Below are positions 1-64,000 of a DNA stretch of 64,000 nucleotides, one piece after another. The stretch is from Lyngbya sp. CCAP 1446/10 (GTDB lineage: Bacteria; Cyanobacteriota; Cyanobacteriia; Cyanobacteriales; Microcoleaceae). The position numbers were made by a program, and so were the translations under genes. Numbering within the stretch: the stretch's first letter is position 1; each line of letters begins with the position of its first letter. The stretch lies in assembly GCF_026130175.1 (NCBI RefSeq), contig NZ_JAIGNI010000008.1, forward strand, positions 1-64,000. Reading direction: 5' to 3'. Below the pieces are notes generated by a model that was not told the DNA's origin, searched no databases, and saw only the letters and a list, made by a program, of their open reading frames with translations.

Positions 1-210
1 GAGGGGGAGAGGGGGAAAATCTTTTCTCTTCCTTCTTCCCTCGAACCTCAAACCTCAAAATCAATCCCCCAAATCCTCTACATCTCTTAAATCCGCTACA
101 AAATCCGTTGCGGAACCGCCACATCCGTTAAATCCGTGACAAAATCTGTTGCCGAACTTCCTTTGCGAAATGTTACAAAGTAATAAGAAATCGATTCAGG
201 AGAATCAGCC
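1..210. other. Non-coding upstream of gcvP with short degenerate repeats
   Basis: AT-rich sequence with imperfect short repeats of the form AAATCCGTTG/AAATCCGCTAC between about 75 and 165. No open frame continues in from the left edge that I can support. The last 20 bases hold the gcvP ribosome-binding site. Confidence 0.5.
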
Positions 211-3144
211 TTGGTACTTTACAGCCCGCAACTTGAACCCAACCAGCAGCAAAACCTTTCCCCCATCGATGGTTTTGCGGGAAGACACATAGGCCCTTCC
301 CCCAGCGAAATCCAGCAAATGCTAGATGTTTTGGGCATTTCCAGCCTTGATGACTTGATTGACAAAACGATTCCAGCGGCGATTCGCATTTCTCAACCCC
401 TACAGCTTCCCGCAGCCAAAAGCGAGTACGCTGCTTTGGCAGAATTGAAAGAAATTGCTGCAAAAAATCAGGTATTTCGATCGTACATCGGCACAGGATA
501 TCACGACTGCATCACACCTCCTGTCATCCAACGAAATATCCTGGAAAATCCCGGCTGGTACACAGCCTATACTCCCTATCAAGCCGAAATTGCCCAAGGG
601 CGATTAGAAGCTTTGCTGAACTTCCAAACCATGATTATCGAGCTCACGGGTTTGGAAATTGCCAACGCTTCCTTGCTGGATGAAGGGACTGCGGCGGCGG
701 AAGCGATGGCGGTGAGTTACGGCGCTAGCAAAAATAAGGCAAAAGCGTTTTTTGTTTCCCAAGATTGTCACCCTCAAACTATCGAAGTGGTGCAAACTCG
801 CGCTAAACCCCTGGGAATTGAAGTGATTGTCGGCGATCATCAAAGCTTTGAGTTCGATCGTACAATCTTCGGTGCACTCTTGCAATACCCAGCCACCGAC
901 GGCGCAATTTACGACTATACCGATTTTATTCGATCGGCACACCAAGTCGGCGCATTAGTCACAGTAGCCGCCGACATTTTGAGCCTTTGCGTGCTCACAC
1001 CCCCCGGCGAATTCGGCGCAGACATAGCCGTAGGAAGCACCCAGCGCTTCGGAGTGCCGATGGGATTCGGAGGGCCTCACGCAGCCTACTTCGCCACGCG
1101 AGAAGAGTTTAAACGGCAAGTTCCGGGGCGAATTGTCGGCGTTTCTAAAGATGTCAACGGCAAATCTGCTTTACGTTTGGCCCTGCAAACTCGCGAACAG
1201 CATATCCGCCGCGAAAAAGCAACTAGCAATATTTGTACTGCTCAAGTTTTGCTAGCAGTGATGGCGAGTATGTATGCTGTTTATCACGGCCCGTCTGGAC
1301 TTAGACAAATTGCTGAACAAGTACGCAGCTTAACTGCAATTTTAGCATCTGGTCTTTCCAGTTTTGGATACGCAATTGGCGATCGACCTTTCTTCGATAC
1401 TCTGCGGGTAGAATTGGGAGATAAACCACTATCGGAAGTTCTACAAGCCGCTCAAAATCGCCACATTAATCTACGGGTGTTTGATGAAACAACCGTGGGA
1501 ATTACTCTCGATGAAACTGTCACGGCTGAAGATGTCAAAGAGTTGTGGAAAATTTTTGCACGGGAGAAGGATTATATCAGGGGTGACGGCGAGAATTCTC
1601 TGAGCGTTCCGCTGAATGCAGACGCTTTCACTTCCTATATGATGTTACCTGATTTTTGCGATCGCACAACCAGCTATCTCACCCATCCAGTTTTCAATAG
1701 CTACCACTCCGAAACTGAACTGTTGCGCTATATGCACCGTTTAGAAGCCAAGGATTTATCGTTAAATACATCGATGATTCCCTTGGGTTCTTGCACAATG
1801 AAACTAAATGCAACATCAGAGATGCTGCCGATAACTTGGGCGGAATTTGGTAACATACATCCCTTTGCACCCCGCAACCAAACTCGCGGCTATCAAATGA
1901 TGTTCGTGCAACTAGAACAGTGGCTAGCAGAAATCACCGGTTTCGCCGGAATTTCCTTGCAGCCAAACGCTGGTTCCCAAGGCGAATACGCGGGATTATT
2001 AGTAATTCACCAATACCATGAACACCGAGGCGAATCTCACCGCAATATCTGTTTAATTCCGCAGTCAGCCCACGGCACAAATCCAGCTAGCGCCGTAATG
2101 GCGGGGATGAAAGTAGTCGCTGTCGAGTGCGATTTTCAGGGAAATATTGATGTCGCCGACTTGCAAAAGAAAGCCGATAAGCACAAGAATGAACTCGCTG
2201 CTTTGATGGTAACATATCCATCTACCCACGGCGTTTTTGAGTCAGAAATTAAAGAAATTTGCGAAATTGTCCACAACTGTGGCGGACAAGTTTATATGGA
2301 CGGCGCAAATATGAATGCTCAAGTTGGATTGTGTCGCCCCGGTGATTTTGGTGCTGATGTTTGTCACTTGAATTTGCACAAAACTTTCTGTATTCCCCAC
2401 GGTGGTGGCGGGCCAGGCATGGGGCCGATTGGAGTCATGTCTCATTTAGTGCCTTTCTTACCTGATGTTTCGGGAGATTCAAACGGGGTGAAAGATGGCA
2501 ATTCTATAGGTGCTGTTTCGGCTGCGCCTTGGGGAAGTGCTAGCATTTTGACTATTTCTTGGATGTACATTCGGATGATGGGAGGAGTCGGTTTAACTGA
2601 TGCGACAAAAGTTGCAATTCTTAATGCTAATTACATGGCGCATCGGTTAGAATCGTATTACCCGGTTTTGTACAAAGGGAAATCTGGTTTAGTAGCACAT
2701 GAGTGTATTCTGGATTTGCGCTCGCTCAAAAAATCTGCTGCGATCGAAGTTGATGATATCGCTAAACGGTTGATGGATTATGGCTATCATGCGCCGACGG
2801 TTTCGTGGCCAGTTGCTGGTACAGTAATGGTGGAACCGACGGAAAGCGAATCGAAGCAGGAATTAGACCGTTTCTGCGATGCGATGATTGCGATTCGAGG
2901 CGAAATTGCGGAGATTGAAAATGGTAATGTGGACGCGCAAAATAATGTCTTGAAAAATGCGCCGCATACCGCAGAATCTCTGATGGTTGATGAGTGGAAT
3001 CGTCCTTATACTCGCGCGCAAGCTGCTTATCCGACAGCTTGGACTCGCGAATATAAGTTCTGGCCTGCGGTGGGCCGGATAGATAATGCGTTTGGCGATC
3101 GCAATTTTGTCTGTTCTTGTTTGCCAATGGAGGCTTACACTTAA
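211..3144 (+). CDS. gcvP: Glycine dehydrogenase (aminomethyl-transferring), P-protein of the glycine cleavage system
   Basis: PLP-dependent decarboxylase of the glycine cleavage complex. It decarboxylates glycine and passes the aminomethyl group to lipoylated GcvH; in cyanobacteria it also serves photorespiratory glycine. The 977-residue product has the usual length of the fused single-chain P-protein. It contains the Gly-rich [16 protein letters not shown] segment, whose Lys binds PLP, and the N-terminal GRHIGPS motif of the family. The start is TTG at 211, preceded by AGGAGA at 198-203 with a 7-base spacer, and no upstream ATG fits. Neither gcvH nor gcvT is adjacent downstream; the upstream neighbour lies outside the window. 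Identification is very secure. Confidence 0.97.
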
Positions 3145-3186
3145 GGTTAAGTAACTCTCTTTGGGTGCGAAATTAGGCCTTAGATG

Positions 3187-3338
3187 CCCCTAGCCCTCCT
3201 TAATAAGGGGGGCACAGGAAGCAATCAAAGTCCCTTTTTTACGGGGGTTAGAGACTCAACTGGGGGGCGAGAAACCCGGTTTCTATGAGATTTTACGCTT
3301 AATCACGAGAAATCTACGAATAAACCGGATTTCTGAGA
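3187..3338. repeat. Two adjacent dispersed inverted repeats (CCCCCTTA..TAAGGGGG type and AAACCGGGTTT type)
   Basis: 3187-3249 is a palindromic element built around CCTCCTTAATAAGGGGGG, related to copies at 32095, 48681 and 53071. 3269-3338 starts GAAACCCGGTTTCT and ends with an imperfect inverted copy, AAACCGGATTTCTGAGA. Relatives of the second are at 12426, 17260, 44327 and 46414. Both lie between gcvP and the GH44 gene and may form stem-loops in the 3' untranslated RNA of gcvP. Confidence 0.75.
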
Positions 3339-3397
3339 TCGCAAGCGCGCTGGAAAATTATTAATAAAAATCCAAAAATTCCCAAATAAAATAACCA

Positions 3398-5074
3398 ATG
3401 AATGCAAGATTTTTGTGGCGATCGCCCTCCAAGACACCACGCTGGATTATTCTAGTATTATTAGGCGTTTTGGCGACTGTGGCAGCGACAGCAACAGCCG
3501 CCTACTTCAGAAGCGCGATCGCCCAAAACAGTGTATCTTTATCTGTAGACGTTACAGCGGATCGACATTCGATCAGTCCCGACATCTACGGTATGAACGA
3601 TTTGATTGATCCATCCCTCGCCAAAGAGTTAGCAATTCCGGTAGCACGTTGGGGAGGAAATCAAACCAGCCGCTACAACTGGTTAGTCGATTCTTCCAAC
3701 AGTGGCGATGACTTTTTTTTCGTAGGTGGCGGCGATAATAAAAAGCCCATTCCCGGCGATTCGAGCGACAAAATGGTCAAAACTAACCGCAATAACGGTA
3801 GCAAAAGCATCGTTACCATCCCGATGATTGGCTATGTAAATAAGTTTAGCACTTGGAACTGCGGCTTTCGAGTATCCAAATACGGCGCGCAAGAAAAAAC
3901 AAATCCCTACATTTTTCCCGAAGGCGATAAGTGCGGCAACGGGAAGCGTCCCGACGGCACTTTAATTACTAATAATAACCGCCTTGATGTTAGTATTGTT
4001 AGCAATCCAGCTTTCCAGAAACCTTGGGTTAAACATTTAGTTAAAACCCACGGTACTGCTGAATCAGGCGGCGTGCAAATTTATCAAATGGATAACGAAC
4101 CAAGCGGCTGGGGAAACACTCACCGCGATGTTCATCCAGAACCGATTAGTTATGACGAATTGCGCGATCGCACTTACCAATATGCGTCAATGGTAAAAGC
4201 CACAGATCCCACCGCTAAGGTACTCGGCCCCTCGGATTTCGGCTGGCCTGTTTATCTGGATTCGGGAGTAAAGGGCGATCGGGAAAAACACGGCGGTGTC
4301 TGGTTTGCGCGGTGGTACTTGCAACAAATGCGCGCTTACGAACAGCAAAAAGGTGTTCGGATTCTCGACTATTTCGACGAACACTACTATCCTGTCGTCG
4401 ATGACCTCTGTGTCGCGAATTGTCCCGCCGGCGATGCTAAGACGCAAGCAGCCCGGTTGCGATCGACTCGTTCTCTGTGGGATAGCACCTACACCGATGA
4501 AAGTTGGATTGGTAAATACAATCCGCCCCTAACAATTATTCCCCGGTTTCGAGAGTGGGTAAAGCAGGATTATCCAGGTACAAAAGTCGCGATTACTGAA
4601 TACAATTGGGGCGGTTTGGAGTCGATAAACGGCGCGTTGACTCAAGCCGACATCCTAGGGATTTTTGGGCGGGAACAACTGGATTTAGCGACGCTGTGGG
4701 GGCCTCCGAAGTCGTCGGAACCAGGGGCCTATGCCTTCCGAATTTACATGAATTACGACGGGAAAGGTGGCAAATATGGCGATACCTGGGTGCGATCGCA
4801 CAGCACAGATCAAGAACTTTTGTCAATCTACGGAGCCGATCGCAGCAGTGACGGTGCTTTGACGCTGGTAATCATTAACAAAACCAGCAAAAACTTGACC
4901 AGCAACTTGAGTTTGAAAGGATTTAACCCAGGTGCCCAAGCTCAAGTTTACACTTACAGCGAGGCGAATTTGCGGGCGATCGTCCGTCAGAGCGATTTAG
5001 GTGTCAGTGATACTGGATTCCAGGCAACTTACCCGGCTAATTCTATGACTTTGGTGGCTATTCCCAAGGCTTAA
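3398..5074 (+). CDS. Secreted glycoside hydrolase family 44 (endoglucanase/xyloglucanase-like)
   Basis: Family 44 enzymes cleave internal beta-1,4-glucan or xyloglucan bonds with retention. The 558-residue protein opens with a basic stretch and a hydrophobic segment (about residues 16-42, ending ..AIAQN), so it is exported or membrane-anchored. The GH44 signature PVARWGGNQTSRYNW follows. The likely acid/base Glu is E234 in QMDNEPSGW and the likely nucleophile E401 in AITEYNWGG. The C-terminal beta-sandwich typical of the family is present, ending at the stop, and there is no separate carbohydrate-binding module. It is flanked by repeats and unrelated genes, so it appears to be a single unit. 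The substrate is inferred from the family and could be a host-made polysaccharide. Confidence 0.88.
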   Translation: MNARFLWRSPSKTPRWIILVLLGVLATVAATATAAYFRSAIAQNSVSLSVDVTADRHSISPDIYGMNDLIDPSLAKELAIPVARWGGNQTSRYNWLVDSSNSGDDFFFVGGGDNKKPIPGDSSDKMVKTNRNNGSKSIVTIPMIGYVNKFSTWNCGFRVSKYGAQEKTNPYIFPEGDKCGNGKRPDGTLITNNNRLDVSIVSNPAFQKPWVKHLVKTHGTAESGGVQIYQMDNEPSGWGNTHRDVHPEPISYDELRDRTYQYASMVKATDPTAKVLGPSDFGWPVYLDSGVKGDREKHGGVWFARWYLQQMRAYEQQKGVRILDYFDEHYYPVVDDLCVANCPAGDAKTQAARLRSTRSLWDSTYTDESWIGKYNPPLTIIPRFREWVKQDYPGTKVAITEYNWGGLESINGALTQADILGIFGREQLDLATLWGPPKSSEPGAYAFRIYMNYDGKGGKYGDTWVRSHSTDQELLSIYGADRSSDGALTLVIINKTSKNLTSNLSLKGFNPGAQAQVYTYSEANLRAIVRQSDLGVSDTGFQATYPANSMTLVAIPKA

Positions 5075-5091
5075 TCTCCCCTCTTATTCTT

Positions 5092-5144
5092 AGTCCGCGC
5101 ACCATCCGGACTTTGTATGTGTAGTAGCGGTTTCAACCGCCGAG
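5092..5144. repeat. Dispersed GCGGAGGC/GTGTAG/GCGGTTTCAACCGC element
   Basis: Palindrome-containing element with the order GTCCGCGCA..GGACTTTGT, GTGTAGTAGC, GGTTTCAACCGCC. Related copies lie at 52641-52696 (inverted), 54092-54143 and, as a 72-base tandem array, 56390-56618. Here it separates the convergent GH44 gene (+) and the metallo-beta-lactamase gene (-), and its inverted parts could act as a transcription end. Confidence 0.7.
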
Positions 5145-5165
5145 TATAAAAGGGGTTTAAAACTA

Positions 5166-6038
5166 CTAAGCATCGACCATCCAAGCAATACACTGTTGCA
5201 TTTGATTTCGCATGGTTTCTCGATCGGCATTATACCTGCGGCCGTGTCCAGGCAACACCCACTCAAAGTCATAATTAGCCAAATTTTGCATAGATTTAAT
5301 TTGTTCCGTCCAAGAATACCAACAGGCATTACGAAAACCAATTAGCTGCTGCAAATTGTCCGACCAAGCCAGATGATCGCCGCTAAACAAAAACTGATGA
5401 TTATAAAGTAAAACTGTGTGACCTTTCGTGTGACCAGGTACGGAAATAATCAACAAATCATCTGCTATTTGATGCGGTTCGCTGCCCGATAATTGAATTT
5501 CTACATTGCGAGTATCCGCGTTAATTTCGTCAGCATGAAGAATGCGATCGCACCCAAAATGGTCGCGGTATTTTTGATGGTCTGCTACGTCGTCGCGGTG
5601 AGTCAAATACAGATAGCGAATGCCGCCCATTGCTTCTATGTTTTTGACTAGCGGCGGCACAAAACGGGGAGAATCAACTAAAATGTTGCCTTCTGGGCGG
5701 ACAATTAAATAGCTAGCCGCGCCGTAGGATTTCTCGGAATGATAGCCGCAATGGTAAACATTTTCTGCTACTAACACGGGCAAATTTTGCTGAGCTTCTT
5801 TGATGTTTTTCGGCTTTTCAACAGTGCCGATCGAACTTGTGGGACAGGACAAAAGAGCCGCGAGCGATCGCATTTCTTCAGTTTCATTAGTTGGCTGCTG
5901 GTAAACCGCAGACTGTTCTCCGGCTTGAGTAAATACTTCTGGTGCCATCCACCGACAAGTATCGCAGTCAATGCAGCTACTGTCTACATAAAAATTACCG
6001 CTGATATTTTCGGGGCGACGCAAATTTATATGAGCCAT
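5166..6038 (-). CDS. Ferredoxin-domain / metallo-beta-lactamase-fold hydrolase fusion
   Basis: The N-terminal 70 residues resemble a small 4Fe-4S ferredoxin: SSCIDCDTC supplies three closely spaced Cys and SCPTSSIG a fourth. The rest is a metallo-beta-lactamase fold with THRDDVADH replacing the usual HxHxDH, then the metal-site motifs VPGHTKGH, FSGDH and LPGHGRR. This fusion is typical of cyanobacterial proteins annotated as MBL-fold hydrolases; the substrate is unknown and a redox or glyoxalase-like role is only inference. The open frame begins at a GTG at 6047, but that GTG is part of the ribosome-binding site AAAGGTG. The ATG at 6038, six bases after it, is the better start (MAHINLRR..). 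Confidence 0.85.
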   Translation of the reverse strand: MAHINLRRPENISGNFYVDSSCIDCDTCRWMAPEVFTQAGEQSAVYQQPTNETEEMRSLAALLSCPTSSIGTVEKPKNIKEAQQNLPVLVAENVYHCGYHSEKSYGAASYLIVRPEGNILVDSPRFVPPLVKNIEAMGGIRYLYLTHRDDVADHQKYRDHFGCDRILHADEINADTRNVEIQLSGSEPHQIADDLLIISVPGHTKGHTVLLYNHQFLFSGDHLAWSDNLQQLIGFRNACWYSWTEQIKSMQNLANYDFEWVLPGHGRRYNADRETMRNQMQQCIAWMVDA

Positions 6039-6170
6039 TTTTTTCACCTTTTAATCACAAATCAGGGCGAGAAGTCCACAATAGAAAAAGATCGGGGCGG
6101 CGTCGAAGCCCACCCCACAATAATTCAGCTTTCGGGGCGGCGTCGAAGCCCACCAGAATTCAACTTTTCT

Positions 6171-6199
6171 TGTGGAACGGGCATCTTGCCCGTTCCACA
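6171..6199. repeat. Perfect 13-bp inverted repeat with 3-base loop
   Basis: TGTGGAACGGGCA, loop TCT, then the exact reverse complement. It is the core hairpin of the 117-bp element family seen at 7775, 9495 and 40478. It lies between htrA and the MBL gene, both transcribed leftwards, so the htrA message would carry it as a stem-loop 3' of the stop codon. Just left of it, two copies of TCGGGGCGGCGTCGAAGCCC occur at about 6092 and 6133. Confidence 0.75.
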
Positions 6200-6226
6200 G
6201 CAGACTAGAAACTCAAAGTTCCAATT

Positions 6227-7519
6227 CTACTGCTGCTTCTGGCCCGCTGGAAAAGCACCCGCTTTCACCGCCACAGTCACAGGTTGTCCGCCGCGGTTCA
6301 ACTCAAGCTGCATATCGCTGCCCACTGTACTTTTCTCGACAATTTGCTGTACGCTGCCAGCATCGCTGACTTCTGCACCGTTGATTTTCTTGATCACATC
6401 GGCAACGCGAATTCCAGCTTGTGCCGCCGGAGAATCTTTGGCAATTCCCAAAACTAACACGCCTTTATCTTCAGTCAGCCTCAATTTTGGGTTCGGATTT
6501 TTATTGAATTCTGTTTTGACTTCGGGAGTAATACTCAACATCCGAATGCCGAGATAAGGATGTTCCGCTTTTCCGGTTGTTGCTAATTGGTTGGCAATTT
6601 GTTGGGCGCGATCGATCGGAATCGCAAAACCCAATCCTTGGGCCCCTTGAATAATCGCCGTATTCATGCCGATAACTTGACCGCGCTGGTTCAGCAAAGG
6701 CCCGCCGGAATTGCCGGGATTGATTGCAGCATCGGTTTGAATAAAGCTGACGCGCTTGTCGGGAACGCCCACATCGGCGCTAGAACGGCCTGTAGCGCTA
6801 ATGATGCCCACAGTCACGGTATTGTCCAAACCCAGGGGATTGCCGATCGCGATCGCCCATTCTCCCGGCTGTATTTCTTCAGATTTGCCCAAACTCACCA
6901 CAGGCAAATTGGTAGCTTCAATTTTGACAACAGCCACATCAGTAACTGTATCTACGCCTAAAACTTTGCCCACAAATTCGCGGCCATCCTTCAGTTTTAC
7001 CGTCACCGTATCCGCGCCATCAACAACGTGAGCGTTAGTCAAAATGCGGCCGTCGGAACCAAAAACAAAGCCCGAACCCGATCCCCGTTCTACCCGATTT
7101 CCCGGTTGAATGGGAGATTCCGAACCGAAGAAGCGACGGAATTGCTCCGGGATCTCATCTGGAACTTGGTTCTTTACCGTCCGAGACGAATTGATCCGCA
7201 CCACTGCCGGGCCGACTTCCTGCACAACTTTAGTAACAAAATTAGAGTCTTGAGAGGGCAGTATATTTGCAGGCAATGCTGAGATTGGTGCTGTATTTGA
7301 AGGTTCAGCTTTGATGGCGTTAGAACTTCCAGGAACTTGAGCAGTTAGGGCGTTGCAGCCGACAGTTGCGGTGGATGCGAGCAAAACTAGGGATAAAAAA
7401 GCAAGTTTTTTAGGCAAAGAAAAACCGCGAGAAGGTTGAGTTTGATTAGACTTTTGGGGGGTTGACATAGTATTAATTTGGTGAGAAAATGGGCGAGAGT
7501 TATAATTATGATCTGGCAT
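6227..7519 (-). CDS. HtrA/DegP-family serine protease with one PDZ domain
   Basis: Envelope quality-control protease of the cyanobacterial HtrA/HhoA/HhoB group. The Ser protease triad is readable: His in ILTNAHVVDG, Asp in DTVTDVAVVKI and Ser in AAINPGNSGGPL. One PDZ domain fills the last 100 residues (HPYLGIRM...GIRVADVIKKING), as usual for cyanobacterial members. The N-terminus has a basic stretch and a hydrophobic segment ending LLASTATVGC, a possible but non-ideal lipobox. The start is set to ATG 7519 because AGGTG ends six bases before it; the longer frame begins at a GTG inside that site. Which of the three paralogues it is cannot be decided from one sequence. Confidence 0.93.
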   Translation of the reverse strand: MPDHNYNSRPFSHQINTMSTPQKSNQTQPSRGFSLPKKLAFLSLVLLASTATVGCNALTAQVPGSSNAIKAEPSNTAPISALPANILPSQDSNFVTKVVQEVGPAVVRINSSRTVKNQVPDEIPEQFRRFFGSESPIQPGNRVERGSGSGFVFGSDGRILTNAHVVDGADTVTVKLKDGREFVGKVLGVDTVTDVAVVKIEATNLPVVSLGKSEEIQPGEWAIAIGNPLGLDNTVTVGIISATGRSSADVGVPDKRVSFIQTDAAINPGNSGGPLLNQRGQVIGMNTAIIQGAQGLGFAIPIDRAQQIANQLATTGKAEHPYLGIRMLSITPEVKTEFNKNPNPKLRLTEDKGVLVLGIAKDSPAAQAGIRVADVIKKINGAEVSDAGSVQQIVEKSTVGSDMQLELNRGGQPVTVAVKAGAFPAGQKQQ

Positions 7520-8072
7520 TTTTAGCACCTACTGTAATTAAATTAGAACTCAAGGTTCTTTAATTTTAATTCAAGCATTTGTGAGATGTGCTTGACTGGT
7601 GGGGTTTACCCTACACGGTGGGGTAAAAACCGGACTGTGGCAGGCAAATTATTGATTTTAGCTGGTAAGCGCGATCGAGCTTTTGTCAGCACTGGCGAAT
7701 TGCCGCAGCCTGCGATAATACAAACTACGCTAGCAGCACCGGATATTCCGCATTTCTGGCAAAATCTTCATAATATCTCTTGCAAAAGTCCTTTTAATCA
7801 AATTTTTGCACGGGCAAGATGCCCGTGCCACAAAAATATTTTTTTCTGTGGAACGGGCCGGAGAGCCCGTTCCTACCTATTTTTGCAAGAGGTCTATAAT
7901 ATCTCTTGCAAAAGGCGCAAAATATCTTGAAAGACATCTGCCTTGATCTGCCTTGATCTGCTGTTGAGCTATTAATCAAAAACTTATGCAATAAATCTAT
8001 AGAATCAGCCCATCATGTCCGATCGATCGCAATCAAATTCGTCCTCACTACTAACGTTAATCTAAAATAGTA
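7520..8072. other. Intergenic region with one MITE-like element; no supported gene
   Basis: This 550-base stretch separates htrA from the AI-2E-type gene. It contains the 119-bp element at 7775-7893, an extra terminal motif (ATCTCTTGCAAAAGG) at 7901-7915, and a short direct duplication of TGCCTTGATC near 7940-7960. An open frame at 7586-7930 runs straight through the inverted repeats and has no family resemblance, so I do not call it a gene. Confidence 0.6.
7775..7893. mobile_element. MITE-like element, copy 1 (terminal inverted CTCTTGCAAAA)
   Basis: The ends are inverted copies of CTCTTGCAAAA/TTTTGCAAGAGGT. The interior holds two hairpins, GCACGGGCAAGATGCCCGTGC and GAACGGGCC..GGAGAGCCCGTTC, separated by an A/T tract. 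It has the same plan and length as 9495-9611. No coding capacity was found, which suggests a non-autonomous element. Confidence 0.6.
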
Positions 8073-9155
8073 TTATTGCTCCCTAGACTCAATGGAACTA
8101 ACCGCATCAATTTCCTTCGACTTATTCCTTGAGATTTCCAAAGTATCAACAGTATTCTTAATAAAACCAGCCATCGGCACAGCAACTAACAAACCTGCTA
8201 CTCCCGCCACCTTAACCCCCACCAGCAGCGCCACTAAAATCCACACGGGATTGAGGCCGATAAAACCGCCTAATAACCGAGGAGCAATCCCACTTTCAAT
8301 TACTTGCTCGATTACTGTAGCGACAACTAAAACGGTGACGCCCAGCCAAAAGTTGTTTAATGTGATCAGCAAACTGACAATGCAAATACTAAAAGGTGCC
8401 CCGAAGGGAATCATCGTCATTACACCGACACCCAAACCGAACAGCAGCCCGAAGGGAACTCGCAAAATTAAAAAAGCCACAGTCATCGACAGTCCCATCA
8501 AACCCGCCAAAGTTGCTTGTCCGACGAAGTAGTTGTGGAAGCTTCGCGCCAGCAACTGTCGCAATTGCAGGCTCTGTTTGGAGGGAAACCATTTAAACAA
8601 GCCTTCCCAGACGCGATCGCCATGCAAGAGCAAGTAGAATGTTAGGACTATTGTCAGCAGAAAATTCACCAGACTGTCTGCCGCACCCAAGCCAAATTTG
8701 AGTATTTCGCCAGTGAGAGACTGCAATTGAGTTGAAAGTCGATCGCTCAATTGAGTAGTCAAACCCCTAACATCAATGCGGAGATTACGATTTTCCGCCC
8801 ACTTGTGGAACGCTTCCATCTGTTCTGTACCCGAAACTATCCAAGTCGGTAATCGAGTCGCCAGTTCAGTGATTTGGTTCAGCAAAATCGGAGCCAGAGT
8901 CACACCTAAAACCACCAATATCAGTAAAGTTACCAACAATACCGCCAACACAGCCCGATCGCGTTTCAAGCCGTATTTGCGCAAAAAACGCACTGGATAA
9001 TCTAGCAAAAAAGATAACACTGTAGCGATTACCAAAACTGTAACCAGCGCGCGAAAATATTCAAATACTAGGAGAGCTAACCAACAGTTGAGTACCGCTA
9101 GCGGAAATAACAATCCGTAAGTCCACCACTGCGGCAGTTTAGTCAAACGTTTCAT
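8073..9155 (-). CDS. AI-2E family transporter / PerM-like membrane permease
   Basis: A 360-residue polytopic membrane protein of the AI-2E exporter/permease (TqsA-YdiK-PerM) superfamily. It has hydrophobic segments at both ends, a soluble middle part (about residues 85-150), and the conserved C-terminal block LGGFIGLNPVWILVALLVG...AVPMAGF. Family members have been linked to autoinducer-2 export or to Na+/H+ exchange; the substrate here is unknown. The ATG at 9155 has no clear Shine-Dalgarno. It stands alone between repeat-rich spacers, so it is probably monocistronic. Confidence 0.88.
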   Translation of the reverse strand: MKRLTKLPQWWTYGLLFPLAVLNCWLALLVFEYFRALVTVLVIATVLSFLLDYPVRFLRKYGLKRDRAVLAVLLVTLLILVVLGVTLAPILLNQITELATRLPTWIVSGTEQMEAFHKWAENRNLRIDVRGLTTQLSDRLSTQLQSLTGEILKFGLGAADSLVNFLLTIVLTFYLLLHGDRVWEGLFKWFPSKQSLQLRQLLARSFHNYFVGQATLAGLMGLSMTVAFLILRVPFGLLFGLGVGVMTMIPFGAPFSICIVSLLITLNNFWLGVTVLVVATVIEQVIESGIAPRLLGGFIGLNPVWILVALLVGVKVAGVAGLLVAVPMAGFIKNTVDTLEISRNKSKEIDAVSSIESREQ

Positions 9156-9658
9156 CTAAGTTAACCGAGTTAAAATGTGAGATGCAAGATGTGAGATTGA
9201 CCAAAGCACAAGGGATTTAAGCCCCCACCTTTAGGTGGATTGTTTTTAGGCTGGGGATTTAAGCCCCAACCTAAAAACTTCACTGTCAACTGTCAACTGT
9301 CAACTGTCAACTGTTAAGCTGCTATTCGCCGTTCTCCGTTAACCATTTCATTGGGCATTTAATTTATACCAGCCTGCTGAAAATCCCCAGTTTCTCGACA
9401 AACACCGGAAATAGGGCTGCTGGCAGGTAGTGCCTGCCACAACCATATTAGATCGTTTCCGCTGAGATGGATATATTACCTGCGGAATAACTAGACCTCT
9501 TGCAAAAGTCCTTTTAATCAAATTTTGGAACGGGCTCTCCGGCCCATTCCACAAGAAAAAAAAAATTGTGGGATGGGCATCTTGCCCGTCCTAGCTATTT
9601 TTGCAAGAGGTTTACTTATTTTTTGCTGTTGAGATTACAGCGGTTTGCAGCTTAAAAA
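9156..9658. other. Repeat-filled intergenic region
   Basis: 9206-9275 contains paired GGGATTTAAGCCCC/GGGGATTTAAGCCCC motifs and ACCTTTAGGT, giving a stem-loop-rich repeat. 9284-9318 is a tandem CAACTGTCA-type tract. 9495-9611 is a MITE-like element. No gene is supported; the frame at 9348-9554 lies partly in the element. Confidence 0.65.
9495..9611. mobile_element. MITE-like element, copy 2 (117 bp, best preserved)
   Basis: It begins ACCTCTTGCAAAA and ends TTTTTGCAAGAGGT, an inverted terminal repeat of about 13 bases. Inside are GGAACGGGCTCTCCGGCCCATTCC, a 10-base A tract, and GGGATGGGCATCTTGCCCGTCC. The first 30 bases after the left terminus (AGTCCTTTTAATCAAATTTT) are shared with the 7775 copy, showing that the two are one family. 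No transposase is encoded. Confidence 0.65.
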
Positions 9659-10723
9659 TCAAGCTTTTTCCCCATGTCGTTCGAGAGCTAATTGAATTAA
9701 ACGGTCTACTAATTCAGGGAAAGAAATGCCGTCCGCTGCCCACATTTGGGGATACATACTGGTAGCTGTAAAGCCGGGAAAAGTGTTAATTTCGTTAATC
9801 AAAACTTCTCCGGTTGATTCAACATAGAAAAAGTCTACTCGCGCTAAACCTGCTGCATCTACAGCCAAAAATGCTTGCACAGCCATTTCTTGGATTTGCG
9901 AGACGATCGCACCGCTGACTTTTGCCGGAATTGAACACTCGGATTGTCCCTGGGTATATTTAGTTTTGTAGTCGTAGAAATCGCTTTGAAAAGTAATTTC
10001 TCCCACGGTTGAAGCTGTGGGGTTGTCGTTGCCTAAAACTGCACATTCTAACTCTCTAGCAACCACACCCGCTTCAACAATTATCCGCCTGTCGTAGCTG
10101 GCGGCGCTGTCGAGAGCGGCTTCTAATTCAGCGCGCGATCGAGCCTTAGAAATTCCCACAGATGAGCCCAAATTGGCAGGTTTGACAAAGCAAGGATAGC
10201 CCAAAGCCGCTTCAATTTTGTCGCACAGTTTGGGGAAAACGCAAGGATTCGACCAGATTTCGGAACGATTGACAGCGATGTATTTTACCTGCGGCAAACC
10301 TGCGTGAGCAAAAGCCATTTTCATCGCTATTTTATCCATCCCCACCGCCGAACCCAAAACCCCGGAACCGACAAAAGGAACTTGCAATAATTTCAGCAAT
10401 CCTTGCACCGTACCGTCTTCGCCGTTAGGCCCATGCAAAACCGGGAACCAAACATCTACTGCATTAAAACTGGGAAATTGGGGAGAGTCGTTTCCTTGTC
10501 CTGGTTCCTCTATTTCCAGAGGTTTTCCGGTGGCTAAGACTTGTTGAGGTAATGTTCCCGACAGCCAGCGGCCGTCTTTTTGGATGTAAAAGGGCAGAAC
10601 TTCGTATTTAGAGGCATTTTCGTCAGCAGCGAGGGCGCGGGCGATCGCCCGCGCCGAACTAATCGAGACTTCATGTTCGCCCGATCGCCCGCCGAAGAGT
10701 AACCCAATCCGCATCTTCGTCAT
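9659..10723 (-). CDS. ddl: D-alanine--D-alanine ligase
   Basis: ATP-grasp ligase that joins two D-Ala for peptidoglycan synthesis in the cytoplasm. The N-terminal [13 protein letters not shown] is diagnostic, as are [31 protein letters not shown] and the C-terminal metal/phosphate motif [12 protein letters not shown]. At 354 residues it has the normal length. The ATG at 10723 has GGGAG nine bases upstream; a second Met three codons in is possible. It lies about 200 bases from miaB on the same strand, and a loosely organised operon is possible. Confidence 0.97.
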
Positions 10724-10919
10724 TTTTCCATACTCCCGGTACTTTTTGACAAATATACACGCAGAGAGCGCAACTAAGGCACATACGAACCGCTTTAAGA
10801 CTACTTATCTCAACCCTTCCACCCTTCCTCTGTGTCCTCTGCGCTCTCTGCGGTAAAAAAATCACATCTTCTTAGAAAAGTTCACCAGTAAGCCGTCCCC
10901 TCTCTCATTCCGGTGCTAT

Positions 10920-12260
10920 TTAAAGGATTTCCCCTGTCAAACTAAAAGCGCGAATATCTGTAATTTTCACCGGCACAGTTTTACCAGCCAATTCAGCGAT
11001 ATCGCCCTTAAAGAATGTGAGACGATTACCGCGAGTACGCCCCATCACCTGAGTTGGATCTTTAAGATTCTGAACTTCCACCAAAACCTCCTCAATGCGC
11101 CCGAAATAGCGCTGTGAGCGCTCCATAGCGGTTGTACTGACGACATGATTTATGCGTTGCAGGCGATCGGCTTTCACATCCTCACTCAACTGATTTTCCC
11201 ACAAAGCAGCCGGCGTACCAGGACGAGGCGAATAAGCCGCAGTATTCACCAAATCAAAACCAACATCTTCGATTAACTTCAAAGTCTTCTCAAACTGCGC
11301 CTCCGTCTCCCCCGGAAAACCCACAATCGCATCAGCCGTAATCGAAGCATCCGGCATATAACGGCGAATCATATCAACAATTCGCAGATATTTCTCCTGA
11401 GTATAACCACGAGACATCGCCTTCAAAATCTCATTATCGCCAGACTGAAAAGGCACATGAAAATGTTCGCAAACCTGCGGCAATTCCGCACAAGCACGAA
11501 TCAACCTTTCATTAAAATAGCGCGGGTGGCTAGTAGCAAAACGGAGGCGATCGACCCCAGGAACATCCCGAACAAAATAGAGCAAATCCGTCAAAGTATG
11601 CTGATTACTACCATCCGGTTTTGTTCCAGGCAAATCGCGACCATAAGCATCAATATTCTGCCCCAACAAAGTCACTTCCTTATAACCTTGACGGCCCAAC
11701 TCCTCCATTTCAGCCCGAATAGCTTCCGGGATTCGAGACTGTTCAACCCCGCGAACATTCGGCACAACACAATAAGTGCAGCGTTCATTGCAGCCATAAA
11801 TCACATTCACCCAAGCAGTCACCTTACTATCGCGACGAGGCTTAGTAATATCCTCCATAATCTCCACAGCTTCAGTCGCCACAACCTGATTTCCCTGAAA
11901 AACTTGTTCCAGCAAATCTTCAAGTCGGTTAGCGTGTTGCGGGCCCATTACTAAGTCCAATTCCGGCACTCTGCGTAATAGCGCTTCACCTTCCTGCTGC
12001 GCCACGCATCCAGCGACAACTAAAGTTAAACCGGGTTCTTTGCGCTTGCGATGAGCTTGCCTTCCGAGATTAGAATAAACTCTTTGTTCAGCATTATCGC
12101 GAATTGTGCAAGTATTGTAGAGAATCAAACTAGCTTCGTTCGGGTCTTCCGAGAACTCAAAGCCCATATTTTCCAAAATGCCAGCCATCCGTTCCGAATC
12201 GGCTTTATTCATCTGGCATCCGAAAGTAGTAATGTGATAGCGGCGGGGTTTAACGGTCAT
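10920..12260 (-). CDS. miaB: tRNA-2-methylthio-N6-dimethylallyladenosine synthase
   Basis: Radical-SAM methylthiotransferase that converts i6A37 to ms2i6A37 in tRNAs reading UNN codons. The N-terminal UPF0004 domain carries the three Cys of the auxiliary cluster ([36 protein letters not shown]). The radical-SAM CxxxCxxC is in [22 protein letters not shown] domain ends the 446-residue protein ([12 protein letters not shown]...[14 protein letters not shown]). The start is ATG 12260; the preceding bases show no strong Shine-Dalgarno. Confidence 0.97.
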
Positions 12261-12425
12261 GGCGAATTGCAGGGAAATAAAAAATCTAAGTTTTCAACCT
12301 TAACCAACCATTATATAACAAGTCTAAACCCTTTGTGAACTTTTCTTTTTCTCAGTTCATTTACAAAACCAATTTCACAAACCTGTAGGTGTGTGAGGCA
12401 AGGCGATTAACTGTTACGGGGGGCT

Positions 12426-12494
12426 AGAAACCCGGTTTATATGAGTTTTGCGATTGGTCACGACAAATCTAGCAAAAAACCGGGTTTCTGAGAT
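12426..12494. repeat. AAACCGGGTTT-type dispersed inverted repeat
   Basis: Starts AGAAACCCGGTTTATATGAG and ends AAAACCGGGTTTCTGAGA. Same family as 3269, 17260, 44327 and 46414. It lies downstream of the cytosine methyltransferase stop and upstream of miaB, both on the minus strand. Confidence 0.75.
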
Positions 12495-12508
12495 ATTTTT
12501 GCGCTTTT

Positions 12509-13684
12509 TTATTTATTTATTTTGTCTCTAAAATTTGTCTGTAAAAATTGATAAATTGTTTGAGAAATAGCCTGGGAAGCCAAATAAGGAACCCCATTCC
12601 CAACTGTTTTAAACATATTAGTCAGCGTCATCTGATCCGGCAGCGCAAACTTTTTTGGCAGCGACTGAATAGCCAGTGTTTCTGCCACAGAAAGCCTGCG
12701 AACTTTGTAAGGGTGCAAGTGAACTTCGTTATTTCCGTAGCAAGCAGTCGGTGAATAACGCCAGCGGTGCAGGCGCTTAAAAGATTTTTTTGAATCGTCT
12801 CCCTCATCAACCTCAGCAAACCTTTTAATACCTGCTCTCGGTTGAAAATAATGTTCAGCATTGGGATGGTTGAGAACATCATTTTTTTGGAACCAAAACT
12901 CAACCGTTAACTCTTGGGGGATTCCATCGGGACAACCCAAGAAACCATCGCCTGCAAAGGCATTTCTCTCAGGCCAAGGATAAGTAAAAACTTCTGATTT
13001 GGGATATAATATTTGACCTTCCCAAGGAAATAAACTTTCGGGTAACATTGGGCTGGTTTCATCTAAGGAAACGCCCAGATTTTTGACAAGATTTTTTCTG
13101 AAGCCAATCAAAATAATTCGGTCTCTATCTTGCGGGACGCCGTATTCGATCGCATTTATTAACCTTTCTACAAAAAAATATCCCGCATCAGCCAGCTTAT
13201 GCTTGAGTTCGTCGTAAAAAGCTTTATGTTTTTTGGTTCTCCACAAACCTTTGACATTTTCAAACAAAAAGAAATCCGGCTGCTGCTGACAAATCAATTC
13301 AATGTACGAAGCTGAAAGTTGACCTTTATCTCCTTCCTGACCTCGGTTTTTGCCACCAATCGAAAAGTCAGGACAAGGCGGCCCCGCGATAAATCCCACA
13401 ATATCATGATTCTTCCGAGCATCCTGCATTAATTCCCGCAGACGAGAAGCTGGTTTTCCAGCTACAAGTTGAGTGACATCTGCTTCATCTGCTTCGCAGT
13501 ATCCGTATTCTGGTAGTGGCAAATTTAGACACTGCCGAGAGTAGCGGTATGCTTGCAGGAAAGGTGGGAAAATTTCATTGACATAGGCTACATTAAAGCC
13601 GCTTAATTCAAAACCGAGGTCAAGGAATCCTGAACCGGAAAAAAATGAGAATATACAGGGAATTGGGCATGGGGAATTGGGCAT
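12509..13684 (-). CDS. Orphan C5-cytosine DNA methyltransferase
   Basis: AdoMet-dependent DNA (cytosine-5) methyltransferase. Motif I is FSFFSGSGFLDLGFELSGF, motif IV GFIAGPPCPDFS with catalytic Cys104, motif VI FLFENVKGLW, motif VIII QDRDRIILIGF. The C-terminal motifs IX/X (RRLSVAETLAIQSLP..., GNGVPYLASQAI) are present, so the enzyme looks intact at 391 residues. The target site cannot be read from sequence. No restriction endonuclease or Vsr is next to it, so it is an orphan in this window. The only in-frame Met before motif I lies in a low-complexity tract (see 13660-13715), with no visible Shine-Dalgarno, so the N-terminus is uncertain. Confidence 0.9.
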   Translation of the reverse strand: MPNSPCPIPCIFSFFSGSGFLDLGFELSGFNVAYVNEIFPPFLQAYRYSRQCLNLPLPEYGYCEADEADVTQLVAGKPASRLRELMQDARKNHDIVGFIAGPPCPDFSIGGKNRGQEGDKGQLSASYIELICQQQPDFFLFENVKGLWRTKKHKAFYDELKHKLADAGYFFVERLINAIEYGVPQDRDRIILIGFRKNLVKNLGVSLDETSPMLPESLFPWEGQILYPKSEVFTYPWPERNAFAGDGFLGCPDGIPQELTVEFWFQKNDVLNHPNAEHYFQPRAGIKRFAEVDEGDDSKKSFKRLHRWRYSPTACYGNNEVHLHPYKVRRLSVAETLAIQSLPKKFALPDQMTLTNMFKTVGNGVPYLASQAISQTIYQFLQTNFRDKINK

Positions 13685-13715
13685 TGGGAATCGGTAATTG
13701 GTAATTGGTAATTGG
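13660..13715. repeat. Low-complexity ATTGGGCAT/ATTGGTAA tract at the methyltransferase start
   Basis: Short tandem units related to AATTGGGCATTGGG and AATTGGTAATTGG. On the minus strand the tract reads CCCAATGCCCAATTCC and contains the presumed methyltransferase start. A second tract of the same kind is at 14243-14340, so the gene downstream of each promoter is bracketed by these repeats. Confidence 0.7.
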
Positions 13716-13804
13716 CCGGGGCGGGTTTATGAGATTATTGGTCTTAGGCACAGATTGTCTGTAAAATCTGCCCCTACAGGCATCACAAAAATCACACAAT
13801 ATTT

Positions 13805-14233
13805 TTACAACCACTGGCCACCTCGGAAGCGCCAGTAGGGAAATAAAATTCGCATTAGTGTTTGCGATGCCAGATAAATAGCCAGCCATACCAAACTATA
13901 ATGTAAAACAAAAGCTGCCAAGTCAAAATCTTGGGCAGGTATTCCGGGCAAACCGATAATTTTGATTAAAAATAACACAAAAAGTGCTTCCCAAATCCCG
14001 GCGATCAATTGAAACGCGCCTGGCCAATCTCGATCCCAGCGAAACTTTTGGATGTAGATATATAAGACATCCCAGCCGATGCCAAAAATTGCTACATAGC
14101 CTAAAATTAAGAAAAAAATTTCGCCTGATGTGGAGGTAATTAAACCCATAAAAAATGGCAGCGTTACTAAAACGCCTACGGTGGCAAATAGCAGTAGCCG
14201 AGTTTGCCAGCGGCCGAATAAGGTGGGAGTCAT
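13805..14233 (-). CDS. Conserved small membrane protein of unknown function
   Basis: A 142-residue protein with about four hydrophobic segments (residues 12-30, 36-55, 70-92, 107-130). I do not recognise a named family. The even spacing of the segments and the polar, Trp/Arg-rich loops (QKFRWDRDWPG, FPYWRFRGGQWL) suggest a genuine inner-membrane protein. It begins just downstream of a low-complexity tract that isolates it from the FHA-oxidoreductase gene, and ends 120 bases before the methyltransferase on the same strand. Confidence 0.65.
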   Translation of the reverse strand: MTPTLFGRWQTRLLLFATVGVLVTLPFFMGLITSTSGEIFFLILGYVAIFGIGWDVLYIYIQKFRWDRDWPGAFQLIAGIWEALFVLFLIKIIGLPGIPAQDFDLAAFVLHYSLVWLAIYLASQTLMRILFPYWRFRGGQWL

Positions 14234-14242
14234 AATAAATTA

Positions 14243-14340
14243 AGAATTGGGCATTGGGCATTGGGCATTGGGCATTGGCATTGATCAGAAATAACTAATA
14301 ACTAATAACCAATAACCAATAACTAATAACCAATAACTAA
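14243..14340. repeat. Low-complexity tandem tracts (GGGCATT and AATAACTAATAACC)
   Basis: Four tandem copies of TTGGGCA are followed by about seven copies of ATAACTA/ATAACCA units. The tract is non-coding and lies between two minus-strand genes. Similar tracts are at 13660 and 60036-60136. Confidence 0.8.
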
Positions 14341-16350
14341 TCAACCGGGAGATTTATTTAAAATCCACTTTAACCATTGTACGATCGATCGCCAAACGTT
14401 CAATTTTCCAACACCCGGAGCTCCATTAGCGGCCAGACTTTCAACGGAACGCAGGGCGGCGTACTGCAATCCCAGAAAGCTGTCTACGGGCGCGTAAGGC
14501 CCGCCCAAAGTAATCGCGCCCGCTGTGTATACCCGGCCTTCTCCGTGAAGAGGGGAAGTGTTACGCAATTCGGGTACTTCAAAATCGTTGTTCACGCTCA
14601 AACGCCCCAAACCGTTGAGGGGCAGATTGTAGTGGGCTACTAAATCCTCTAACAGGGGACTGGTTTTCACCTTAGCGTCCAAACCCGTCGCGTCAATGAT
14701 AAAATCAGCTTCTAACTTAATTTGCCCCTTGAGATCCTTTTCCCCAATGTAAGTCACCGTGCGGTTTTGACTGTCGCGATCGACTTTCTCGACTTCCCCG
14801 AAGGTAATTTGATACCATCCTTGACTTAAACCTTCTTTAACAATACGCCGCCAGTCGTTGCGATTGGCTGTAGTAGTGCCGCCCCAGTCGGATAGAAACT
14901 GCGGGCGCAATTCGGGTTTGGCTTTTTCCAAAAGTACGCGGAGCTCCCCGCCCCAGCAGGCTTTCGGCCAGTTGAAAGGTTGAAATTCATAGTGATTTTC
15001 GACTTGTCGCTCAGCCCGATCGAATTTGTTACCTTGAGGTTTGGCCGATCGCATCAAATGCAATACTTGAATATTGGTATTCCGTTGTCGCGCTTCATAA
15101 ATCCGCTGCACCACCCGCGAAGCCACAATCCCCCGCCCTCTAATCAATACGCTGCCGCCCCTCGCTTCCAACTTTTCGTAAACACCGTCGTGGCTTTCGT
15201 AAGCGTTGACAACCGACTCAAAATCCTGAGTTTTTTCGCGATACTCTTGCAAGTCTGGCAAAAATTGAATGGCGGGATAGCCGGTGGCTAAGTGTACGTA
15301 TTTGGCGATTAAAAAAGCATGGTCACGGTGATCGGCATTCGATCGAGAATAAGCGATCGCGTACCTGCCGTCATCTGTCTTCCGAATTCCCCGCACTCTC
15401 CCGTAGCGAAACATCTGATTCCATCCGATACGCGCAGTTTCCCTGTCAATCGAATCAAACACATTCCCGGCGCGCGGCGTATAAGTTTCGGCAAAAGTCG
15501 GTTCCGCAAACACCTGCCACATCAACTTTAGCGACACAATCAACCGCCCTTTCAGCAATTCCTGCCAAGCTTCTCGCAAAGCATAGGGAGGCCAGCCCCA
15601 AATGTTGTCTGGACAAGCATCAGAATTCGATCGCAGCCGTTCGTGCAGCGGAATTTGAGAATTTAAGCATAACCGACGGTAGCGCGCGTAAGGCTGCTCT
15701 TCCATGCCCAAAACTGCAATTCGATCGACCTTAACACCGCAAATTCTTAACAAATCCACCCAAATCAAGCTACCCAAACCACCACCAACAGCAGCCCAAT
15801 CAACTTCTGCCACAGGGAGTCCCATCGATTGGAGCGATCGCATTGTCACTTGATTCGCGTGCAAAAATGCGATCGGCGGAAATTCTCCCTTACCCTTATT
15901 ATTGGTTTGAGGAAGTGGCGACACGATTTGTGGCCACAACGCAGGGTCTAGCCCATTGGTCTGCGGGTTAAAAAAAATGTGAGAATTGACAGACTGGGTT
16001 TCTGTGGAATTAACAGCAAATGAAATGGCGATCGCACAGGGCCCAAGTTGCAGCATATCCCCATTTGCTAGGATGCACCGGGTTTGGCGAGTGCCGTTGA
16101 CAAAAGTACCGTTGCGGCTGCCCGTATCAGTGACTATAATACTGTCGCCTTCGGTGGCAATCACAGCGTGAAACCGAGAAACTTGACTGCTTTTGAGGAG
16201 AATTCGAGAAACTCGTTCCCCGTTAATTGTGGTGGGCATAGCTTCAAAATTTCGTCCCAAAGCGATGGGCAATTCGAGTATCGGGGAGCGACAATCCCCC
16301 GTAGCTGTATCATTCCAAGTCAGTCGCAGGCGCAAGGGTTGAGGATTCAT
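14341..16350 (-). CDS. FHA domain fused to FAD/NAD(P)-binding oxidoreductase-like module
   Basis: Residues 30-105 form an FHA phosphothreonine-binding domain: GR at 32-33, SxxSRFHA at 55-62, SRNGTFVNG at 78-86. Residues from about 170 to 620 resemble the FAD/NAD(P)-binding proteins of the NAD_binding_9 type. The pieces seen are VDWAAVGGGLGSL near the start, LATGYPAIQFLPD, GGSVLIRGRGIVASRVV, and the C-terminal FIIDATGLDAKV plus VYTAGAITLGGPYAP. The fusion suggests that Ser/Thr phosphorylation recruits a flavoenzyme, or that a flavin-binding protein serves in signalling; substrate and partner are unknown. The start is ATG 16350. A second FHA protein follows at 16644-17174 on the same strand. 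Confidence 0.82.
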   Translation of the reverse strand: MNPQPLRLRLTWNDTATGDCRSPILELPIALGRNFEAMPTTINGERVSRILLKSSQVSRFHAVIATEGDSIIVTDTGSRNGTFVNGTRQTRCILANGDMLQLGPCAIAISFAVNSTETQSVNSHIFFNPQTNGLDPALWPQIVSPLPQTNNKGKGEFPPIAFLHANQVTMRSLQSMGLPVAEVDWAAVGGGLGSLIWVDLLRICGVKVDRIAVLGMEEQPYARYRRLCLNSQIPLHERLRSNSDACPDNIWGWPPYALREAWQELLKGRLIVSLKLMWQVFAEPTFAETYTPRAGNVFDSIDRETARIGWNQMFRYGRVRGIRKTDDGRYAIAYSRSNADHRDHAFLIAKYVHLATGYPAIQFLPDLQEYREKTQDFESVVNAYESHDGVYEKLEARGGSVLIRGRGIVASRVVQRIYEARQRNTNIQVLHLMRSAKPQGNKFDRAERQVENHYEFQPFNWPKACWGGELRVLLEKAKPELRPQFLSDWGGTTTANRNDWRRIVKEGLSQGWYQITFGEVEKVDRDSQNRTVTYIGEKDLKGQIKLEADFIIDATGLDAKVKTSPLLEDLVAHYNLPLNGLGRLSVNNDFEVPELRNTSPLHGEGRVYTAGAITLGGPYAPVDSFLGLQYAALRSVESLAANGAPGVGKLNVWRSIVQWLKWILNKSPG

Positions 16351-16643
16351 TATTATTTTTTAAACATCAGCCGTCGGCTTTGAGCTTTCTGCCGAAAAAG
16401 ATGTTTGAATTTGAGAGATTTGATTTGAGATTTTGGATTGAATGCAATCGGGAACGACAAAATCGGGTTTTTTAATCCCTTGACTTTGTTCAAAACCTGA
16501 ATCAAAGTTAAAAAATCGGTTTTTTGGGTTTTGATGTAGCAATGTGTAGGCGAAAATTAGTCGCGGGAAATGGCACAATCCTAGCATTAGCGATGTTTGA
16601 TTGTCGATCGGGCGATCGTCTAATTATCCCTTTTTTTCTCCCC

Positions 16644-17174
16644 TCAAGGAGACAGCACCACACTCACCGCCGCCGCCAAAGAAGTGCCGCACCACGGACA
16701 CCCTGCACTCAACTGCGCGTAAGGCGAAACGCGGCTGCATTTGGGACACTGCAAACCGTAGGTGGAAGGCTGCGTCGCTGGGGAAGAAATTTGCACCGGA
16801 AGCGCAGGCAGCAAAACTGTCAGTGGCGCAGCTACCTGCATCTCCGTCACCTCTACCACCTCGATATGCACTTTGCCTAAATGGATACGGCTGTCGGATT
16901 TCAATGTTGCTTCGCCCGATGCGAGAATTTTTCCGTCTACCAGGGGCGGATTGCTGGCGCGCAAATTGCGCACTGCATACTGCTGCAATTCGTGATTAAA
17001 AAATATTTCGACGTGCAACCCCGATACACTGGAATCGGAAAATACTATATCGCACTTCGCTGGGTCGCGCCCAAGTCTCACGGTTCCCGGATTTTTGCTG
17101 GGCTGTACGTTTTGAATCATCTGAGTTTGACGTACCCCAGCCTCTGTCCATGTTAATGTGAGCTGGTTTGTCAT
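16644..17174 (-). CDS. FHA domain protein with C-terminal zinc ribbon
   Basis: A 176-residue protein. The FHA domain is at about residues 30-105, with LGRDPAKCDIVF (GR 35-36), DSSVSGLHVEI (Ser48/Ser49, His54) and NPPLVDGKIL in place of the usual NGT. It lacks the canonical NGT, so phosphopeptide affinity may be altered. A Pro/Ala-rich linker (112-138) leads to a zinc ribbon with two CxxC knuckles, C143/C146 and C159/C162. It sits upstream of the FHA-oxidoreductase gene on the same strand, separated by about 290 bases, and probably works with Ser/Thr kinases encoded elsewhere. Confidence 0.82.
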   Translation of the reverse strand: MTNQLTLTWTEAGVRQTQMIQNVQPSKNPGTVRLGRDPAKCDIVFSDSSVSGLHVEIFFNHELQQYAVRNLRASNPPLVDGKILASGEATLKSDSRIHLGKVHIEVVEVTEMQVAAPLTVLLPALPVQISSPATQPSTYGLQCPKCSRVSPYAQLSAGCPWCGTSLAAAVSVVLSP

Positions 17175-17259
17175 GTTCTATGGTTTCCTGAAATATATAA
17201 AAATCTTACTTATTTATATCAAGACTTCAGAGAGTTTCAGGACTCATGCGCCTGGGCCC

Positions 17260-17328
17260 AGAAACCTGGTTTCTACGAGTTTTGGGTTTGGTAACGAGAA
17301 ATCTACAAAGAAACCCGGTTTCTGAGGT
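17260..17328. repeat. AAACCGGGTTT-type dispersed inverted repeat
   Basis: AGAAACCTGGTTTCTACGAG at the left and AAAGAAACCCGGTTTCTGAGG at the right, with GAGTTTTGGGTTTGGTAACGAGAAATCTAC between. It is clearly the same element as at 3269 and 12426. It lies in the 380-base spacer upstream of the FHA/zinc-ribbon gene, which otherwise holds only the terminator at 17382. Confidence 0.75.
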
Positions 17329-17381
17329 CAAAAGTGCGATCGCGAACTATATTCGTTAACCAAATATTTCGTGTTACAAAC

Positions 17382-17409
17382 AAAAAAGCCCCGAAATCGG
17401 GGCTTTTTG
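17382..17409. terminator. Bidirectional intrinsic terminator
   Basis: AAAAAA, then GCCCCGA AA TCGGGGC, then TTTTT. This perfect GC-rich 7-bp stem is flanked by A and T tracts, so it can stop transcription from either side. It lies downstream of the minus-strand KGG gene (17556-17789), which it most likely terminates. Confidence 0.85.
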
Positions 17410-17555
17410 CGATCGGATAGACTTTTCTTAAGAGATAGACTGATGTTTGCAGGCAATACAAGCTTACAAACATCTTGATCGTGATACAGCTTAAGAACGT
17501 CTTAAGAATCCCACAGTGTCAGATATTTCAGCCACTGTGCGAAGTGATCGCAGAC

Positions 17556-17789
17556 TTAATTAGCTTCGCTTTTGCGACTTTTCCGGCCGCCTTCGCGACC
17601 AATTTGAGCCATGTGTTCCCGATTTCTGCTGACAGCTTCGCCGCCTTTTTGACCAGCTTCTCTCGCTTCTTCCGAAGTAAATTCGTGGGCAGTTCCTTTA
17701 GCGTGTGCAGCTTTGCCGCCTTTGCTAGCAATTGCGCGCTGTTTTTCTGCGTCCATAGATGCGAATCCGCGTTTGCTTTTCTCAGCCAT
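17556..17789 (-). CDS. KGG-repeat stress-induced protein (Con-10/GsiB-like)
   Basis: A 77-residue hydrophilic protein with the repeated KGG-type motif: RGFASMDAEKQRAIASKGGKAAH, REAGQKGGEAVS and QIGREGGRKS. Proteins of this kind (B. subtilis GsiB, Neurospora Con-10, E. coli YciG) are induced by stress or desiccation; the molecular role is not settled. A strong AAGGAG lies seven bases before the ATG at 17789. It stands alone, with a terminator downstream at 17382. Confidence 0.9.
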   Translation of the reverse strand: MAEKSKRGFASMDAEKQRAIASKGGKAAHAKGTAHEFTSEEAREAGQKGGEAVSRNREHMAQIGREGGRKSRKSEAN

Positions 17790-18108
17790 GACTGTCTCCT
17801 TGTTGTTTTTCTGAATTTTTACAAATGTGAACTAAAAATAGTTCACGCCCGGACACTGTAGTTAGATCCGCCAAAGTTTAAGCAGGTTACTGTCTTTCAA
17901 TCATTCTACAAACCTTCCAACTTTTATACCTCTTTCTCAGGTATAGTTATTCTTTGGTTCGCTGGAAGGATGGAACGGAAAGCTGATTGGCGATCGACTC
18001 ACAGGATTTTTTGACTTAACGGGGACACTTCAAAAATTTAAAGTCCAAAGAGGGATGCTTTTTTGTCTTTTGACTTTTCCTTTTTTTGCTGCCTTCCGGG
18101 CCCGCCAG

Positions 18109-18762
18109 TTATCCCGATGTTAGGTGATCTGCCGATCGAGTTGTTTCTGGCAAGCGATATCTCGGCGCACAGAGCAGGACGTACTCGATCACCTTTATCA
18201 AGTTTACCCGATGACCGATCGATACATAAATCGGTTTTATCCCAGTTTGCGTCCTTAACGCTGCACCTACCGTTGATCCCTCGTGCAGCAAGGGCTGCCA
18301 ACTGCCCCGGTCTAACCCTACTTCTGAATGTTCTCCGATGAATCTAGTTTTGGCAACTCCGATCGTGGCAATTCCTGTCAAAACTCCCAAATGGCAAGCA
18401 AGACCGAACCTGCGGGGATGGGCTAGTCCTTGACCGTCGCACAATATCAAGTCTGGTCTCAAACTGATATTTTCTAAAGCGTCGAGGACTGCCGGCACTT
18501 CTCGAAAAGACAGGAAACCGGGAAAGTAAGGAAAAGCTGTCGGACTGCGAACCACAGACTGCTGCTGTAATTGCAAGTCGGGAAAGCTCAGAACTGTTAC
18601 AGCGGCCCGCGATACGCTGTCTACACTGTCGTAGCCGACATCTACGCCTGCGACATACCGAACTGTCTCAAGTTGATTTTCGGTAATTACCTCTGACCGG
18701 AGCTGTTCTTGAATGGCGATCGCCTCTTCAATTGTTTTGGGCCAAGGGTGTCGCTGCCACAT
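18109..18762 (-). CDS. nfi: Endonuclease V (deoxyinosine 3' endonuclease)
   Basis: Cleaves the second phosphodiester bond 3' of deoxyinosine to start alternative excision repair of deaminated adenine. The family blocks are clear in the 217-residue protein: VAGVDVGYD with the first catalytic Asp, SFREVPAVLDAL, DLILCDGQGLAHPRRFGLACHLG with further metal ligands, and IGVAKTRFIGEH. The start is ATG 18762. It is monocistronic, and the last 15 residues are not conserved in the family as I know it. Confidence 0.95.
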   Translation of the reverse strand: MWQRHPWPKTIEEAIAIQEQLRSEVITENQLETVRYVAGVDVGYDSVDSVSRAAVTVLSFPDLQLQQQSVVRSPTAFPYFPGFLSFREVPAVLDALENISLRPDLILCDGQGLAHPRRFGLACHLGVLTGIATIGVAKTRFIGEHSEVGLDRGSWQPLLHEGSTVGAALRTQTGIKPIYVSIGHRVNLIKVIEYVLLCAPRYRLPETTRSADHLTSG

Positions 18763-19414
18763 TAGATATCTTTATTCAACCGTTCTCATCTAAGTTTAAC
18801 TTATTTTCTGCCATTTTTCATCTCGGATTTTGATCGTTGGTCGCTATAAATTCACCACTCGTGTAATGAGTCTCTTTTTATACTCGCAAGGCTTGAGTAA
18901 GGCGGGCCCAGACCGATTCTACAAATAGAGTCTGATGTTCTCCGGCTGCAATTCTATTTTTCGCTGGTGCTTGCACCAACCCCAATACGGTTTCACCCGC
19001 GCCAACCTCCAATTTTTCTCTAAAAATTCACAAAAATTACCTGTTCGAGCCGGATTTTTGAGCTTTCCCAAAAGCTTTTGAGCTTCGATCGCCCTTTGAT
19101 AGCTTGTTGGAGAGCGATCGAGCTATCTATTCAGTTTTTCATATAAAATTATTCCCGTTGTCAAGATATTGAAACATTTATTCATCAATAAATTAAACCT
19201 GGTACAAGTGCCATAATTAATATCACAACATCAAGCTACCGGGAATATTATGCTTTTTGCATTTTAGAGGCTATCTGACCGGGAAATTTATATGAGTTTT
19301 ATGAATCAAATAAATTAATTTATGAGTTGTTGCACCATTAATATAAAGTTATTATATTAGATAATAGCGAAGAGACAACTCACATCATGTAACACAACAT
19401 AGGTAAATTAACAT
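18763..19414. other. 650-base divergent intergenic region
   Basis: It separates endonuclease V (-) from the SPFH gene (+), so it must hold both promoters. I see no open frame of interest and no dispersed repeat family member. The right 270 bases are strongly AT-rich, ending ATTATATTAGATAATAGCG about 40 bases before the SPFH start. TATATT or GATAAT there could be a -10 element, but no convincing -35 partner was found. Confidence 0.45.
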
Positions 19415-20248
19415 ATGAAAACCCTGCCAAGTGTTCGGTACAACCTCGCTCTCTACATCGTCGGTGGCATCGTCTTCATCATCGCCGCCTTAATTTTCAA
19501 ACCTTTTGCCATCGTCGGCGCAGGGGAACGCGGCGTCATGATGCGTTTCGGCAAAGTTCAAGACACGATTTTAGATGAAGGCATCCACCCGATTTTACCG
19601 ATTGTCACCTCTGTCAAAACTCTCAGCGTGCGGGTACAAAAAACCGATGTGAAAGCAGATGCAGCATCCAAAGATTTGCAAAGCATTACTACAGATTTGG
19701 CAGTCAACTGGAATGTTGACCCCGCAAAAGTTAATCAAATTTTCCAACAAGTAGGAGATGAAGAACAAATTGTTGCCAGCATTCTGAACCCGGCTATTTC
19801 CGAAGTTCTCAAAGCAGCAACTTCTAAAAAAACCGCCGAAGAAATTATCACTAAGCGCACCGAACTTAAAACAGAAATCGACAACAGCCTCAAAAAGCGC
19901 TTGGAACCTTACGGCGTCATTGTCAGAGATGTTTCGTTAATAGATTTTGGCTTTTCTCCAGAATTTAGCAAAGCCATCGAATCCAAACAAATAGCAGAAC
20001 AAGAAGCCAAACAAGCAGAATTTACAGTGAAAAAAGCAACCCAAGATGCTCAAGCTGAAATTAACCGTGCTAAAGGCAAAGCTGAAGCTCAACGCTTGCA
20101 GCGACAAACTTTAACAGCCGAAATTTTGCAGCAGCAAGCGATTGAAAAATGGAACGGCCAGTTTCCGACAGTAATGGGAGGAGGGGGAACTTTGCCGTTA
20201 ATTAATATTGCGCCGCCGAGTTCTCAAGCTGCAACTCCTGCTAAATAA
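19415..20248 (+). CDS. SPFH/prohibitin-family membrane protein
   Basis: A 277-residue protein with one N-terminal membrane segment (about 12-33) followed by an SPFH/prohibitin domain (GERGVMMRFGKVQDTILDEGIHPILP...VIVRDVSLIDFGFSPEFSKAIESKQIAEQEAKQAEF). An Ala/Gln/Lys-rich coiled coil follows, then GGGGTLPLINI near the C-terminus. Prohibitins assemble into ring-shaped membrane scaffolds that hold proteases or organise membrane microdomains. In cyanobacteria they occur in plasma and thylakoid membranes, and the physiological role is open. An AGGT lies 11 bases before ATG 19415. It is monocistronic. Confidence 0.92.
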   Translation: MKTLPSVRYNLALYIVGGIVFIIAALIFKPFAIVGAGERGVMMRFGKVQDTILDEGIHPILPIVTSVKTLSVRVQKTDVKADAASKDLQSITTDLAVNWNVDPAKVNQIFQQVGDEEQIVASILNPAISEVLKAATSKKTAEEIITKRTELKTEIDNSLKKRLEPYGVIVRDVSLIDFGFSPEFSKAIESKQIAEQEAKQAEFTVKKATQDAQAEINRAKGKAEAQRLQRQTLTAEILQQQAIEKWNGQFPTVMGGGGTLPLINIAPPSSQAATPAK

Positions 20249-20503
20249 GCTGCTGCGGATCATGATTGCCAGCTCGCGGGGAGAAGGGGAGAGGGGGAGA
20301 GAGTCTGAGGGGGATAAGAATAGAGGGTTTTTCACTGCGGAAGTGAAGATGTGCTTTTTGTAACTGTCGGCACAGCAAGCGCAGAAAATACAACTAACAA
20401 CTAACGAGAAATCCCGCTTAGTTAAAGGCCAAGATGCAATCTACGTTCGCGAGTCCTGAAAAACGTTAAAGTAATAAACAACTCGGAAATTGTCAAGGTT
20501 TAG

Positions 20504-23500
20504 TTGAAAGTTTGGCTGATGGGAAATCGGAATAACCAGTCAATTTATAATTTAGGTGAAGTGGGGGACGTAGCCGATCGCGATACGACTTCAGAATCAC
20601 TGTGGCTGCGCGATCGAGCTTTGGCAGCTACTAGCAGCGGTATTATCATTGCTGATGCCATCGCACCAGGCTGTCCGATACTTTATTGCAATCGGGCCTT
20701 TGAGCTGCTTACGGGTTACTCCGCCGATGAAGTCTTGGGGCGCAACTGCCGATTTTTGCAAGGCCCCGATACCGATCGCGCTACCGTAGCTAAGATCCGC
20801 GACGCCTTGCGCCAAGGTCGAGAAATCCAGGCAACAATCAAAAATTATCGCAAAGACGGCACTCCTTTTTGGAACAAATTGTCCCTATCTCCCCTGCGAG
20901 ACGACAGCGGTAATTTGACTCACTTTGTAGGAGTTCAGTCGGACTTGTCGGAGCGCATAGAAATCCAGGAAGCTTTGCAGCAAGCTAACGACCAACTGCA
21001 AACGATTTTGGAAGCAGTTCCGGGAACAGTGTCTTGGATTAGCTCAGATTTGCGCTATTTGGGGGCTAACCAGCACTTAGCCAAACTGCACGGTTTGCCG
21101 CCGTCGGCCTTTGTCGGTCAAGATATCGGTTTTCTGGGCGCTAGCGAGGATTTTCACTCTTTTTTGGTGGAGTTTTTTGCCGGCGACGCTACGGAAGCGG
21201 TTAAAGAACTCAGCGTTAAGGTGAAAACGGAGGGGGGACAGTCGGCGGGACATTATTTGATTGTGGCTCAAAAGTACGATCGGGGCAATTCAGCTTGTCT
21301 GGTAGGAATTGATATTACCGAGCGCAAACTGGCAGAAGAAGCTCTGGTGCTGACTCGCAAGGCGGTGGAAAGTTCGAGCGACGCGATCGGCATCAGCGAT
21401 GTTTCGGGCACTCACATCTATCAAAATCCAGCGTTTTCTCAGCTATTTGAATGGGACACCGCAGAGGAATTTAAACTAGCTGGAGGTATACCGGCAGTTT
21501 TTGCAGACTCTGCCGTCATCGCGGAGGTACTCGACACGATCGCCCTAGGTTATTCTTGGTCTGGTGAAGTTACCAACCGCACAAAAAGCGGCGAAATTTT
21601 GCAAGTGCTGCTGCGGGCCGATGCGATTAAAGACCCGACAGGGAAAATTGTCGGTCTGATTTACATGAATACCGACATTACCGATCGCAAGCGCACGGAA
21701 CAAGAACTGCGGAAAAGCGAGAAGCGTTTTCGATCGCTGATTGAAAATGCTAGAGACATTATTGTAATTCTCGACGACAAAGGCTTTTGCCGCTATGTCT
21801 CTCCTTCGCTAGAGCGGATTTTGGGCTACCCGACGGCGGAAGTGCTCGGCCGCTCTGTATTTGACTTGATTCACCCCGATGAACTGCCGATGGTGACTCA
21901 AGTGTTCAAAAGTATCATCCAAATGCCCAAAGTTGGCATGGGATTGGCGGAATACCGAGTGCAGCACAAGGACGGTTCCTGGTGCGCGTTGGAAGCGGTG
22001 GCGACGAATTTGCTCGACGAACCTTCGGTGCGGGGAATTGTGGTCAACTGTCATGATGTGACTGAACGCAAGGTGGCTGAAGACCAATTGTTGCACGATG
22101 CTTTGCACGACGCGCTGACGGAGTTGCCGAACCGCGCTTTGTTGACTGACAGGTTGGAGCAAGCTTTTGCCCGCGTCAAACGGCATCCGAGCTATCAGTT
22201 TGCGGTGCTGTTTCTGGATTTGGACAGGTTTAAGGTGATTAATGACAGCCAGGGACACGGCACGGGCGATCGGCTGTTGGTGGCTGTGGCCCGCCGTCTC
22301 TTGACTTGTTTGCGCCCTGGCGATACGGCGGCTCGTCTGGGGGGAGATGAGTTTGTGATTTTGCTGGAGGAAATTCAAGGTGTTGATGAAGCCATCGCCC
22401 AAGCAAAGGAAATTCACAAGGCGATCGAACGACCACTTTTTTTGGAAGGTCATAAAGTTTTAATTACTGCTAGTATTGGCATTGCTTTGAGTACCGAAAA
22501 ATATCAGTTACCTGGAGATATTTTGCGCGATGCTGATATTGCGATGTACCGGGCAAAAGCTCTCGGTAAAGCTCGCTACGAAGTGTTTACGAGTGCGATG
22601 CACACTCGGGCGGTGGCTTTGATGCACTTGGAACACGATTTGCGGGAGTCGGTTGATGAACTGAATTGGAAATATTCGATCGTGGATTTCGGAGGTGGCC
22701 AGGTGGGGGAAAATTCACCTATCAGCGAAATCGACTGGAAGTTGGGGCATCCAAAATTGCAATTTGATCCTCCTAAATTGGAATGTCCTTTTACTGTTTA
22801 TTATCAGCCGATAGTTTGTTTGAAAACTGGCTCAGTGATCGGATTTGAGGCGCTGGTGCGCTGGCTGCACCCGGAACGCGGTTTAGTTTCTCCGATGGAA
22901 TTTATTGCGATGGCGGAGGAAACTGGGTTAATTCTGCCTTTGGGTTTGTGGGTTTTGAGCGAAAGCTGCCGCCAAATTATTAAATGGCAGAGTTTGAATT
23001 TGCCAGTGGGAAATTCGCGGCTGACAGTGGCAGTAAATCTTTCGGGGAGGCAGTTTTCGGAGCCGGAGTCGATCGAGCAAATTAAGCAAGTTTTGCAGGA
23101 AACGGGTGTTGACGCTCGCTGTTTGAAGTTGGAGATTACTGAGACTGTGGTAATGGAAGATGGGGAAGCGGCGGTGGCGATGCTTTTGCAGTTGAGAGAG
23201 TTGGGGATCGGGCTGTGTATTGATGATTTCGGTACTGGTTATTCGTCTCTGAGTTATTTGCACAGGTTCCCGATTAATATTTTGAAGGTCGATCGCTCTT
23301 TTGTCAGTCGCATCGGGGAAATGGGCGAAAATTTGGAAATCGTGCGGGCGATCGTCATGCTGGCGCGCAGTTTGGGGATGGAGGTAGTCGCAGAAGGTCT
23401 CGAAACCCCCGTGCAATTGGCTCAACTGCGGGCGATCGGCTGCGAGTACGGTCAGGGGTACTTTTTCTCTAGACCTCTCAACAGTGAGGCAGCTACGGCC

Positions 23501-23527
23501 CTATTGAGGCGATCGCCCAAATGGTGA
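20504..23527 (+). CDS. LOV-PAS-GGDEF-EAL protein, putative blue-light c-di-GMP regulator
   Basis: A 1007-residue cytoplasmic signalling protein. Residues about 35-160 form a LOV-type PAS domain carrying the flavin-adduct motif GRNCRFLQ (Cys82) plus KNYRKDGTPFWNKLSLSP and FVGVQSD, as in FMN-binding blue-light sensors. Two or three ordinary PAS/PAC modules follow (about 163-525). The GGDEF domain keeps RLGGDEF at 611-617 and the EAL domain keeps EAL at 782-784, so both synthesis and hydrolysis of c-di-GMP are possible. No membrane segment was found. The frame opens at TTG 20504 with AAGG five bases upstream; an ATG at 20519 is an alternative start and does not affect the domains. Confidence 0.93.
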   Translation: MKVWLMGNRNNQSIYNLGEVGDVADRDTTSESLWLRDRALAATSSGIIIADAIAPGCPILYCNRAFELLTGYSADEVLGRNCRFLQGPDTDRATVAKIRDALRQGREIQATIKNYRKDGTPFWNKLSLSPLRDDSGNLTHFVGVQSDLSERIEIQEALQQANDQLQTILEAVPGTVSWISSDLRYLGANQHLAKLHGLPPSAFVGQDIGFLGASEDFHSFLVEFFAGDATEAVKELSVKVKTEGGQSAGHYLIVAQKYDRGNSACLVGIDITERKLAEEALVLTRKAVESSSDAIGISDVSGTHIYQNPAFSQLFEWDTAEEFKLAGGIPAVFADSAVIAEVLDTIALGYSWSGEVTNRTKSGEILQVLLRADAIKDPTGKIVGLIYMNTDITDRKRTEQELRKSEKRFRSLIENARDIIVILDDKGFCRYVSPSLERILGYPTAEVLGRSVFDLIHPDELPMVTQVFKSIIQMPKVGMGLAEYRVQHKDGSWCALEAVATNLLDEPSVRGIVVNCHDVTERKVAEDQLLHDALHDALTELPNRALLTDRLEQAFARVKRHPSYQFAVLFLDLDRFKVINDSQGHGTGDRLLVAVARRLLTCLRPGDTAARLGGDEFVILLEEIQGVDEAIAQAKEIHKAIERPLFLEGHKVLITASIGIALSTEKYQLPGDILRDADIAMYRAKALGKARYEVFTSAMHTRAVALMHLEHDLRESVDELNWKYSIVDFGGGQVGENSPISEIDWKLGHPKLQFDPPKLECPFTVYYQPIVCLKTGSVIGFEALVRWLHPERGLVSPMEFIAMAEETGLILPLGLWVLSESCRQIIKWQSLNLPVGNSRLTVAVNLSGRQFSEPESIEQIKQVLQETGVDARCLKLEITETVVMEDGEAAVAMLLQLRELGIGLCIDDFGTGYSSLSYLHRFPINILKVDRSFVSRIGEMGENLEIVRAIVMLARSLGMEVVAEGLETPVQLAQLRAIGCEYGQGYFFSRPLNSEAATALLRRSPKW

Positions 23528-23690
23528 TCTCAAGCAAATATTCAGTTTGGAACTTGACAAATATTAAAATTATTACGGTGTGCGGTTGTTGGATAGTCGA
23601 TCAGGGCGATCGATCTTTTCCTAACAAATGCCTTGAGTGTTAACATTAAAATTAAGTATAATAGCAAACTATCGAGATAGGAAAAAATAT

Positions 23691-24407
23691 ATGTCTCAAT
23701 CTGTTGTGCCAGCAGTCGAAGAAAAAGTGTTCGATACTTCGCCCACATTAACCTTTGAAGAGTACAAAGTTTATCAAAGCAATGATGATGTAAAATATGA
23801 ACTGTACAAAGGCAAATTAATACCAATGGCAACGGCTAGCGCCTTACACACAAGTATCTGCGAATTTTGGGTTTACAAATTGCAGCGTTACCTAGCTGAA
23901 CACAATCTCGATGTAGTAGTAAAAACTTCCGTAGGAGTCAGAACAGAAGATGCGACATCGCGAATTCCCGATGTAGTTGTCTGCACAGAAAGTTTGTGGC
24001 AACAAGCTCTAGCAAGACCCGGTTCCGGCATCCTTGACTTTGATGAAACACCGTTATTAGTAATAGAAGTGGTGAGCAAAGATCGGCGGGCAGATTATGT
24101 ACTTAAACGAGGAGAGTACGAACTAGCTAACGTGCCGGAATATGTGATTGTCGATCCAGCCGAAAATAGACAGCGGGTGCGAGTTATGGCATTTCTCGAA
24201 GGTGATGACATTTATACAGAACTAAATTATTTACCTGGTGAGGAAATGGTATCTGTAGTATTTCCCAATCTGAGATTATCAGTTAATGAAATATTATGTC
24301 CGCCATTGGTGGAAGGGTTGATTAAGGAAGAACAAGCGCGATTGCAGAAGGCTGAAAGATTGGCGGCGAGGTTGCGGGAATTAGGCGTAGATCCTGATTC
24401 TGTGTAG
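23691..24407 (+). CDS. Uma2-family PD-(D/E)XK endonuclease-like protein (copy 1)
   Basis: Member of the Uma2 (DUF820) family, greatly expanded in cyanobacteria, with a restriction-endonuclease fold. The likely catalytic residues are the Asp in SRIPDVVVC and the Glu in LLVIEVVSKD. The biological role is not known; mobile-DNA or restriction functions are only suggested. The 238-residue product starts at ATG 23691 with AGGA eight bases upstream; the frame extends further 5' but the extension is not conserved in the copy at 38431. The last 30 residues are a charged coiled coil (EEQARLQKAERLAARLRELG). Confidence 0.88.
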   Translation: MSQSVVPAVEEKVFDTSPTLTFEEYKVYQSNDDVKYELYKGKLIPMATASALHTSICEFWVYKLQRYLAEHNLDVVVKTSVGVRTEDATSRIPDVVVCTESLWQQALARPGSGILDFDETPLLVIEVVSKDRRADYVLKRGEYELANVPEYVIVDPAENRQRVRVMAFLEGDDIYTELNYLPGEEMVSVVFPNLRLSVNEILCPPLVEGLIKEEQARLQKAERLAARLRELGVDPDSV

Positions 24408-24466
24408 GATATTGGATAAAGTGCGCGATCGCAGCTATCGGGATCATGAATCGCCCTTGACGCATC

Positions 24467-25933
24467 TCAATCATCCAGCAGCAAGTCGCGGAGGAAATAA
24501 AAGCGATCGCGCCCTAAATTCTCGCCTTTAATTCGCCCTGCATAACCTGTCAGCGGAGAAGAAAGTTCTACTAACATTTCGTGCAACTCTTCGCGGGACA
24601 ACTTCTGCGGTGGGTTAGACATTGAATACGCGCCGCTAAGAACATCCACACTTGCTCGTTCAGAACCAGTATTTTCGTGATATTTTTTCAGAATATCCAG
24701 AACGTGCGATCGCAATTTAAGATTTTCCCAAACTCCGTCAATGTAAAGATTAACTTTAACATCAGCATCTTCGCCAAACGGTTCTTGCTCTAAACACGGT
24801 TTTAAGTCTAATAAATTAACTGAACCGGGGTGTTTAGCTTTCAATTCAACAAGTTTTTGCAATGTTTCAGGGCGAATGACATTCATGTGGTTTCCGATAG
24901 CAGTTTGTTTAGCGTGTCTATTTAACTGACCAGCGGCCATAATTATCTTAATACAGCAGTTGTATTGTTCCTGAAGATGCTTATGTCCTAACTTGATCAG
25001 TTGCGCTGGCGTTCCATCAGCTACGGTTTCACTTTTGGTAGCTTTGCATTCTCCCACTACCTGATAGGGAGTTTCACAGTAGAAATCTAAGCCGCCAGCG
25101 CCCCCGGTTGATTCAGGATCGAGACTGGCTTCTGGTTTCCTGTTAGAATTTCCGAAACCTAGCTTGATAAAACCTTTGCGGACTAATTTTTCAAAGCCAT
25201 AACCGTCGCTAGAGTTGCCGATTTGTGAAATTGTTTGAATCCAACCTAAATCTGGATCTGGTTGTGTTATTGGTGATTTTTCCGACCAACCGAGAAACAT
25301 TTTGATTTCTGCGTCTAGTTGTTTAGCTTTTGGGTTGGTGGTGGATAAATGCACTAATGCACTTTGCAACTCTTCCAATTCTGGATGTTCGGGAGGCTCT
25401 AGTTTTTCCAGTTGTTGGCGGCGTTTGGCAAAGATAGACTCGCTCAACACTGGCGTTGAATCAGTCACAGTTAGGGATTTTGGCAAAGATACAAAATTAC
25501 CGCTGGGATGCACTGGCATTTCCAGCGGCTGAGGTAGCAGATAAACGCGAAGATAAGCTAGAAAAATATAAGGTTTTTCTAGGAGGGTTTGCTGTAATGC
25601 CTCTGTTGTCCAGACTGTTAACTGCGACAAAGCCTCTAATGATTCTGGATCATTGAGCATTTGGCACAATTCACATCTAGCCCAAGCTTTAATGAAAACT
25701 TTCTCAGAATTTAACTGAGCAAGTGCCTTTTGAGCAACAGGCAAAAAACTTGAGCGATAATGTTGTTCGTGAGGCAGCAAATTAATCGAGATATCGGCTG
25801 GATAGAGGGCAAATGTTCGCCCCGGATTCAGAAACATCCGAGGCATAGCTGCAATCATTCGTCCTTGGATTAAAGCTTCAATATCTGGATTTGGTAAAGC
25901 CAGAGCTGTTTGAAGCAAAATTGATTTGCTCAT
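24467..25933 (-). CDS. Putative PD-(D/E)XK nuclease of a three-gene ATPase cassette
   Basis: A 488-residue protein not assigned to a named family. Residues 1-225 are unrecognised. Residues 230-345 resemble a restriction-endonuclease-like core: a leading helix with Glu248 (GYGFEKLVRKGFIKLGF), then Asp283 in GGAGGLDFYC and Glu295-x-Lys297 in QVVGECKAT, the classical D...ExK arrangement. A conserved-looking C-terminal part follows (VNLYIDGVWENLKLRSHVLDILKKY). Its ATG lies only two bases after the ATPase stop, so the two are probably translationally coupled. It is the last gene of the operon and probably the effector, but this is inference. Confidence 0.72.
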   Translation of the reverse strand: MSKSILLQTALALPNPDIEALIQGRMIAAMPRMFLNPGRTFALYPADISINLLPHEQHYRSSFLPVAQKALAQLNSEKVFIKAWARCELCQMLNDPESLEALSQLTVWTTEALQQTLLEKPYIFLAYLRVYLLPQPLEMPVHPSGNFVSLPKSLTVTDSTPVLSESIFAKRRQQLEKLEPPEHPELEELQSALVHLSTTNPKAKQLDAEIKMFLGWSEKSPITQPDPDLGWIQTISQIGNSSDGYGFEKLVRKGFIKLGFGNSNRKPEASLDPESTGGAGGLDFYCETPYQVVGECKATKSETVADGTPAQLIKLGHKHLQEQYNCCIKIIMAAGQLNRHAKQTAIGNHMNVIRPETLQKLVELKAKHPGSVNLLDLKPCLEQEPFGEDADVKVNLYIDGVWENLKLRSHVLDILKKYHENTGSERASVDVLSGAYSMSNPPQKLSREELHEMLVELSSPLTGYAGRIKGENLGRDRFYFLRDLLLDD

Positions 25934-25935
25934 GG

Positions 25936-27915
25936 TTAACTAAATAGGTCACTTAGATCCCCATCATCTGTATCATCATTGGTGGGAGGGTTGAAAATGT
26001 CTTCTAGAAGTAGGTTTTCATCTTCATCGTCAACCACAGGCATTTCACCGGAGGGATCGCTCAAAATTTCCCGCAATAAAAGATTCTCAAAAGTGAGCTG
26101 CTTCTGAGATATGAAATCAAATATCTGGTCTTCTGTTAAATTGTAATCTCGGCATTTTTGACAAACAGCACGGAGAGCCAGTAGTGGCTTTATTTGCTCT
26201 TCAATCAAATACACTACCTCACCGCCTTTTTCAACTGACACGAGTTCTTCTAGAAGCTTGTAGGCTTTAGAGTTTTTCTTGATTTTATCTATTTTTGATT
26301 GGGAACGGACTAGACAACCGCGCGTCAAATCAAATTTTTGATAATCAGTTAAGCGCTTTAATCCAGCAACTAATTCAGCTTGAGGAGATTGGATGACTGC
26401 AACCCCTATCTTGATAGCTCTGCCATTTTCGGTGCCAATTATCTTGAATTTAATCCAATTCGCATTTGGTATTTTGGGTTTGATTTCTGCGGTAATATCA
26501 TCAATTGTTACATTATCTACCGTCTGACCTTTCAACGTTTCAAAGCCAAAGTAAATAGCCTTAGCAATTGTGGAATCATTTTCGATATCCTCTCCGATAT
26601 CTGCCTCAAGTTCCTTATTTAAAGCAAACTCAAACCGCTCAATAGGATTTTCTGGAAGTTCAGGCATTGGAGGCATGAAAACTTGAAAATTCTCGGCACA
26701 CCAGTTCAAAGCTTCGCGTACCGTTGGCTTACCTCTGCCATGTTCTCTCAGTTGACTTTCCTCAAATGGATAGAGCGGATGAGGGGGGTTTAAATTCCTG
26801 ACTTGATAAAAATCTTGCAACCATAGTCCGACTAAATCAACTAAAGAATCGCCATTCAAGTATTTTAAATCGATTGGTTTTTTCTGCGTGTATGTTGAAA
26901 CTCGATCGGGTATACCGCCAGTCATTACATTCACTATGTTTATCCACGTATAGGGCATCATCACTGTGATAATAACCAAACCTTGACCGAGATCGGAGTG
27001 TTCGAGAGTATCGTACAAACGCTTAACTAGATCGGCAATTACCTGCGGTGTTGTCAAGCCATCATCTCTACAACTTGTATTTAGATCTATTTCATCAAAA
27101 CAAATGATTACAGGACTGTAGTAACTCACCAAATTTAAAATTTGCTGGACATTATTCAGAGATTCGGCTTCTCTGTCCTGATTAGTTTTGCCGGAATTAG
27201 CCGGCAATCCTAGTTCCTCAGCTTTAGATTTATCTAACTCTTCACCAGATAACCATTTGATAGCAAAAGGTGTTTCAGATTCTGATAATGTCCACAAAAC
27301 AGCTCGAACAATATAAGGGTCTACATTTGATTTTGTTTTGAGAACTTGCTTAGTTAGGGTGTTGATGAAATTTCTATTTTTATTAGCCCAACTAGCGCAT
27401 ACTCTGTCAAATCGATCGAGAAGTTCTTGAGCAGAAAGATTTGGTGTAGCAGAATTGATAGCTTTAAAACCTTCGTTGGCCATTGCTGCCGCTATTTCCT
27501 GCCATTGCATGACATCTTGGCTTCCTGTGTGGCTCAAACTGTTAGCTAAAGTTTGCTGAAATTGGTATTTTATCAAGTTTAAATCGGTGTAATTATTAAC
27601 ACTGGCATAAACGAACAGAGCACCTCCATTACTTTCTAGTCTGTGGCGAGTTCGGCTCAAAATGTGGCTTTTTCCCATTCCCTGTTGAGCGGTTAATACC
27701 AGTGAAGTAACTTTTTCTTGGCTGGATTGAGTAGTCTGTACTTTTTCAACAGCCTGAAAAATGGCATCGGAAGCGTGAGCATTTAAAGTTGGAATATCGG
27801 GGAAACCTTTTCCCCAAATATCTTGTTCTTTGACAATTCCAGCTTTGGTAAATGGATTGTGATTTTGGATGGCAGCATTGAGGGCTTCTATCGGAGAAAC
27901 TGATATATTGTTCAT
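25936..27915 (-). CDS. AAA-type P-loop ATPase of a three-gene cassette
   Basis: A 659-residue ATPase. The Walker A is TAQQGMGKSH (Gly79, Gly81-Lys82-Ser83), with Ala in place of the usual first Gly. The Walker B is PVIICFDEIDL (Asp274-Glu275). The segment GLVIITVMMPYTW fits a sensor-1 strand, and IPDRVSTYTQKKPIDLKYLNG...LVGLWLQDFY fits a helical lid. The C-terminus is very acidic (DDEDENLLLED..DDTDDGDLSDLFS), as in proteins that mimic DNA or tether a partner. The organisation recalls ORC/KAP-like ATPases in defence or DNA-management modules, but I cannot name the family. It lies 47 bases downstream of the winged-helix gene and two bases upstream of the nuclease-like gene. Confidence 0.8.
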   Translation of the reverse strand: MNNISVSPIEALNAAIQNHNPFTKAGIVKEQDIWGKGFPDIPTLNAHASDAIFQAVEKVQTTQSSQEKVTSLVLTAQQGMGKSHILSRTRHRLESNGGALFVYASVNNYTDLNLIKYQFQQTLANSLSHTGSQDVMQWQEIAAAMANEGFKAINSATPNLSAQELLDRFDRVCASWANKNRNFINTLTKQVLKTKSNVDPYIVRAVLWTLSESETPFAIKWLSGEELDKSKAEELGLPANSGKTNQDREAESLNNVQQILNLVSYYSPVIICFDEIDLNTSCRDDGLTTPQVIADLVKRLYDTLEHSDLGQGLVIITVMMPYTWINIVNVMTGGIPDRVSTYTQKKPIDLKYLNGDSLVDLVGLWLQDFYQVRNLNPPHPLYPFEESQLREHGRGKPTVREALNWCAENFQVFMPPMPELPENPIERFEFALNKELEADIGEDIENDSTIAKAIYFGFETLKGQTVDNVTIDDITAEIKPKIPNANWIKFKIIGTENGRAIKIGVAVIQSPQAELVAGLKRLTDYQKFDLTRGCLVRSQSKIDKIKKNSKAYKLLEELVSVEKGGEVVYLIEEQIKPLLALRAVCQKCRDYNLTEDQIFDFISQKQLTFENLLLREILSDPSGEMPVVDDEDENLLLEDIFNPPTNDDTDDGDLSDLFS

Positions 27916-27962
27916 AGCGATCGGGTGTGAGGTAACGAACTACAAAAAGATTCAGGGCTATT

Positions 27963-28685
27963 TTATGAATTCAAACGCTTGGCGTAATAACGGAATGCAC
28001 CACCAGGAATAGTGATAGAATCTTCACGTTTATCTGAGGTGATGTCTTGTGTTTCTCCAGCCATTAGCTGAAAAATGTCATTAGCCTGCATTTCCAACAG
28101 CCACTCGCTGAACTGAGAACGGCTGACTTTTTCGCCAATTTCTCGCCGCATCCGATAAATCGGCACCAAATCGTCTAAGTTATAATCCCGGTTCAAGCTG
28201 TCATACACATCGATCGCCAAAGCCTTAAAATTGTCATAGGATGCGATCGCACTTTCCGCCTTCTTCCCCGCCCCCACAGCAACACCCGCCGCACCATCCT
28301 GATGCCGAATCCACTTCAGCAAAGCATTTCCCAGCCGAGTACCGATTTGAGAACCATCAAACTCAAACAGAGAATCGCGACTTTGCAGGCCATCCGCCAA
28401 AACCTCCTTCCCCTTCGCGCTCAACTCCAACCGCGTCACCCGATTTACCAGCGAATACTCAATCGCCCCAGCTTCCTGCAACTCCGCGAGCACTCCCAGA
28501 TATTTCTGACTCGTCTCATTAGTGCGAACAATCCGCTTAGTCAAATCGCCCTTTTTAACCGGAATTTGACCTGCGCCCAAATCCCACAAATTCAGTAACA
28601 CTCGAACTTTCGCCTTCGCATCCCAAACCGCTTGCTCTTGGGGTGTCAAAGTTTTAGGCACCGCAATTTCATTGTTCTCAGACAT
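27963..28685 (-). CDS. Winged-helix DNA-binding-like protein, first gene of the cassette
   Basis: About 240 residues. The N-terminal half (20-105) reads as a winged helix: VRVLLNLWDLGAG, a recognition-helix-like NETSQKYLGVLAELQEAGAIEYS, then a wing in VTRLELSAKGKEVL. The C-terminal half (about 150-240) looks like a second helix-turn-helix (VPIYRMRREIGEKVSRSQFSEWLLEMQANDIFQL). This may be a regulator of the operon or a DNA-recognition subunit of the complex. AGAAGG touches the first ATG at 28691, so the second ATG at 28685, seven bases away from it, is the more likely start. The name is unknown; confidence is for it being a real gene. Confidence 0.78.
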   Translation of the reverse strand: MSENNEIAVPKTLTPQEQAVWDAKAKVRVLLNLWDLGAGQIPVKKGDLTKRIVRTNETSQKYLGVLAELQEAGAIEYSLVNRVTRLELSAKGKEVLADGLQSRDSLFEFDGSQIGTRLGNALLKWIRHQDGAAGVAVGAGKKAESAIASYDNFKALAIDVYDSLNRDYNLDDLVPIYRMRREIGEKVSRSQFSEWLLEMQANDIFQLMAGETQDITSDKREDSITIPGGAFRYYAKRLNS

Positions 28686-29108
28686 ATTCATACCTTCTAA
28701 TATCTATTGTTAGTATCAAATTTTACCAGAAATTTGGCTGAAAAACATCTAAACTTCTCAGCAAAATAACGCACGAGGCTGCGCACAACATACAGCAAAT
28801 TTCATTTAAAAATCATTGGATTGACTAAAATTTGCTTATTTGATACAATGACTGGTTGGGCGATCGATCGCACTTCAAAATATCTACAGTCAATAAGATC
28901 GATCGTACATTTCAATCTAAACAATCCCCATCAAAGCCAGCTACAGCTTAGCAACCTCAACAAATATAGCGCTCCCAACCGCAGTCAACCACCAGCAAAT
29001 CAGCTTAACTGCGACTTTAGTTCAATGCCCGATTCCGCCTTTAGAAAGACGCATTCAACCTACACATCTCGTTACATTGCAATCAAAGCATTGAAGAGAA
29101 TTTTACCC
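28686..29108. other. Divergent intergenic region between the cassette and the rhodanese-like gene
   Basis: About 420 bases with no repeat family member. A frame open from 28821 runs into the rhodanese-like gene, but it has no conserved features before the ATG at 29109. The promoter of the three-gene cassette should lie near 28700-28760; no confident -35/-10 pair was identified. Confidence 0.4.
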
Positions 29109-29588
29109 ATGAAAACTATTCCCGACCAAATTGCAGACATCAAAGAAAAACTGCCAGATTTCACTCCCACCCCTCCCGGTTTAAAAGCCCAAGTATCCAG
29201 CCACGACCTCAAAGCCCGCTTAGATTGGGGCGAACCCGGACTCACAATCATCGACGCGCGCGATTTTGAAAGCTTCGACAAAAGCCGCATTACCGGCGCC
29301 GTACCGATGCCAATCGACGAATTAGTGGAGCGCGCCAAATCCAGCCTAGAATTAGTTCGCGACATCTACATCTACGGCGAAAGCGACGAACAAACAGCAG
29401 AAGCCGCCAATCTTCTCCGCGCCGCCGGCTTTAGAAAAGTAGCCGAACTCAAAGGCGGAATTCCAGCTTGGAAAGCCATCGACGGCCCCATCGACGGCGC
29501 TGTAGAACACGGTAATCCCGGCCCCGACGCCTACAACGTTTTCTCTCGCCTGCAACAGCACGCCAAAGCCCAGAAAACCAACAAATAA
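29109..29588 (+). CDS. Rhodanese-fold protein lacking the active-site cysteine
   Basis: A 159-residue protein with a rhodanese-like domain: ISSHDLKARLDWGEPGLTIIDARD is typical (read as VSSHDLKARL... here), then SRITGAVPMP, and ELKGGIPAWKAIDGPID at the end. The active-site loop that should contain the persulfide Cys reads IYIYGESDEQTAEAANLLRAAGF and has no Cys, so sulfurtransferase activity is unlikely. Such inactive domains are usually regulatory or protein-binding. The start is ATG 29109 (MKTIPDQ), with GAAGAGA about nine bases upstream. The 96 extra codons of the longer frame are unlike the family and are left out. Confidence 0.85.
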   Translation: MKTIPDQIADIKEKLPDFTPTPPGLKAQVSSHDLKARLDWGEPGLTIIDARDFESFDKSRITGAVPMPIDELVERAKSSLELVRDIYIYGESDEQTAEAANLLRAAGFRKVAELKGGIPAWKAIDGPIDGAVEHGNPGPDAYNVFSRLQQHAKAQKTNK

Positions 29589-29605
29589 TCTCACAGAATA
29601 CCTAG

Positions 29606-29634
29606 ATACCCGACTTCTTGAAGATGTCGGGTAT
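29606..29634. terminator. Stem-loop downstream of the rhodanese-like gene
   Basis: ATACCCGAC, an 11-base loop, then GTCGGGTAT: a perfect 9-bp stem 18 bases after the stop codon. It is related to a dispersed CCCGACTTCTT..AAGAAGTCGGG palindrome, another copy of which lies at 38379. There is no clear T tract, so termination is plausible rather than certain. Confidence 0.55.
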
Positions 29635-29839
29635 TTAACAAAACAATTTGTTTGTAATAAGGACTGGAACCCTCTCTAAAAGCTTGTATTCACTCAGCAC
29701 TAAAGTCCTTAGTACAAATTTAATGGCGCTCGTATAACCGGACTATTTCTTAACAATCCTGGACGCAAAAAGTGCTGTGACACACTACTTATAGCCTAAG
29801 GTGCAGCGCCCTCTACATAAACAGTGCGTCCAAGACTAA

Positions 29840-30307
29840 TTAACACTCATTCCTCGCGTCCAAAAATGCTTTGACTTCCCTTAAAATTTGCCTATTCCCA
29901 TCAAAAGTAATCAGCTTAACTGCATCCTCAAAGGAAGTCCAAGCCGAATTTTGAACTTCCTCTACTTGCAACTGAACTTCCATTGAATTTACAAAAGCCA
30001 AAAAGTAAGTAACAGTCTTTTCAATTGATTCTCCTTCCTTCGCAGAGGAATAATGTTGCACCGAACTAGGCTTCCCTTCCTTAACAAAGGAATAACGTTC
30101 CACAAAACTAGGCTCCTCAAGCACTTCACAATCGCGGATGCCAGTTTCCTCATTAAACTCCCGCTTCGCCGTTTCTAGCGCCGATTCCCCCGGATTCGCG
30201 TGACCTTTGGGAAACGCCCAATGTCCGGCTTGATGTTGAATCAACAAAAATAAACTATCAGTTTCAGTCGCAAAAACTGGCACAATGCCAAAAGCTTCAT
30301 CTTTCAT
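29840..30307 (-). CDS. Nudix hydrolase (Ap4A-hydrolase-like) with internal 14-residue duplication
   Basis: A 155-residue Nudix pyrophosphatase with an intact Nudix box, GHANPGESALETAKREFNEETGI, which holds the metal-binding REFNEE. The preceding GHWAFPKGH fits the diadenosine tetraphosphate hydrolase subgroup, so a cleanup role for dinucleoside polyphosphates is likely. After the box, two tandem 42-bp units (30073-30114 and 30031-30072) encode PSFVERYSFVKEGK and PSSVQHYSSAKEGE, a recent duplication that lengthens one loop. The start is ATG 30307. Confidence 0.9.
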   Translation of the reverse strand: MKDEAFGIVPVFATETDSLFLLIQHQAGHWAFPKGHANPGESALETAKREFNEETGIRDCEVLEEPSFVERYSFVKEGKPSSVQHYSSAKEGESIEKTVTYFLAFVNSMEVQLQVEEVQNSAWTSFEDAVKLITFDGNRQILREVKAFLDARNEC

Positions 30308-30399
30308 CTTTCTTCTCTTTCCTATTAACTATCGTGTGCTTATTATAGTGCGCGAAGGTAGACTTCGTGTGCGTAGTCTCGAATTCTATTCGCCCGAAA

Positions 30400-31128
30400 C
30401 TACAATTCCCAACCCAACCGAGTCGGCTGTTCATAAACCCGCTTCAAAGTATTAACATCCCTCGCAGAAATAGCCGGAGGATTCCGCACCTGAGAAAAAT
30501 AAAGCACATCAGTTTCCAGCAAACTGTGGCCCCAAATTCCCAAAGCGTGTCCCAACTCGTGCCGCGCCGTCGCCGGAACATACTTACCCACTTGATTCGG
30601 ATTCAAATACACCGAAAACCGATGAGATAAAACAGTTTTATCCCCATCCCGACGATTGTACAACTCATAGGTAGATTCCCCAGAGCGCGATCGCAAAACC
30701 CCTTGACGCACAGGCGGAACCTGACGTAAAATTCTAATATCAGCCACCTCGGAACTATCCACCACTTCCAAAGGCAAATAAACCCCCCATTCCCGGACAA
30801 CATCCAAAACAGCCGTTATCCATGCTTGAGACTTATTAGCATCAACCGGATCAACATAAACCTGAATCGGAAACTTCGACCACAGCAAATGACCGACAGT
30901 CGGCGGTTTAACCTGGTCAAAATAATCACCGCTATCCGTTGCATCTTGCCAATTGGCCAGCATTGGCGGCAAAGCGTGAACCTGTGCAGCCGGCCAACTA
31001 TTCGCCAGAGGAGAAAGACTCACCGCCAGAGTATTAACCTGAGTAAAAATTATCAGGCTAAAACAACATAAAGCCAATCCAAAACCGAGCAGCAATCGAG
31101 CTTTTATCGTAACTTTCCACAACCGCAT
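30400..31128 (-). CDS. Matrixin-like (M10A) zinc metallopeptidase
   Basis: About 242 residues with an N-terminal signal anchor (LLLGFGLALCCFSLIIF). The C-terminal metzincin domain holds the zinc motif HELGHALGIWGH, and WSKFPIQVYVDP starts the fold. Matrixin-like proteins in cyanobacteria are mostly uncharacterised exported peptidases. The open frame begins at GTG 31140; ATG 31128 (MRLWKV) is preferred because it starts directly at the basic n-region of the signal. No clear Shine-Dalgarno precedes either, so the start is uncertain. It is preceded by secG about 110 bases away on the same strand. Confidence 0.85.
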   Translation of the reverse strand: MRLWKVTIKARLLLGFGLALCCFSLIIFTQVNTLAVSLSPLANSWPAAQVHALPPMLANWQDATDSGDYFDQVKPPTVGHLLWSKFPIQVYVDPVDANKSQAWITAVLDVVREWGVYLPLEVVDSSEVADIRILRQVPPVRQGVLRSRSGESTYELYNRRDGDKTVLSHRFSVYLNPNQVGKYVPATARHELGHALGIWGHSLLETDVLYFSQVRNPPAISARDVNTLKRVYEQPTRLGWEL

Positions 31129-31239
31129 TTTTATGACCACAGATACACAAAAACAAACGCAGATAAATTCAGATTATATCAACTTCATCTGCGTTCATCT
31201 GCGTTTATCTACCTACATCTGCCGTTAAAAATCCTAATC

Positions 31240-31479
31240 TTACAACTTAGGAGTCAACCAACCAGCACTCAAAATTACAGTCAAACCCATAAAAACAATA
31301 CACAAACCCCAAGTAATTCGGTTCAGAGTCGTTTCCGCACTCTTGGCGCTCGTAAACAATTGAGCTTGGCCACCAATCCCTCCAATGCCATCGCCTTTAG
31401 GACTGTGTAGCAACACCAAAATCACAAGTCCGAAAGCAGACAAAGACCAGATAACTTGTAACACAGCAACAATATTCAT
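31240..31479 (-). CDS. secG: Preprotein translocase subunit SecG
   Basis: A 79-residue protein with two membrane segments (VLQVIWSLSAFGLVILVLLH and WGLCIVFMGLTVILSAGWL) joined by the SecG loop SPKGDGIGGIGGQAQLF. It is the small accessory subunit of the SecYEG translocon in the cytoplasmic and thylakoid membranes. ATG 31479 with GAG seven bases upstream is preferred to the TTG at 31485. It lies just upstream of the matrixin gene and downstream of gpmI on the same strand; gpmI-secG adjacency is common in cyanobacteria. Confidence 0.93.
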   Translation of the reverse strand: MNIVAVLQVIWSLSAFGLVILVLLHSPKGDGIGGIGGQAQLFTSAKSAETTLNRITWGLCIVFMGLTVILSAGWLTPKL

Positions 31480-31502
31480 AAACAAACTCGGTAAGTGGGA
31501 AA

Positions 31503-31929
31503 CTCAGAGACTTTAGTCCTGAGAGGGAAACTCAGAGACTTTAGTCCTGAGAGGGAAGCGGCTCGGCGATTTCAATCGCGTTGAATCTTTCCATTACCGC
31601 CTTGGGATTGGTTGGTTCGGTGTGCTTTTGTACTACACTTTCAACGGGACAGTTACCGTTTCAAATCTCCCAATCCTGTACGCATAATGTTTGGCATTTC
31701 TGCCTCTCCCTTGCGGGGGTGATGTTAGCTTCGCCAATGTTATAAGGGCTTGTTGGGCTTGTGACACTGTTCCAGGGACTTTAGAACTGTTTAATCACAA
31801 GCGACAGAGCAGAAAACTAGCTTCGCATTCGCTGGTGTCGTGACCTAAATAACGTAGTCAGTTAAGACTTAGGCTGGTCAGAATAGCTTGTTAGATTTCT
31901 CTTTCAAGCTCAGTGGCTTTAGCCCTGAG
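31503..31929 (-). mobile_element. Putative IS200/IS605-like remnant bounded by covarying hairpins
   Basis: Three hairpins of one design occur here: CTCAG A GAC TTTA GTC CTGAG at 31503-31523 and again at 31531-31551, and CTCAG T GGC TTTA GCC CTGAG at 31909-31929. The G-C/A-T swap in the inner stem is compensated, so structure is conserved. Such subterminal hairpins without terminal inverted repeats are typical of IS200/IS605 (TnpB-type) elements and their short palindrome-associated derivatives. On the minus strand the interior resembles the decayed 3' end of a tnpB, with several stops and no intact frame. This is moderate inference only. Confidence 0.4.
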
Positions 31930-32094
31930 TTCCTGACAATTCGGGGTAATTGGTAATTAGTAATCGGTAATCTATGATTATATCAAATTTGGTCGATCGC
32001 ACACAACCTCACTTATGGACACAGCACTGCCTTTCCGAAAGTGTCAACAATCGCCTGGAAATCTTTGTATATCTCGTTCGCAGCCAAGGCCAGA

Positions 32095-32173
32095 TCCCCC
32101 CTAGCCCCCCTTAAGAAGGGGGGAACCGGAGTTTTCTCAAAGTCCCCCTTCTTAAGGGGGATTTAGGGGGTTC
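32095..32173. repeat. CCCCCTTAAG palindromic repeat (PLSKGG-type when coding)
   Basis: CCCCCCTTAAGAAGGGGGG and, 30 bases on, CCCCCTTCTTAAGGGGGATTTAGGGGG. These are two facing palindromes joined by AACCGGAGTTTTCTCAAAGT. Same family as 3187, 48681 and 53071, where it is in coding sequence. Confidence 0.75.
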
Positions 32174-32266
32174 TAGACTTGGATACAAACCAGAGATACA
32201 AAGGTTTTCAGCCTTAACTTGACACCTCTGGGCACGGTGCTGTGTCCCTGCGTGTATCCTGACTTG

Positions 32267-33868
32267 CTACAGCCGCACCCGCACCGGAGTGCGATTAGCG
32301 CGAACTTCAAACTCAGCCGGCTCAATCATAGAACGTCCCGTCATCTCCGGCGGCTGAGGCAACCTCAACAGCTCCAGAATCGTCGGCGCAATATCAGCCA
32401 AACAGCCGTCCGCCCTCAGAGGAACCTCAGTTCCATGAGCCGGAATCTTCAGACCTTCGCCCTCTATCAGAATAAACGGCACCGGATTAGTAGTGTGAGC
32501 AGTCCAAGGATTCCCATTCTCGTCGAACATCACCTCAGCATTTCCGTGGTCAGCAATAATAATTGCCGTTCCTCCAGCTTTACTAATGCCCGTCAACAGC
32601 CGCCCCAAACATTTATCCACAGTTTGAACCGCAATTATCGTCGCATCGATCATCCCCGTATGACCAACCATATCCGGGTTAGCGTAGTTAAGCACCACAA
32701 ACGAATAAATCCCCTTGGATAAAGCCGCCAGCGCCACATCCGTCACCTCAGCGGCGGACATTTCCGGCGCCTCATCGTAAGTCGCCACCATCGGACTCTG
32801 CACCAACTCCCGGTCTTCCCCCTCAAAAGGCTCTTCCAGACCGCCATTAAAAAAATAAGTCACATGAGCGTACTTTTCAGTTTCCGCCGTCCGCAACTGC
32901 CGCAAACCGTGCTTAGAAATCACCTCGCCCAGAATATTGTTCAAATTCTGCGGTTCAAAAGCCACGAGTACCGACGACAGTTTTGGGTCGTACTGAGTAA
33001 AACTCGCAAACGCCAGTGGCTCAATTAACTGCCGTTCAAACCCATTGAAATCGGGCGCTACAAAGGCCTGAGTCAACTCTCTAGCCCTGTCCGGGCGAAA
33101 ATTGAAGAAAATCATCCCATCCCCGGATGCCACAGATCCTGGGGTAATCCGAGTCGGAATCGCAAACTCGTCGGTCACTCCTTCAGCATAGGATGCCTGC
33201 AACACATTAACTGCCGATCGACCATCAGGTGCGCCCTCAATCGTCATCACCTCGTAAGCCCGCTGCACCCGATCCCAGCGTTTGTCCCTGTCCATCGCGT
33301 AATAGCGGCCGCTGATGGTAGCAATCCGACCCACTCCTACCTGTTTGATATAACCTTCAATCTTGCCTAGAGCTTCCACGCCCTCTTTCGGAGTAGTATC
33401 GCGGCCGTCTGTAATCGCGTGGATACAAACCTCAGAAATTCCCTGTGCCTTTGCTAGCTTTAGCAAACCCAAAATATGACTCAGATGCGAGTGTACTCCG
33501 CCCTCGGAACAAAGACCAGTCAGGTGCAACTTGCCGCCCCGACGGCGCACTTCCTTGCAAAGTTTAACCAGCGCCCGGTTTTCGAGCAAAGAACCATCTT
33601 CGACAGCATCCGAGATCCTTACCAACTCTTGAGGAACCACGCGGCCTGCGCCCAGATTTAAGTGACCGACTTCCGAGTTGCCCATTTGCCCGTCTGGAAG
33701 CCCTACCGCCCGGCCCGATGTGTGAATCAGAGTTCTGGGATAAGCTGCCCAGAGACTGTCCATCACGGGTGTTTTCGCTAAGGCGATCGCATTTCCGTCT
33801 TTTGCTTCACGATAACCCCAGCCGTCTAGAATAATCAGCACTACAGGAGATACAGAGGTTTGTGCCAT
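32267..33868 (-). CDS. gpmI: 2,3-bisphosphoglycerate-independent phosphoglycerate mutase
   Basis: Mn-dependent enzyme that interconverts 3- and 2-phosphoglycerate in glycolysis and gluconeogenesis. The 533-residue protein has the alkaline-phosphatase-fold metal site (LIILDGWGYRE), the phosphoserine loop GQMGNSEVGHLNLGAGR with the catalytic Ser, VHAITDGRDTTP-like text (IHAITDGRDTTPKEG), the ISGRYYAMDRD motif, and the second metal site IADHGNAE...HTTNPVPFIL. The start is ATG 33868 (MAQTSVSPV). It is transcribed toward secG. Confidence 0.97.
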   Translation of the reverse strand: MAQTSVSPVVLIILDGWGYREAKDGNAIALAKTPVMDSLWAAYPRTLIHTSGRAVGLPDGQMGNSEVGHLNLGAGRVVPQELVRISDAVEDGSLLENRALVKLCKEVRRRGGKLHLTGLCSEGGVHSHLSHILGLLKLAKAQGISEVCIHAITDGRDTTPKEGVEALGKIEGYIKQVGVGRIATISGRYYAMDRDKRWDRVQRAYEVMTIEGAPDGRSAVNVLQASYAEGVTDEFAIPTRITPGSVASGDGMIFFNFRPDRARELTQAFVAPDFNGFERQLIEPLAFASFTQYDPKLSSVLVAFEPQNLNNILGEVISKHGLRQLRTAETEKYAHVTYFFNGGLEEPFEGEDRELVQSPMVATYDEAPEMSAAEVTDVALAALSKGIYSFVVLNYANPDMVGHTGMIDATIIAVQTVDKCLGRLLTGISKAGGTAIIIADHGNAEVMFDENGNPWTAHTTNPVPFILIEGEGLKIPAHGTEVPLRADGCLADIAPTILELLRLPQPPEMTGRSMIEPAEFEVRANRTPVRVRL

Positions 33869-34637
33869 GCGAATACCTATTTACAATAATTAATTTCTCG
33901 ATCGTCATGATTTCCGATTTTGCGGAACATCTTCCGCTCATCAGTTTACAGATTTTTGACGCTTCGGCCCAACAATCCCAACCAAAATTCCCTCAGCCGC
34001 AGCATTTTGGGAACTAATTTCAAGCTGCTTTGCTGTTTGTTTAATTGATTGCCTTGCCTTGAACTGTGAATCTAAACTCTGAGACTGTTACCCGATCGCA
34101 TCAACAGCGGGCGGATTTTCACATAGAGTTTAACGGTCTGTGGGTCTTGAAACACTCAAAACGATACCACACTTGGCTGCGTTTTGCTACTGCCTCAAGA
34201 AATAAATTCAACTACAAATTGCCTGTTTTGACTCCGATGCTGTTATGCGATCGAGGTGCTGAGAACTCACATCGGGCAAGAATTTCATCAACTTAGTTTT
34301 TGGCTGATTTGATTGAGCCTGCACATCACCGCCCCACTGAGCCAACTGCCACCGCAGCGGCCGCAGAAATAATTTGGGCGATCGCGCTCATCCGCTGGAG
34401 AATCACTTTTCCTACCATAGAAATGCCTTGATTGATTCAATAATGTCGAAAAGCGCTCGGCATTAAAATCCTAACCGGTTGCGAAAACCCAACGCCCCTC
34501 CAATATCAAATCGTCAAGATTAACTTGGCAATTTTCAAGTGATCGCATAACATCGAACAGATAAACTTAAAACGACAACCTGCTTTAATTGTAGAGTCTG
34601 GTTGGCGCGGAAATTAAGCATTTAGGGGCGATCGGCA
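33869..34637. other. Divergent 770-base intergenic region, nothing identified
   Basis: It separates gpmI (-) and the Pro-rich lipoprotein gene (+). A 76-codon open frame at 34066-34296 lacks a ribosome-binding site and any recognisable domain. No dispersed repeat of the families found elsewhere was seen. It presumably contains promoters for both neighbours. Confidence 0.4.
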
Positions 34638-36533
34638 ATGCACAAACTTTTATATTTTGCGACTATAGGACTACTAGCTTTCTCGATCGGAGGCTGCGGC
34701 GACGGAGGCAGCAACACAGCCAGTCCCAGCCCCAGTCCCAGTACAGCTTCTCCGTCTCCGGCAGCCTCCGGCAGCCCCACCCCAGGAACTCAGACTTTTT
34801 CGTCCCCAATCGTCGCGGCCCAGCCACCAGGGTTAATTCGATCGACCAATCCCGACGAACGCGCCAGACAAGCTCAAACAGGCATTGGCGACAACAAGAA
34901 CCAGGCTAAAAAAACACCCGCTGGTCAGCCCCTATCCCAAGGCCCATTGACGCCAGCCAATACCGGTCTGTCAGACCCCTTTGCAGTCCTTCCCCCGATC
35001 GCAGTTCAAAACCCAGCCGGATCTGCCGAAGTCGCAGCAGGGCCGATGACAGTCAATCTGTTGCCCAAACTGCCACAGCGACTGGTTGCCACGATCCCTA
35101 CACTGCCAGAGCTATCCCGCCCAGTCCAAATTGGAGGAACTAAGCTCAGAGGCCCGGCCGCTCCCCAAATCAATCTCAGCCCGACAGCAAAAGGCGTTGT
35201 CAGCGAGTTCAGGACGCTTCAGGCTCTGCTGGATGACACCACAAAATATTCTGAGTACGGTACGGATCTGGGGACATTAGTCAGGACTATTTACGGAAAA
35301 GAAGGAGAAAAGAATTCAACCAGACGAGAGTTACTCCTAACTAACCGGCCATTCTTCCGAAGAATAGAAAAGACCCTGGATGAATATGTGACAGCCTCTA
35401 GGTTGTGGAACCTTTACGGAGACAAATCACCTGCTGATGCTCTCCGGTGTTCCATCGTGCCCGAAATTGCAGAGGCAATTGAGGTATATCGACCGCCGAC
35501 AGAAAGAAGGGGGGAACTGTCCTGCGTGACGCGAATAAATTTGCTGCAAGCAGTTTGGCGGCAGGGCAAGAATAGACTTGATGCAGCCGTCCGCGATCAA
35601 GACTATGAGGGGCGAACCATAGCAAAAGCACCTATTCTGCCAGTTCTATCCGAAACCCCGACAAATCCTGAGCCCGCAGGCGAGAAGGCCCTAGGTCGGG
35701 AAGTAGCCTCGTTGCCACAACTACCAGGGCTAAACCCCCCGCCAGTAGGACGCCGCCCAGCAGGAAATCCGCTAATAGCAGCCAGACAATTAGGAGATCC
35801 TTCTCTGCCGGGAGGCGAAGGCGCGCAAGTTGGCTCGCCGCGCCAAGTTCCAGCGCTGAATGCTCCGAATTTGGGCCGTCGCGCCGCCGGCGAGCCTAGC
35901 CTGCCCGGAGGAGATGGCTCGCAAATAGGCTCGCCGCGCCAAGTTCCGGGGCTAAATACGCCGAACTTGGGCAGTCGTCGTCAAACTCCAGCAACAACTG
36001 CCGGTACAAATCCGCGTACCGCTACGAATCCGCGTACCGCTACGAATCCGCGTACCGCTACGAATCCGCGCCGTCCAGCACCCCCGCGGCCGCCCCAGCC
36101 AATTGCAGCTAGACCCCTAGGAGTGCCGAATCTGCCACCGCTGCCAGTAGATAAGCGCCCGCCCCAGTGGGTAGACCCCAATCCGCCTCCGATCCAGCAA
36201 GCGCCGGCAGTTCCTCCACCGCCTTCTACCGACCTCGCTACAGGTACTGAAGTCAGCGGGGTAGTAAAAGTTGGGAACGAGACCCAAGTGATTGTTAGAG
36301 TACCGAGTGAACCAACAAGTCGATATGTCAAAGTAGGACAACGACTGTCTAACGGGCAAGTTTTGGTGAAGCGGGTTGATCTTAAGTCAGGAGGAGATCC
36401 GATCGTGATTCTGGAGCAAAACGGCGTTGAGGTAGCCAAATCAGTTGGGGAAAAAGCCCCAAGTCGCGATCAAAAACCTGTGAATGCCGTGATTAGCCGT
36501 ATGCCAAATGCTAATAAGGTGACGGGGCGCTAA
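34638..36533 (+). CDS. Pro-rich lipoprotein with internal repeats and C-terminal PilP-like domain
   Basis: A 631-residue exported protein. Its N-terminus is a lipoprotein signal (LLAFSIGGC) followed by a Ser/Pro-rich linker. A mid-region (about 180-330) is likely a folded domain of unknown type. Then comes a long Pro/Gly/Arg-rich stretch with a duplicated unit PGGEGAQVGSPRQVPALNAPNLG/PGGDGSQIGSPRQVPGLNTPNLG (shortened here) and a run of TNPRTA repeats. The last 90 residues (VSGVVKVGNETQVIVRVPSE, YVKVGQRLSNGQVLVKRV, VILEQNGVEV) look like the PilP/GspC-type domain seen in cyanobacterial pilus-related proteins; that link is tentative. A terminator follows at 36562. Confidence 0.75.
   Translation: MHKLLYFATIGLLAFSIGGCGDGGSNTASPSPSPSTASPSPAASGSPTPGTQTFSSPIVAAQPPGLIRSTNPDERARQAQTGIGDNKNQAKKTPAGQPLSQGPLTPANTGLSDPFAVLPPIAVQNPAGSAEVAAGPMTVNLLPKLPQRLVATIPTLPELSRPVQIGGTKLRGPAAPQINLSPTAKGVVSEFRTLQALLDDTTKYSEYGTDLGTLVRTIYGKEGEKNSTRRELLLTNRPFFRRIEKTLDEYVTASRLWNLYGDKSPADALRCSIVPEIAEAIEVYRPPTERRGELSCVTRINLLQAVWRQGKNRLDAAVRDQDYEGRTIAKAPILPVLSETPTNPEPAGEKALGREVASLPQLPGLNPPPVGRRPAGNPLIAARQLGDPSLPGGEGAQVGSPRQVPALNAPNLGRRAAGEPSLPGGDGSQIGSPRQVPGLNTPNLGSRRQTPATTAGTNPRTATNPRTATNPRTATNPRRPAPPRPPQPIAARPLGVPNLPPLPVDKRPPQWVDPNPPPIQQAPAVPPPPSTDLATGTEVSGVVKVGNETQVIVRVPSEPTSRYVKVGQRLSNGQVLVKRVDLKSGGDPIVILEQNGVEVAKSVGEKAPSRDQKPVNAVISRMPNANKVTGR
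36006..36070. repeat. 18-bp tandem repeat within the Pro-rich lipoprotein gene
   Basis: About 3.5 copies of ACGAATCCGCGTACCGCT, encoding Thr-Asn-Pro-Arg-Thr-Ala. The copies are nearly identical at the DNA level, which indicates recent slippage and a probably variable number of units between strains. Confidence 0.85.
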
Positions 36534-36561
36534 AAATTGACGATCGAGCCGGAAAAATGCT

Positions 36562-36593
36562 AAAGGCAAAAACTCTTAATTTTTGCCTTTTTG
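36562..36593 (+). terminator. Intrinsic terminator after the Pro-rich lipoprotein gene
   Basis: AAAGGCAAAAA, loop CTCTTAA, TTTTTGCCTTT then TTGT. The stem-loop begins about 28 bases after the stop codon at 36533 and carries its own T run. Confidence 0.75.
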
Positions 36594-36750
36594 TATCCAG
36601 GTCTGATATCCGAGTCTGAAAGTAAACTTAATATAGAGTTAGTGAAGCTCTGAAAAATCACCATTAGGTATGAAAAAATATGGGATATTTCAGCAAGTCT
36701 TAGCTTCTCTAAAATCTCTATTACTATTTTGAAGTCAAAGGAGATTTCCC

Positions 36751-37503
36751 ATGCTCGGTTCAATTCAAAAATTAGGGATGGCGATATTAGTTGCTTCTTG
36801 TATCGGCGGCGTCGCTAATCTCTTTAATCCCCAGCCCTCAATGGCTCAACCAAAAGACGAAGCAAAAAAAGAAGAAGGCAAACGCCCTCCCGTCTGCCAA
36901 GGCAACCCTCCTACTGGGAGAGTGAAATGTAATTATGAGGGGGCCGACAACTACGAGGGAGACTTCGTGAACGGCTTGCCCGACGGCAGGGGGCTCTATG
37001 TATACGCTAATGGCGATCGCTACGAAGGACAGTTTAGGAATGGAGTTCCTAATGGTAGAGGGACATTCATTTTTAAAGATGATGCCCGCTACACAGGCGT
37101 GTTCCAAGACGGCACGATGAGATCGGGGACTGTGGTTTTTGCCAACGGCGAGCGCTACGTTGGAGAGTTCGCAGTCGTGATCAACGTGACAACTAAAGTC
37201 ATTAGTAGTCAACCTGCTGGGCGGGGTCAGTTTTTTTACTCTAACGGCGATCGCTACGAAGGACAATTCTTTGCAGGCTCGCCCTTTGGGCCTGGGGTAT
37301 TAGTACGCAAAGACGGTACTCGCTGCTCTGGTAGGTTTTTTAATCCAGAACTTGATGCTTCTGTTACCTGCAATTATCCTAACGGCACGCGCTATGAAGG
37401 AGAATTGCGCAAGGGACTGCCTCATGGTGTCGGGACGATGATCGATGTTAATGGCAGACGCTTTCCTGGGGTATTCCGTAACGGCAAACCCGGACTGTCG
37501 TAA
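36751..37503 (+). CDS. Secreted MORN-repeat protein (copy 1)
   Basis: A 250-residue protein with a signal peptide ending ..PQPSMAQ and about eight MORN units (GDRYEGQFRNGVPNGRGTFIF, TRYEGELRKGLPHGVGTM). Each unit is roughly 23 residues and often carries the GDRYEG core. Four Cys lie outside the repeat cores (VCQG, VKCNYEG, TRCSG, VTCNYPNG), perhaps for disulfides in the periplasm. MORN proteins form flat beta-sheets that bind membranes or lipids; a periplasmic or surface role is inferred. AAGGAG lies nine bases before ATG 36751. It is followed 103 bases later by a paralogue. Confidence 0.88.
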   Translation: MLGSIQKLGMAILVASCIGGVANLFNPQPSMAQPKDEAKKEEGKRPPVCQGNPPTGRVKCNYEGADNYEGDFVNGLPDGRGLYVYANGDRYEGQFRNGVPNGRGTFIFKDDARYTGVFQDGTMRSGTVVFANGERYVGEFAVVINVTTKVISSQPAGRGQFFYSNGDRYEGQFFAGSPFGPGVLVRKDGTRCSGRFFNPELDASVTCNYPNGTRYEGELRKGLPHGVGTMIDVNGRRFPGVFRNGKPGLS

Positions 37504-37605
37504 AGGATAAATTGAGCTGTCAAGGCAAGTTTTGACAGGACATCAGACAAAAGGCAAAGGACAAAGCAAGATAATATCCAGAAACGCATAGGAGAAAATT
37601 GATTA

Positions 37606-38322
37606 ATGATTTCCCCTTTTAAAACCAGTGGAATCGCTCTATTAGTTGCATCAGTGTTGGGAATTGGTAGTTACGCGACTTATCCCTTGCCATCAATGGC
37701 GCAAGCAGGAGGAGGAGCTAACAGCGGTCGTTGTGTGCCTGCGATCGCTACGGGTAGAGTTAGGTGCGATTACGACAGTGGCGATAGCTACATCGGAAGC
37801 TTCGTTAACGGTTTGCCCAGCGGCACCGGGGTATATGTCTACTCCGGTGGCGATCGCTATGAGGGGCAGTTCCGTATGGGTCAGCCAAACGGTCGAGGAC
37901 AATTTATATTTAAGGACGATGCCCGCGTCGAGGGTGTCTTCCGAGATGGCAAAGTTAGCTCCGGGACAGCTATTTTTACTAATGGCGATCGCTATATTGG
38001 GCCGTTTTCTCTCGATCGAAAGGTGGGTGTGCCAACTGGACAGGGGCAATTCATTTTTGCTAATGGCGATCGATTTGTCGGTCAATTCTTGGGGGGCAAG
38101 CCTTTAGGTGCAGGAGTGTTCACCCGCGCCGACGGTACCCGGTGTTCGGGACAGTTCTTTAGTCAAGAACTCGATGCTAGGGGTACTTGTGCGTTTTCTA
38201 ACGGTATCCGCTACGAGGGAGAGTTGCGGAAGGGATTGCCCCACGGCAAAGGCACAATTATTGATACCCGTGGCAAGCGTTTTCCGGGAGTGTTCCGCGA
38301 CGGCCAGCGGCTCGAACGATAA
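37606..38322 (+). CDS. Secreted MORN-repeat protein (copy 2)
   Basis: A 238-residue paralogue of the gene at 36751, sharing the signal-peptide end PLPSMAQ, the repeat order and the position of Cys (RCVP, VRCDYDSG, TRCSGQF, GTCAFSNG). It ends with the same KGTIIDTRGKRFPGVFRDG block. AGGAGA precedes ATG 37606 at nine bases. The two genes are probably co-transcribed; divergence is well below that of random MORN proteins, so they arose by tandem duplication. Confidence 0.88.
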   Translation: MISPFKTSGIALLVASVLGIGSYATYPLPSMAQAGGGANSGRCVPAIATGRVRCDYDSGDSYIGSFVNGLPSGTGVYVYSGGDRYEGQFRMGQPNGRGQFIFKDDARVEGVFRDGKVSSGTAIFTNGDRYIGPFSLDRKVGVPTGQGQFIFANGDRFVGQFLGGKPLGAGVFTRADGTRCSGQFFSQELDARGTCAFSNGIRYEGELRKGLPHGKGTIIDTRGKRFPGVFRDGQRLER

Positions 38323-38378
38323 ATCTGGAATTAATGCGATGGTTAGCAAGTGAGCAACGGCTAAACAAACAGAATACC

Positions 38379-38411
38379 CACCTCCCCGACTTCTTTAAGA
38401 AGTTGGGGATC
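38379..38411. terminator. Convergent stem-loop (CCCCGACTTCTT..AAGAAGTTGGGG)
   Basis: CCTCCCCGACTTCTTTAAGAAGTTGGGGATC forms an 11-bp stem with one G-T-type mismatch and almost no loop. It lies between the MORN gene (+) and the Uma2 gene (-) and resembles 29606-29634. It probably serves both transcripts. Confidence 0.55.
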
Positions 38412-38430
38412 TCACAGAAAAGCGTTGATC

Positions 38431-39159
38431 CTAAATAATATCAGGATCGACTCCTAACTCTCGCAACTTCGCCGCCAATCTTTCAGCCCGTTGTTCAAGT
38501 TCCCGCGATCGAGCTTGTTCTTCTTTAATCAACCCTTCAACTAATGGCGGAAACAGTATTTCATTCACTGACAATATCAGATCGGGAAATACTACAGATA
38601 CCATTTGTTGCCCCGGCACAAAATCTGTTTGCGTATAAATTTCTTCACCTTCAATAAAGGCTAAAACTCGCACCACTTGCTTGTTAGGTGTCGGGTCAAC
38701 AATCACATATTCTGGCACGTTAGCTAGTTCGTACTCGGCTCGTTTAATAATATAATCTGCCCGCCGATTTTGACTCACTACCTCTATCACTAACAGCGGC
38801 TTTTCTTCAAAATCGAGGATGCCAGCACCTGGTCTAGCAGCAGCTTGTTCCAAAAGAGTTTGAGTGCAAACAACTACATCAGGAATGCGGGATTTATCTT
38901 CTTCTGTCCTCACTCCCAAACTTGTTTTTGCTACTAAATCAAGATTATGTTCAGCTAGATAACGCTGCAACTTATAAACTAAATATTCGCAAATTTTGAT
39001 GTGTAAAACTGTTGCTGTTGGCATCGGAATTAATTTGCCTTTGTACAGTTCATATTGTAGATCGGAATCAGTTTGATAAAATCGGTATTCTTCAAACGTC
39101 AAGGTGGGTGAAGTATCAATTTGCTTTGATTCAACAACTGGCACTACAGATTGAGACAT
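38431..39159 (-). CDS. Uma2-family PD-(D/E)XK endonuclease-like protein (copy 2)
   Basis: A 242-residue close paralogue of the gene at 23691. It shares MSQSVVP, DTSPTLTFEEY, YELYKGKLIPM, the catalytic SRIPDVVVC and LLVIEVVSQN, and the C-terminal coiled coil EEQARSRELEQRAERLAAKLRELG. Both start exactly at MSQSVVP, which supports the start chosen for copy 1. GGTGA precedes the ATG by about seven bases. It is followed by a convergent stem-loop and is not in an operon. Confidence 0.88.
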   Translation of the reverse strand: MSQSVVPVVESKQIDTSPTLTFEEYRFYQTDSDLQYELYKGKLIPMPTATVLHIKICEYLVYKLQRYLAEHNLDLVAKTSLGVRTEEDKSRIPDVVVCTQTLLEQAAARPGAGILDFEEKPLLVIEVVSQNRRADYIIKRAEYELANVPEYVIVDPTPNKQVVRVLAFIEGEEIYTQTDFVPGQQMVSVVFPDLILSVNEILFPPLVEGLIKEEQARSRELEQRAERLAAKLRELGVDPDII

Positions 39160-39353
39160 ATCTTTTCACCGATGTCGATATAATTCTATTATATTCAATC
39201 TGCCTCAATCTGTGTGCATTTGCGGTTAAAAATTCCCAATTATCGATCGCACTCGCCACCAGAATTGTCAGAAAATAGTTGAATAGTGTAAAATCAATTT
39301 TGCGATCGCCAATTTAACTCGACCTCACCCTTCAATACACCATCCGAGTTCCT

Positions 39354-40448
39354 ATGTCAATCAAAAAAATTCTTTCCATAGCCCTGTTAGTTTTCATCCC
39401 CATTTCCATCGCCGCTGAGTATTTGCACTGGGGTTCCCTCACAGTTTTCATCACATCCGCTTTAGGCATTATACCTCTGGCGATTTGGTTGAGCACGGCA
39501 ACAGAAGAAGTGGCGATCGTCACAGGGCCATCCATAGGCGGCTTATTAAATGCAGTCTTCGGCAATGCTACGGAATTAATTATTGCCATAGTTGCCCTAA
39601 GAGCTGGCTTAATTGACATCGTGAAAGCCAGCATCACCGGCACAATTATCAGCAACTTACTCTTAGTTATGGGATTTTCCATGCTGCTAGGAGGAATCCG
39701 TTACAAAGAACAAGAATTCAAGCCAATTATCGCGCGGGTGAACGGTTCCACCATGACTCTCGCAGTGATTGCGATTCTGCTGCCGACAATGGTAATTTAC
39801 ACATCCAATGGAGTCGAACCCGCAGCGATTCAGAATCTTTCGTTGATAACTGCGATCGTCCTAATTGCAGTTTACGCGCTAACACTGCTATTTTCCTTAA
39901 AAACTCACAGCTATCTTTACGAAGTCAGCTTGCTAGAACTAGAGTCAGAAAATCCTCAAAATGATGAATCCACCGCGCACAAACCGAATTTGTGGCTGTG
40001 GATAGGGGTGCTAGTTGCTTCAACTATTGCCGTTGCTTTTGAATCAGAAATTTTCGTGGGTGTTGTCGAAGAAACTACCAAAGGATTGGGATTGACACCG
40101 CTGTTTACAGGGGTTATTTTGTTGCCGATTGTGGGCGGCGCGGCCGAATATGTAACTGCGGTGGGAGTTGCGATGAAAAACAATATGGATTTGTCAGTTT
40201 CTGTCGCAATGGGTTCGAGTTTGCTAGTTGCTTTGCTGGTAGCGCCGGTGTTGGTGATTATCGGTATAGTGATTCATCAGCCGATGGATTTAAACTTTAA
40301 TCCGTTTGAGGTGGTTGCGGTTGCCATTGCTGTGACAATCGCTAATCTAATTAGTCTCGACGGACGTTCTAATTGGCTGGAAGGAGTGCTACTTTTAGCA
40401 ACATATATTGTGTTAGCTGCGGCATTTTACTTTCACCCAGTTACTTGA
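39354..40448 (+). CDS. cax: Calcium/proton exchanger (CaCA/CAX family)
   Basis: Membrane antiporter of the CAX group that exports Ca2+ in exchange for protons. The 364-residue protein has about eleven hydrophobic segments in two halves, each with an alpha-repeat: GGLLNAVFGNATELIIAIVALRAGL in the first and LLPIVGGAAEYVTAVGVAMKNNMDLSVSVAMGSS in the second (shown only in part as motif). An acidic loop (ELESENPQNDEST) separates the halves. The start is ATG 39354. It is probably monocistronic. Confidence 0.93.
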   Translation: MSIKKILSIALLVFIPISIAAEYLHWGSLTVFITSALGIIPLAIWLSTATEEVAIVTGPSIGGLLNAVFGNATELIIAIVALRAGLIDIVKASITGTIISNLLLVMGFSMLLGGIRYKEQEFKPIIARVNGSTMTLAVIAILLPTMVIYTSNGVEPAAIQNLSLITAIVLIAVYALTLLFSLKTHSYLYEVSLLELESENPQNDESTAHKPNLWLWIGVLVASTIAVAFESEIFVGVVEETTKGLGLTPLFTGVILLPIVGGAAEYVTAVGVAMKNNMDLSVSVAMGSSLLVALLVAPVLVIIGIVIHQPMDLNFNPFEVVAVAIAVTIANLISLDGRSNWLEGVLLLATYIVLAAAFYFHPVT

Positions 40449-40477
40449 AGTAATAGACAAGATTGTAGAAGTTATTT

Positions 40478-40624
40478 GCATCAAATTTTGGGACAGGCTA
40501 GAAGCCCATCCCACAAGAAAAAAAAATTGTGGGATGGGCATCTTGCCCGTCCTAAAAAATTTTCCCCTAATGTAAAAATCTTGTGGGATGGGCATCTTGC
40601 CCGTCCTAGCTATTTTTGCAATCT
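40478..40624. mobile_element. MITE-like element, copy 3 (GGATGGGC hairpins, three-hairpin variant)
   Basis: It contains GGGACAGGCTAGAAGCCCATCCC, then GGGATGGGCATCTTGCCCGTCC twice (about 40531 and 40585), A tracts, and the same right end CTAGCTATTTTTGCAA as at 9495. The left terminus (TTGCATCAAATTTT) is diverged and the right ends GCAATC instead of GCAAGAGGT. It looks like an old or internally duplicated copy. It lies between convergent cax (+) and the PLD gene (-). Confidence 0.55.
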
Positions 40625-40634
40625 TTTCTAGTGT

Positions 40635-42335
40635 TTAAAATGCGACTAAATCGCGCCACTTGTCTACTGTTTTGTTTCCGACTCCTGGCAAGTTTTCCAC
40701 ATCCTCCCAAGACTGAAAAGGCTGTTTTTCCCGCGCTGCAATAATTTTCTGGGCTAACTTCGGGCCTACTCCTGGCAAAGTTTCTAATTCTTCCTGAGTT
40801 GCGCTATTCAAATTAACTAACTTTTTGCCAGAAATTTGAGATTTAGCATCGGCAGATTTTGATGCTGCTTGCACTGATTCGCACTCTTTTTTTTTCGCGT
40901 CAATTCTCTGTTTGATGCGGTGGGGAATTCCCAAGATTGCACCTTTGTACAGCCGATCGAACTCCCGGTCAAAATGGGCCCCAATTACCGGGCTGTCGAT
41001 CGCCAATAATGTCTCATCATTCCCGTGATTTGCAGCCTCACTCCAGTTGTGAGAGCCTGTAAGCACCGTTTTGCCGTCGATCACACCGAATTTGTGGTGC
41101 AGGCGATCGCCCATTGGCAACAGCGGCACTCCCACCGTAGCGATCGGCTTTCTCCACGGGCGATTGTCAGATTCCAATCGGCAATCTTGCATCAAAGTCC
41201 CCCCCATCATGTCTAAACCTTCGCTGTAAGGGCGATAAATGAAATTTGAGTCAATCAAAGCTCGCACCGCCACACCGCGCCTAGATTCAAGTTCTAGAGT
41301 ATTTGACAACCGTTGAGCAGAAAATACAAACAGTGCCAAATTAACCGACTGTTTCGCCTTTGCTAAAGTTTGATTTATCAAACTGTTAACGCTTTTTTCC
41401 CAAGGCAAAGTCGCACTTGTTGGTGAAAATTGCACCGCAATAGTTGCATTACCAACTATCACTTTTTGGACTGGGCGAAACGGTTTCTTGATCCCAAATT
41501 TGCTATCCGGTTTACCTCCTGGCCCGTCACCCCACATGATGTTAAATTCTTGAGTAAATATTTGCGCTAATTTAGGGCTGGCAATTTGCAGCAAATTGTT
41601 CGCATTGCCGCGACTGGCTGCTGTTTTGAAATCGCCGTGGATATCGCTAGTTGTAAAATTAGCAGAAGTTACTATAACTATTTTGCCGTCAATTACTACA
41701 AATTTGTGGTGCATTAAACCGCTGCCTTTACTTCCATCAGCAGTATCATCAATTACAGGAATTCCGGCATCTTTGAGAATTACAAAAGCATCATTTTGCT
41801 TGATTTCTTCCGGGCTTAATTTGCCGTCTTTATTGGTATCGGCGAGTTGCAAAAATTCGCTGTAGCGATCGCGCTCTCGATCGGGTAACTTCACTAACTC
41901 CTGGGCTGTATAATCGCTCCAAGGACGATTGTACAGATGTTCGACAATTAATCTGACTTTAATTCCCGATCGCGCGCGATCGGCCATTTTGCGCGCAATA
42001 CCGGGCAAGCGAAACTCCTGAACTGCCACATCTACGGTCGATCCAGCACTTGCTATAGCCTCAGCGACCAACTTTTCTAAATCATCACCAGGTCGAGTTT
42101 GCGGGCGATAAGGCTCTGTATAACTCGAAGTGAGCGACTGATTGAAGTATACTTGCAACAAGGGGTCTTGAGGCAACGGAGCCGGACTGGGAGGTAAATT
42201 CTGCACGTCCTGCTTGGCTTGTCCGCAGGCCGTCAGGGCGATCGCCAGCAGTCCAGCACAGCAAAAACCTGGTAAATTATCATAAAGTACAGTCACAAAA
42301 ATTTTAAATTTTATTGAGGTCATCGGTCTATTCAC
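40635..42335 (-). CDS. PLD-superfamily lipoprotein with EF-hand and helix-hairpin-helix domains
   Basis: A 566-residue exported protein. A lipoprotein signal ends LTAC (Cys37 from the GTG start). There are two phospholipase D motifs: HHKFVVID followed by SANFT (His209, Lys211, Asp216) and HHKFGVID followed by SHNWSE. Between the first strands and the first HKD lies an EF-hand-type loop DTNKDGKLSPEE (166-177), so Ca2+ binding is likely. The last 70 residues are a ComEA-like double helix-hairpin-helix (LNSATQEELETLPGVGPKLAQKI, ENLPGVGNKTVDKW; shortened), a DNA-binding module. A Ca2+-dependent surface nuclease is the best guess. The start may be ATG 42323 instead of GTG 42335; neither has a clear Shine-Dalgarno. 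Confidence 0.87.
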   Translation of the reverse strand: MNRPMTSIKFKIFVTVLYDNLPGFCCAGLLAIALTACGQAKQDVQNLPPSPAPLPQDPLLQVYFNQSLTSSYTEPYRPQTRPGDDLEKLVAEAIASAGSTVDVAVQEFRLPGIARKMADRARSGIKVRLIVEHLYNRPWSDYTAQELVKLPDRERDRYSEFLQLADTNKDGKLSPEEIKQNDAFVILKDAGIPVIDDTADGSKGSGLMHHKFVVIDGKIVIVTSANFTTSDIHGDFKTAASRGNANNLLQIASPKLAQIFTQEFNIMWGDGPGGKPDSKFGIKKPFRPVQKVIVGNATIAVQFSPTSATLPWEKSVNSLINQTLAKAKQSVNLALFVFSAQRLSNTLELESRRGVAVRALIDSNFIYRPYSEGLDMMGGTLMQDCRLESDNRPWRKPIATVGVPLLPMGDRLHHKFGVIDGKTVLTGSHNWSEAANHGNDETLLAIDSPVIGAHFDREFDRLYKGAILGIPHRIKQRIDAKKKECESVQAASKSADAKSQISGKKLVNLNSATQEELETLPGVGPKLAQKIIAAREKQPFQSWEDVENLPGVGNKTVDKWRDLVAF

Positions 42336-42487
42336 AGTTCAAAGATATTCGATCAAGCAAAGTTAAAACTATTAAATTTATGAAACGGAATAGATTTTGC
42401 GTCTTGTAGAACTGCCACGATGCCGGAAGCATCACTGGTAGGGTAGCAGCATTCAGGGGCGTGGATCAAACCCGATACTGCTGCTTT

Positions 42488-42892
42488 ATGGCTAAAAGAA
42501 AAACAATTTTTGATTGCGGTCACAAAGGATATGGTAAAGCGTGCCATCGCTGCACGCAAGAGTTGATGGCGCAGCAGCAATATGTTGAAATGCTGGCAGA
42601 AAAACAAACCAAAAAACAAGAGAGGGAAGCATCATTTGCTAGAGATGCGATCGATCTTAGAGGTCTGCCAGACCATGTAGTTACTAAAGCTCGCGCTATT
42701 ATAGCAGCTTTGGGGGAAAATAAGAATTACAGAGATTTCGGAGGCAAACGTCTGCGTCACAACCGCTGGATTGTGAGTATTCCTGTAACACGCAACTACA
42801 GAATGCTTTGTGAAGATTGCGGCACTTTCTTAATTCCCCAAAAAGTTTTGTCCCACGAAGAGTACAACGTTTGTAAACCAGGAAGTCATTAA
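42488..42892 (+). CDS. Cys-rich zinc-finger-like protein, RelE-like C-terminus
   Basis: A 134-residue protein starting MAKRKTIFDCGHKGYGKACHRC, which carries a compact Cys/His cluster (C..H..C..HRC) likely to bind zinc. The middle is a charged helix. The C-terminal part (LPDHVVTKARAIIAALGENKNYRDFGGKRLRHNR, then VTRNYRMLC) resembles the fold of RelE/ParE-type proteins. The family is widespread in cyanobacteria and uncharacterised; a toxin-like or RNA-binding role is conjecture. No antitoxin partner is seen. The start is ATG 42488; the nine extra upstream codons lack a signal. Confidence 0.72.
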   Translation: MAKRKTIFDCGHKGYGKACHRCTQELMAQQQYVEMLAEKQTKKQEREASFARDAIDLRGLPDHVVTKARAIIAALGENKNYRDFGGKRLRHNRWIVSIPVTRNYRMLCEDCGTFLIPQKVLSHEEYNVCKPGSH

Positions 42893-43000
42893 ACAGTTGA
42901 CAGTTGATAGTTGACAGTTGACAGTTGGGAGTTGACGGTGGATAGTTGGGAGTTGACGGTGGATAGTGGACAGTTGGGAGTTGGGAGTTGGCATTTGGCA
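42892..43000. repeat. Low-complexity CAGTTGACAGTTG/GGGAGTTG tract
   Basis: Begins right after the stop codon of the zinc-finger gene: tandem ACAGTTG, ATAGTTG and GGGAGTTG units with GACGGTGGATAGT interspersed. Related to 9284, 55937 and 63934. Non-coding; the short frames through it are artefacts. Confidence 0.8.
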
Positions 43001-43125
43001 GTTGTTATCAGTCATAATTTAACAATCATGAGTCATTAGTCAATAATCATTAATGCCTTTAGGATAAGTGCCTTATTCATTAGGTAGTCATTCATTCATT
43101 ATTAGTTCATCATTTAATTAAAGCC

Positions 43126-44316
43126 ATGCAAATTTACCTTGACTATAGTGCCACAACACCCACACGCCCAGAAGCAATTGATGCTATGCAAAAAGCTCTA
43201 ACTCAACATTGGGGGAATCCTTCTAGTTTGCACGAGTGGGGACAAAGGGCGGCGACTGCTTTAGAATTAGCCAGAATGCAGGTTGCTGGGCTGATTAACG
43301 CGCTACCGGAATCGATGATTTTTACTTCGGGCGGTACGGAAGCGGACAATTTAGCAATTATGGGAGTTGCCCGTCTTTATACAAAACCGCAGCATATCAT
43401 TATTTCCAGCGTAGAGCATTCGGCAGTATCAGAAACGGCGCGACAACTCGAAGAATTGGGATGGGAAATAACGCGATTACCAGTCGATAAATATGGGCGA
43501 ATTCATCCTTTGGATTTGCAAGAATCATTGCGATCGCACACAGTGCTAATTTCGATCATCTACGGACAAAGCGAAGTTGGTACACTGCAACCAATAGAGA
43601 CTTTAGGACAAATTGCGCGCGATCGCAATATCCTGTTTCACACCGATGCAGTTCAAGTTGCCGGCAAATTACCGATTGACGTGCAGAAACTGCCCGTAGA
43701 CTTGCTTTCGCTTTCCAGTCACAAACTTTACGGGCCGCAAGGTGCAGGGGCGCTGTACGTGCGTCCAGGACTCGAATTGGTGCCAATGTTCGGCGGGGGC
43801 GGGCAGGAGTTGAAACTGCGTTCAGGGACGCAAGCATTGCCCGCAATCGTGGGTTTTGGAGTGGCGGCGGAGTTGGCTTTGCAGGAAATGGATGTGGAAA
43901 CGCCGAGGTTAATTGCATTGCGCGATCGACTTTTTGACCAATTATCTGACATACCCAGTTTAGTCCCCACGGGCGATCGATATTACCGACTGCCGCACCA
44001 CACCAGTTTTTGCATCGTCTCCCCATCCTGTCGCCCTTACCAAAAGAGAGACACAGAGAGAATTACAGGTAAAACTATGGTGAGACAGCTAAATTTAGCC
44101 GGAATTGGCATTAGTTCCGGTGCGGCTTGTAGCAGCGGCAAACTCACACCCAGTCCGATATTATTAGCAATGGGATATGATGAAAGTGGCGCGGTTGGTG
44201 GAATTCGCTTGACACTGGGACGCGAAACCACGGAAGCTGATATTGATTGGACGGTAATTGCGATCGGGCAAATATTAGATAGATTAATGCCCAAAGTAGC
44301 ATTGTGCAGGCATTAG
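43126..44316 (+). CDS. Cysteine desulfurase (NifS/IscS family)
   Basis: PLP enzyme that takes sulfur from cysteine for Fe-S cluster or thiolation pathways. The 396-residue protein starts MQIYLDYSATTPTRPEA. The PLP Lys is in SLSSHKLYGPQG, the substrate-binding FTSGGTEADNLAI and the catalytic Cys in SSGAACSSGKL are intact, and RLTLGRETTEADID closes the fold. A short insert (SPSCRPYQKRDTERI) sits where others have a short turn after the HHTSFC strand. No iscU or nifU is adjacent. The start is ATG 43126. Confidence 0.93.
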   Translation: MQIYLDYSATTPTRPEAIDAMQKALTQHWGNPSSLHEWGQRAATALELARMQVAGLINALPESMIFTSGGTEADNLAIMGVARLYTKPQHIIISSVEHSAVSETARQLEELGWEITRLPVDKYGRIHPLDLQESLRSHTVLISIIYGQSEVGTLQPIETLGQIARDRNILFHTDAVQVAGKLPIDVQKLPVDLLSLSSHKLYGPQGAGALYVRPGLELVPMFGGGGQELKLRSGTQALPAIVGFGVAAELALQEMDVETPRLIALRDRLFDQLSDIPSLVPTGDRYYRLPHHTSFCIVSPSCRPYQKRDTERITGKTMVRQLNLAGIGISSGAACSSGKLTPSPILLAMGYDESGAVGGIRLTLGRETTEADIDWTVIAIGQILDRLMPKVALCRH

Positions 44317-44326
44317 AAACAATCTA

Positions 44327-44392
44327 AGAAACCGGGTTTTTTCCAATATCTTCGCATCTCACCAAAGATTGTCGCAAAAACCTGGTTTCTCG
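44327..44392. repeat. AAACCGGGTTT-type dispersed inverted repeat
   Basis: AAGAAACCGGGTTTTTTCC at the left and AAAACCTGGTTTCTCGG at the right, with AATATCTTCGCATCTC between. Nearly the same as 46414-46480, so these two copies 2 kb apart are a recently spread pair. Confidence 0.75.
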
Positions 44393-44503
44393 GTACCCAC
44401 CCATTCTTCATCCGCGTCCATCCGCGTAAATCCGCCAACATCTGCGGTCAAATTATGAAAAGACTCGTATATAATTAAAATAGAACAGAGTGGAGTCAAA
44501 GCT

Positions 44504-45064
44504 ATGTCAACCACAGAAAAAGTTCGCTGGACAAGCGCTGATTTAGAATTATTACCTGATAACGGCAACCGTTATGAAATAATCGAAGGAGAATTGGTTG
44601 TGACAAGAGCACCTCACTGGGGACATCAAAATATTGTTGACAATGTTTGTGCAGAGTTAAACATTTGGTCGAGACAGACAGGTTTAGGTAAGGCTGCAAC
44701 AACTGCCGGTCTGATCTTCACCGATAGTGATAATGTGATTCCTGATGTAGTTTGGGTAAGCTATGAACGTTTAGCACAAATATTAGATGAAGCCGGACAT
44801 TTGGCGGGTGCACCGGAGTTGGTGGTAGAGGTGATGTCTCCCGGTGAAGAGAATGAAAAGCGCGATCGCCAATCCAAGCTAAAATTATATTCAGTTCAAG
44901 GCGTGCGCGAATATTGGATATTTGATCGCATACAGCAAAAAGTAGAAATTTACCGTCGGGAAAACGGAGTTTTGAAATTAGCGATGACTTTATTTAAAGA
45001 AGATAACTTAAGCAGTCCTTTGTTACCAGATTTTAGCGTGTCAGTAGCCACATTGTTTGCGTAG
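44504..45064 (+). CDS. Uma2-family PD-(D/E)XK endonuclease-like protein (copy 3)
   Basis: A 186-residue Uma2-fold protein from a different subgroup from the other two. It starts MSTTEKVRWTSADLELLPDNGNRYEIIEGEL, with catalytic Asp in DNVIPDVVWVSYE and Glu in ELVVEVMSPGEENEKRDRQSKLKLYSVQGVREYWIFD (motif positions about 78-140). Uma2 genes are often near mobile or repeat-rich regions, as here. The start is ATG 44504. It is separated from the TPR gene by paired GGGGCGGGTT repeats. Confidence 0.88.
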   Translation: MSTTEKVRWTSADLELLPDNGNRYEIIEGELVVTRAPHWGHQNIVDNVCAELNIWSRQTGLGKAATTAGLIFTDSDNVIPDVVWVSYERLAQILDEAGHLAGAPELVVEVMSPGEENEKRDRQSKLKLYSVQGVREYWIFDRIQQKVEIYRRENGVLKLAMTLFKEDNLSSPLLPDFSVSVATLFA

Positions 45065-45368
45065 ATATTAACCAAAGCACAAATATAGGGTTTTTTCCCA
45101 TCTCTTTCATACATCCTGTAGGGGCGGGTTCACCAACAATAATTGCCTGAAACCAACAATCTCAAAAACCCGCCCCCACCCAACGATAAATCATCATGTA
45201 CATTTTGGCGATGCGATGCAGATTTCAGGTTAATGTAGGTTATCGGTGGTGGCGGGGCGGGTTAATCTAAATGGTTGATAATTGTTATATATTGTTGGTG
45301 AACCCGCCCCTACAAAATAACGCACAACCATGATAAAATAAATCCCGATCTTATTCACAACTCCCACA
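45065..45368. other. Spacer with two GGGGCGGGTT inverted elements
   Basis: 45118-45180 begins GTAGGGGCGGGTTCACCAAC and ends AAACCCGCCCCC; 45252-45314 begins GGGGCGGGTTAATC and ends TTGGTGAACCCGCCCCTAC. The two face each other, and together they bracket a 70-base spacer. The TPR start codon at 45369 has no clear Shine-Dalgarno. Confidence 0.7.
45118..45314. repeat. Two copies of the GTAGGGGCGGGTTCACC inverted element
   Basis: Ends are inverted GTAGGGGCGGGTT / AACCCGCCCCTAC. Two more copies lie at 46584-46646 and 46743-46811, so the TPR gene at 45369-46391 is flanked on both sides by pairs of this element. Confidence 0.75.
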
Positions 45369-46391
45369 ATGGAAGAAAACCGCGCCCAAGCCTACCTAGA
45401 ACTAATTCACACCCTGCTGAATTGCGCCAGCGGAGACGAACCGCAGATATTGCAAGATAATATAGAATTGTTGGATGTCGAATTTCTGGAAACTTGCGAG
45501 TTAGTAGCAGAAAAAATGGCACAGCAAGGAGGAGAAAACGGTGCTAGCTTCCTGCGAAGTCTGATTAGTCAGCTATCACAATTAATCGACATCAACGATG
45601 GCGATAACTCCGAAGATATAAATCCCCAAGAGTATGCAAACTTTATCCTAGAATTATTGCAAGCAGAAGATGCTAGCAATAGCAATCCAGCAGTAATTCA
45701 CCCCATGCTAGCCAAACGAAAACATCTCCTAAATGCTCGTTTTCCTAACATTTTAGAGCAAGTAGTGCAGAGGTTAATTGGTGGCGAAAATGCCCAAACT
45801 ATTGAGTCAATGATCGGCCTCGTTGAAGACTTGACGATTAATATTAGCAATTTTTCGGGTGGGAATAGAGCGAATAATATTGAAATTGCCATTGCTGCTT
45901 ATCAGATTGTTTTGAATAATCGGCAACCGGGAAGCGAAAAGTTTGCTCAAACTCAAAACAACTTAGCTGCTGCTTATATTAGCAGGAAAAAGGGCTCGCG
46001 GGCGGAAAATGTGGAAATGGCGATCGCCCTTTATGGCGCTGCTTTAACAGTCTACACCCTTGAGGCCTTCCCGGAAGATTGGGGAATGGCTCAAAATAAC
46101 CTAGCTGCTGCTTACGCCAACAGAATCAACGGTGTGCGGGCGGAAAACATGGATCGCGCGATCGCATTTTTTGAGGCTGCTTTAACTGTTCGTACCCCTG
46201 AACAGTTTCCTGAAGATTGGGCAATGATTCAATATAACCTAGGTAATGCCCATAATGACAGAATCAACGGTTCGCGGGATGAAAATCTGGCAAAAGCGCG
46301 ATCGTTTTATGAGGCTGCTTTAACAGTATATACCCGTGAGGATTTCCCTGAATATTGGGCAATGATTCAAAAGAAGCTGGCTAATGCCTAA
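45369..46391 (+). CDS. TPR protein, probable N-terminal part of a split TPR-CHAT protein
   Basis: A 340-residue protein. The N-terminus (EENRAQAYLELIHTLLNCASGDEPQIL..., read in part) is that of cyanobacterial TPR-CHAT proteins. From about residue 165 there are four TPR-like units of roughly 49 residues each (IAIAAYQIVLNNRQPGSEKFAQTQNNLAAAY, FPEDWGMAQNNLAAAYANR, and so on; shortened). The array ends abruptly at KKLANA-stop. The frame beyond the stop still reads EAALT and enters a repeat. An in-phase continuation of the array is found from 47592 (FFEAALTVRALEDFP), leading to the CHAT domain. Most likely this gene and 47808-49403 were once one. Confidence 0.8.
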   Translation: MEENRAQAYLELIHTLLNCASGDEPQILQDNIELLDVEFLETCELVAEKMAQQGGENGASFLRSLISQLSQLIDINDGDNSEDINPQEYANFILELLQAEDASNSNPAVIHPMLAKRKHLLNARFPNILEQVVQRLIGGENAQTIESMIGLVEDLTINISNFSGGNRANNIEIAIAAYQIVLNNRQPGSEKFAQTQNNLAAAYISRKKGSRAENVEMAIALYGAALTVYTLEAFPEDWGMAQNNLAAAYANRINGVRAENMDRAIAFFEAALTVRTPEQFPEDWAMIQYNLGNAHNDRINGSRDENLAKARSFYEAALTVYTREDFPEYWAMIQKKLANA

Positions 46392-46413
46392 TGTGAGGCT
46401 GCTTTAACAATCT

Positions 46414-46480
46414 CAGAAACCGGGTTTTTTCCGATATCTTCGACTTTGATCGAATATGTTCGCAAAAACCCGGTTTCTCG
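46414..46480. repeat. AAACCGGGTTT-type dispersed inverted repeat
   Basis: AGAAACCGGGTTTTTTCCGA and CAAAAACCCGGTTTCTCGC with TATCTTCGACTTTGATCG between. It begins six bases after the TPR fragment EAALT, i.e. directly at the break in the TPR coding sequence. Confidence 0.75.
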
Positions 46481-46583
46481 CTATTTGGACAATTGGGAAA
46501 CGGTCGATTGCTCCCTAGCACCTTTTGCTATAATTATGCTTAAATAAATTAACTCCAATTATTAGTTTGTCATCCATTAATTG

Positions 46584-46811
46584 TGTAGGGGCGGGTTCAC
46601 CAACCATCTCTAATGAGTACCAACAATTGAAATAAACCCGCCCCTCTCCCAACCACAAATCCCAGATCGCACTTTCTGGAAAACCTAAAAACGATTGATC
46701 GCATTTGTAGAAAAATTGGAAACAAGCGATCGAATTTCTTCGGTGGGGTGGGGGCGGGTTTATCGGGATTGTTTGTGGGTATTAAATATGGTTGGGGAAC
46801 CCGCCCCTACA
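46584..46811. repeat. Two further GTAGGGGCGGGTT inverted elements
   Basis: 46584-46646 starts GTGTAGGGGCGGGTTCACC and ends AAACCCGCCCCTC; 46743-46811 starts GTGGGGTGGGGGCGGG and ends GGAACCCGCCCCTAC. Same family as 45118 and 45252. Confidence 0.72.
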
Positions 46812-46849
46812 GCAATTATGCCAACGCTATCAACTATTAACTATTAACT

Positions 46850-47137
46850 ATGAATGAAAACCGCGATCGAGTCCACTCCGAAGGTGAAGATTCCCAAGAA
46901 TATGAAAACTTTATCCTAGAATTATTGAAAGCAGAAGAAAACTATAGCGGAAAATCTGTAACTGGCGATCGCATTTTACACGGTGGCCTTAGAAGTCCGC
47001 AGCCGCGATGCCTTTTCCGAACAATGGCAAAGACGCAAAATAATCTGGCAGTTGCCTATAGTAACAGAATCAGGGGAGAGAAAGCTGAGAATATCGAACG
47101 GGCGATCGCATATTACACTCCTTACAAAATTGTCTAG
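46850..47137 (+). pseudogene. Frameshifted fragment of a second TPR(-CHAT) gene
   Basis: The 95-codon frame starts like the N-terminal linker of the neighbour (NENRDRV..., DSQEYENFILELLKAEE) and ends with TPR text (AKTQNNLAVAYSNRIRGEKAENIERAIAYY). The middle (RILHGGLRSPQPRCLFRTM) is nonsense, but in another frame the same bases read AIAFYTVALEVRSRDAFSEQW, a perfect TPR unit. So at least one frameshift and a large deletion have destroyed it. It stops at 47137, where the small hydrophobic gene of the other strand begins. Confidence 0.8.
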
Positions 47138-47457
47138 CATCCCATAATCCCTTTAATCTGCTCTACAAGCTGTGACACCAATCCCAAGGACATACCAGCA
47201 GCCCCTAACTGTGCTGCTATTGCAGCCGCTATGGATTCAAGTGTTGCACCAGCCATAATCATCTCTACGATTGTGGTTGCCATAAATACCATTGTAACTA
47301 CACTAGCTGGAACCAAAACTACCAGCCCTCCGACCATTGCTGTTACTGCGGCAACAATAAGCATAGACTCAATTGGATTAGGGCTGTGGCATAATGTCGC
47401 GAATAAACCTAGTCCTGTCAAGTTATTAAATTGTAACAAAGGTAAAAAGATAGTCAT
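47134..47457 (-). CDS. Small hydrophobic protein inside the broken TPR-CHAT locus
   Basis: A 107-residue protein on the strand opposite to its neighbours, with a strong GGTGGAG seven bases before ATG 47457. It has two or three hydrophobic segments (about 30-60 and 62-92) rich in Ala, Val, Met and Ile (MLIVAAVTAMVGGLVVLVPA, TMVFMATTIVEMIMAGATL). It ends QLVEQIKGIMGC. I recognise no family. Size and composition would fit a pore-forming peptide, a membrane anchor or a bacteriocin-like product, but nothing proves it. It sits exactly between the TPR remnants and the CHAT part. Confidence 0.65.
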   Translation of the reverse strand: MTIFLPLLQFNNLTGLGLFATLCHSPNPIESMLIVAAVTAMVGGLVVLVPASVVTMVFMATTIVEMIMAGATLESIAAAIAAQLGAAGMSLGLVSQLVEQIKGIMGC

Positions 47458-47807
47458 TTTGAATCTCCACCAAACATTATCTATTCAATATGATAGTATC
47501 TAGCCTCCAAGTTTAGCAACCCTACTTAACTAGCACCAGGGCGATCCCCCCTACCTCGCCGAGTCAACCGCAAATTACCCCAAAAAATACGACCGCATTT
47601 TTTGAGGCTGCTTTAACTGTTCGTGCCCTTGAGGATTTCCCGTTCAATAACGTAGCAACCTTAAATAACCTGGGCTGGGCTTATCTGAAAAAACTAGACT
47701 ACATTAACCAAGAAAAACCAGCAGACACCAACCAAAAAGCAGCAACTCTCCAAAGTGCCTACGATACCTTTAAAAATGCCATAACCGGAGCCGCCAAACT
47801 GCGGAAG

Positions 47808-49403
47808 TTGGAATCGCAAAATGAAACCAAACAAAAACATGACTTGCAGTGGGATAGACTCTACATGGGCATGGTGCAAGTATGTCTCGATCGCCAAAGC
47901 AACCAAGAAGCACTAGAATATGCCGAAGCCAACAAAGCCCGCAACCTTGCAGAATTAATCGCCCAAAAACAGGAAATCCCCAAAACCCTAACACCCATCA
48001 CCTTCAGCGAAATCACCCAACTCCTCACCCCCAACACCGCCCTGATTGAGTGGTACATCACCGACGCAGAAATCATCACCTTTGTCCTCACTTACCCCGA
48101 CGTGCTGACAGTGCATCGGAATCGTCAATGCGCTGAATTAATAGACTTAGCTAATGAATACCGAACCGCCTACAAACAAAGCAAAACCGACTGGCAAAAA
48201 CAACTTGCTACCCGGCTCCAGCGCCTCGCAGACATCCTCCAAATCACCACAATCCTGCCGCCATCAAGTACCCGCTTAATCCTAATTCCCCAGTGGTTGC
48301 TGCACCTGTTCCCCCTCCACGCCCTACCCCTAACAGACGGCGAATTCTTATTAGATAAATACCTCGAAGGCATTCAATACGCCCCCAGTTGCCAACTCCT
48401 GCAACAGATTACCATCCACCCAAATTTTGACCAACTCCTCGCCCTGCAAAACCCCACCTCGGATCTGCGCTACACCGATTTAGAAGTCGCCAGCATCGCC
48501 CCCAAATTCGCGATTAGTCAAATACTCCGCGGCGATGAAGCGAGTAAAACAAATCTCCTAGAAAAGTATCTAGATCAGTTAGAAAATGCCCACTGCGCGC
48601 ACTTTTCCTGTCACGGCTCCTTCAATCCCGACGATCCGCTAAAATCGTTTTTAATCTTGTCTGGCGGCATCGTAGGGGAAGAACCCCCCCAGCCCCCCTT
48701 GCTAAGGGGGGAGCAAGAGGAAGAATTTATCAAAGTCCCCGTTGTTTCCAATCAAGAACCCCCCCAGCCCCCCTTGCTAAGGGGGGAGCAAGAGGAAGAA
48801 GTTATCAAAGTCCCCGTTATTTCCAATCAAGAACCCCCCCAGCCCCCCTTGCTAAGGGGGGAGCAAGAGGAAGAAGTTATCAAAGTCCCCCTTAGCAAGG
48901 GGGATTTAGGGGGTTCTGATCGTTACGTGGAATGGCGCGCCGGCAAAACAGCCGACATTAACAAATGCCTAACATTAGCAGACATCTTGCTACTGCAATT
49001 CAAACATTGCCGCCTAGTCGTGCTTTCCGCCTGCGAAACGGCGCTAATTGACACCCAAAATCGCTCCGATTATATTGGATTACCGACAGGATTTATCCAC
49101 GCCGGTGCAATGGGAACCCTAGCCAGTCTTTGGGCTGTCAACGACCTCTCCACCGCCTTGATGATGGTAAAATTCTATGAATTGCTACAACCTGGAGTTA
49201 GCATCGGTAAAGCCCTCCACGATACCCAGCGCTGGTTTAAGTCTGCCAAAACCCCAGATTTGGTATCATGGGTGCAGGAATCCGATAGTTTTGATGGCGA
49301 TCGGAGAAAACCGATACTCAAGGAATTAAAAGGCTACAATAAGGATGAAAAACCCTACGGCGATGTTTATCATTGGGGAGCGTTTTGTGCGATCGGATTA
49401 TAA
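47808..49403 (+). CDS. CHAT-domain (caspase-like) protein, 5'-truncated TPR-CHAT half, with repeat-derived insert
   Basis: A 531-residue product from ATG 47808; the same frame is open from 47517 and encodes TPR text from 47592 (FFEAALTVRALEDFPFNNV, NNLGWAYL), so the real 5' end is missing or altered. A C-terminal TPR (DRQSNQEALEYAEANKARNLAELI) leads to the CHAT peptidase with catalytic His269 (AHFSCHGSF) and Cys409 (RLVVLSACETAL). Both catalytic residues are present. Between them, residues 291-370 are three 25-residue repeats (EPPQPPLLRGEQEEE..) encoded by a palindromic DNA repeat (48681-48920). CHAT proteases act as effectors or transducers in conflict systems. Whether this one is still expressed is doubtful. 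Confidence 0.82.
   Translation: MESQNETKQKHDLQWDRLYMGMVQVCLDRQSNQEALEYAEANKARNLAELIAQKQEIPKTLTPITFSEITQLLTPNTALIEWYITDAEIITFVLTYPDVLTVHRNRQCAELIDLANEYRTAYKQSKTDWQKQLATRLQRLADILQITTILPPSSTRLILIPQWLLHLFPLHALPLTDGEFLLDKYLEGIQYAPSCQLLQQITIHPNFDQLLALQNPTSDLRYTDLEVASIAPKFAISQILRGDEASKTNLLEKYLDQLENAHCAHFSCHGSFNPDDPLKSFLILSGGIVGEEPPQPPLLRGEQEEEFIKVPVVSNQEPPQPPLLRGEQEEEVIKVPVISNQEPPQPPLLRGEQEEEVIKVPLSKGDLGGSDRYVEWRAGKTADINKCLTLADILLLQFKHCRLVVLSACETALIDTQNRSDYIGLPTGFIHAGAMGTLASLWAVNDLSTALMMVKFYELLQPGVSIGKALHDTQRWFKSAKTPDLVSWVQESDSFDGDRRKPILKELKGYNKDEKPYGDVYHWGAFCAIGL
48681..48920. repeat. Three in-frame 75-bp repeats of the CCCCCTTGCTAAGGGGG family inside the CHAT gene
   Basis: Units start at 48681, 48756 and 48831 (period exactly 75 bases = 25 codons). 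Each contains CCCCCCCAGCCCCCCTTGCTAAGGGGGG, i.e. a palindrome around TTGCTAAG (written here only as the motif), and CAAAGTCCCC. The last unit ends in CTTAGCAAGGGGGATTTAGG, the facing half of the dispersed element. The reading frame is kept throughout. Confidence 0.9.
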
Positions 49404-49463
49404 TTTGATTATGGTTGGCGTATCGTATTGGGGTATAATTCCAGGAAAGATTTAATTCGATCC

Positions 49464-50288
49464 ATGAAAACCGACAGCATATTTTACAATATCTTCCAAG
49501 AATTTCCCTTTGTATTCTTTGCCCTTCTGGGCCTATCAGCCGATAGTGCCAACCAATACCAATTTACATCCCAAGAGGTCAAACAATTATCCTTTCGCCT
49601 AGACGGTTTATTTCTACCAATCATCCCCGATCCTCAACTACCATTCTACATTGTCGAAGTCCAATTTCAACCAGATCCAACTTTCTACTATCGTCTGTTT
49701 GCCGAACTATTCATCTATCTCAAACAATACCAACCGCCGCACCCTTGGCAATTGGTAGTCATCTACCCAAATCGGCAAACCGAAAGAGAAAGCAACATCC
49801 ACTTTCAGGAAATGCTGGCACTCCCAAAAATCACCCGTATTTACATCGATGAACTAAGTGCATCAGAAACAGCATCTCTACCGATAAAAGTGCTAAAACT
49901 GGTAATCGAACCAGACAACACTGCCGAAAACTTTGCCATAGACTTAGCCAGACAAGCCGAAACCGAAATATCGGATATCACAGCCAGAAAAAACTTCATC
50001 AACTTACTAGAAATCATCATTGTTTACAAATTACCCCAAAAAACCAGAGAGGAAGTTGCCGCCATGTTTAGCCTAACTGACTTAAAACAAACCCGATTTT
50101 ATCAAGACGTTTTTGCCGAAGGACAAGCCGAAGCTAAACAACGAGAAAAAGCTGCTATTCTCAGAAATTTTAGTCGGGGATTAGCTATAGAAGATATTGC
50201 TACATTCTTAGACTTACCTGTAGCCGAAGTAGCAGCGACTATCGCCGAATCTCAAAAAGAACAACCTGAACAAGCCGAGCAAAATTAG
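49464..50288 (+). CDS. DUF2887/Rpn-family putative nuclease (transposase-like)
   Basis: A 274-residue protein of the PD-(D/E)XK group related to Rpn/YhgA recombination-promoting nucleases, common in cyanobacteria as DUF2887. It starts MKTDSIFYNIFQEFPFVFFALLG. The likely catalytic residues are the Asp in RLDGLFLP and Glu-x-Gln in FYIVEVQFQPD, so the usual ExK Lys is Gln here as in the family. The C-terminal third (KLPQKTREEVAAMFSLTDLKQTRFYQDVF, then a helix-turn-helix-like EDIATFLDLPVAEVAATI; shortened) is duplicated downstream. The start is ATG 49464, 12 codons inside the longest frame. Confidence 0.85.
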   Translation: MKTDSIFYNIFQEFPFVFFALLGLSADSANQYQFTSQEVKQLSFRLDGLFLPIIPDPQLPFYIVEVQFQPDPTFYYRLFAELFIYLKQYQPPHPWQLVVIYPNRQTERESNIHFQEMLALPKITRIYIDELSASETASLPIKVLKLVIEPDNTAENFAIDLARQAETEISDITARKNFINLLEIIIVYKLPQKTREEVAAMFSLTDLKQTRFYQDVFAEGQAEAKQREKAAILRNFSRGLAIEDIATFLDLPVAEVAATIAESQKEQPEQAEQN

Positions 50289-50308
50289 TCAACGTACACT
50301 AAAATTAG

Positions 50309-50371
50309 TAGGGTGCGTCAGTTGCGAAAATCCTGATTTTTCGTACCAACCTAAGACTGACGCACCTTACA
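50309..50371. repeat. Inverted repeat TAGGGTGCGTCAG .. CTGACGCACCTTAC
   Basis: An 11-13 base inverted repeat separated by about 37 bases, located between the DUF2887 gene and its truncated duplicate. Elements with GGTGCGTCA ends are common small repeats in cyanobacterial genomes; no coding content. It may mark the duplication or deletion junction. Confidence 0.7.
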
Positions 50372-50421
50372 AGTGAATTGTTGACAAATTACCGAAAAAA
50401 TTCCGAGAGAAGATTGCCGCT

Positions 50422-50796
50422 ATGTTTCACCGGAGTGACTTAAAGAAAGGCAGAGTTTATCAAGATCTTTTTGAAGAAGCACAAGCCGAAGTATACGCTC
50501 AAACTAAACAGCGAGAAAAAACTATAACTCTCAGACTTTATAGTCTAGGATTAAGTGTAGAAGATATTGCTACAGTCCTAGACTTACCTGTAACTGAAGT
50601 ATCAGCGACTATCGCTCAAGATCAACAAGTAAAATCTGAAATTAAACAACGAGAAAAAGCTGCGGTTTTGAGAATGGTTAGTGGGGGATTAGCTAAACAA
50701 GATATTGCTATGTTTCTAGACTGGACTGTATATGAAGTAGTAGAGGCTATCACCGAATCTCAACAAGAGCAATCCGAACCAAATTCATCAAACTAA
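50422..50796 (+). pseudogene. N-terminally truncated DUF2887 duplicate with extra C-terminal unit
   Basis: The 124 codons match only the last third of the preceding gene: AAMFHRSDLKKGRVYQDLFEEAQAE against AAMFSLTDLKQTRFYQDVFAEGQAE (shown in part). Codons before the ATG still read KLPKKFREKI, so homology starts upstream without a start codon and the nuclease part is missing. Within it the unit KQREKxxxLRxxSxGLxxxDIAxxLDxxVxEVxxxI occurs twice, one copy more than in the parent. It could still be translated from ATG 50422 as a short helical protein. Confidence 0.75.
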
Positions 50797-50844
50797 AGTA
50801 TACTTTAATCGGTTTTCAATTCAAACTACTTCTGAGGTAAAATC

Positions 50845-51198
50845 ATGAATGAAGTCGATATTTTGTCCCAAATTTATAACGCCATTACCACCGCCCCCGC
50901 AATTTTTACTCCCCCTTTCATCGAAAGATTGCTCGCCGAAGTCCTCCCATTAGCAGAATCTGGTGCTGATAACGATACTGTGGAAGATGCTATCAATAAA
51001 CTCTATAGAGAGTTTACAAAGGTCAGAGATGACATTAAAGGTCTGAAGAGAAAAAATTTAGATGATGCCGAACCAGAAATCACACCTGGTTATGAAACGG
51101 TAAAAAATGAATATCCCGATATCGAAAAGCTAGAAGCAAATTTGAAAAAACGCATTCAAGAAGCCTCAAATATCTCTGCTGCCGATGCTAAAAATTGA
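50845..51198 (+). CDS. Small acidic helical protein, CATRA-associated-like
   Basis: A 117-residue, mostly helical acidic protein (MNEVDILSQIYNAITTAPAIF.., DDIKGLKRKNLDDAEPEI, KLEANLKKRIQEAS). A GAGGT lies seven bases before ATG 50845. It overlaps the next gene by 14 bases (51185-51198), so the two are translated together. I do not know a firm family. Size, position and overlap match the small partner proteins reported next to CHAT/TPR-associated (CATRA) proteins in prokaryotic conflict systems; this is inference. Confidence 0.68.
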   Translation: MNEVDILSQIYNAITTAPAIFTPPFIERLLAEVLPLAESGADNDTVEDAINKLYREFTKVRDDIKGLKRKNLDDAEPEITPGYETVKNEYPDIEKLEANLKKRIQEASNISAADAKN

Positions 51199-52654
51199 TC
51201 ATCCCCAAGTCTATATCTACAGCTACCAACTCAGCAAAAAAAGCAGCAAAACAGCAGCTAACTCAATCTGGACTTGGGCTAATAGTATCTGGCAACATTT
51301 CAGCCAAGAAAAAGAGCTAATTTTTTCCCAAGCTAACCTCGGTTATCCCCTAACTAGAGCAAAAAAGTTTTCGCATTCAAATAAAATTGATGGTTCCTTC
51401 AAGTTTTGCCTTCTGGAGGATAGTGAAGGAATTTTAGCTAGAATTGGCAGCCCAGAAACTGATGAAAATAAAGGCATAGAAATCACAGAATTAAAAGATT
51501 TTAATGTTAATAATCTCATGCTTGCTGATAGTTATAAAGATTGGCTGGGACAGACTATTTTTATAACCTACAAATTACCAACCGATCAACCTCTCACTAA
51601 AAAATACCTCCGCCAAGTTGCGGATGACTGTTTAAAGAATCTCTTCCCAGAAGCATCTGTGCGTCCACCTTTTTACCGCGATACTAAGTTACTGGGTTCT
51701 GCAATTTTTGAGTATAGTTCGATCAAAAGTCAATTACAAGTCTTTGTTTATCGGGTTGACGATGAGATTGAGGAAAAACTAGCGAAAATTGTTCAACGTT
51801 TGTTTGAACTGTTTTATTACCGCCATAAAATCACTAAGGCTTTTATTGATAGTCGCAAAAATCATTATTTACTGAAGCAGGAATATGCTAAGATTGAGGA
51901 TACGATCAAAAGTTTAGAAACAAAAATTGCTGAAGTAACTCAGGTTGGAGTGCCAAATGATGTTGACAACCCAAAAAATGTTGATATTGATAAGTCTTTA
52001 ACATATCTAAAAAGGAAACTAAAAGATCTACTTTTAGAAAGCTTGGATTATCAAAGAGCATTAGAAGGTTTAGAAAATTTTAATAATACGATAAATATTC
52101 ATGTTTATAACTATCAGGAAAAACTATCTGAAATCTGTGATAAATGGCAAATGTCAACTGAAGATTTAAGAACATTTAAGTTTTTTATTGATAGAAGTTG
52201 TCCGTATTTTCAACGACAAATTCAGGGCGATTTAGGCTATTTTAAACATGGTACTGATTTGATTAAGATTGCGGTGGATTTGGTGGCCGGGATTGTGGAT
52301 ATTGAACAAGCAGAAATCGATCGCTCTTTAGAAAGAACTATTCAAATATGGGGTACTGGATTAGGGGCTGGAGGCCTTGTGGTGTCTGCGGTTGCCAATT
52401 ATATCGAGAAACCCATAGTGTTCAGAATACCTCAAAAAGGGGATGTGCTTCATCCGGCTGTAGCTAGTCTGTTGTTGAGTCTCTTGGTTGTAATCGTGGT
52501 TTCTGGAGTGGTGGCCCGGATTAATGGTGCGTGGAAGATTAATCCGTTGAGATGGTTTCGGCGCAAGTTTCAACCTCTGAGATTGCCCGATTCCCAAAGT
52601 CCACCAGTTAATGATATGTTACGGGAAACGGAAGAAGAAAGACTCGGCGGTTGA
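51185..52654 (+). CDS. CATRA-like membrane protein (CHAT/TPR-associated), two C-terminal TM segments
   Basis: A 489-residue protein. Residues 1-200 form an alpha/beta domain (PQVYIYSYQLSKKS, LIFSQANLGYP, GQTIFITYKLP, SAIFEYSSIKSQLQVFVYRVDD); 205-370 are helical and coiled-coil (KQEYAKIEDTIKSLETKIAEV). Then come two membrane segments (about 385-410 and 420-445: LGAGGLVVSAVANYI, VASLLLSLLVVIVVSGVVA) and a basic cytosolic tail. This plan fits the proteins named CASPASE/TPR-repeat-associated (CATRA), which are proposed to couple a CHAT protease to the membrane. The last codons (LGG-stop) come from the dispersed repeat at 52641. I cannot confirm the family without a profile search. Confidence 0.65.
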   Translation: MLKIDHPQVYIYSYQLSKKSSKTAANSIWTWANSIWQHFSQEKELIFSQANLGYPLTRAKKFSHSNKIDGSFKFCLLEDSEGILARIGSPETDENKGIEITELKDFNVNNLMLADSYKDWLGQTIFITYKLPTDQPLTKKYLRQVADDCLKNLFPEASVRPPFYRDTKLLGSAIFEYSSIKSQLQVFVYRVDDEIEEKLAKIVQRLFELFYYRHKITKAFIDSRKNHYLLKQEYAKIEDTIKSLETKIAEVTQVGVPNDVDNPKNVDIDKSLTYLKRKLKDLLLESLDYQRALEGLENFNNTINIHVYNYQEKLSEICDKWQMSTEDLRTFKFFIDRSCPYFQRQIQGDLGYFKHGTDLIKIAVDLVAGIVDIEQAEIDRSLERTIQIWGTGLGAGGLVVSAVANYIEKPIVFRIPQKGDVLHPAVASLLLSLLVVIVVSGVVARINGAWKINPLRWFRRKFQPLRLPDSQSPPVNDMLRETEEERLGG

Positions 52655-52696
52655 AACCGCGTCTACACAAACGATGTCCGCCTCCGCGGACTAAGA
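52641..52696. repeat. Dispersed GCGGAGGC element (inverted copy) overlapping the 3' end of the CATRA-like gene
   Basis: Reads CTCGGCGGTTGAAACCGCG TCTACACAAACGATGTCC GCCTCCGCGGAC, the reverse of the 5092 copy. The stop codon at 52652-52654 lies inside GGTTGAAACC, so the element ends the reading frame. Confidence 0.75.
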
Positions 52697-52716
52697 GATC
52701 AGAAATAAGAGAGAAT

Positions 52717-53871
52717 TTAGAAGTGTTGAAATCCTCGATCGATCTTTAAGCCAACATCAGCATAAATACCGCTGCTATCACTCAACAAAATATCGCTGCT
52801 TTCGGTAGTGATTCCCACGATCGCACTACCATCACCGATTCGATCGACCAATAGCTTAGCATGGGCGATCGGCAAAAACAACACTAACTCGAAATCTTCG
52901 CCGCCGTACAACGCCCAGTCTAAAGCTGTTTCGGTTGATACGATTTCCCTTAAAATAGGGGGAATTGGTATTTTCGCGCGATCGACTTTTGCACCCACAC
53001 CGCTAGCCCGACAAACTTGCACAATCGCATCAGCTAAACCGTCGCTGCTATCCATTCCGGCGATTGCAATTGGGGAATTAACCCCCCCCTGCCCCCCCTT
53101 GCTAAGGGGGGGAGAAAGAGAATTCGACTCTTGTTTCTCACCCTTAGTAATCGGGGAATTGAGGGGGGGTTCCATTTCCAACTCTTGCTTCCCCCCCTTA
53201 GCAAGGGGGGGACTGAGGGGGGGTTCCATCGCACCCGTAGCATCTAAAATTTCCCAAATAACGGGCAAAACATCCAGTCGCGGTTTAGGCTGCTGATGAG
53301 CGAGAATTAAAGAAGTTCGATCGCCCTTTTCCAGATTTTGCCCAAATTCTGGATTCAACAACAATTCTAATCCCGCGCGGGATGCTCCGTGAAACCCAGT
53401 CGCCACAATCGCCCAATTCGATCGCGCATTAGACCTGCGAATGGTACGATCGCATTCAACCTCCCCAAAAGCAGTAATCGCAACTGTCACCACGGGCGAT
53501 CGCACCACATCCCCACCGGCGATCGGCGTATGATACACTTCCAAACAAGCCGTCATCCCCCGATAAAACTCTTCCACCCACTCCACAGCCGTATCCGCAC
53601 TCACAGCCAGGGCTACCGTCACCGCCAGAGGGGTTGCACCCATCGCGGCCAGATCCGACAAATTCGCCGCTGCGGCGCGCCAGCCTGCATAATAAGGGCC
53701 TGTGGTGCGATCGCTAAAATGCACACCATCCACCAACATATCTGTAGTGATAGCCAGAGATTGGTCAGGATTTGTCGGAAGTACCGCACAATCATCTCCC
53801 ACAATTTCGGCGGGGCAGAATTTTTGTAGTATTCTTAAAAGACCTTGTTCTCCGATATCTTTAATCAGCAT
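52717..53871 (-). CDS. thiL: Thiamine-monophosphate kinase with repeat-derived insert
   Basis: ATP-dependent kinase that converts thiamine phosphate to thiamine diphosphate, the cofactor form. Motifs present: IGDDCAVLP, TTDMLVDGVHFS, AAANLSDLAAMGATP, GGDVVRSP, ATGFHGASRAGLELL and MDSSDGLADAI. At 384 residues it is about 50 longer than usual. The extra residues (about 215-267, MEPPLSPPLAKGG..NSLSPPLSKGGQGG) are encoded by the dispersed CCCCCTTAGCAAGG element and lie just before the SSDGLA motif. Catalytic motifs are all intact, so the enzyme may tolerate the insert. The start is ATG 53871. Confidence 0.94.
   Translation of the reverse strand: MLIKDIGEQGLLRILQKFCPAEIVGDDCAVLPTNPDQSLAITTDMLVDGVHFSDRTTGPYYAGWRAAAANLSDLAAMGATPLAVTVALAVSADTAVEWVEEFYRGMTACLEVYHTPIAGGDVVRSPVVTVAITAFGEVECDRTIRRSNARSNWAIVATGFHGASRAGLELLLNPEFGQNLEKGDRTSLILAHQQPKPRLDVLPVIWEILDATGAMEPPLSPPLAKGGKQELEMEPPLNSPITKGEKQESNSLSPPLSKGGQGGVNSPIAIAGMDSSDGLADAIVQVCRASGVGAKVDRAKIPIPPILREIVSTETALDWALYGGEDFELVLFLPIAHAKLLVDRIGDGSAIVGITTESSDILLSDSSGIYADVGLKIDRGFQHF
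53071..53232. repeat. CCCCCTTAGCAAGGGGG palindromic element inserted in thiL
   Basis: Several facing palindromes: CCCCTTGCTAAGGGGGG, TTAGTAATCGGGGAATTGAGG and CCCCTTAGCAAGGGGGG, separated by 45-50 bases. In-frame in thiL; compare 48681-48920 in the CHAT gene and non-coding copies at 3187 and 32095. Confidence 0.88.
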
Positions 53872-54091
53872 AGTATAGAGAATTTTTTATTAATTTGATA
53901 CTATTATATTTGATTTTATCTACTATTGTTTATGAGTGTTTTGGATTTATTTAACCGCAGAGAGCGCAGAGGGCGCAGAGGAAGAGAATAGAGATATGAA
54001 CAATTCGGACATCAACTTATTTGACAAGTAAACCTAAATATAATACTAGATTCTCGAATTCTTTGAGGATTCGAGAATCTAACATGATTTC

Positions 54092-54143
54092 TTAGTCGGC
54101 GGAGGCAGACTTCGTGTGTGTAGAAGCGATTTCAATCGCCGAT
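54092..54143. repeat. Dispersed GCGGAGGC element providing the PEP-CTERM gene 3' end
   Basis: GGCGGAGGCAGACTTCGTGTGTGTAGAAGCGATTTCAATCGCC in pieces; same order as 5092 and 56390. On the minus strand it encodes IEIASTHTKSASAD-stop after the normal end KRKRKLAAIG of the sorting signal. Confidence 0.75.
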
Positions 54144-55759
54144 CCAATCGCCGCTAATTTCCGCTTCCGCTTCAGCAACAAACCAGCAAAAAAAGCAGCC
54201 GAAGTTACTATCCCCGCAATCTCAGAAGGTTCGGGAACAGCTTCAGCATCATCCATCGCCCGCATCTTGAAAGAGAACTTATCTCGATTAGATTCCAATT
54301 TAATCGGGAAAGCTAGAGGATTTTTCGGGTCAATTACTGCATCAATGCCAGTGACGCTAAACTCCGAAACACCGTAACCGAGTAAGGCGACAAAATCTAC
54401 TACTTCATTAGGCTTGAATTTGCCGATTTCTTGGCCGCCAACTAAGACGCTGAAAAGTTCGTCAGCATCAATGCCGCTGGGAAGACCGAGAATTTTAGTA
54501 AATAGCGATGGTTCCGTTGGATTGGGAGTAATTGCGATCGAACTGTCAACAATGCACCCATCACCCGTCCCGCCGCTACCGCCAGAAGCCGCAGTATCGC
54601 CTATTTTGAAAGTAAAACCAGCAGCCGTCGGCGGATCGAACCATTTACGGCTGACAACATTATTAAAACTATGCCAACCATCCTCAAAACTATCAGGTAA
54701 CAACGGATTTCTCTGAGAAGTACCGCAAATCGGATTTAGCAGAAAACCATGCTGCTTTCCAGTTGCACTGTTAATGCCCTTTCCGACAATTTGACCCCTA
54801 TCGTTAATGCCGCTGACTTCTTGTAAAAACCACCCTGACTCCTCATCAATCAGACTATTGAGGTCAGCCATTTGACCATCTTCCCAAATGAAACCGTGAT
54901 TCAGCCCGCCATTACCAGTAACGGTATCAAAGCCTGCTACTTGTCCTTTGTTGTTAATGGCGATCGCAGCACTCATATTACCACCGAGAGTACCGAGGTT
55001 TGTAACTTCACCGTTTGACCACAAAGTAGCATGGCTTTGCTTGAGGGTACTATTTGATGAAGCACCAACTGCCTGCCCAGCATCATTGATATCATAAGCT
55101 GTGCTGTCGTTATCTCCTGGAAGAGTTCCCAGGTCAATCATCTTGCCATTTTCCCATTGGAAAGCATGAGTTATGCCGAAAGCCAGGCCCGAATAACCAA
55201 CTACTTGTCCTTGATTGTTGATACCCTGAGCTCCTCCATTGAAACCAAGAGTACCCAAATCGATCATCTCGCCGTTTTGCCACAAAAAGGGATTAAATTT
55301 CTCTTGTGTAGTCTTAAACCAACCAACTATTTGTCCAGCCTCATTGATGTCGCTAGCCAGACTGCTGATACCACCAAAATAACCGAGGTCAGTCCTTTGA
55401 CCGTTTTCCCACACGTAGGCATTATTCGTCCAATTTTCACCCAGATAACGACCCACGACTTGACCAGAACTATTCATTTGGTAAGCCCAAGTGGTGTCTT
55501 TGATTTCAGTTATCTGACCGTTCTCCCACACCCCAGCAACACCATTACTAACTAGCACTTGTCCAGAATTGCTTATACCGTAGGCATTGGTTTGGCCGAG
55601 GTCGGTAACGGCATAGGAAGCGAAACCAGTATGCAGCGTGGCAGCATTGACAGGTTCAACGGCGCTAAATCCCAAGACGGTGAAAGCTGTCAAGGACAGA
55701 CAACTTTGCACAAACCCGCCCCAGTCCCTTTGTTCAAGCCTTTTTTTGAATTTTTGCAT
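54092..55759 (-). CDS. PEP-CTERM protein with HAF-type repeats
   Basis: A 555-residue exported protein. After a signal peptide (FTVLGFSAVEPVNAA) come about eight HAF/TxxDLG units of roughly 45 residues (WENGQMIDLGTLPGDNDSTAYDINDAGQAVG-type, shown in part), predicted to form a propeller-like beta fold. A second domain (about 360-520) leads to the sorting signal AVPEPSEIAGIVTSAAFFAGLLLKRKRK: PEP, hydrophobic helix, basic cluster. It should be processed by an exosortase and sent to the cell surface. ATG 55759 has GAGGTG six bases upstream; the 16 extra codons of the longer frame are rejected. The final 16 residues beyond the basic cluster come from the repeat at 54092. Confidence 0.87.
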   Translation of the reverse strand: MQKFKKRLEQRDWGGFVQSCLSLTAFTVLGFSAVEPVNAATLHTGFASYAVTDLGQTNAYGISNSGQVLVSNGVAGVWENGQITEIKDTTWAYQMNSSGQVVGRYLGENWTNNAYVWENGQRTDLGYFGGISSLASDINEAGQIVGWFKTTQEKFNPFLWQNGEMIDLGTLGFNGGAQGINNQGQVVGYSGLAFGITHAFQWENGKMIDLGTLPGDNDSTAYDINDAGQAVGASSNSTLKQSHATLWSNGEVTNLGTLGGNMSAAIAINNKGQVAGFDTVTGNGGLNHGFIWEDGQMADLNSLIDEESGWFLQEVSGINDRGQIVGKGINSATGKQHGFLLNPICGTSQRNPLLPDSFEDGWHSFNNVVSRKWFDPPTAAGFTFKIGDTAASGGSGGTGDGCIVDSSIAITPNPTEPSLFTKILGLPSGIDADELFSVLVGGQEIGKFKPNEVVDFVALLGYGVSEFSVTGIDAVIDPKNPLAFPIKLESNRDKFSFKMRAMDDAEAVPEPSEIAGIVTSAAFFAGLLLKRKRKLAAIGSAIEIASTHTKSASAD

Positions 55760-55936
55760 ATCATGCACCTCAGATTTTGGCATATTTGCACAAGAGAACA
55801 AAAACAAGTTGCCTATGTATCTATCTCTCTATCTCTCTATCTGGGTGTCGATCGACTTTTTATGCAGAGACAGTCGATTTGTTACAAAACTTTATAGCAT
55901 ACTGGAGATTAACCACACTTATAGGGAAAGATTAAC

Positions 55937-55982
55937 TGTCAACTGTCCACTGTCAACTGTCCACTGTCAACTGTCCACTGCA
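55937..55982. repeat. Low-complexity AACTGTCCACTGTC tract
   Basis: Three or more tandem copies of TCAACTGTCCACTG immediately after the stop of the 55983 gene (minus strand). Same flavour as 9284, 42892 and 63934. Confidence 0.8.
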
Positions 55983-56297
55983 TCACCATTCCTTACCAGA
56001 ACTTGGCGGCAAGCGCAACCTAGGAAATCGATAAAAAGTATCTCCTTCATCATCCACCTCTAAAATCGCCGAAAAAATCTTAACTTGTCGGTTTAAATAC
56101 TGCTGAGCAACTTCAGCCTCAACCCTAGCGCTGGCGGCTAACTGAATCAGCGACATTTGACTGTTTTGATTTTCCAACAACAAATAAAAAGCCTCATCCA
56201 ACTGTCGCTTTTGCTTGCTTTCATTCAGATTGTTGACAATCAACAAGCCTGCGAATCCGCCCAAACCAATTACCAATAAAAATTCTAAAATTGCCAT
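55983..56297 (-). CDS. Hypothetical protein with N-terminal membrane segment and winged-helix-like domain
   Basis: A 104-residue protein. Residues 3-22 are hydrophobic (ILEFLLVIGLGGFAGLLIV); the rest reads like a small winged helix (QLDEAFYLLLENQNSQMSLIQLAASARVEAEVAQQYL.., shortened) ending in FYRFPRL. I recognise it as a conserved cyanobacterial type without a function. The start is ATG 56297: the open frame extends 69 codons further, but that part is translated from the 72-bp tandem repeats (MKSLLHEQRPPPRAGR twice) and is not real protein. Confidence 0.75.
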   Translation of the reverse strand: MAILEFLLVIGLGGFAGLLIVNNLNESKQKRQLDEAFYLLLENQNSQMSLIQLAASARVEAEVAQQYLNRQVKIFSAILEVDDEGDTFYRFPRLRLPPSSGKEW

Positions 56298-56389
56298 ATT
56301 AGCGATCGAGTTTCTAGATTTAATAACCAAGCAGACGACGTAGAAATTAATGAATTTGATTAAAGTTGAACTTGTCTGATTAACTCTTC

Positions 56390-56618
56390 CAGCCCGCGGA
56401 GGCGGTCTTTGTTCGTGTAGAAGCGATTTCAATCGCCGTCTTTGTTTGTCATAATTTCTTCCAGCCCGCGGAGGCGGTCTTTGTTCGTGTAGAAGCGATT
56501 TCAATCGCCGTCTTTATTTGTCATAATTTCTGCCAGCCCGCGGAGGCGGGCTTTGCTTGACAAGAAGCGATTTCAATCGCCGTCTTTGTTTGAAAAGAAA
56601 CGATTTCAATCGCCGTCA
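56390..56618. repeat. 72-bp tandem array of the GCGGAGGC element
   Basis: CAGCCCGCGGAGGCGG starts at 56390, 56462 and 56534 (period exactly 72). Each unit continues GTCTTTGTTCGTGTAGAAGC and GATTTCAATCGCC, and ends near TTTGTCATAATTTC. The third unit has TTGACAAG for GTGTAG, and a fourth partial unit (GAAACGATTTCAATCGCCG) ends at 56618, five bases from the stop of the cyclophilin gene. Confidence 0.88.
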
Positions 56619-56622
56619 CCGA

Positions 56623-57747
56623 TTAAACTTGAGGTTGAACCAAATTTTCCTTTCCTTTAATCACCTTAGCAGATATAATCTTATCTCCCTGCCTCAGTTT
56701 ATCCAAAACCTCTTTTCCTTCAATCATGTAACCAAAAACAGCATACCGACCGTCCAACAAATTCAGACCAGCGGGCGTGAGTTCAGGTTCAAATAAGAAA
56801 AAGAAAAACTGAGAAGAACCGCTGTCGGGATCGGCTTCAGCGCGCGCCATCGCCACAGCGCCAAAAGCCGAAAAAGGCAAAACAGGCTCGTCACGATAAC
56901 GCCCCGCATCCTCTAGAGTAATCCCATAGACAGGTTCCTTGTCCTCTCTAACGAGCACTTCCAGCGGCACATTCCGGTATTTGCCAGTACCTGGATCAAT
57001 AAAGCCCACTTCCTTGCCTTCGGGATCTCCCGTTTGCAAAACGTAGGATTCTTCCGATCGAATAAATGGTAAACCATCATAGAAACCTCGATCGACCAAA
57101 TCCACAAAATTACCAGCAGTCACCGGCGCGCTGTAACCGTCAACCACAACAGTAATTTTCCCCTTATCCGTTTCCACAGCCACAGTAGCGCGCCCTTTCA
57201 GTTGAGGCAGATTAGCGTACTTAGCAGGCACTTCAAACGGAAACTTTGTCACCATCAACTCTTCGATTTCGCCTACCGAACCGAGAATTTTGGCCTTCAA
57301 CTCAATAACTTTTTCCCTGTCTTTAGCCTCAACAGCGGTGGAAAGTTCGGCAACTCCCTCCTTGACTTGTGCAACTAGCGCCTCAGCTTCCGGCTGTTTC
57401 GCCTCAGGAATACTCTTTAAAATGTCCGACTCTCGCAGGTTGAGAATCCTCGAAGCCTTGTTGACATCGCTGCTAATGGGCCCCCAACGTTTAGAACGGA
57501 TGTGGTTGCCAATGTCTTCGAGACTGATTTGCAACTCACGCACAGTAGGATTGTCAATAGGTAGCGCGAAACGCAGTAGCGCCCGGCCATCGCTAATCGG
57601 ATTCCCCGCAGGCATACTGCTGCTGGGACGTTTGGCATAGGAAACTGCACTGAAACTCAGGGAGAGTGCGAACAGCAGGAGTGCTAAGGCACCGGTCTTG
57701 ACCCAGCGCTTGCACGTATCGATCGAGAAATTAGTCCAATGCAACAT
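56623..57747 (-). CDS. Peptidylprolyl isomerase, cyclophilin type (TLP40/CYP38-like)
   Basis: A 374-residue exported immunophilin. After a signal peptide (ALLLFALSLSFSAVSYA) comes a helical bundle (about 55-180), typical of thylakoid-lumen TLP40/CYP38, then a cyclophilin barrel (VAVETDKGKITVVVDGYSAPVTAGNFVDLVDRGFYDG, shown in part; FGAVAMARAEADPDSGSSQFFF). In plants this protein assists photosystem II assembly; the same role is inferred here. The barrel lacks the canonical FHR catalytic Arg (FIRSEESYVLQTGDP in its place), as often in this subgroup, so isomerase activity may be weak. The start is ATG 57747. Confidence 0.92.
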   Translation of the reverse strand: MLHWTNFSIDTCKRWVKTGALALLLFALSLSFSAVSYAKRPSSSMPAGNPISDGRALLRFALPIDNPTVRELQISLEDIGNHIRSKRWGPISSDVNKASRILNLRESDILKSIPEAKQPEAEALVAQVKEGVAELSTAVEAKDREKVIELKAKILGSVGEIEELMVTKFPFEVPAKYANLPQLKGRATVAVETDKGKITVVVDGYSAPVTAGNFVDLVDRGFYDGLPFIRSEESYVLQTGDPEGKEVGFIDPGTGKYRNVPLEVLVREDKEPVYGITLEDAGRYRDEPVLPFSAFGAVAMARAEADPDSGSSQFFFFLFEPELTPAGLNLLDGRYAVFGYMIEGKEVLDKLRQGDKIISAKVIKGKENLVQPQV

Positions 57748-58123
57748 ATCTTTAACTTTTATTGCCTCTATTATCTTCCCACAGCGCGCGATCGCCTTCT
57801 ATCCATTACATCCCTTGCCGAACTCACTCAACTGACAGAGGTTTTTAGCTTTCTGTAAAGCACTTGCTCCCTTTGAAAGGTAAAATAAATTGCCAATTGC
57901 TTTTTGATGCCATCAGCTAGACTGCGGCTTGAAGCTGACCCCGCTCAAAAACGGATACAATCCCCAGACTCCTGTCGTGGAGAGATCAAAATTTTAGACC
58001 AAGGTTCAATCTCCCAGATTCAAAGCTGCGAGTGAATCTCAAATCTAAAATCCCAAATCTAAAATCGACTGACTATAGTTCCCCCGCGCCTACGTGGCGA
58101 CGGGATTGCCCGCAAAAATTTAT
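57748..58123. other. Divergent promoter region between the cyclophilin gene and efp
   Basis: 376 bases with no gene. The direct repeats AATCTCAAATCTAAAATCCCAAATC occur at about 58034-58064 (short unit AATCTAAAATC twice). No confident promoter elements were identified. The longer frame open from 58094 is not used. Confidence 0.4.
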
Positions 58124-58681
58124 ATGCTCTCCAGTAACGACTTTCGACCAGGTGTTTCAATTGAATGGAATAACAGCGTGTGGCGGGTTATCGAATTCCT
58201 CCACGTCAAGCCCGGAAAGGGCTCCGCTTTTGTGCGGACAAAATTAAAAAACGTCCAAACCGGCAGCGTAGTGGAACACACATTCCGGGCCGGCGAATCT
58301 TTGCCTCAAGCCAACCTCGAAAAGAGCGCGATGCAACATACCTATAAAGAAGGCGAACAGTTTGTCTTTATGGATATGGAAACTTACGAGGAAAGCCGCC
58401 TCACAGCTAAGGAAATAGGCGAGCGTGTCAAGTACCTGAATGAAGGGATGGAAGTCAGTATCCTTCGCTGGAATGACCAAATCATGGAAGTGGAATTACC
58501 CAATTCTGTCGTCTTGGAAGTGACACAAACCGATCCCGGAGTCAAAGGAGATACTGCCACCGGTGGTAGTAAACCGGCTATCCTTTCCACCGGAGCTCAG
58601 ATCATGGTTCCCCTATTTATTTCGATAGGAGAACGCATTCGGATTGATACTCGTGAAGACAAGTACCTCGGCCGAGAGTAG
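58124..58681 (+). CDS. efp: Elongation factor P
   Basis: Ribosome-binding factor that relieves stalling at polyproline motifs. The 185-residue, three-domain protein starts [25 protein letters not shown] (shortened) and has the tip loop [17 protein letters not shown], whose Lys is the modifiable residue. It ends YLGRE. ATG 58124 matches the conserved family start; ten upstream in-frame codons are ignored. accB follows 187 bases later; the efp-accB order is conserved in cyanobacteria and many other bacteria. Confidence 0.97.
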
Positions 58682-58867
58682 CAAAGACGGAGAAAAAGGG
58701 AGTTTTAAGTTTTGAGTTTTGAGTTATGATTTATTAGTTAAATAGCTAAAAAATCATCGCTTAAATCTCAAAAAATCTCCTTTTTACCTCCAAAATCGGT
58801 GAAGTTTCCTAGCTTCGCCGTCTCCAATTTTTTCAATTTTAAATTCTTAATTACCCTTGAATCTACT

Positions 58868-59425
58868 GTGCAATTAGACTTAAACCAGCTTTGCGAACTG
58901 CTGACTGTTTTAGACAAAACAGGCATTTCGGAACTGACGTTAAAAAGTGGGGAACTTGAACTGACTGTACGCAAAGGCGTTCTGGTCAGCGAACCAGGCA
59001 CTGCTGCTGCGCTCACTGCGGCTGCAAGTGTCGCTCCAACGATCGCCCTCAGCTCTGTTTCTAGCCCCACCGCGGCATCACCGGATGCCCCAAGCCAAAA
59101 TGCAGGCGCGACTCCGGCCACTCCTGCACCAGCCCCTGCTACCGCCGCTCCTGCTCTCGTCTCTCCTCCTGTCGATACCAAATGGGTGTCAATTATCTCG
59201 CCGATGGTAGGAACGTTTTATCGCGCTGCTGCTCCCGATGAGCCACCTTTTGTCAATGTGGGCGATCGTATCAAAGTCAGTCAGACAGTCTGTATTATCG
59301 AAGCTATGAAGCTGATGAACGAAATTGATGCTGATGAAGTGTCCGGTCAAGTCATGGAAATTTTAGTCCAAAATGGCGAACCTGTCGAATACGGTCAAAT
59401 TTTAATGCGAATTAATCCGGATTGA
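58868..59425 (+). CDS. accB: Biotin carboxyl carrier protein of acetyl-CoA carboxylase
   Basis: Carries CO2 on biotin between the carboxylase and carboxyltransferase in the first step of fatty-acid synthesis. The N-terminal block LDLNQLCELLTVLDKTGISELTLKSGE, an Ala/Pro-rich mobile linker and the biotinyl domain ending in IIEAMKLMNEIDADEVSG (biotin on Lys) are all present. GTG 58868 gives the family-typical N-terminus (185 residues); the upstream in-frame region is unlike the family. No strong Shine-Dalgarno precedes it. Confidence 0.96.
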   Translation: MQLDLNQLCELLTVLDKTGISELTLKSGELELTVRKGVLVSEPGTAAALTAAASVAPTIALSSVSSPTAASPDAPSQNAGATPATPAPAPATAAPALVSPPVDTKWVSIISPMVGTFYRAAAPDEPPFVNVGDRIKVSQTVCIIEAMKLMNEIDADEVSGQVMEILVQNGEPVEYGQILMRINPD

Positions 59426-59494
59426 AGCATTACTTTATTGTGATGGACAGAATAAATGCTAATATTTCGAGATCACTTCTCCCCGGTGAGTTTG

Positions 59495-59851
59495 ATGAAG
59501 TCATCCCAGCCTGTCCCGCAATACGAGGTTGTGCAGCAAGTTGCTGAGTATTTCAGTATTCTGAGCGAGCCAATGCGTTTACGAATTTTGAACTTGCTTC
59601 GCGACGGCGAAAAGTGCGTGCAAGAGTTGGTGGAAGCTACTCAAACGAGTCAAGCCAATGTTTCTAAGCACCTAAAACTCATGCTCCAAGCTGGTATCCT
59701 CACTCGCCGGAGTGAAGGGACATCCGCTTATTATAAGGTGCAAGATGAGTTAGTTTTCGAGCTGTGTACTATGGTGTGCGATCGGCTTGCCACCCGGATC
59801 GAACAGCAAGCCCTGCACTTTCGGGAATTTAGCCTGACTACAAAGCACTGA
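59495..59851 (+). CDS. ArsR/SmtB-family winged-helix regulator
   Basis: A 118-residue dimeric repressor type: LSEPMRLRILNLLRDGEKCVQELVEATQTSQANVSKHLKLMLQAGIL (in part) is the full winged-helix core, then the wing RRSEGTSAYYKV. Cys in GEKCVQEL and two in ELCTMVCDRL could sense metals or redox, but the classical ELCVCDL motif is not present. ATG 59495 with GGTGAG four bases upstream is slightly close; ATG 59456 is the alternative. It is the last gene of the efp-accB group, about 70 bases after accB; the target is unknown. Confidence 0.85.
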   Translation: MKSSQPVPQYEVVQQVAEYFSILSEPMRLRILNLLRDGEKCVQELVEATQTSQANVSKHLKLMLQAGILTRRSEGTSAYYKVQDELVFELCTMVCDRLATRIEQQALHFREFSLTTKH

Positions 59852-60308
59852 AAATTAGTCAGTAGTCCATAGTCAGTAGTCCGTAGTAATCAGTCATGGG
59901 TTATATCAAATCCGGTAACTAAGGAATTATACCCTGCAAGCGAGCGAGACGGGAGGCTCCGCAATCCGAAGCGGGCTGCACGCTCGCATTGCACTCCAAA
60001 AATTATTATTCCGATGCAAAGGTCAATGATTTCATAAATTATCAGTTATCAGTTATCAGTTATAAATCCCTATTTATTGCATTCAGACTAATGACTAAGG
60101 ACTACTAACTAATGACTAATAACTAATAACTAATGAATCAAAAATTATACCAATTTAAAAAATCCTTGCTACAATACTTGAGTTTAAGTTTGTTTACTCA
60201 AATATTGTCGCGCTTTGCCTCGCTGTAAGATTTTCCGTCTTTTTTTTTGGTACACTCTTTCTTCGACACACCCTACCAATATTGTTTCATTGATTTTCCA
60301 AATTGGTA
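59852..60308. other. Spacer with low-complexity tracts and a GC-rich hairpin
   Basis: 59857-59895 has AGTCAGTAGTCC-type repeats. 59935-59998 contains TGCAAGCGAGCGAGACGG and CGCTCGCATTGCA, facing halves of a 60-base hairpin. 60036-60136 has TTATCAG and AATAACTAATG tandem units. No gene is supported. Confidence 0.6.
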
Positions 60309-61067
60309 TTAGTTAAGGGGAAAATTTTTGTCAAAATTTTGGCGGGTACTCGGTTGAGCCACCTCCAAACCTTCGCCACCCAAAAGTTCCAAAGGCTTGC
60401 CGTCCACCGAAATCCAAACCTTAGTATTCGGTTTTAAACTGGTAGCTGTATAGATAACTTGCCCTAACCGACTCGTCATTGAACTGCTGCCTCCCCCCGC
60501 AGTAAATTCACGCGACAAATCGACATAAACTTCGTCATTTTTGACACTCAAACTCAGGAGTTTTGTCCCTTTAGGAATTTCGCTAAAAACAGTTGCATCC
60601 TTCGGCCCTGCCAACAAACTGTTAAAAGCAGCTTGTAAAGTTGCATCAGCCTGATCGGCTTGTTTGACAGCTACTTTTGTAGGAACTGCCTCAAATTTGC
60701 CGATCGCACCTTTAACCCAGTAGACTTGGACTGTCTGGGCATCAGCCTGCTGCAAAGGCTTTGGCTGTGGCGACGGCGCCAGAGCCTGCGGTGTCACAGA
60801 GGTAGGCCTCTGAGCTTGAGGCGTCTGAACCTGCTGCGGCACTTGCACAGCATTTGGTGGGGGTACGGGGATAATTACAGCAGGGGATTCCGCAGGACTT
60901 GGGGACAGCGCCGGAGCGGTTGTCGGAGCAGAAGACTGCGTGTCTGCGGTTGGGGAACGGTTCGCCGTCCACCAGGCAATGCCCCCTCCCGTCACTAAAG
61001 CCAACCCGCAAACACCGGCAATGACTGCTGTTCTGGAGACGTGGCGTACTTCTTGTCCATCTTTCAT
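60309..61067 (-). CDS. GerMN-domain exported protein
   Basis: A 252-residue protein with an N-terminal membrane anchor (AVIAGVCGLALVTGGGIAWW), a Pro/Ala/Ser-rich linker (about 35-105), and a GerMN domain (VQVYWVKGAIGKFEAVPTKV, DATLQAAFNSLLAGPKD, VYVDLSREFTAGGGSSSMTSRLGQVIYT; shortened). GerMN domains occur in spore germination and lipoprotein LpqB-type proteins; in cyanobacteria the function is unknown, presumably at the cell wall. GAGG lies nine bases before ATG 61067. Confidence 0.87.
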   Translation of the reverse strand: MKDGQEVRHVSRTAVIAGVCGLALVTGGGIAWWTANRSPTADTQSSAPTTAPALSPSPAESPAVIIPVPPPNAVQVPQQVQTPQAQRPTSVTPQALAPSPQPKPLQQADAQTVQVYWVKGAIGKFEAVPTKVAVKQADQADATLQAAFNSLLAGPKDATVFSEIPKGTKLLSLSVKNDEVYVDLSREFTAGGGSSSMTSRLGQVIYTATSLKPNTKVWISVDGKPLELLGGEGLEVAQPSTRQNFDKNFPLN

Positions 61068-61498
61068 AATACAAATCCTCGTTACAGATAGAGCGCTTGG
61101 GACGGTGAGGAGCGACTCCCGATCAGCTACATTTGTCTATGGTGAGATTCTGGAATTGACACAATTGCACTACTGCTAGCGAACACTATACGGCAAGCCC
61201 AACATATTCTGAATCCGACTATGGGCATCCTAGACCATAATATGAGCTCTCGCGCGTGGAGTATGTGACATTTATCTCGATCGGCCTAGTAGCTATATTC
61301 TATCGTAGTCATAAAAAATTAAAGGATGAAAGGAAATTTAGCAACGGGTTATGTAACGAATTTAACCCAGCTAACGGATTTAACCGATTTAACCGATCGA
61401 CATTGATGGAAAAAGGAAAAAAAGATGAATGTAGCGAATTTAACCGACGCAACGGATAGAAGGAATAATCAGAGCGATAAAAATATTTTTTCCCAAAC
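61068..61498. other. Non-coding spacer with AACGGATTTAACC-type short repeats
   Basis: Between the GerMN gene and the psbA terminator. 61352-61460 has degenerate units GAATTTAACC, GGATTTAACCG and GACGCAACGG. No gene and no member of the larger families. Confidence 0.5.
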
Positions 61499-61531
61499 AA
61501 AAAGCGCCCCTATTTCTAGGAGCGCTTTTTG
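61499..61531 (-). terminator. psbA intrinsic terminator
   Basis: AAAAAGCGC CCCT ATTTCT AGGA GCGCTTTTT: an imperfect 13-bp stem, 18 bases downstream of the psbA stop (minus strand), with a run of T in the transcript direction. Confidence 0.85.
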
Positions 61532-61548
61532 TTATCTCAGGTTAAAAA

Positions 61549-62631
61549 TTAACCGTTGATGGAAGGAGCAACCAAAGCAACTGGAATTGTTTCACCAGCG
61601 GCCAAGTCGAGAGGGAAGTTGTGAGCGTTGCGCTCGTGCATTACTTCCATACCCAAGTTAGCGCGGTTGATGACATCAGCCCAAGTGTTGATGACGCGAC
61701 CTTGTGAGTCGATAATCGATTGGTTGAAGTTGAAACCGTTCAAGTTAAACGCCATTGTGGAAATACCCAAAGCGGTAAACCAAATGCCGACAACTGGCCA
61801 TGCGCCTAACAAGAAGTGCAAGGAACGGCTGTTGTTGAAAGAAGCGTATTGGAAAATCAAACGACCGAAGTAGCCGTGGGCTGCAACGATGTTGTAGGTT
61901 TCTTCTTCTTGACCGAACTTGTAACCGTAGTTCAAGGATTCGGTTTCGGTTGTTTCACGAACCAAGGAAGAGGTAACTAAAGAACCGTGCATCGCGGAGA
62001 ACAAAGAACCACCGAAGACACCAGCTACTCCCAACATATGGAAGGGGTGCATCAGGATGTTGTGTTCAGCTTGGAACACGATCATGAAGTTGAATGTGCC
62101 GGAGATACCCAAAGGCATACCGTCAGAGAATGAACCTTGTCCGATCGGGTAAATCAAGAATACTGCGGTAGCGGCTGCAACTGGTGCAGAGTAAGCTACG
62201 CAAATCCAAGGACGCATACCTAAGCGGTAGGACAGTTCCCATTCACGACCCATGTAGCAGAAAATGCCGATCAGGAAGTGAAAAATTACCAATTGGTAAG
62301 GGCCGCCGTTGTACAACCACTCATCCAAGGAAGCAGCTTCCCAGATTGGGTAGAAGTGCAAGCCGATCGCGTTAGACGAAGGAACAACAGCACCTGTGAT
62401 GATGTTGTTACCGAACATCAAGGAACCAGCAACTGGTTCGCGGATGCCGTCGATGTCCACTGGAGGGGCAGCGATGAAGGCGATTACGTAACAGATTGTT
62501 GCAGTTAGCAAGGTAGGAATCATCAAGACGCCGAACCAACCTACATAGAGGCGGTTGTCGGTGCTGGTGACCCAGTTGCAAAACTGCGACCACAGATTGG
62601 CGCTTTCGCGCTGCTGTAAGGTTGCTGTCAT
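61549..62631 (-). CDS. psbA: Photosystem II D1 protein, Glu130 (high-light) form
   Basis: Reaction-centre subunit that binds P680, pheophytin, QB and the Mn cluster in the thylakoid membrane. The 360-residue protein has five membrane helices and all family landmarks, with C-terminal processing after VAL-A in [11 protein letters not shown]. Residue 130 is Glu ([11 protein letters not shown]), which in species with several D1 forms marks the high-light form D1:2, as opposed to Gln130. The start is ATG 62631. It is monocistronic, with a promoter at 62697-62725 and a terminator at 61499. Confidence 0.98.
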
Positions 62632-62696
62632 TGTTTTATGATTGCTTTATTTGGTTTTCAACGTTCGTGACGGATTTGTGTTCCGCCATGTAAATA

Positions 62697-62725
62697 AACA
62701 TAAACCTTTTATTTCAATTTGTAAA
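62697..62725 (-). promoter_or_regulatory. psbA sigma-70-type promoter
   Basis: On the minus strand TTTACA (62725-62720), 17 bases, TATGTT (62702-62697). Spacing and -35 sequence match known cyanobacterial psbA promoters. The 5' leader would be about 60 bases. It lies upstream of the only intact gene in this direction. Confidence 0.7.
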
Positions 62726-62995
62726 GGCCCTTTAAGCACATTTTTTGTAATGAGTGTTATAAGCATAGCTAATATAACGCTGTGATGGTTGCTGTATAAG
62801 GAAAATAAAAGCAGGCTGGAGAATTTGCGGGCGATCGCACCAACAAAAAAAATGCTCATAATTTAGCTGGTAACCAGATTCGGGACAGGCATGAGTGTTA
62901 AGATATATGAAGTAGTGCGATCGCCAACCGCAAAACTCACATTAAGAGATACATATATGTTGTTGGTCAAGTTCGATCGATAAAAGTCCCAACCA
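62726..62995. other. Divergent region between psbA and cofG
   Basis: 270 bases upstream of both genes, without dispersed repeats. Two GCGATCGC-like sites lie at about 62831 and 62919. No open frame is supported. Confidence 0.4.
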
Positions 62996-63961
62996 ATGTC
63001 CCGCACCATCACCTACAGCCCCGCTTATACTCTGGTTCCCACCTACGAGTGTTTCAACCGCTGCACCTATTGCAATTTTCGTACCCAACCGCTGCAAAGT
63101 CCTTGGCTGACACTCCCAGAAGCAGAAACACAGCTTAAGTTGCTGCTTCCTCAAGGTGTAATTGAAATTCTGATCCTCAGCGGCGAAGTACATCCCCAGA
63201 GTCAACGGCGCAAAGCTTGGTTTCAGCGGATTTACGATTTGTGCGAACTGGCACTTAGTCTCGGATTTTTGCCCCATACTAATGTAGGGCCGCTCAGCTT
63301 TGAGGAGATGGCGCAGTTAAAACAGGTGAATGTCTCGATGGGGCTGATGCTAGAACAGTTGTCGCCCGATTTGTTACAAACTGTTCACCGACACGCACCG
63401 AGTAAAGTGCCGGCGCTGCGGCTACAACAGCTAGAATTGGCCGGGGAATTACAGATTCCGTTTACAACAGGTTTGCTGTTGGGAATTGGCGAAAGTGAGG
63501 CTGATTGGATTGAGACTCTGGAGGCGATCGCCCGGATTCATTCGCGCTACAATCACATTCAAGAAGTTATCTTGCAGCCTCACAGTCCGGGAAATCAGCA
63601 AAGTTGGGACGGTGAAGTTTTTGATGCTACAAAAATGCCACAAGTAATTGCGATCGCCCGCAGCATTTTACCTGCTGAAATTTCCCTGCAAATCCCGCCA
63701 AATTTAGTTGCACAGCCGGAAATATTGCTGGCTTGTTTAGAAGCCGGTGCGACAGATTTAGGCGGAATCGGGCCATTGGATGAAGTTAATCCCGATTATC
63801 CTCACCTGCAACATCAAATTTTAACAGAAATTTTAGCAGCAGCCGGATGGCAACTCGTGCAGCGTTTGCCTGTTTATCCTCAGTACGATAACTGGCTGCC
63901 GCAAACATTACAAACTGCTGTCAAACAATGGAGAGTTAGTCGGTTAACGGTTAACGGTTAA
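62996..63961 (+). CDS. cofG: 7,8-didemethyl-8-hydroxy-5-deazariboflavin synthase, CofG subunit
   Basis: Radical-SAM subunit of FO synthase; with CofH it makes the deazaflavin used in cyanobacteria as a photolyase antenna. The 321-residue protein has CFNRCTYC (Cys19, Cys23, Cys26), ILILSGEVHPQSQRRKAWFQRIYD (in part), LPHTNVGPLSFEEM, TTGLLLGIGESEADW and GATDLGGIGPLDEVNPDYPHL (shortened). No cofH is adjacent. The last codons run into a TTAACGGTTAACGG repeat, so the natural C-terminus may have been changed. Confidence 0.94.
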   Translation: MSRTITYSPAYTLVPTYECFNRCTYCNFRTQPLQSPWLTLPEAETQLKLLLPQGVIEILILSGEVHPQSQRRKAWFQRIYDLCELALSLGFLPHTNVGPLSFEEMAQLKQVNVSMGLMLEQLSPDLLQTVHRHAPSKVPALRLQQLELAGELQIPFTTGLLLGIGESEADWIETLEAIARIHSRYNHIQEVILQPHSPGNQQSWDGEVFDATKMPQVIAIARSILPAEISLQIPPNLVAQPEILLACLEAGATDLGGIGPLDEVNPDYPHLQHQILTEILAAAGWQLVQRLPVYPQYDNWLPQTLQTAVKQWRVSRLTVNG

Positions 63962-64000
63962 CTGTCAACTGTTAACTGTTAACTGTCAACTGTTAACTGT
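63934..64000. repeat. Low-complexity TTAACGG/TTAACTGTCAACTG tract at the right edge
   Basis: Starts inside the last codons of cofG (GTTAACGGTTAACGG) and continues as tandem TTAACTGTCAACTG units to the window edge. Same family as 9284, 42892 and 55937. Confidence 0.8.

What the first reader, a model, noticed from the sequence alone, without database searches (positions are those of the whole stretch)
24467..28691. Unnamed three-gene operon: winged-helix protein, AAA ATPase, PD-(D/E)XK nuclease-like protein
Three minus-strand genes lie with gaps of 47 and 2 bases. The ATPase has Walker A at Gly79-Ser83 and Walker B at Asp274-Glu275. The third protein has an Asp283...Glu295-x-Lys297 nuclease signature, and the first has two helix-turn-helix-like regions. 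ATPase plus nuclease plus DNA-binding subunit in one operon is the common plan of anti-phage or anti-plasmid modules, but I cannot match it to BREX, Dnd, Septu, Gabija, Wadjet, Lamassu or another named type. A Uma2 gene lies next to it on the other strand.
Basis: partly seen in the sequence, partly recalled or inferred. Interest (0 to 1): 0.85.

Follow-up and report, generated by a model that had tools for sequence, protein, structure and literature searches.

The report
Swappable three-gene DNA-cutting module in cyanobacteria
A cyanobacterium carries a three-gene module that looks built to sense and cut DNA, of a kind already predicted to defend against foreign DNA, and its parts appear to have been swapped piece by piece between species, as expected of an arms race.

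Summary
In detail: three minus-strand genes with gaps of 47 and 2 bases. Protein 1 is winged-helix-like (weak evidence). Protein 2 is an AAA+ ATPase whose model resembles ORC/Cdc6. Protein 3 joins DUF1802, probably an ASCH-like base-reading domain, to a PD-(D/E)XK nuclease; D283, E295 and K297 are kept in 60 of 60 aligned trios. In cyanobacterial samples 53 genomes have both nuclease and wHTH: 51 on one contig with an ATPase-sized gap, 2 on different contigs. The arrangement is not new: Rakesh, Aravind and Krishnan (2024) predicted it in one sentence; my searches met no experiment on it. New here is its evolution: among 20 trios of the window's genus the wHTH N-terminus follows the genus, whereas wHTH C-terminus, ATPase, ASCH part, nuclease and tail do not (AU p 0.02 to 9e-43). 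In two genus genomes a PLD-SNF2 helicase gene stands in place of ATPase and nuclease. I read it as a restriction-type defence locus with exchangeable cassettes. Defence is inferred, not shown; searches found no good phage or plasmid copy, and no clear defence island.

The parts
27963..28691 (-). wHTH-like protein, 242 aa, first gene of the operon; residues 60-210 match the wHTH protein of the exonuclease-FtsK sister operons
   Evidence: hhalign of one pair of alignments, 140 columns, E 2.9e-10; weak winged-helix hits in 2 of 13 members
28287..28628 (-). wHTH N-terminal part (residues 22-135): stays with the genus, and is kept when the rest is replaced
   Evidence: (one side of a branch, support 100)
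25936..27915 (-). AAA+ ATPase, 659 aa, ORC/Cdc6-like model; GMGKS 79-83, DE 274-275; region about 447-586 might be the inactive REase-like insert described for such ATPases
   Evidence: the insert is a reading of secondary-structure order only
24467..25933 (-). Nuclease subunit, 488 aa: DUF1802 (ASCH/PUA-like model) + PD-(D/E)XK + conserved C-terminal tail
25412..25906 (-). DUF1802 domain, residues 10-174, candidate ASCH-like modified-base reader
   Evidence: Pfam PF08819 E 1.4e-33; whole-model Foldseek rows to ASCH proteins, prob 1.00, E from 0.0042; the tool shows no aligned range, so the placing on this domain is inferred from length and topology
24818..25249 (-). PD-(D/E)XK region, residues 229-372; E248, D283, E295, K297
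25327..28224 (-). Stretch without blastn match to genome G004, while the two sides match at 90 and 84% DNA identity (wHTH C-terminus + ATPase + DUF1802 differ as one block)
24551..28274 (-). Stretch without blastn match to genome G007, which holds a PLD-SNF2 helicase gene there; similarity resumes on both sides (80 and 69-77%)
28692..28760 (-). Leader just upstream of the wHTH gene, alike by eye in most genus copies including G007 and G025 (likely shared expression signals); borders approximate
   Evidence: alignment of 26 rows; L153 (G177) does not align

Best explanation
A chromosomal restriction-type (counter-invader) module with exchangeable parts. Inferred working: the wHTH protein and the ORC/Cdc6-like ATPase assemble on DNA; the ASCH-like DUF1802 domain inspects bases (probably for a modification, or for its absence); when the ATPase complex licenses it, the fused PD-(D/E)XK domain cuts the invading DNA. 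Shown here by computation: operon, motif conservation, co-occurrence, predicted folds of moderate quality, homology of ATPase and wHTH protein to those of sister operons with an exonuclease-FtsK protein, and segment-wise exchange with a fixed wHTH N-terminus. Inferred: DNA as substrate, base reading, order of events, and that the target is phage or plasmid DNA.
For: Unit: 53 sampled genomes have both nuclease and wHTH matches; in 51 they share a contig with a gap of 1831-2661 bases, in 2 they lie on different contigs (from the tables); G419 had no row but shows the trio. Folds: nuclease-subunit model to ASCH proteins, among them TRIP4 ASCH with DNA (prob 0.66-0.80), and to the nuclease N.BspD6I, and more weakly Can2 and MspJI; ATPase model to ORC/Cdc6, then TnsC, BrxC and RdrA. 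Catalytic residues 60/60. Sister operons: ATPase profiles match over 485 columns, E 1.5e-24; wHTH E 2.9e-10; their third proteins (4 scanned) hold 3'-5' exonuclease, PDDEXK_1 or kinase, and FtsK domains; in the 2 scanned against PADLOC the FtsK part matches SspH of an antiphage system, best E 2.5e-66. Exchange: changes of the genus label and AU p are ATPase 5, 9e-43; PD-(D/E)XK 4, 2e-14; tail 4, 0.022; wHTH-C 3, 0.0027; DUF1802 2, 5e-8; wHTH-N 1, no test needed. Block replacement between matching sides. Patchy: near-full-length nuclease in 54 of 386 sampled cyanobacteria. Published prediction of the same set.
Against: No activity data. The models are of middling quality (mean pLDDT 67 and 74; pTM 0.46 and 0.52), no Foldseek match reached E 0.001 and most have large rmsd. 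Nuclease: no plasmid match; ATPase: no phage match, one weak plasmid match; none of the three in viral contigs, by a pattern search. Neighbours of 32 trio loci outside the genus show few defence-family matches (no control). In the genus the locus is nearly fixed (trio in 20 of 29 genomes, and in G001 with a stop in the ATPase), as a housekeeping role would also give. The flanks are not all stable: rhodanese is 84-94% identical in its 19 full-length matches, but NUDIX 66-96% and Uma2 60-97%, and no one-clade test was run on a flanking gene. Winged-helix identity is weak.
Confidence: 0.6

Rival explanations
1. A cellular DNA repair, recombination or chromosome-maintenance complex: an ORC-like loader with a nuclease acting on the cell's own DNA.
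For: ORC/Cdc6-like ATPase model; much the same chromosomal place in most genus genomes and, by eye, recurring neighbours in several Nostocaceae; no good phage or plasmid copy found.
Against: Patchy presence (54 of 386), exchange of single domains, an unrelated PLD-SNF2 gene in its place in 2 of 29 genus genomes and in one genome of another genus, broken copies and scars.
Confidence: 0.12
2. An abortive-infection device: the nuclease attacks the cell's own DNA once a phage signal is sensed, so the infected cell dies.
For: The ATPase model also matches a plant resistosome and RdrA; SspFGH, whose SspH shares the FtsK part of the sister operon, damages host DNA when unrestrained (PMC8092258, passages).
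Against: A fused ASCH-like reader fits selective cutting better (inference); no toxin or membrane-effector domain in the Pfam matches of the trio.
Confidence: 0.13
3. A barrier to plasmids, conjugation or natural transformation rather than to phages.
For: [quoted passage not shown] section 22; passage of section 26).
Against: Nothing here distinguishes it from phage defence.
Confidence: 0.1
4. A selfish gene set (restriction-modification-like addiction) kept by post-segregational killing.
For: Exchange and presence/absence pattern.
Against: I recognised no modification enzyme as a constant fourth gene (by eye, not searched genome-wide); scars show that it can be lost.
Confidence: 0.05

Closest known systems
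Orc/Cdc6 ATPase + ASCH-REase + DndG-like triple-wHTH operons (predicted; Rakesh, Aravind & Krishnan 2024, PMC10853773; section 22 read whole, other parts as passages)
   Same: Same three components in one operon; predicted counter-invader role
   Different: One sentence there, no name; the main text has no word beginning with 'cyanobacteri' and a single word beginning with 'DUF', which is DUF4338; no PLD; exchange at one site is not in the section read; supplements not seen
HerA/FtsK capture operons with Orc/Cdc6 ATPase, wHTH and 3'-5' exonuclease-FtsK protein (same paper)
   Same: ATPase and wHTH proteins of the cyanobacterial sister operons are homologous to those of the window
   Different: Third protein is exonuclease-(PDDEXK or kinase)-FtsK instead of ASCH-nuclease; no translocase in this window's operon
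SspFGH (PMC8092258, passages seen)
   Same: Three-gene module with a Walker A protein; SspH's FtsK part matches the sister operon's third protein
   Different: No PADLOC model matches the three window proteins (SspH models are in that library, SspF and SspG models were not checked for)
BREX BrxC
   Same: ORC/Cdc6-clade ATPase; BrxC among the structural rows
   Different: No BREX model matches the trio
Modification-dependent restriction enzymes (MspJI; EVE-HNH, PMC7897488, abstract start seen in a listing)
   Same: PUA-superfamily reader fused to a nuclease
   Different: Here with two partner proteins, one an ATPase; reader only predicted

Membership tests
Predicted Orc/Cdc6 - ASCH-REase - triple-wHTH operons (PMC10853773) | Orc/Cdc6-family AAA+ ATPase | tested here: met
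   AF2 model; the first five Foldseek rows are ORC or Cdc6, prob 1.00, E 0.0016-0.0029; Walker A K82 60/60; model of moderate quality, large rmsd
Predicted Orc/Cdc6 - ASCH-REase - triple-wHTH operons (PMC10853773) | REase fused to ASCH | tested here: met
   fold-level evidence, best E 0.0042, aligned range not shown by the tool
Predicted Orc/Cdc6 - ASCH-REase - triple-wHTH operons (PMC10853773) | DndG-like triple-wHTH protein in the operon | tested here: inconclusive
   Protein present in the unit; winged-helix hits weak, no DndG or SspB chain found by profile, number of wHTH units not modelled
Predicted Orc/Cdc6 - ASCH-REase - triple-wHTH operons (PMC10853773) | Mobile gene neighbourhood | tested here: inconclusive
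   Parts exchanged, but with shared flanks in most genus genomes and no good copy in the phage, plasmid or viral collections searched
HerA/FtsK capture systems | HerA/FtsK translocase in the operon | tested here: not met
   No FtsK/HerA match in the window trio; present in the sister operons
BREX | BREX proteins by PADLOC model | tested here: not met
   No PADLOC match for the trio at E up to 1
Dnd/Ssp, Septu, Gabija, Wadjet, Lamassu and other types held by PADLOC-DB 2.0.0 | PADLOC model match | tested here: not met
   0 families at E up to 1 for all three proteins
Modification-dependent (Type IV) restriction | Cuts only modified DNA | not testable with these tools
   needs biochemistry

The most novel reading that the evidence does not exclude
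The locus is a fixed chromosomal 'socket': a conserved wHTH N-terminus and leader keep the place and control, while effectors are plugged in by recombination: ATPase + ASCH-nuclease of several types, or a PLD-SNF2 helicase; elsewhere wHTH N-termini sit beside another, unknown gene set (L157-L159). The recognition block (wHTH C-terminus, ATPase, ASCH part) and the cutting domain can be exchanged apart from each other, so what is recognised and how it is cut evolve separately.
Probability: 0.35. Interest if true: 0.7.

Novelty: new member of a known kind. Interest (0 to 1): 0.52.

Why it matters
It gives the predicted Orc/Cdc6-ASCH-nuclease systems a natural series of about 20 alleles in one genus, most at one site, that differ segment by segment. 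That makes it testable which segment decides what is attacked, whether DUF1802 reads modified bases, and how far a wHTH anchor or an ORC-like ATPase can be re-paired with other effectors.

Tried and rejected
Known defence type by PADLOC: none. NCBIfam hits to the ATPase (Sll1717 family 1.4e-7, DS41_1 8.6e-6 and others) lie far below their cut-offs and were not followed. PHROGs: nothing useful. Solved structures by sequence or profile: nothing useful for the trio. Phage and plasmid carriage: nuclease in plasmids, ATPase in plasmids and phages, all three alignments in viral contigs; one weak plasmid match of the ATPase (23%, E 3e-4). A prophage portal protein with a stretch like the wHTH C-terminus (L164) is the one phage link met. 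Defence island: 119 proteins, up to two of at least 100 aa on each side of 32 hand-chosen loci outside the genus, against PADLOC at E 1e-8: PDC-S03 in 3 members, and kinase (PD-T4-6, mad6), Cas12f/Cas12u-like, RT, Csx1, Cas1 and PDC-S09 in single members, among the 25 of 92 families listed; no control set, so I claim neither enrichment nor its absence. Uma2 as a part: rejected, it stays when the module is replaced in G007 and G025. wHTH C-terminus as strictly specific to the ATPase: weakened, since G177 has a full-length wHTH (62%, residues 1-242) with PLD-SNF2. Papers: 'DUF1802' gave one paper, unrelated by title; two further searches listed nothing that by title or abstract start describes the module; a search for MADS papers gave nothing on MADS. 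'No experiment met' rests on these and; no search was made for an experiment as such.

Rows dropped and choices: the tree set was offered 20 genus loci and 40 others, chosen by hand from those fetched; L046 (G001) fell out because its ATPase is interrupted, and the window was added, giving 60 rows, 20 of the genus. Of the 20 genus rows, 14 show a rhodanese or NUDIX gene on one side and Uma2 on the other (the window and 13 loci), 5 only one side (G006, G015, G019, G024, G026), and G022 neither; so 'one site' is shown for most, not all. Trees were 'quick' without the mixture model, with long branches flagged. I had seen the identities and two trees before the one-clade tests; the group (the genus) was given by the genome labels, the segment borders were mine. 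In the tree of the whole wHTH protein three outside rows (L078, L144, L162) fall in with G004 and G012, so the genus is not one clade there. The count used 54 nuclease rows (near-full-length) and 54 wHTH rows picked by me; fragments and stand-alone DUF1802 rows were left out.
Full report
What is there. Three minus-strand genes at 28691-27963, 27915-25936 and 25933-24467 code for 242, 659 and 488 residues, with gaps of 47 and 2 bases. The nearest named relatives are records titled Microcoleus, Tychonema and Oscillatoriales cyanobacterium. I call the group of 29 genomes that the genome search labels with the window's genus (the window's own included) 'the genus' below.

The proteins. The third one has Pfam DUF1802 at residues 10-174 (E 1.4e-33) and a sub-threshold Mrr_cat match at 242-361. 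Its AlphaFold model (16 rows, mean pLDDT 67, pTM 0.46) has, at 244-367, helix, two strands, helix, strand, helix, strand, helix: PD-(D/E)XK order except that the first of the three leading strands is not clearly formed. Foldseek with the whole model gives ASCH proteins (5y7d E 0.0042, ZmASCH 5y6b E 0.0055, both prob 1.00; 2dp9 E 0.035 with TM 0.69 by target length; TRIP4 ASCH with DNA, prob 0.66-0.80) and the nickase N.BspD6I (E 0.0044); MspJI (E 0.12, prob 0.20) and Can2 (E 0.34, prob 0.75) are weak. The tool does not show which residues were aligned; that the ASCH rows lie on DUF1802 and the nuclease rows on the Mrr part is inferred from lengths and topology. No match reached E 0.001. The ATPase model (13 rows, pLDDT 74, pTM 0.52) has ORC/Cdc6 entries as its first five rows, with TnsC, BrxC and RdrA further down, none at E 0.001. 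The order of elements at 447-586 might fit the inactive REase insert that PMC10853773 describes for such ATPases; this is a reading of secondary structure, not a test. The first protein has no Pfam match; 2 of 13 alignment members match a winged-helix family (best E 0.00045).

Conservation. E248, D283, E295 and K297 are kept in 60 of 60 trios; K82 and D274 in 60 of 60; E275 in 51 (Q in 8, D in 1). In the phylum samples 54 genomes have a near-full-length nuclease match among 386 searched, and 54 a wHTH match of similar extent among 377; own genome included. 53 have both; in 51 they share a contig with a gap of 1831-2661 bases, in 2 they are on different contigs. The nuclease-only case, G419, had no row but shows the full trio (L154); the wHTH-only case, G177, has a PLD-SNF2 gene instead. 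The scan of genome contigs for close relatives returned 15 loci, all with cyanobacterial titles; other phyla were not searched with the sensitive tool.

One place, many versions. In the genus, 20 of 29 genomes have the trio as open genes in one piece, and G001 has it with a stop in the ATPase. G007 and G025 have the replacement below; G009, G010, G016, G017 and G027 show cut or partial copies; G023 shows none. Of the 20 trios, 14 have a rhodanese or NUDIX gene beside the wHTH gene and Uma2 beside the nuclease gene, 5 show one side only and G022 neither. Identity to the window by segment (wHTH-N, wHTH-C, ATPase, DUF1802, PD-(D/E)XK, tail) runs, for example, 90, 37, 28, 31, 90, 61 in G004; 66, 73, 46, 70, 66, 85 in G018; 89, 71, 46, 63, 94, 65 in G021. 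The window's ATPase is up to 70% identical to ATPases outside the genus, but only 28-47% to those of 12 of the other 19 genus copies. On trees of 60 rows the genus is one side of a branch for wHTH-N (support 100), and one clade is rejected for wHTH-C (p 0.0027), ATPase (9e-43), DUF1802 (5e-8), PD-(D/E)XK (2e-14) and tail (0.022). For comparison, the flanking rhodanese is 84-94% identical in its 19 full-length matches outside the window, but NUDIX is 66-96% and Uma2 60-97%, so the flanks are not uniformly stable, and I ran no one-clade test on them. The trees are of the quick kind, and I had seen identities and two trees before testing.

Breakpoints. Against G004 the DNA matches at 90% up to 28224 and again at 84% from 25327: wHTH C-terminus, ATPase and DUF1802 lie in the unmatched block. 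Against G007 the match stops at 28274 (80%) and resumes at 24551 (69-77%). There, and in G025, stands a 1083-1089 aa protein; that of G007 has SNF2 and helicase C-terminal domains and a sub-threshold PLD match. The last 27-28 residues of the nuclease are still readable near its end in both. G177, of another genus of the family, has a full-length wHTH with the same type of protein beside a rhodanese gene. In the phylum sample that type occurs in 2 of 377 genomes at E 1e-40; the other, G097, showed no wHTH beside it.

Relatives. Distant ATPase matches lead to a sister operon: a protein of about 275 aa, an ATPase of about 660 aa and a third of 826-1121 aa. By eye this order stands in 8 of the 13 places looked at (L090-L092, L094, L096, L098, L099, L102); L093, L095, L097, L100 and L101 differ. 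The four third proteins scanned (L090, L096, L098, L102) have 3'-5' exonuclease and FtsK domains with PDDEXK_1, or in L098 a protein kinase, between. Profile comparison joins the ATPases over 485 columns (E 1.5e-24) and the wHTH proteins over 140 (E 2.9e-10); these E-values are for one pair, not for a database. The FtsK part matches SspH (E 2.5e-66) and mad8 (8.8e-30) (L090). SspFGH is an antiphage system that damages DNA lacking phosphorothioate (PMC8092258, passages).

In print. [quoted passage not shown] This matches the window trio and its sister closely; I file the window as a probable member, with the triple-wHTH feature inconclusive. The main text has no word beginning with 'cyanobacteri'; its supplements were not seen. 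PMC12839542 (outline and passages) repeats the wider theme. PMC7641849 (passages) says that EVE domains of the PUA/ASCH superfamily bind modified bases and that some ASCH domains are predicted to.

How it most likely works. The wHTH protein and ATPase assemble on DNA, the ASCH-like domain checks bases, and the fused nuclease cuts DNA judged foreign. Only the anatomy, the conservation and the exchange are computed results; the rest is inference from family knowledge. That wHTH C-terminus, ATPase and DUF1802 differ together in G004 and G012, while the nuclease domain stays 90 and 69% identical, hints that the first three touch each other and that recognition and cutting evolve apart.

Against it. 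No good phage or plasmid copy was found, no clear defence island (no control), and in the genus the locus is nearly fixed. The models are of moderate quality. A cellular role is not excluded.

Noticed in passing
window 31719-31937 (-): HEARO RNA (Rfam RF02033, 152.9 bits, E 3.2e-32), an HNH-endonuclease-associated RNA, about 3 kb from the trio.
   Followed up: no
L164 5283-9083 (-) (G347): A 1266-aa Mu-like portal protein (Portal_Mu E 7.1e-116) beside a terminase holds, around residues 744-834, a stretch 38% identical to residues 149-235 of the wHTH protein; a phage copy of the domain or a common interaction domain.
   Followed up: partly
L157, L158, L159 (G175, G076, G286): A wHTH N-terminus of 101-102 aa is followed on the same strand by a 433-aa gene in all three and, between, a 267-aa gene in L157 and L158 (335-aa frame in L159); the two L157 proteins have no convincing Pfam match: a possible further effector set.
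   Followed up: partly
L098 9508-12873 (G040): In one sister operon a protein kinase domain stands where three others scanned have PDDEXK_1, between the 3'-5' exonuclease and the FtsK part.
   Followed up: no
L071, L078, L079: A second full ATPase gene lies on the far side of the wHTH gene.
   Followed up: no
L165 6223-7881 (G325): Decayed copy in a genome of family f25: a wHTH N-terminal piece and a nuclease tail remain, with a fragment matching the malate dehydrogenase C-terminal domain between.
   Followed up: partly
60 ATPases: Walker B is D-Q in 8 and D-D in 1 of 60, which may impair hydrolysis; not checked which operons they sit in.
   Followed up: no
L084 7568-8233 and L076 6742-8404 (G050): A full-length wHTH gene without trio partners beside it, and a broken nuclease gene about 450 kb away on the same contig.
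   Followed up: no
L046, L052, L054, L056, L062: Uma2 genes beside the site come in pairs in several genomes.
   Followed up: no
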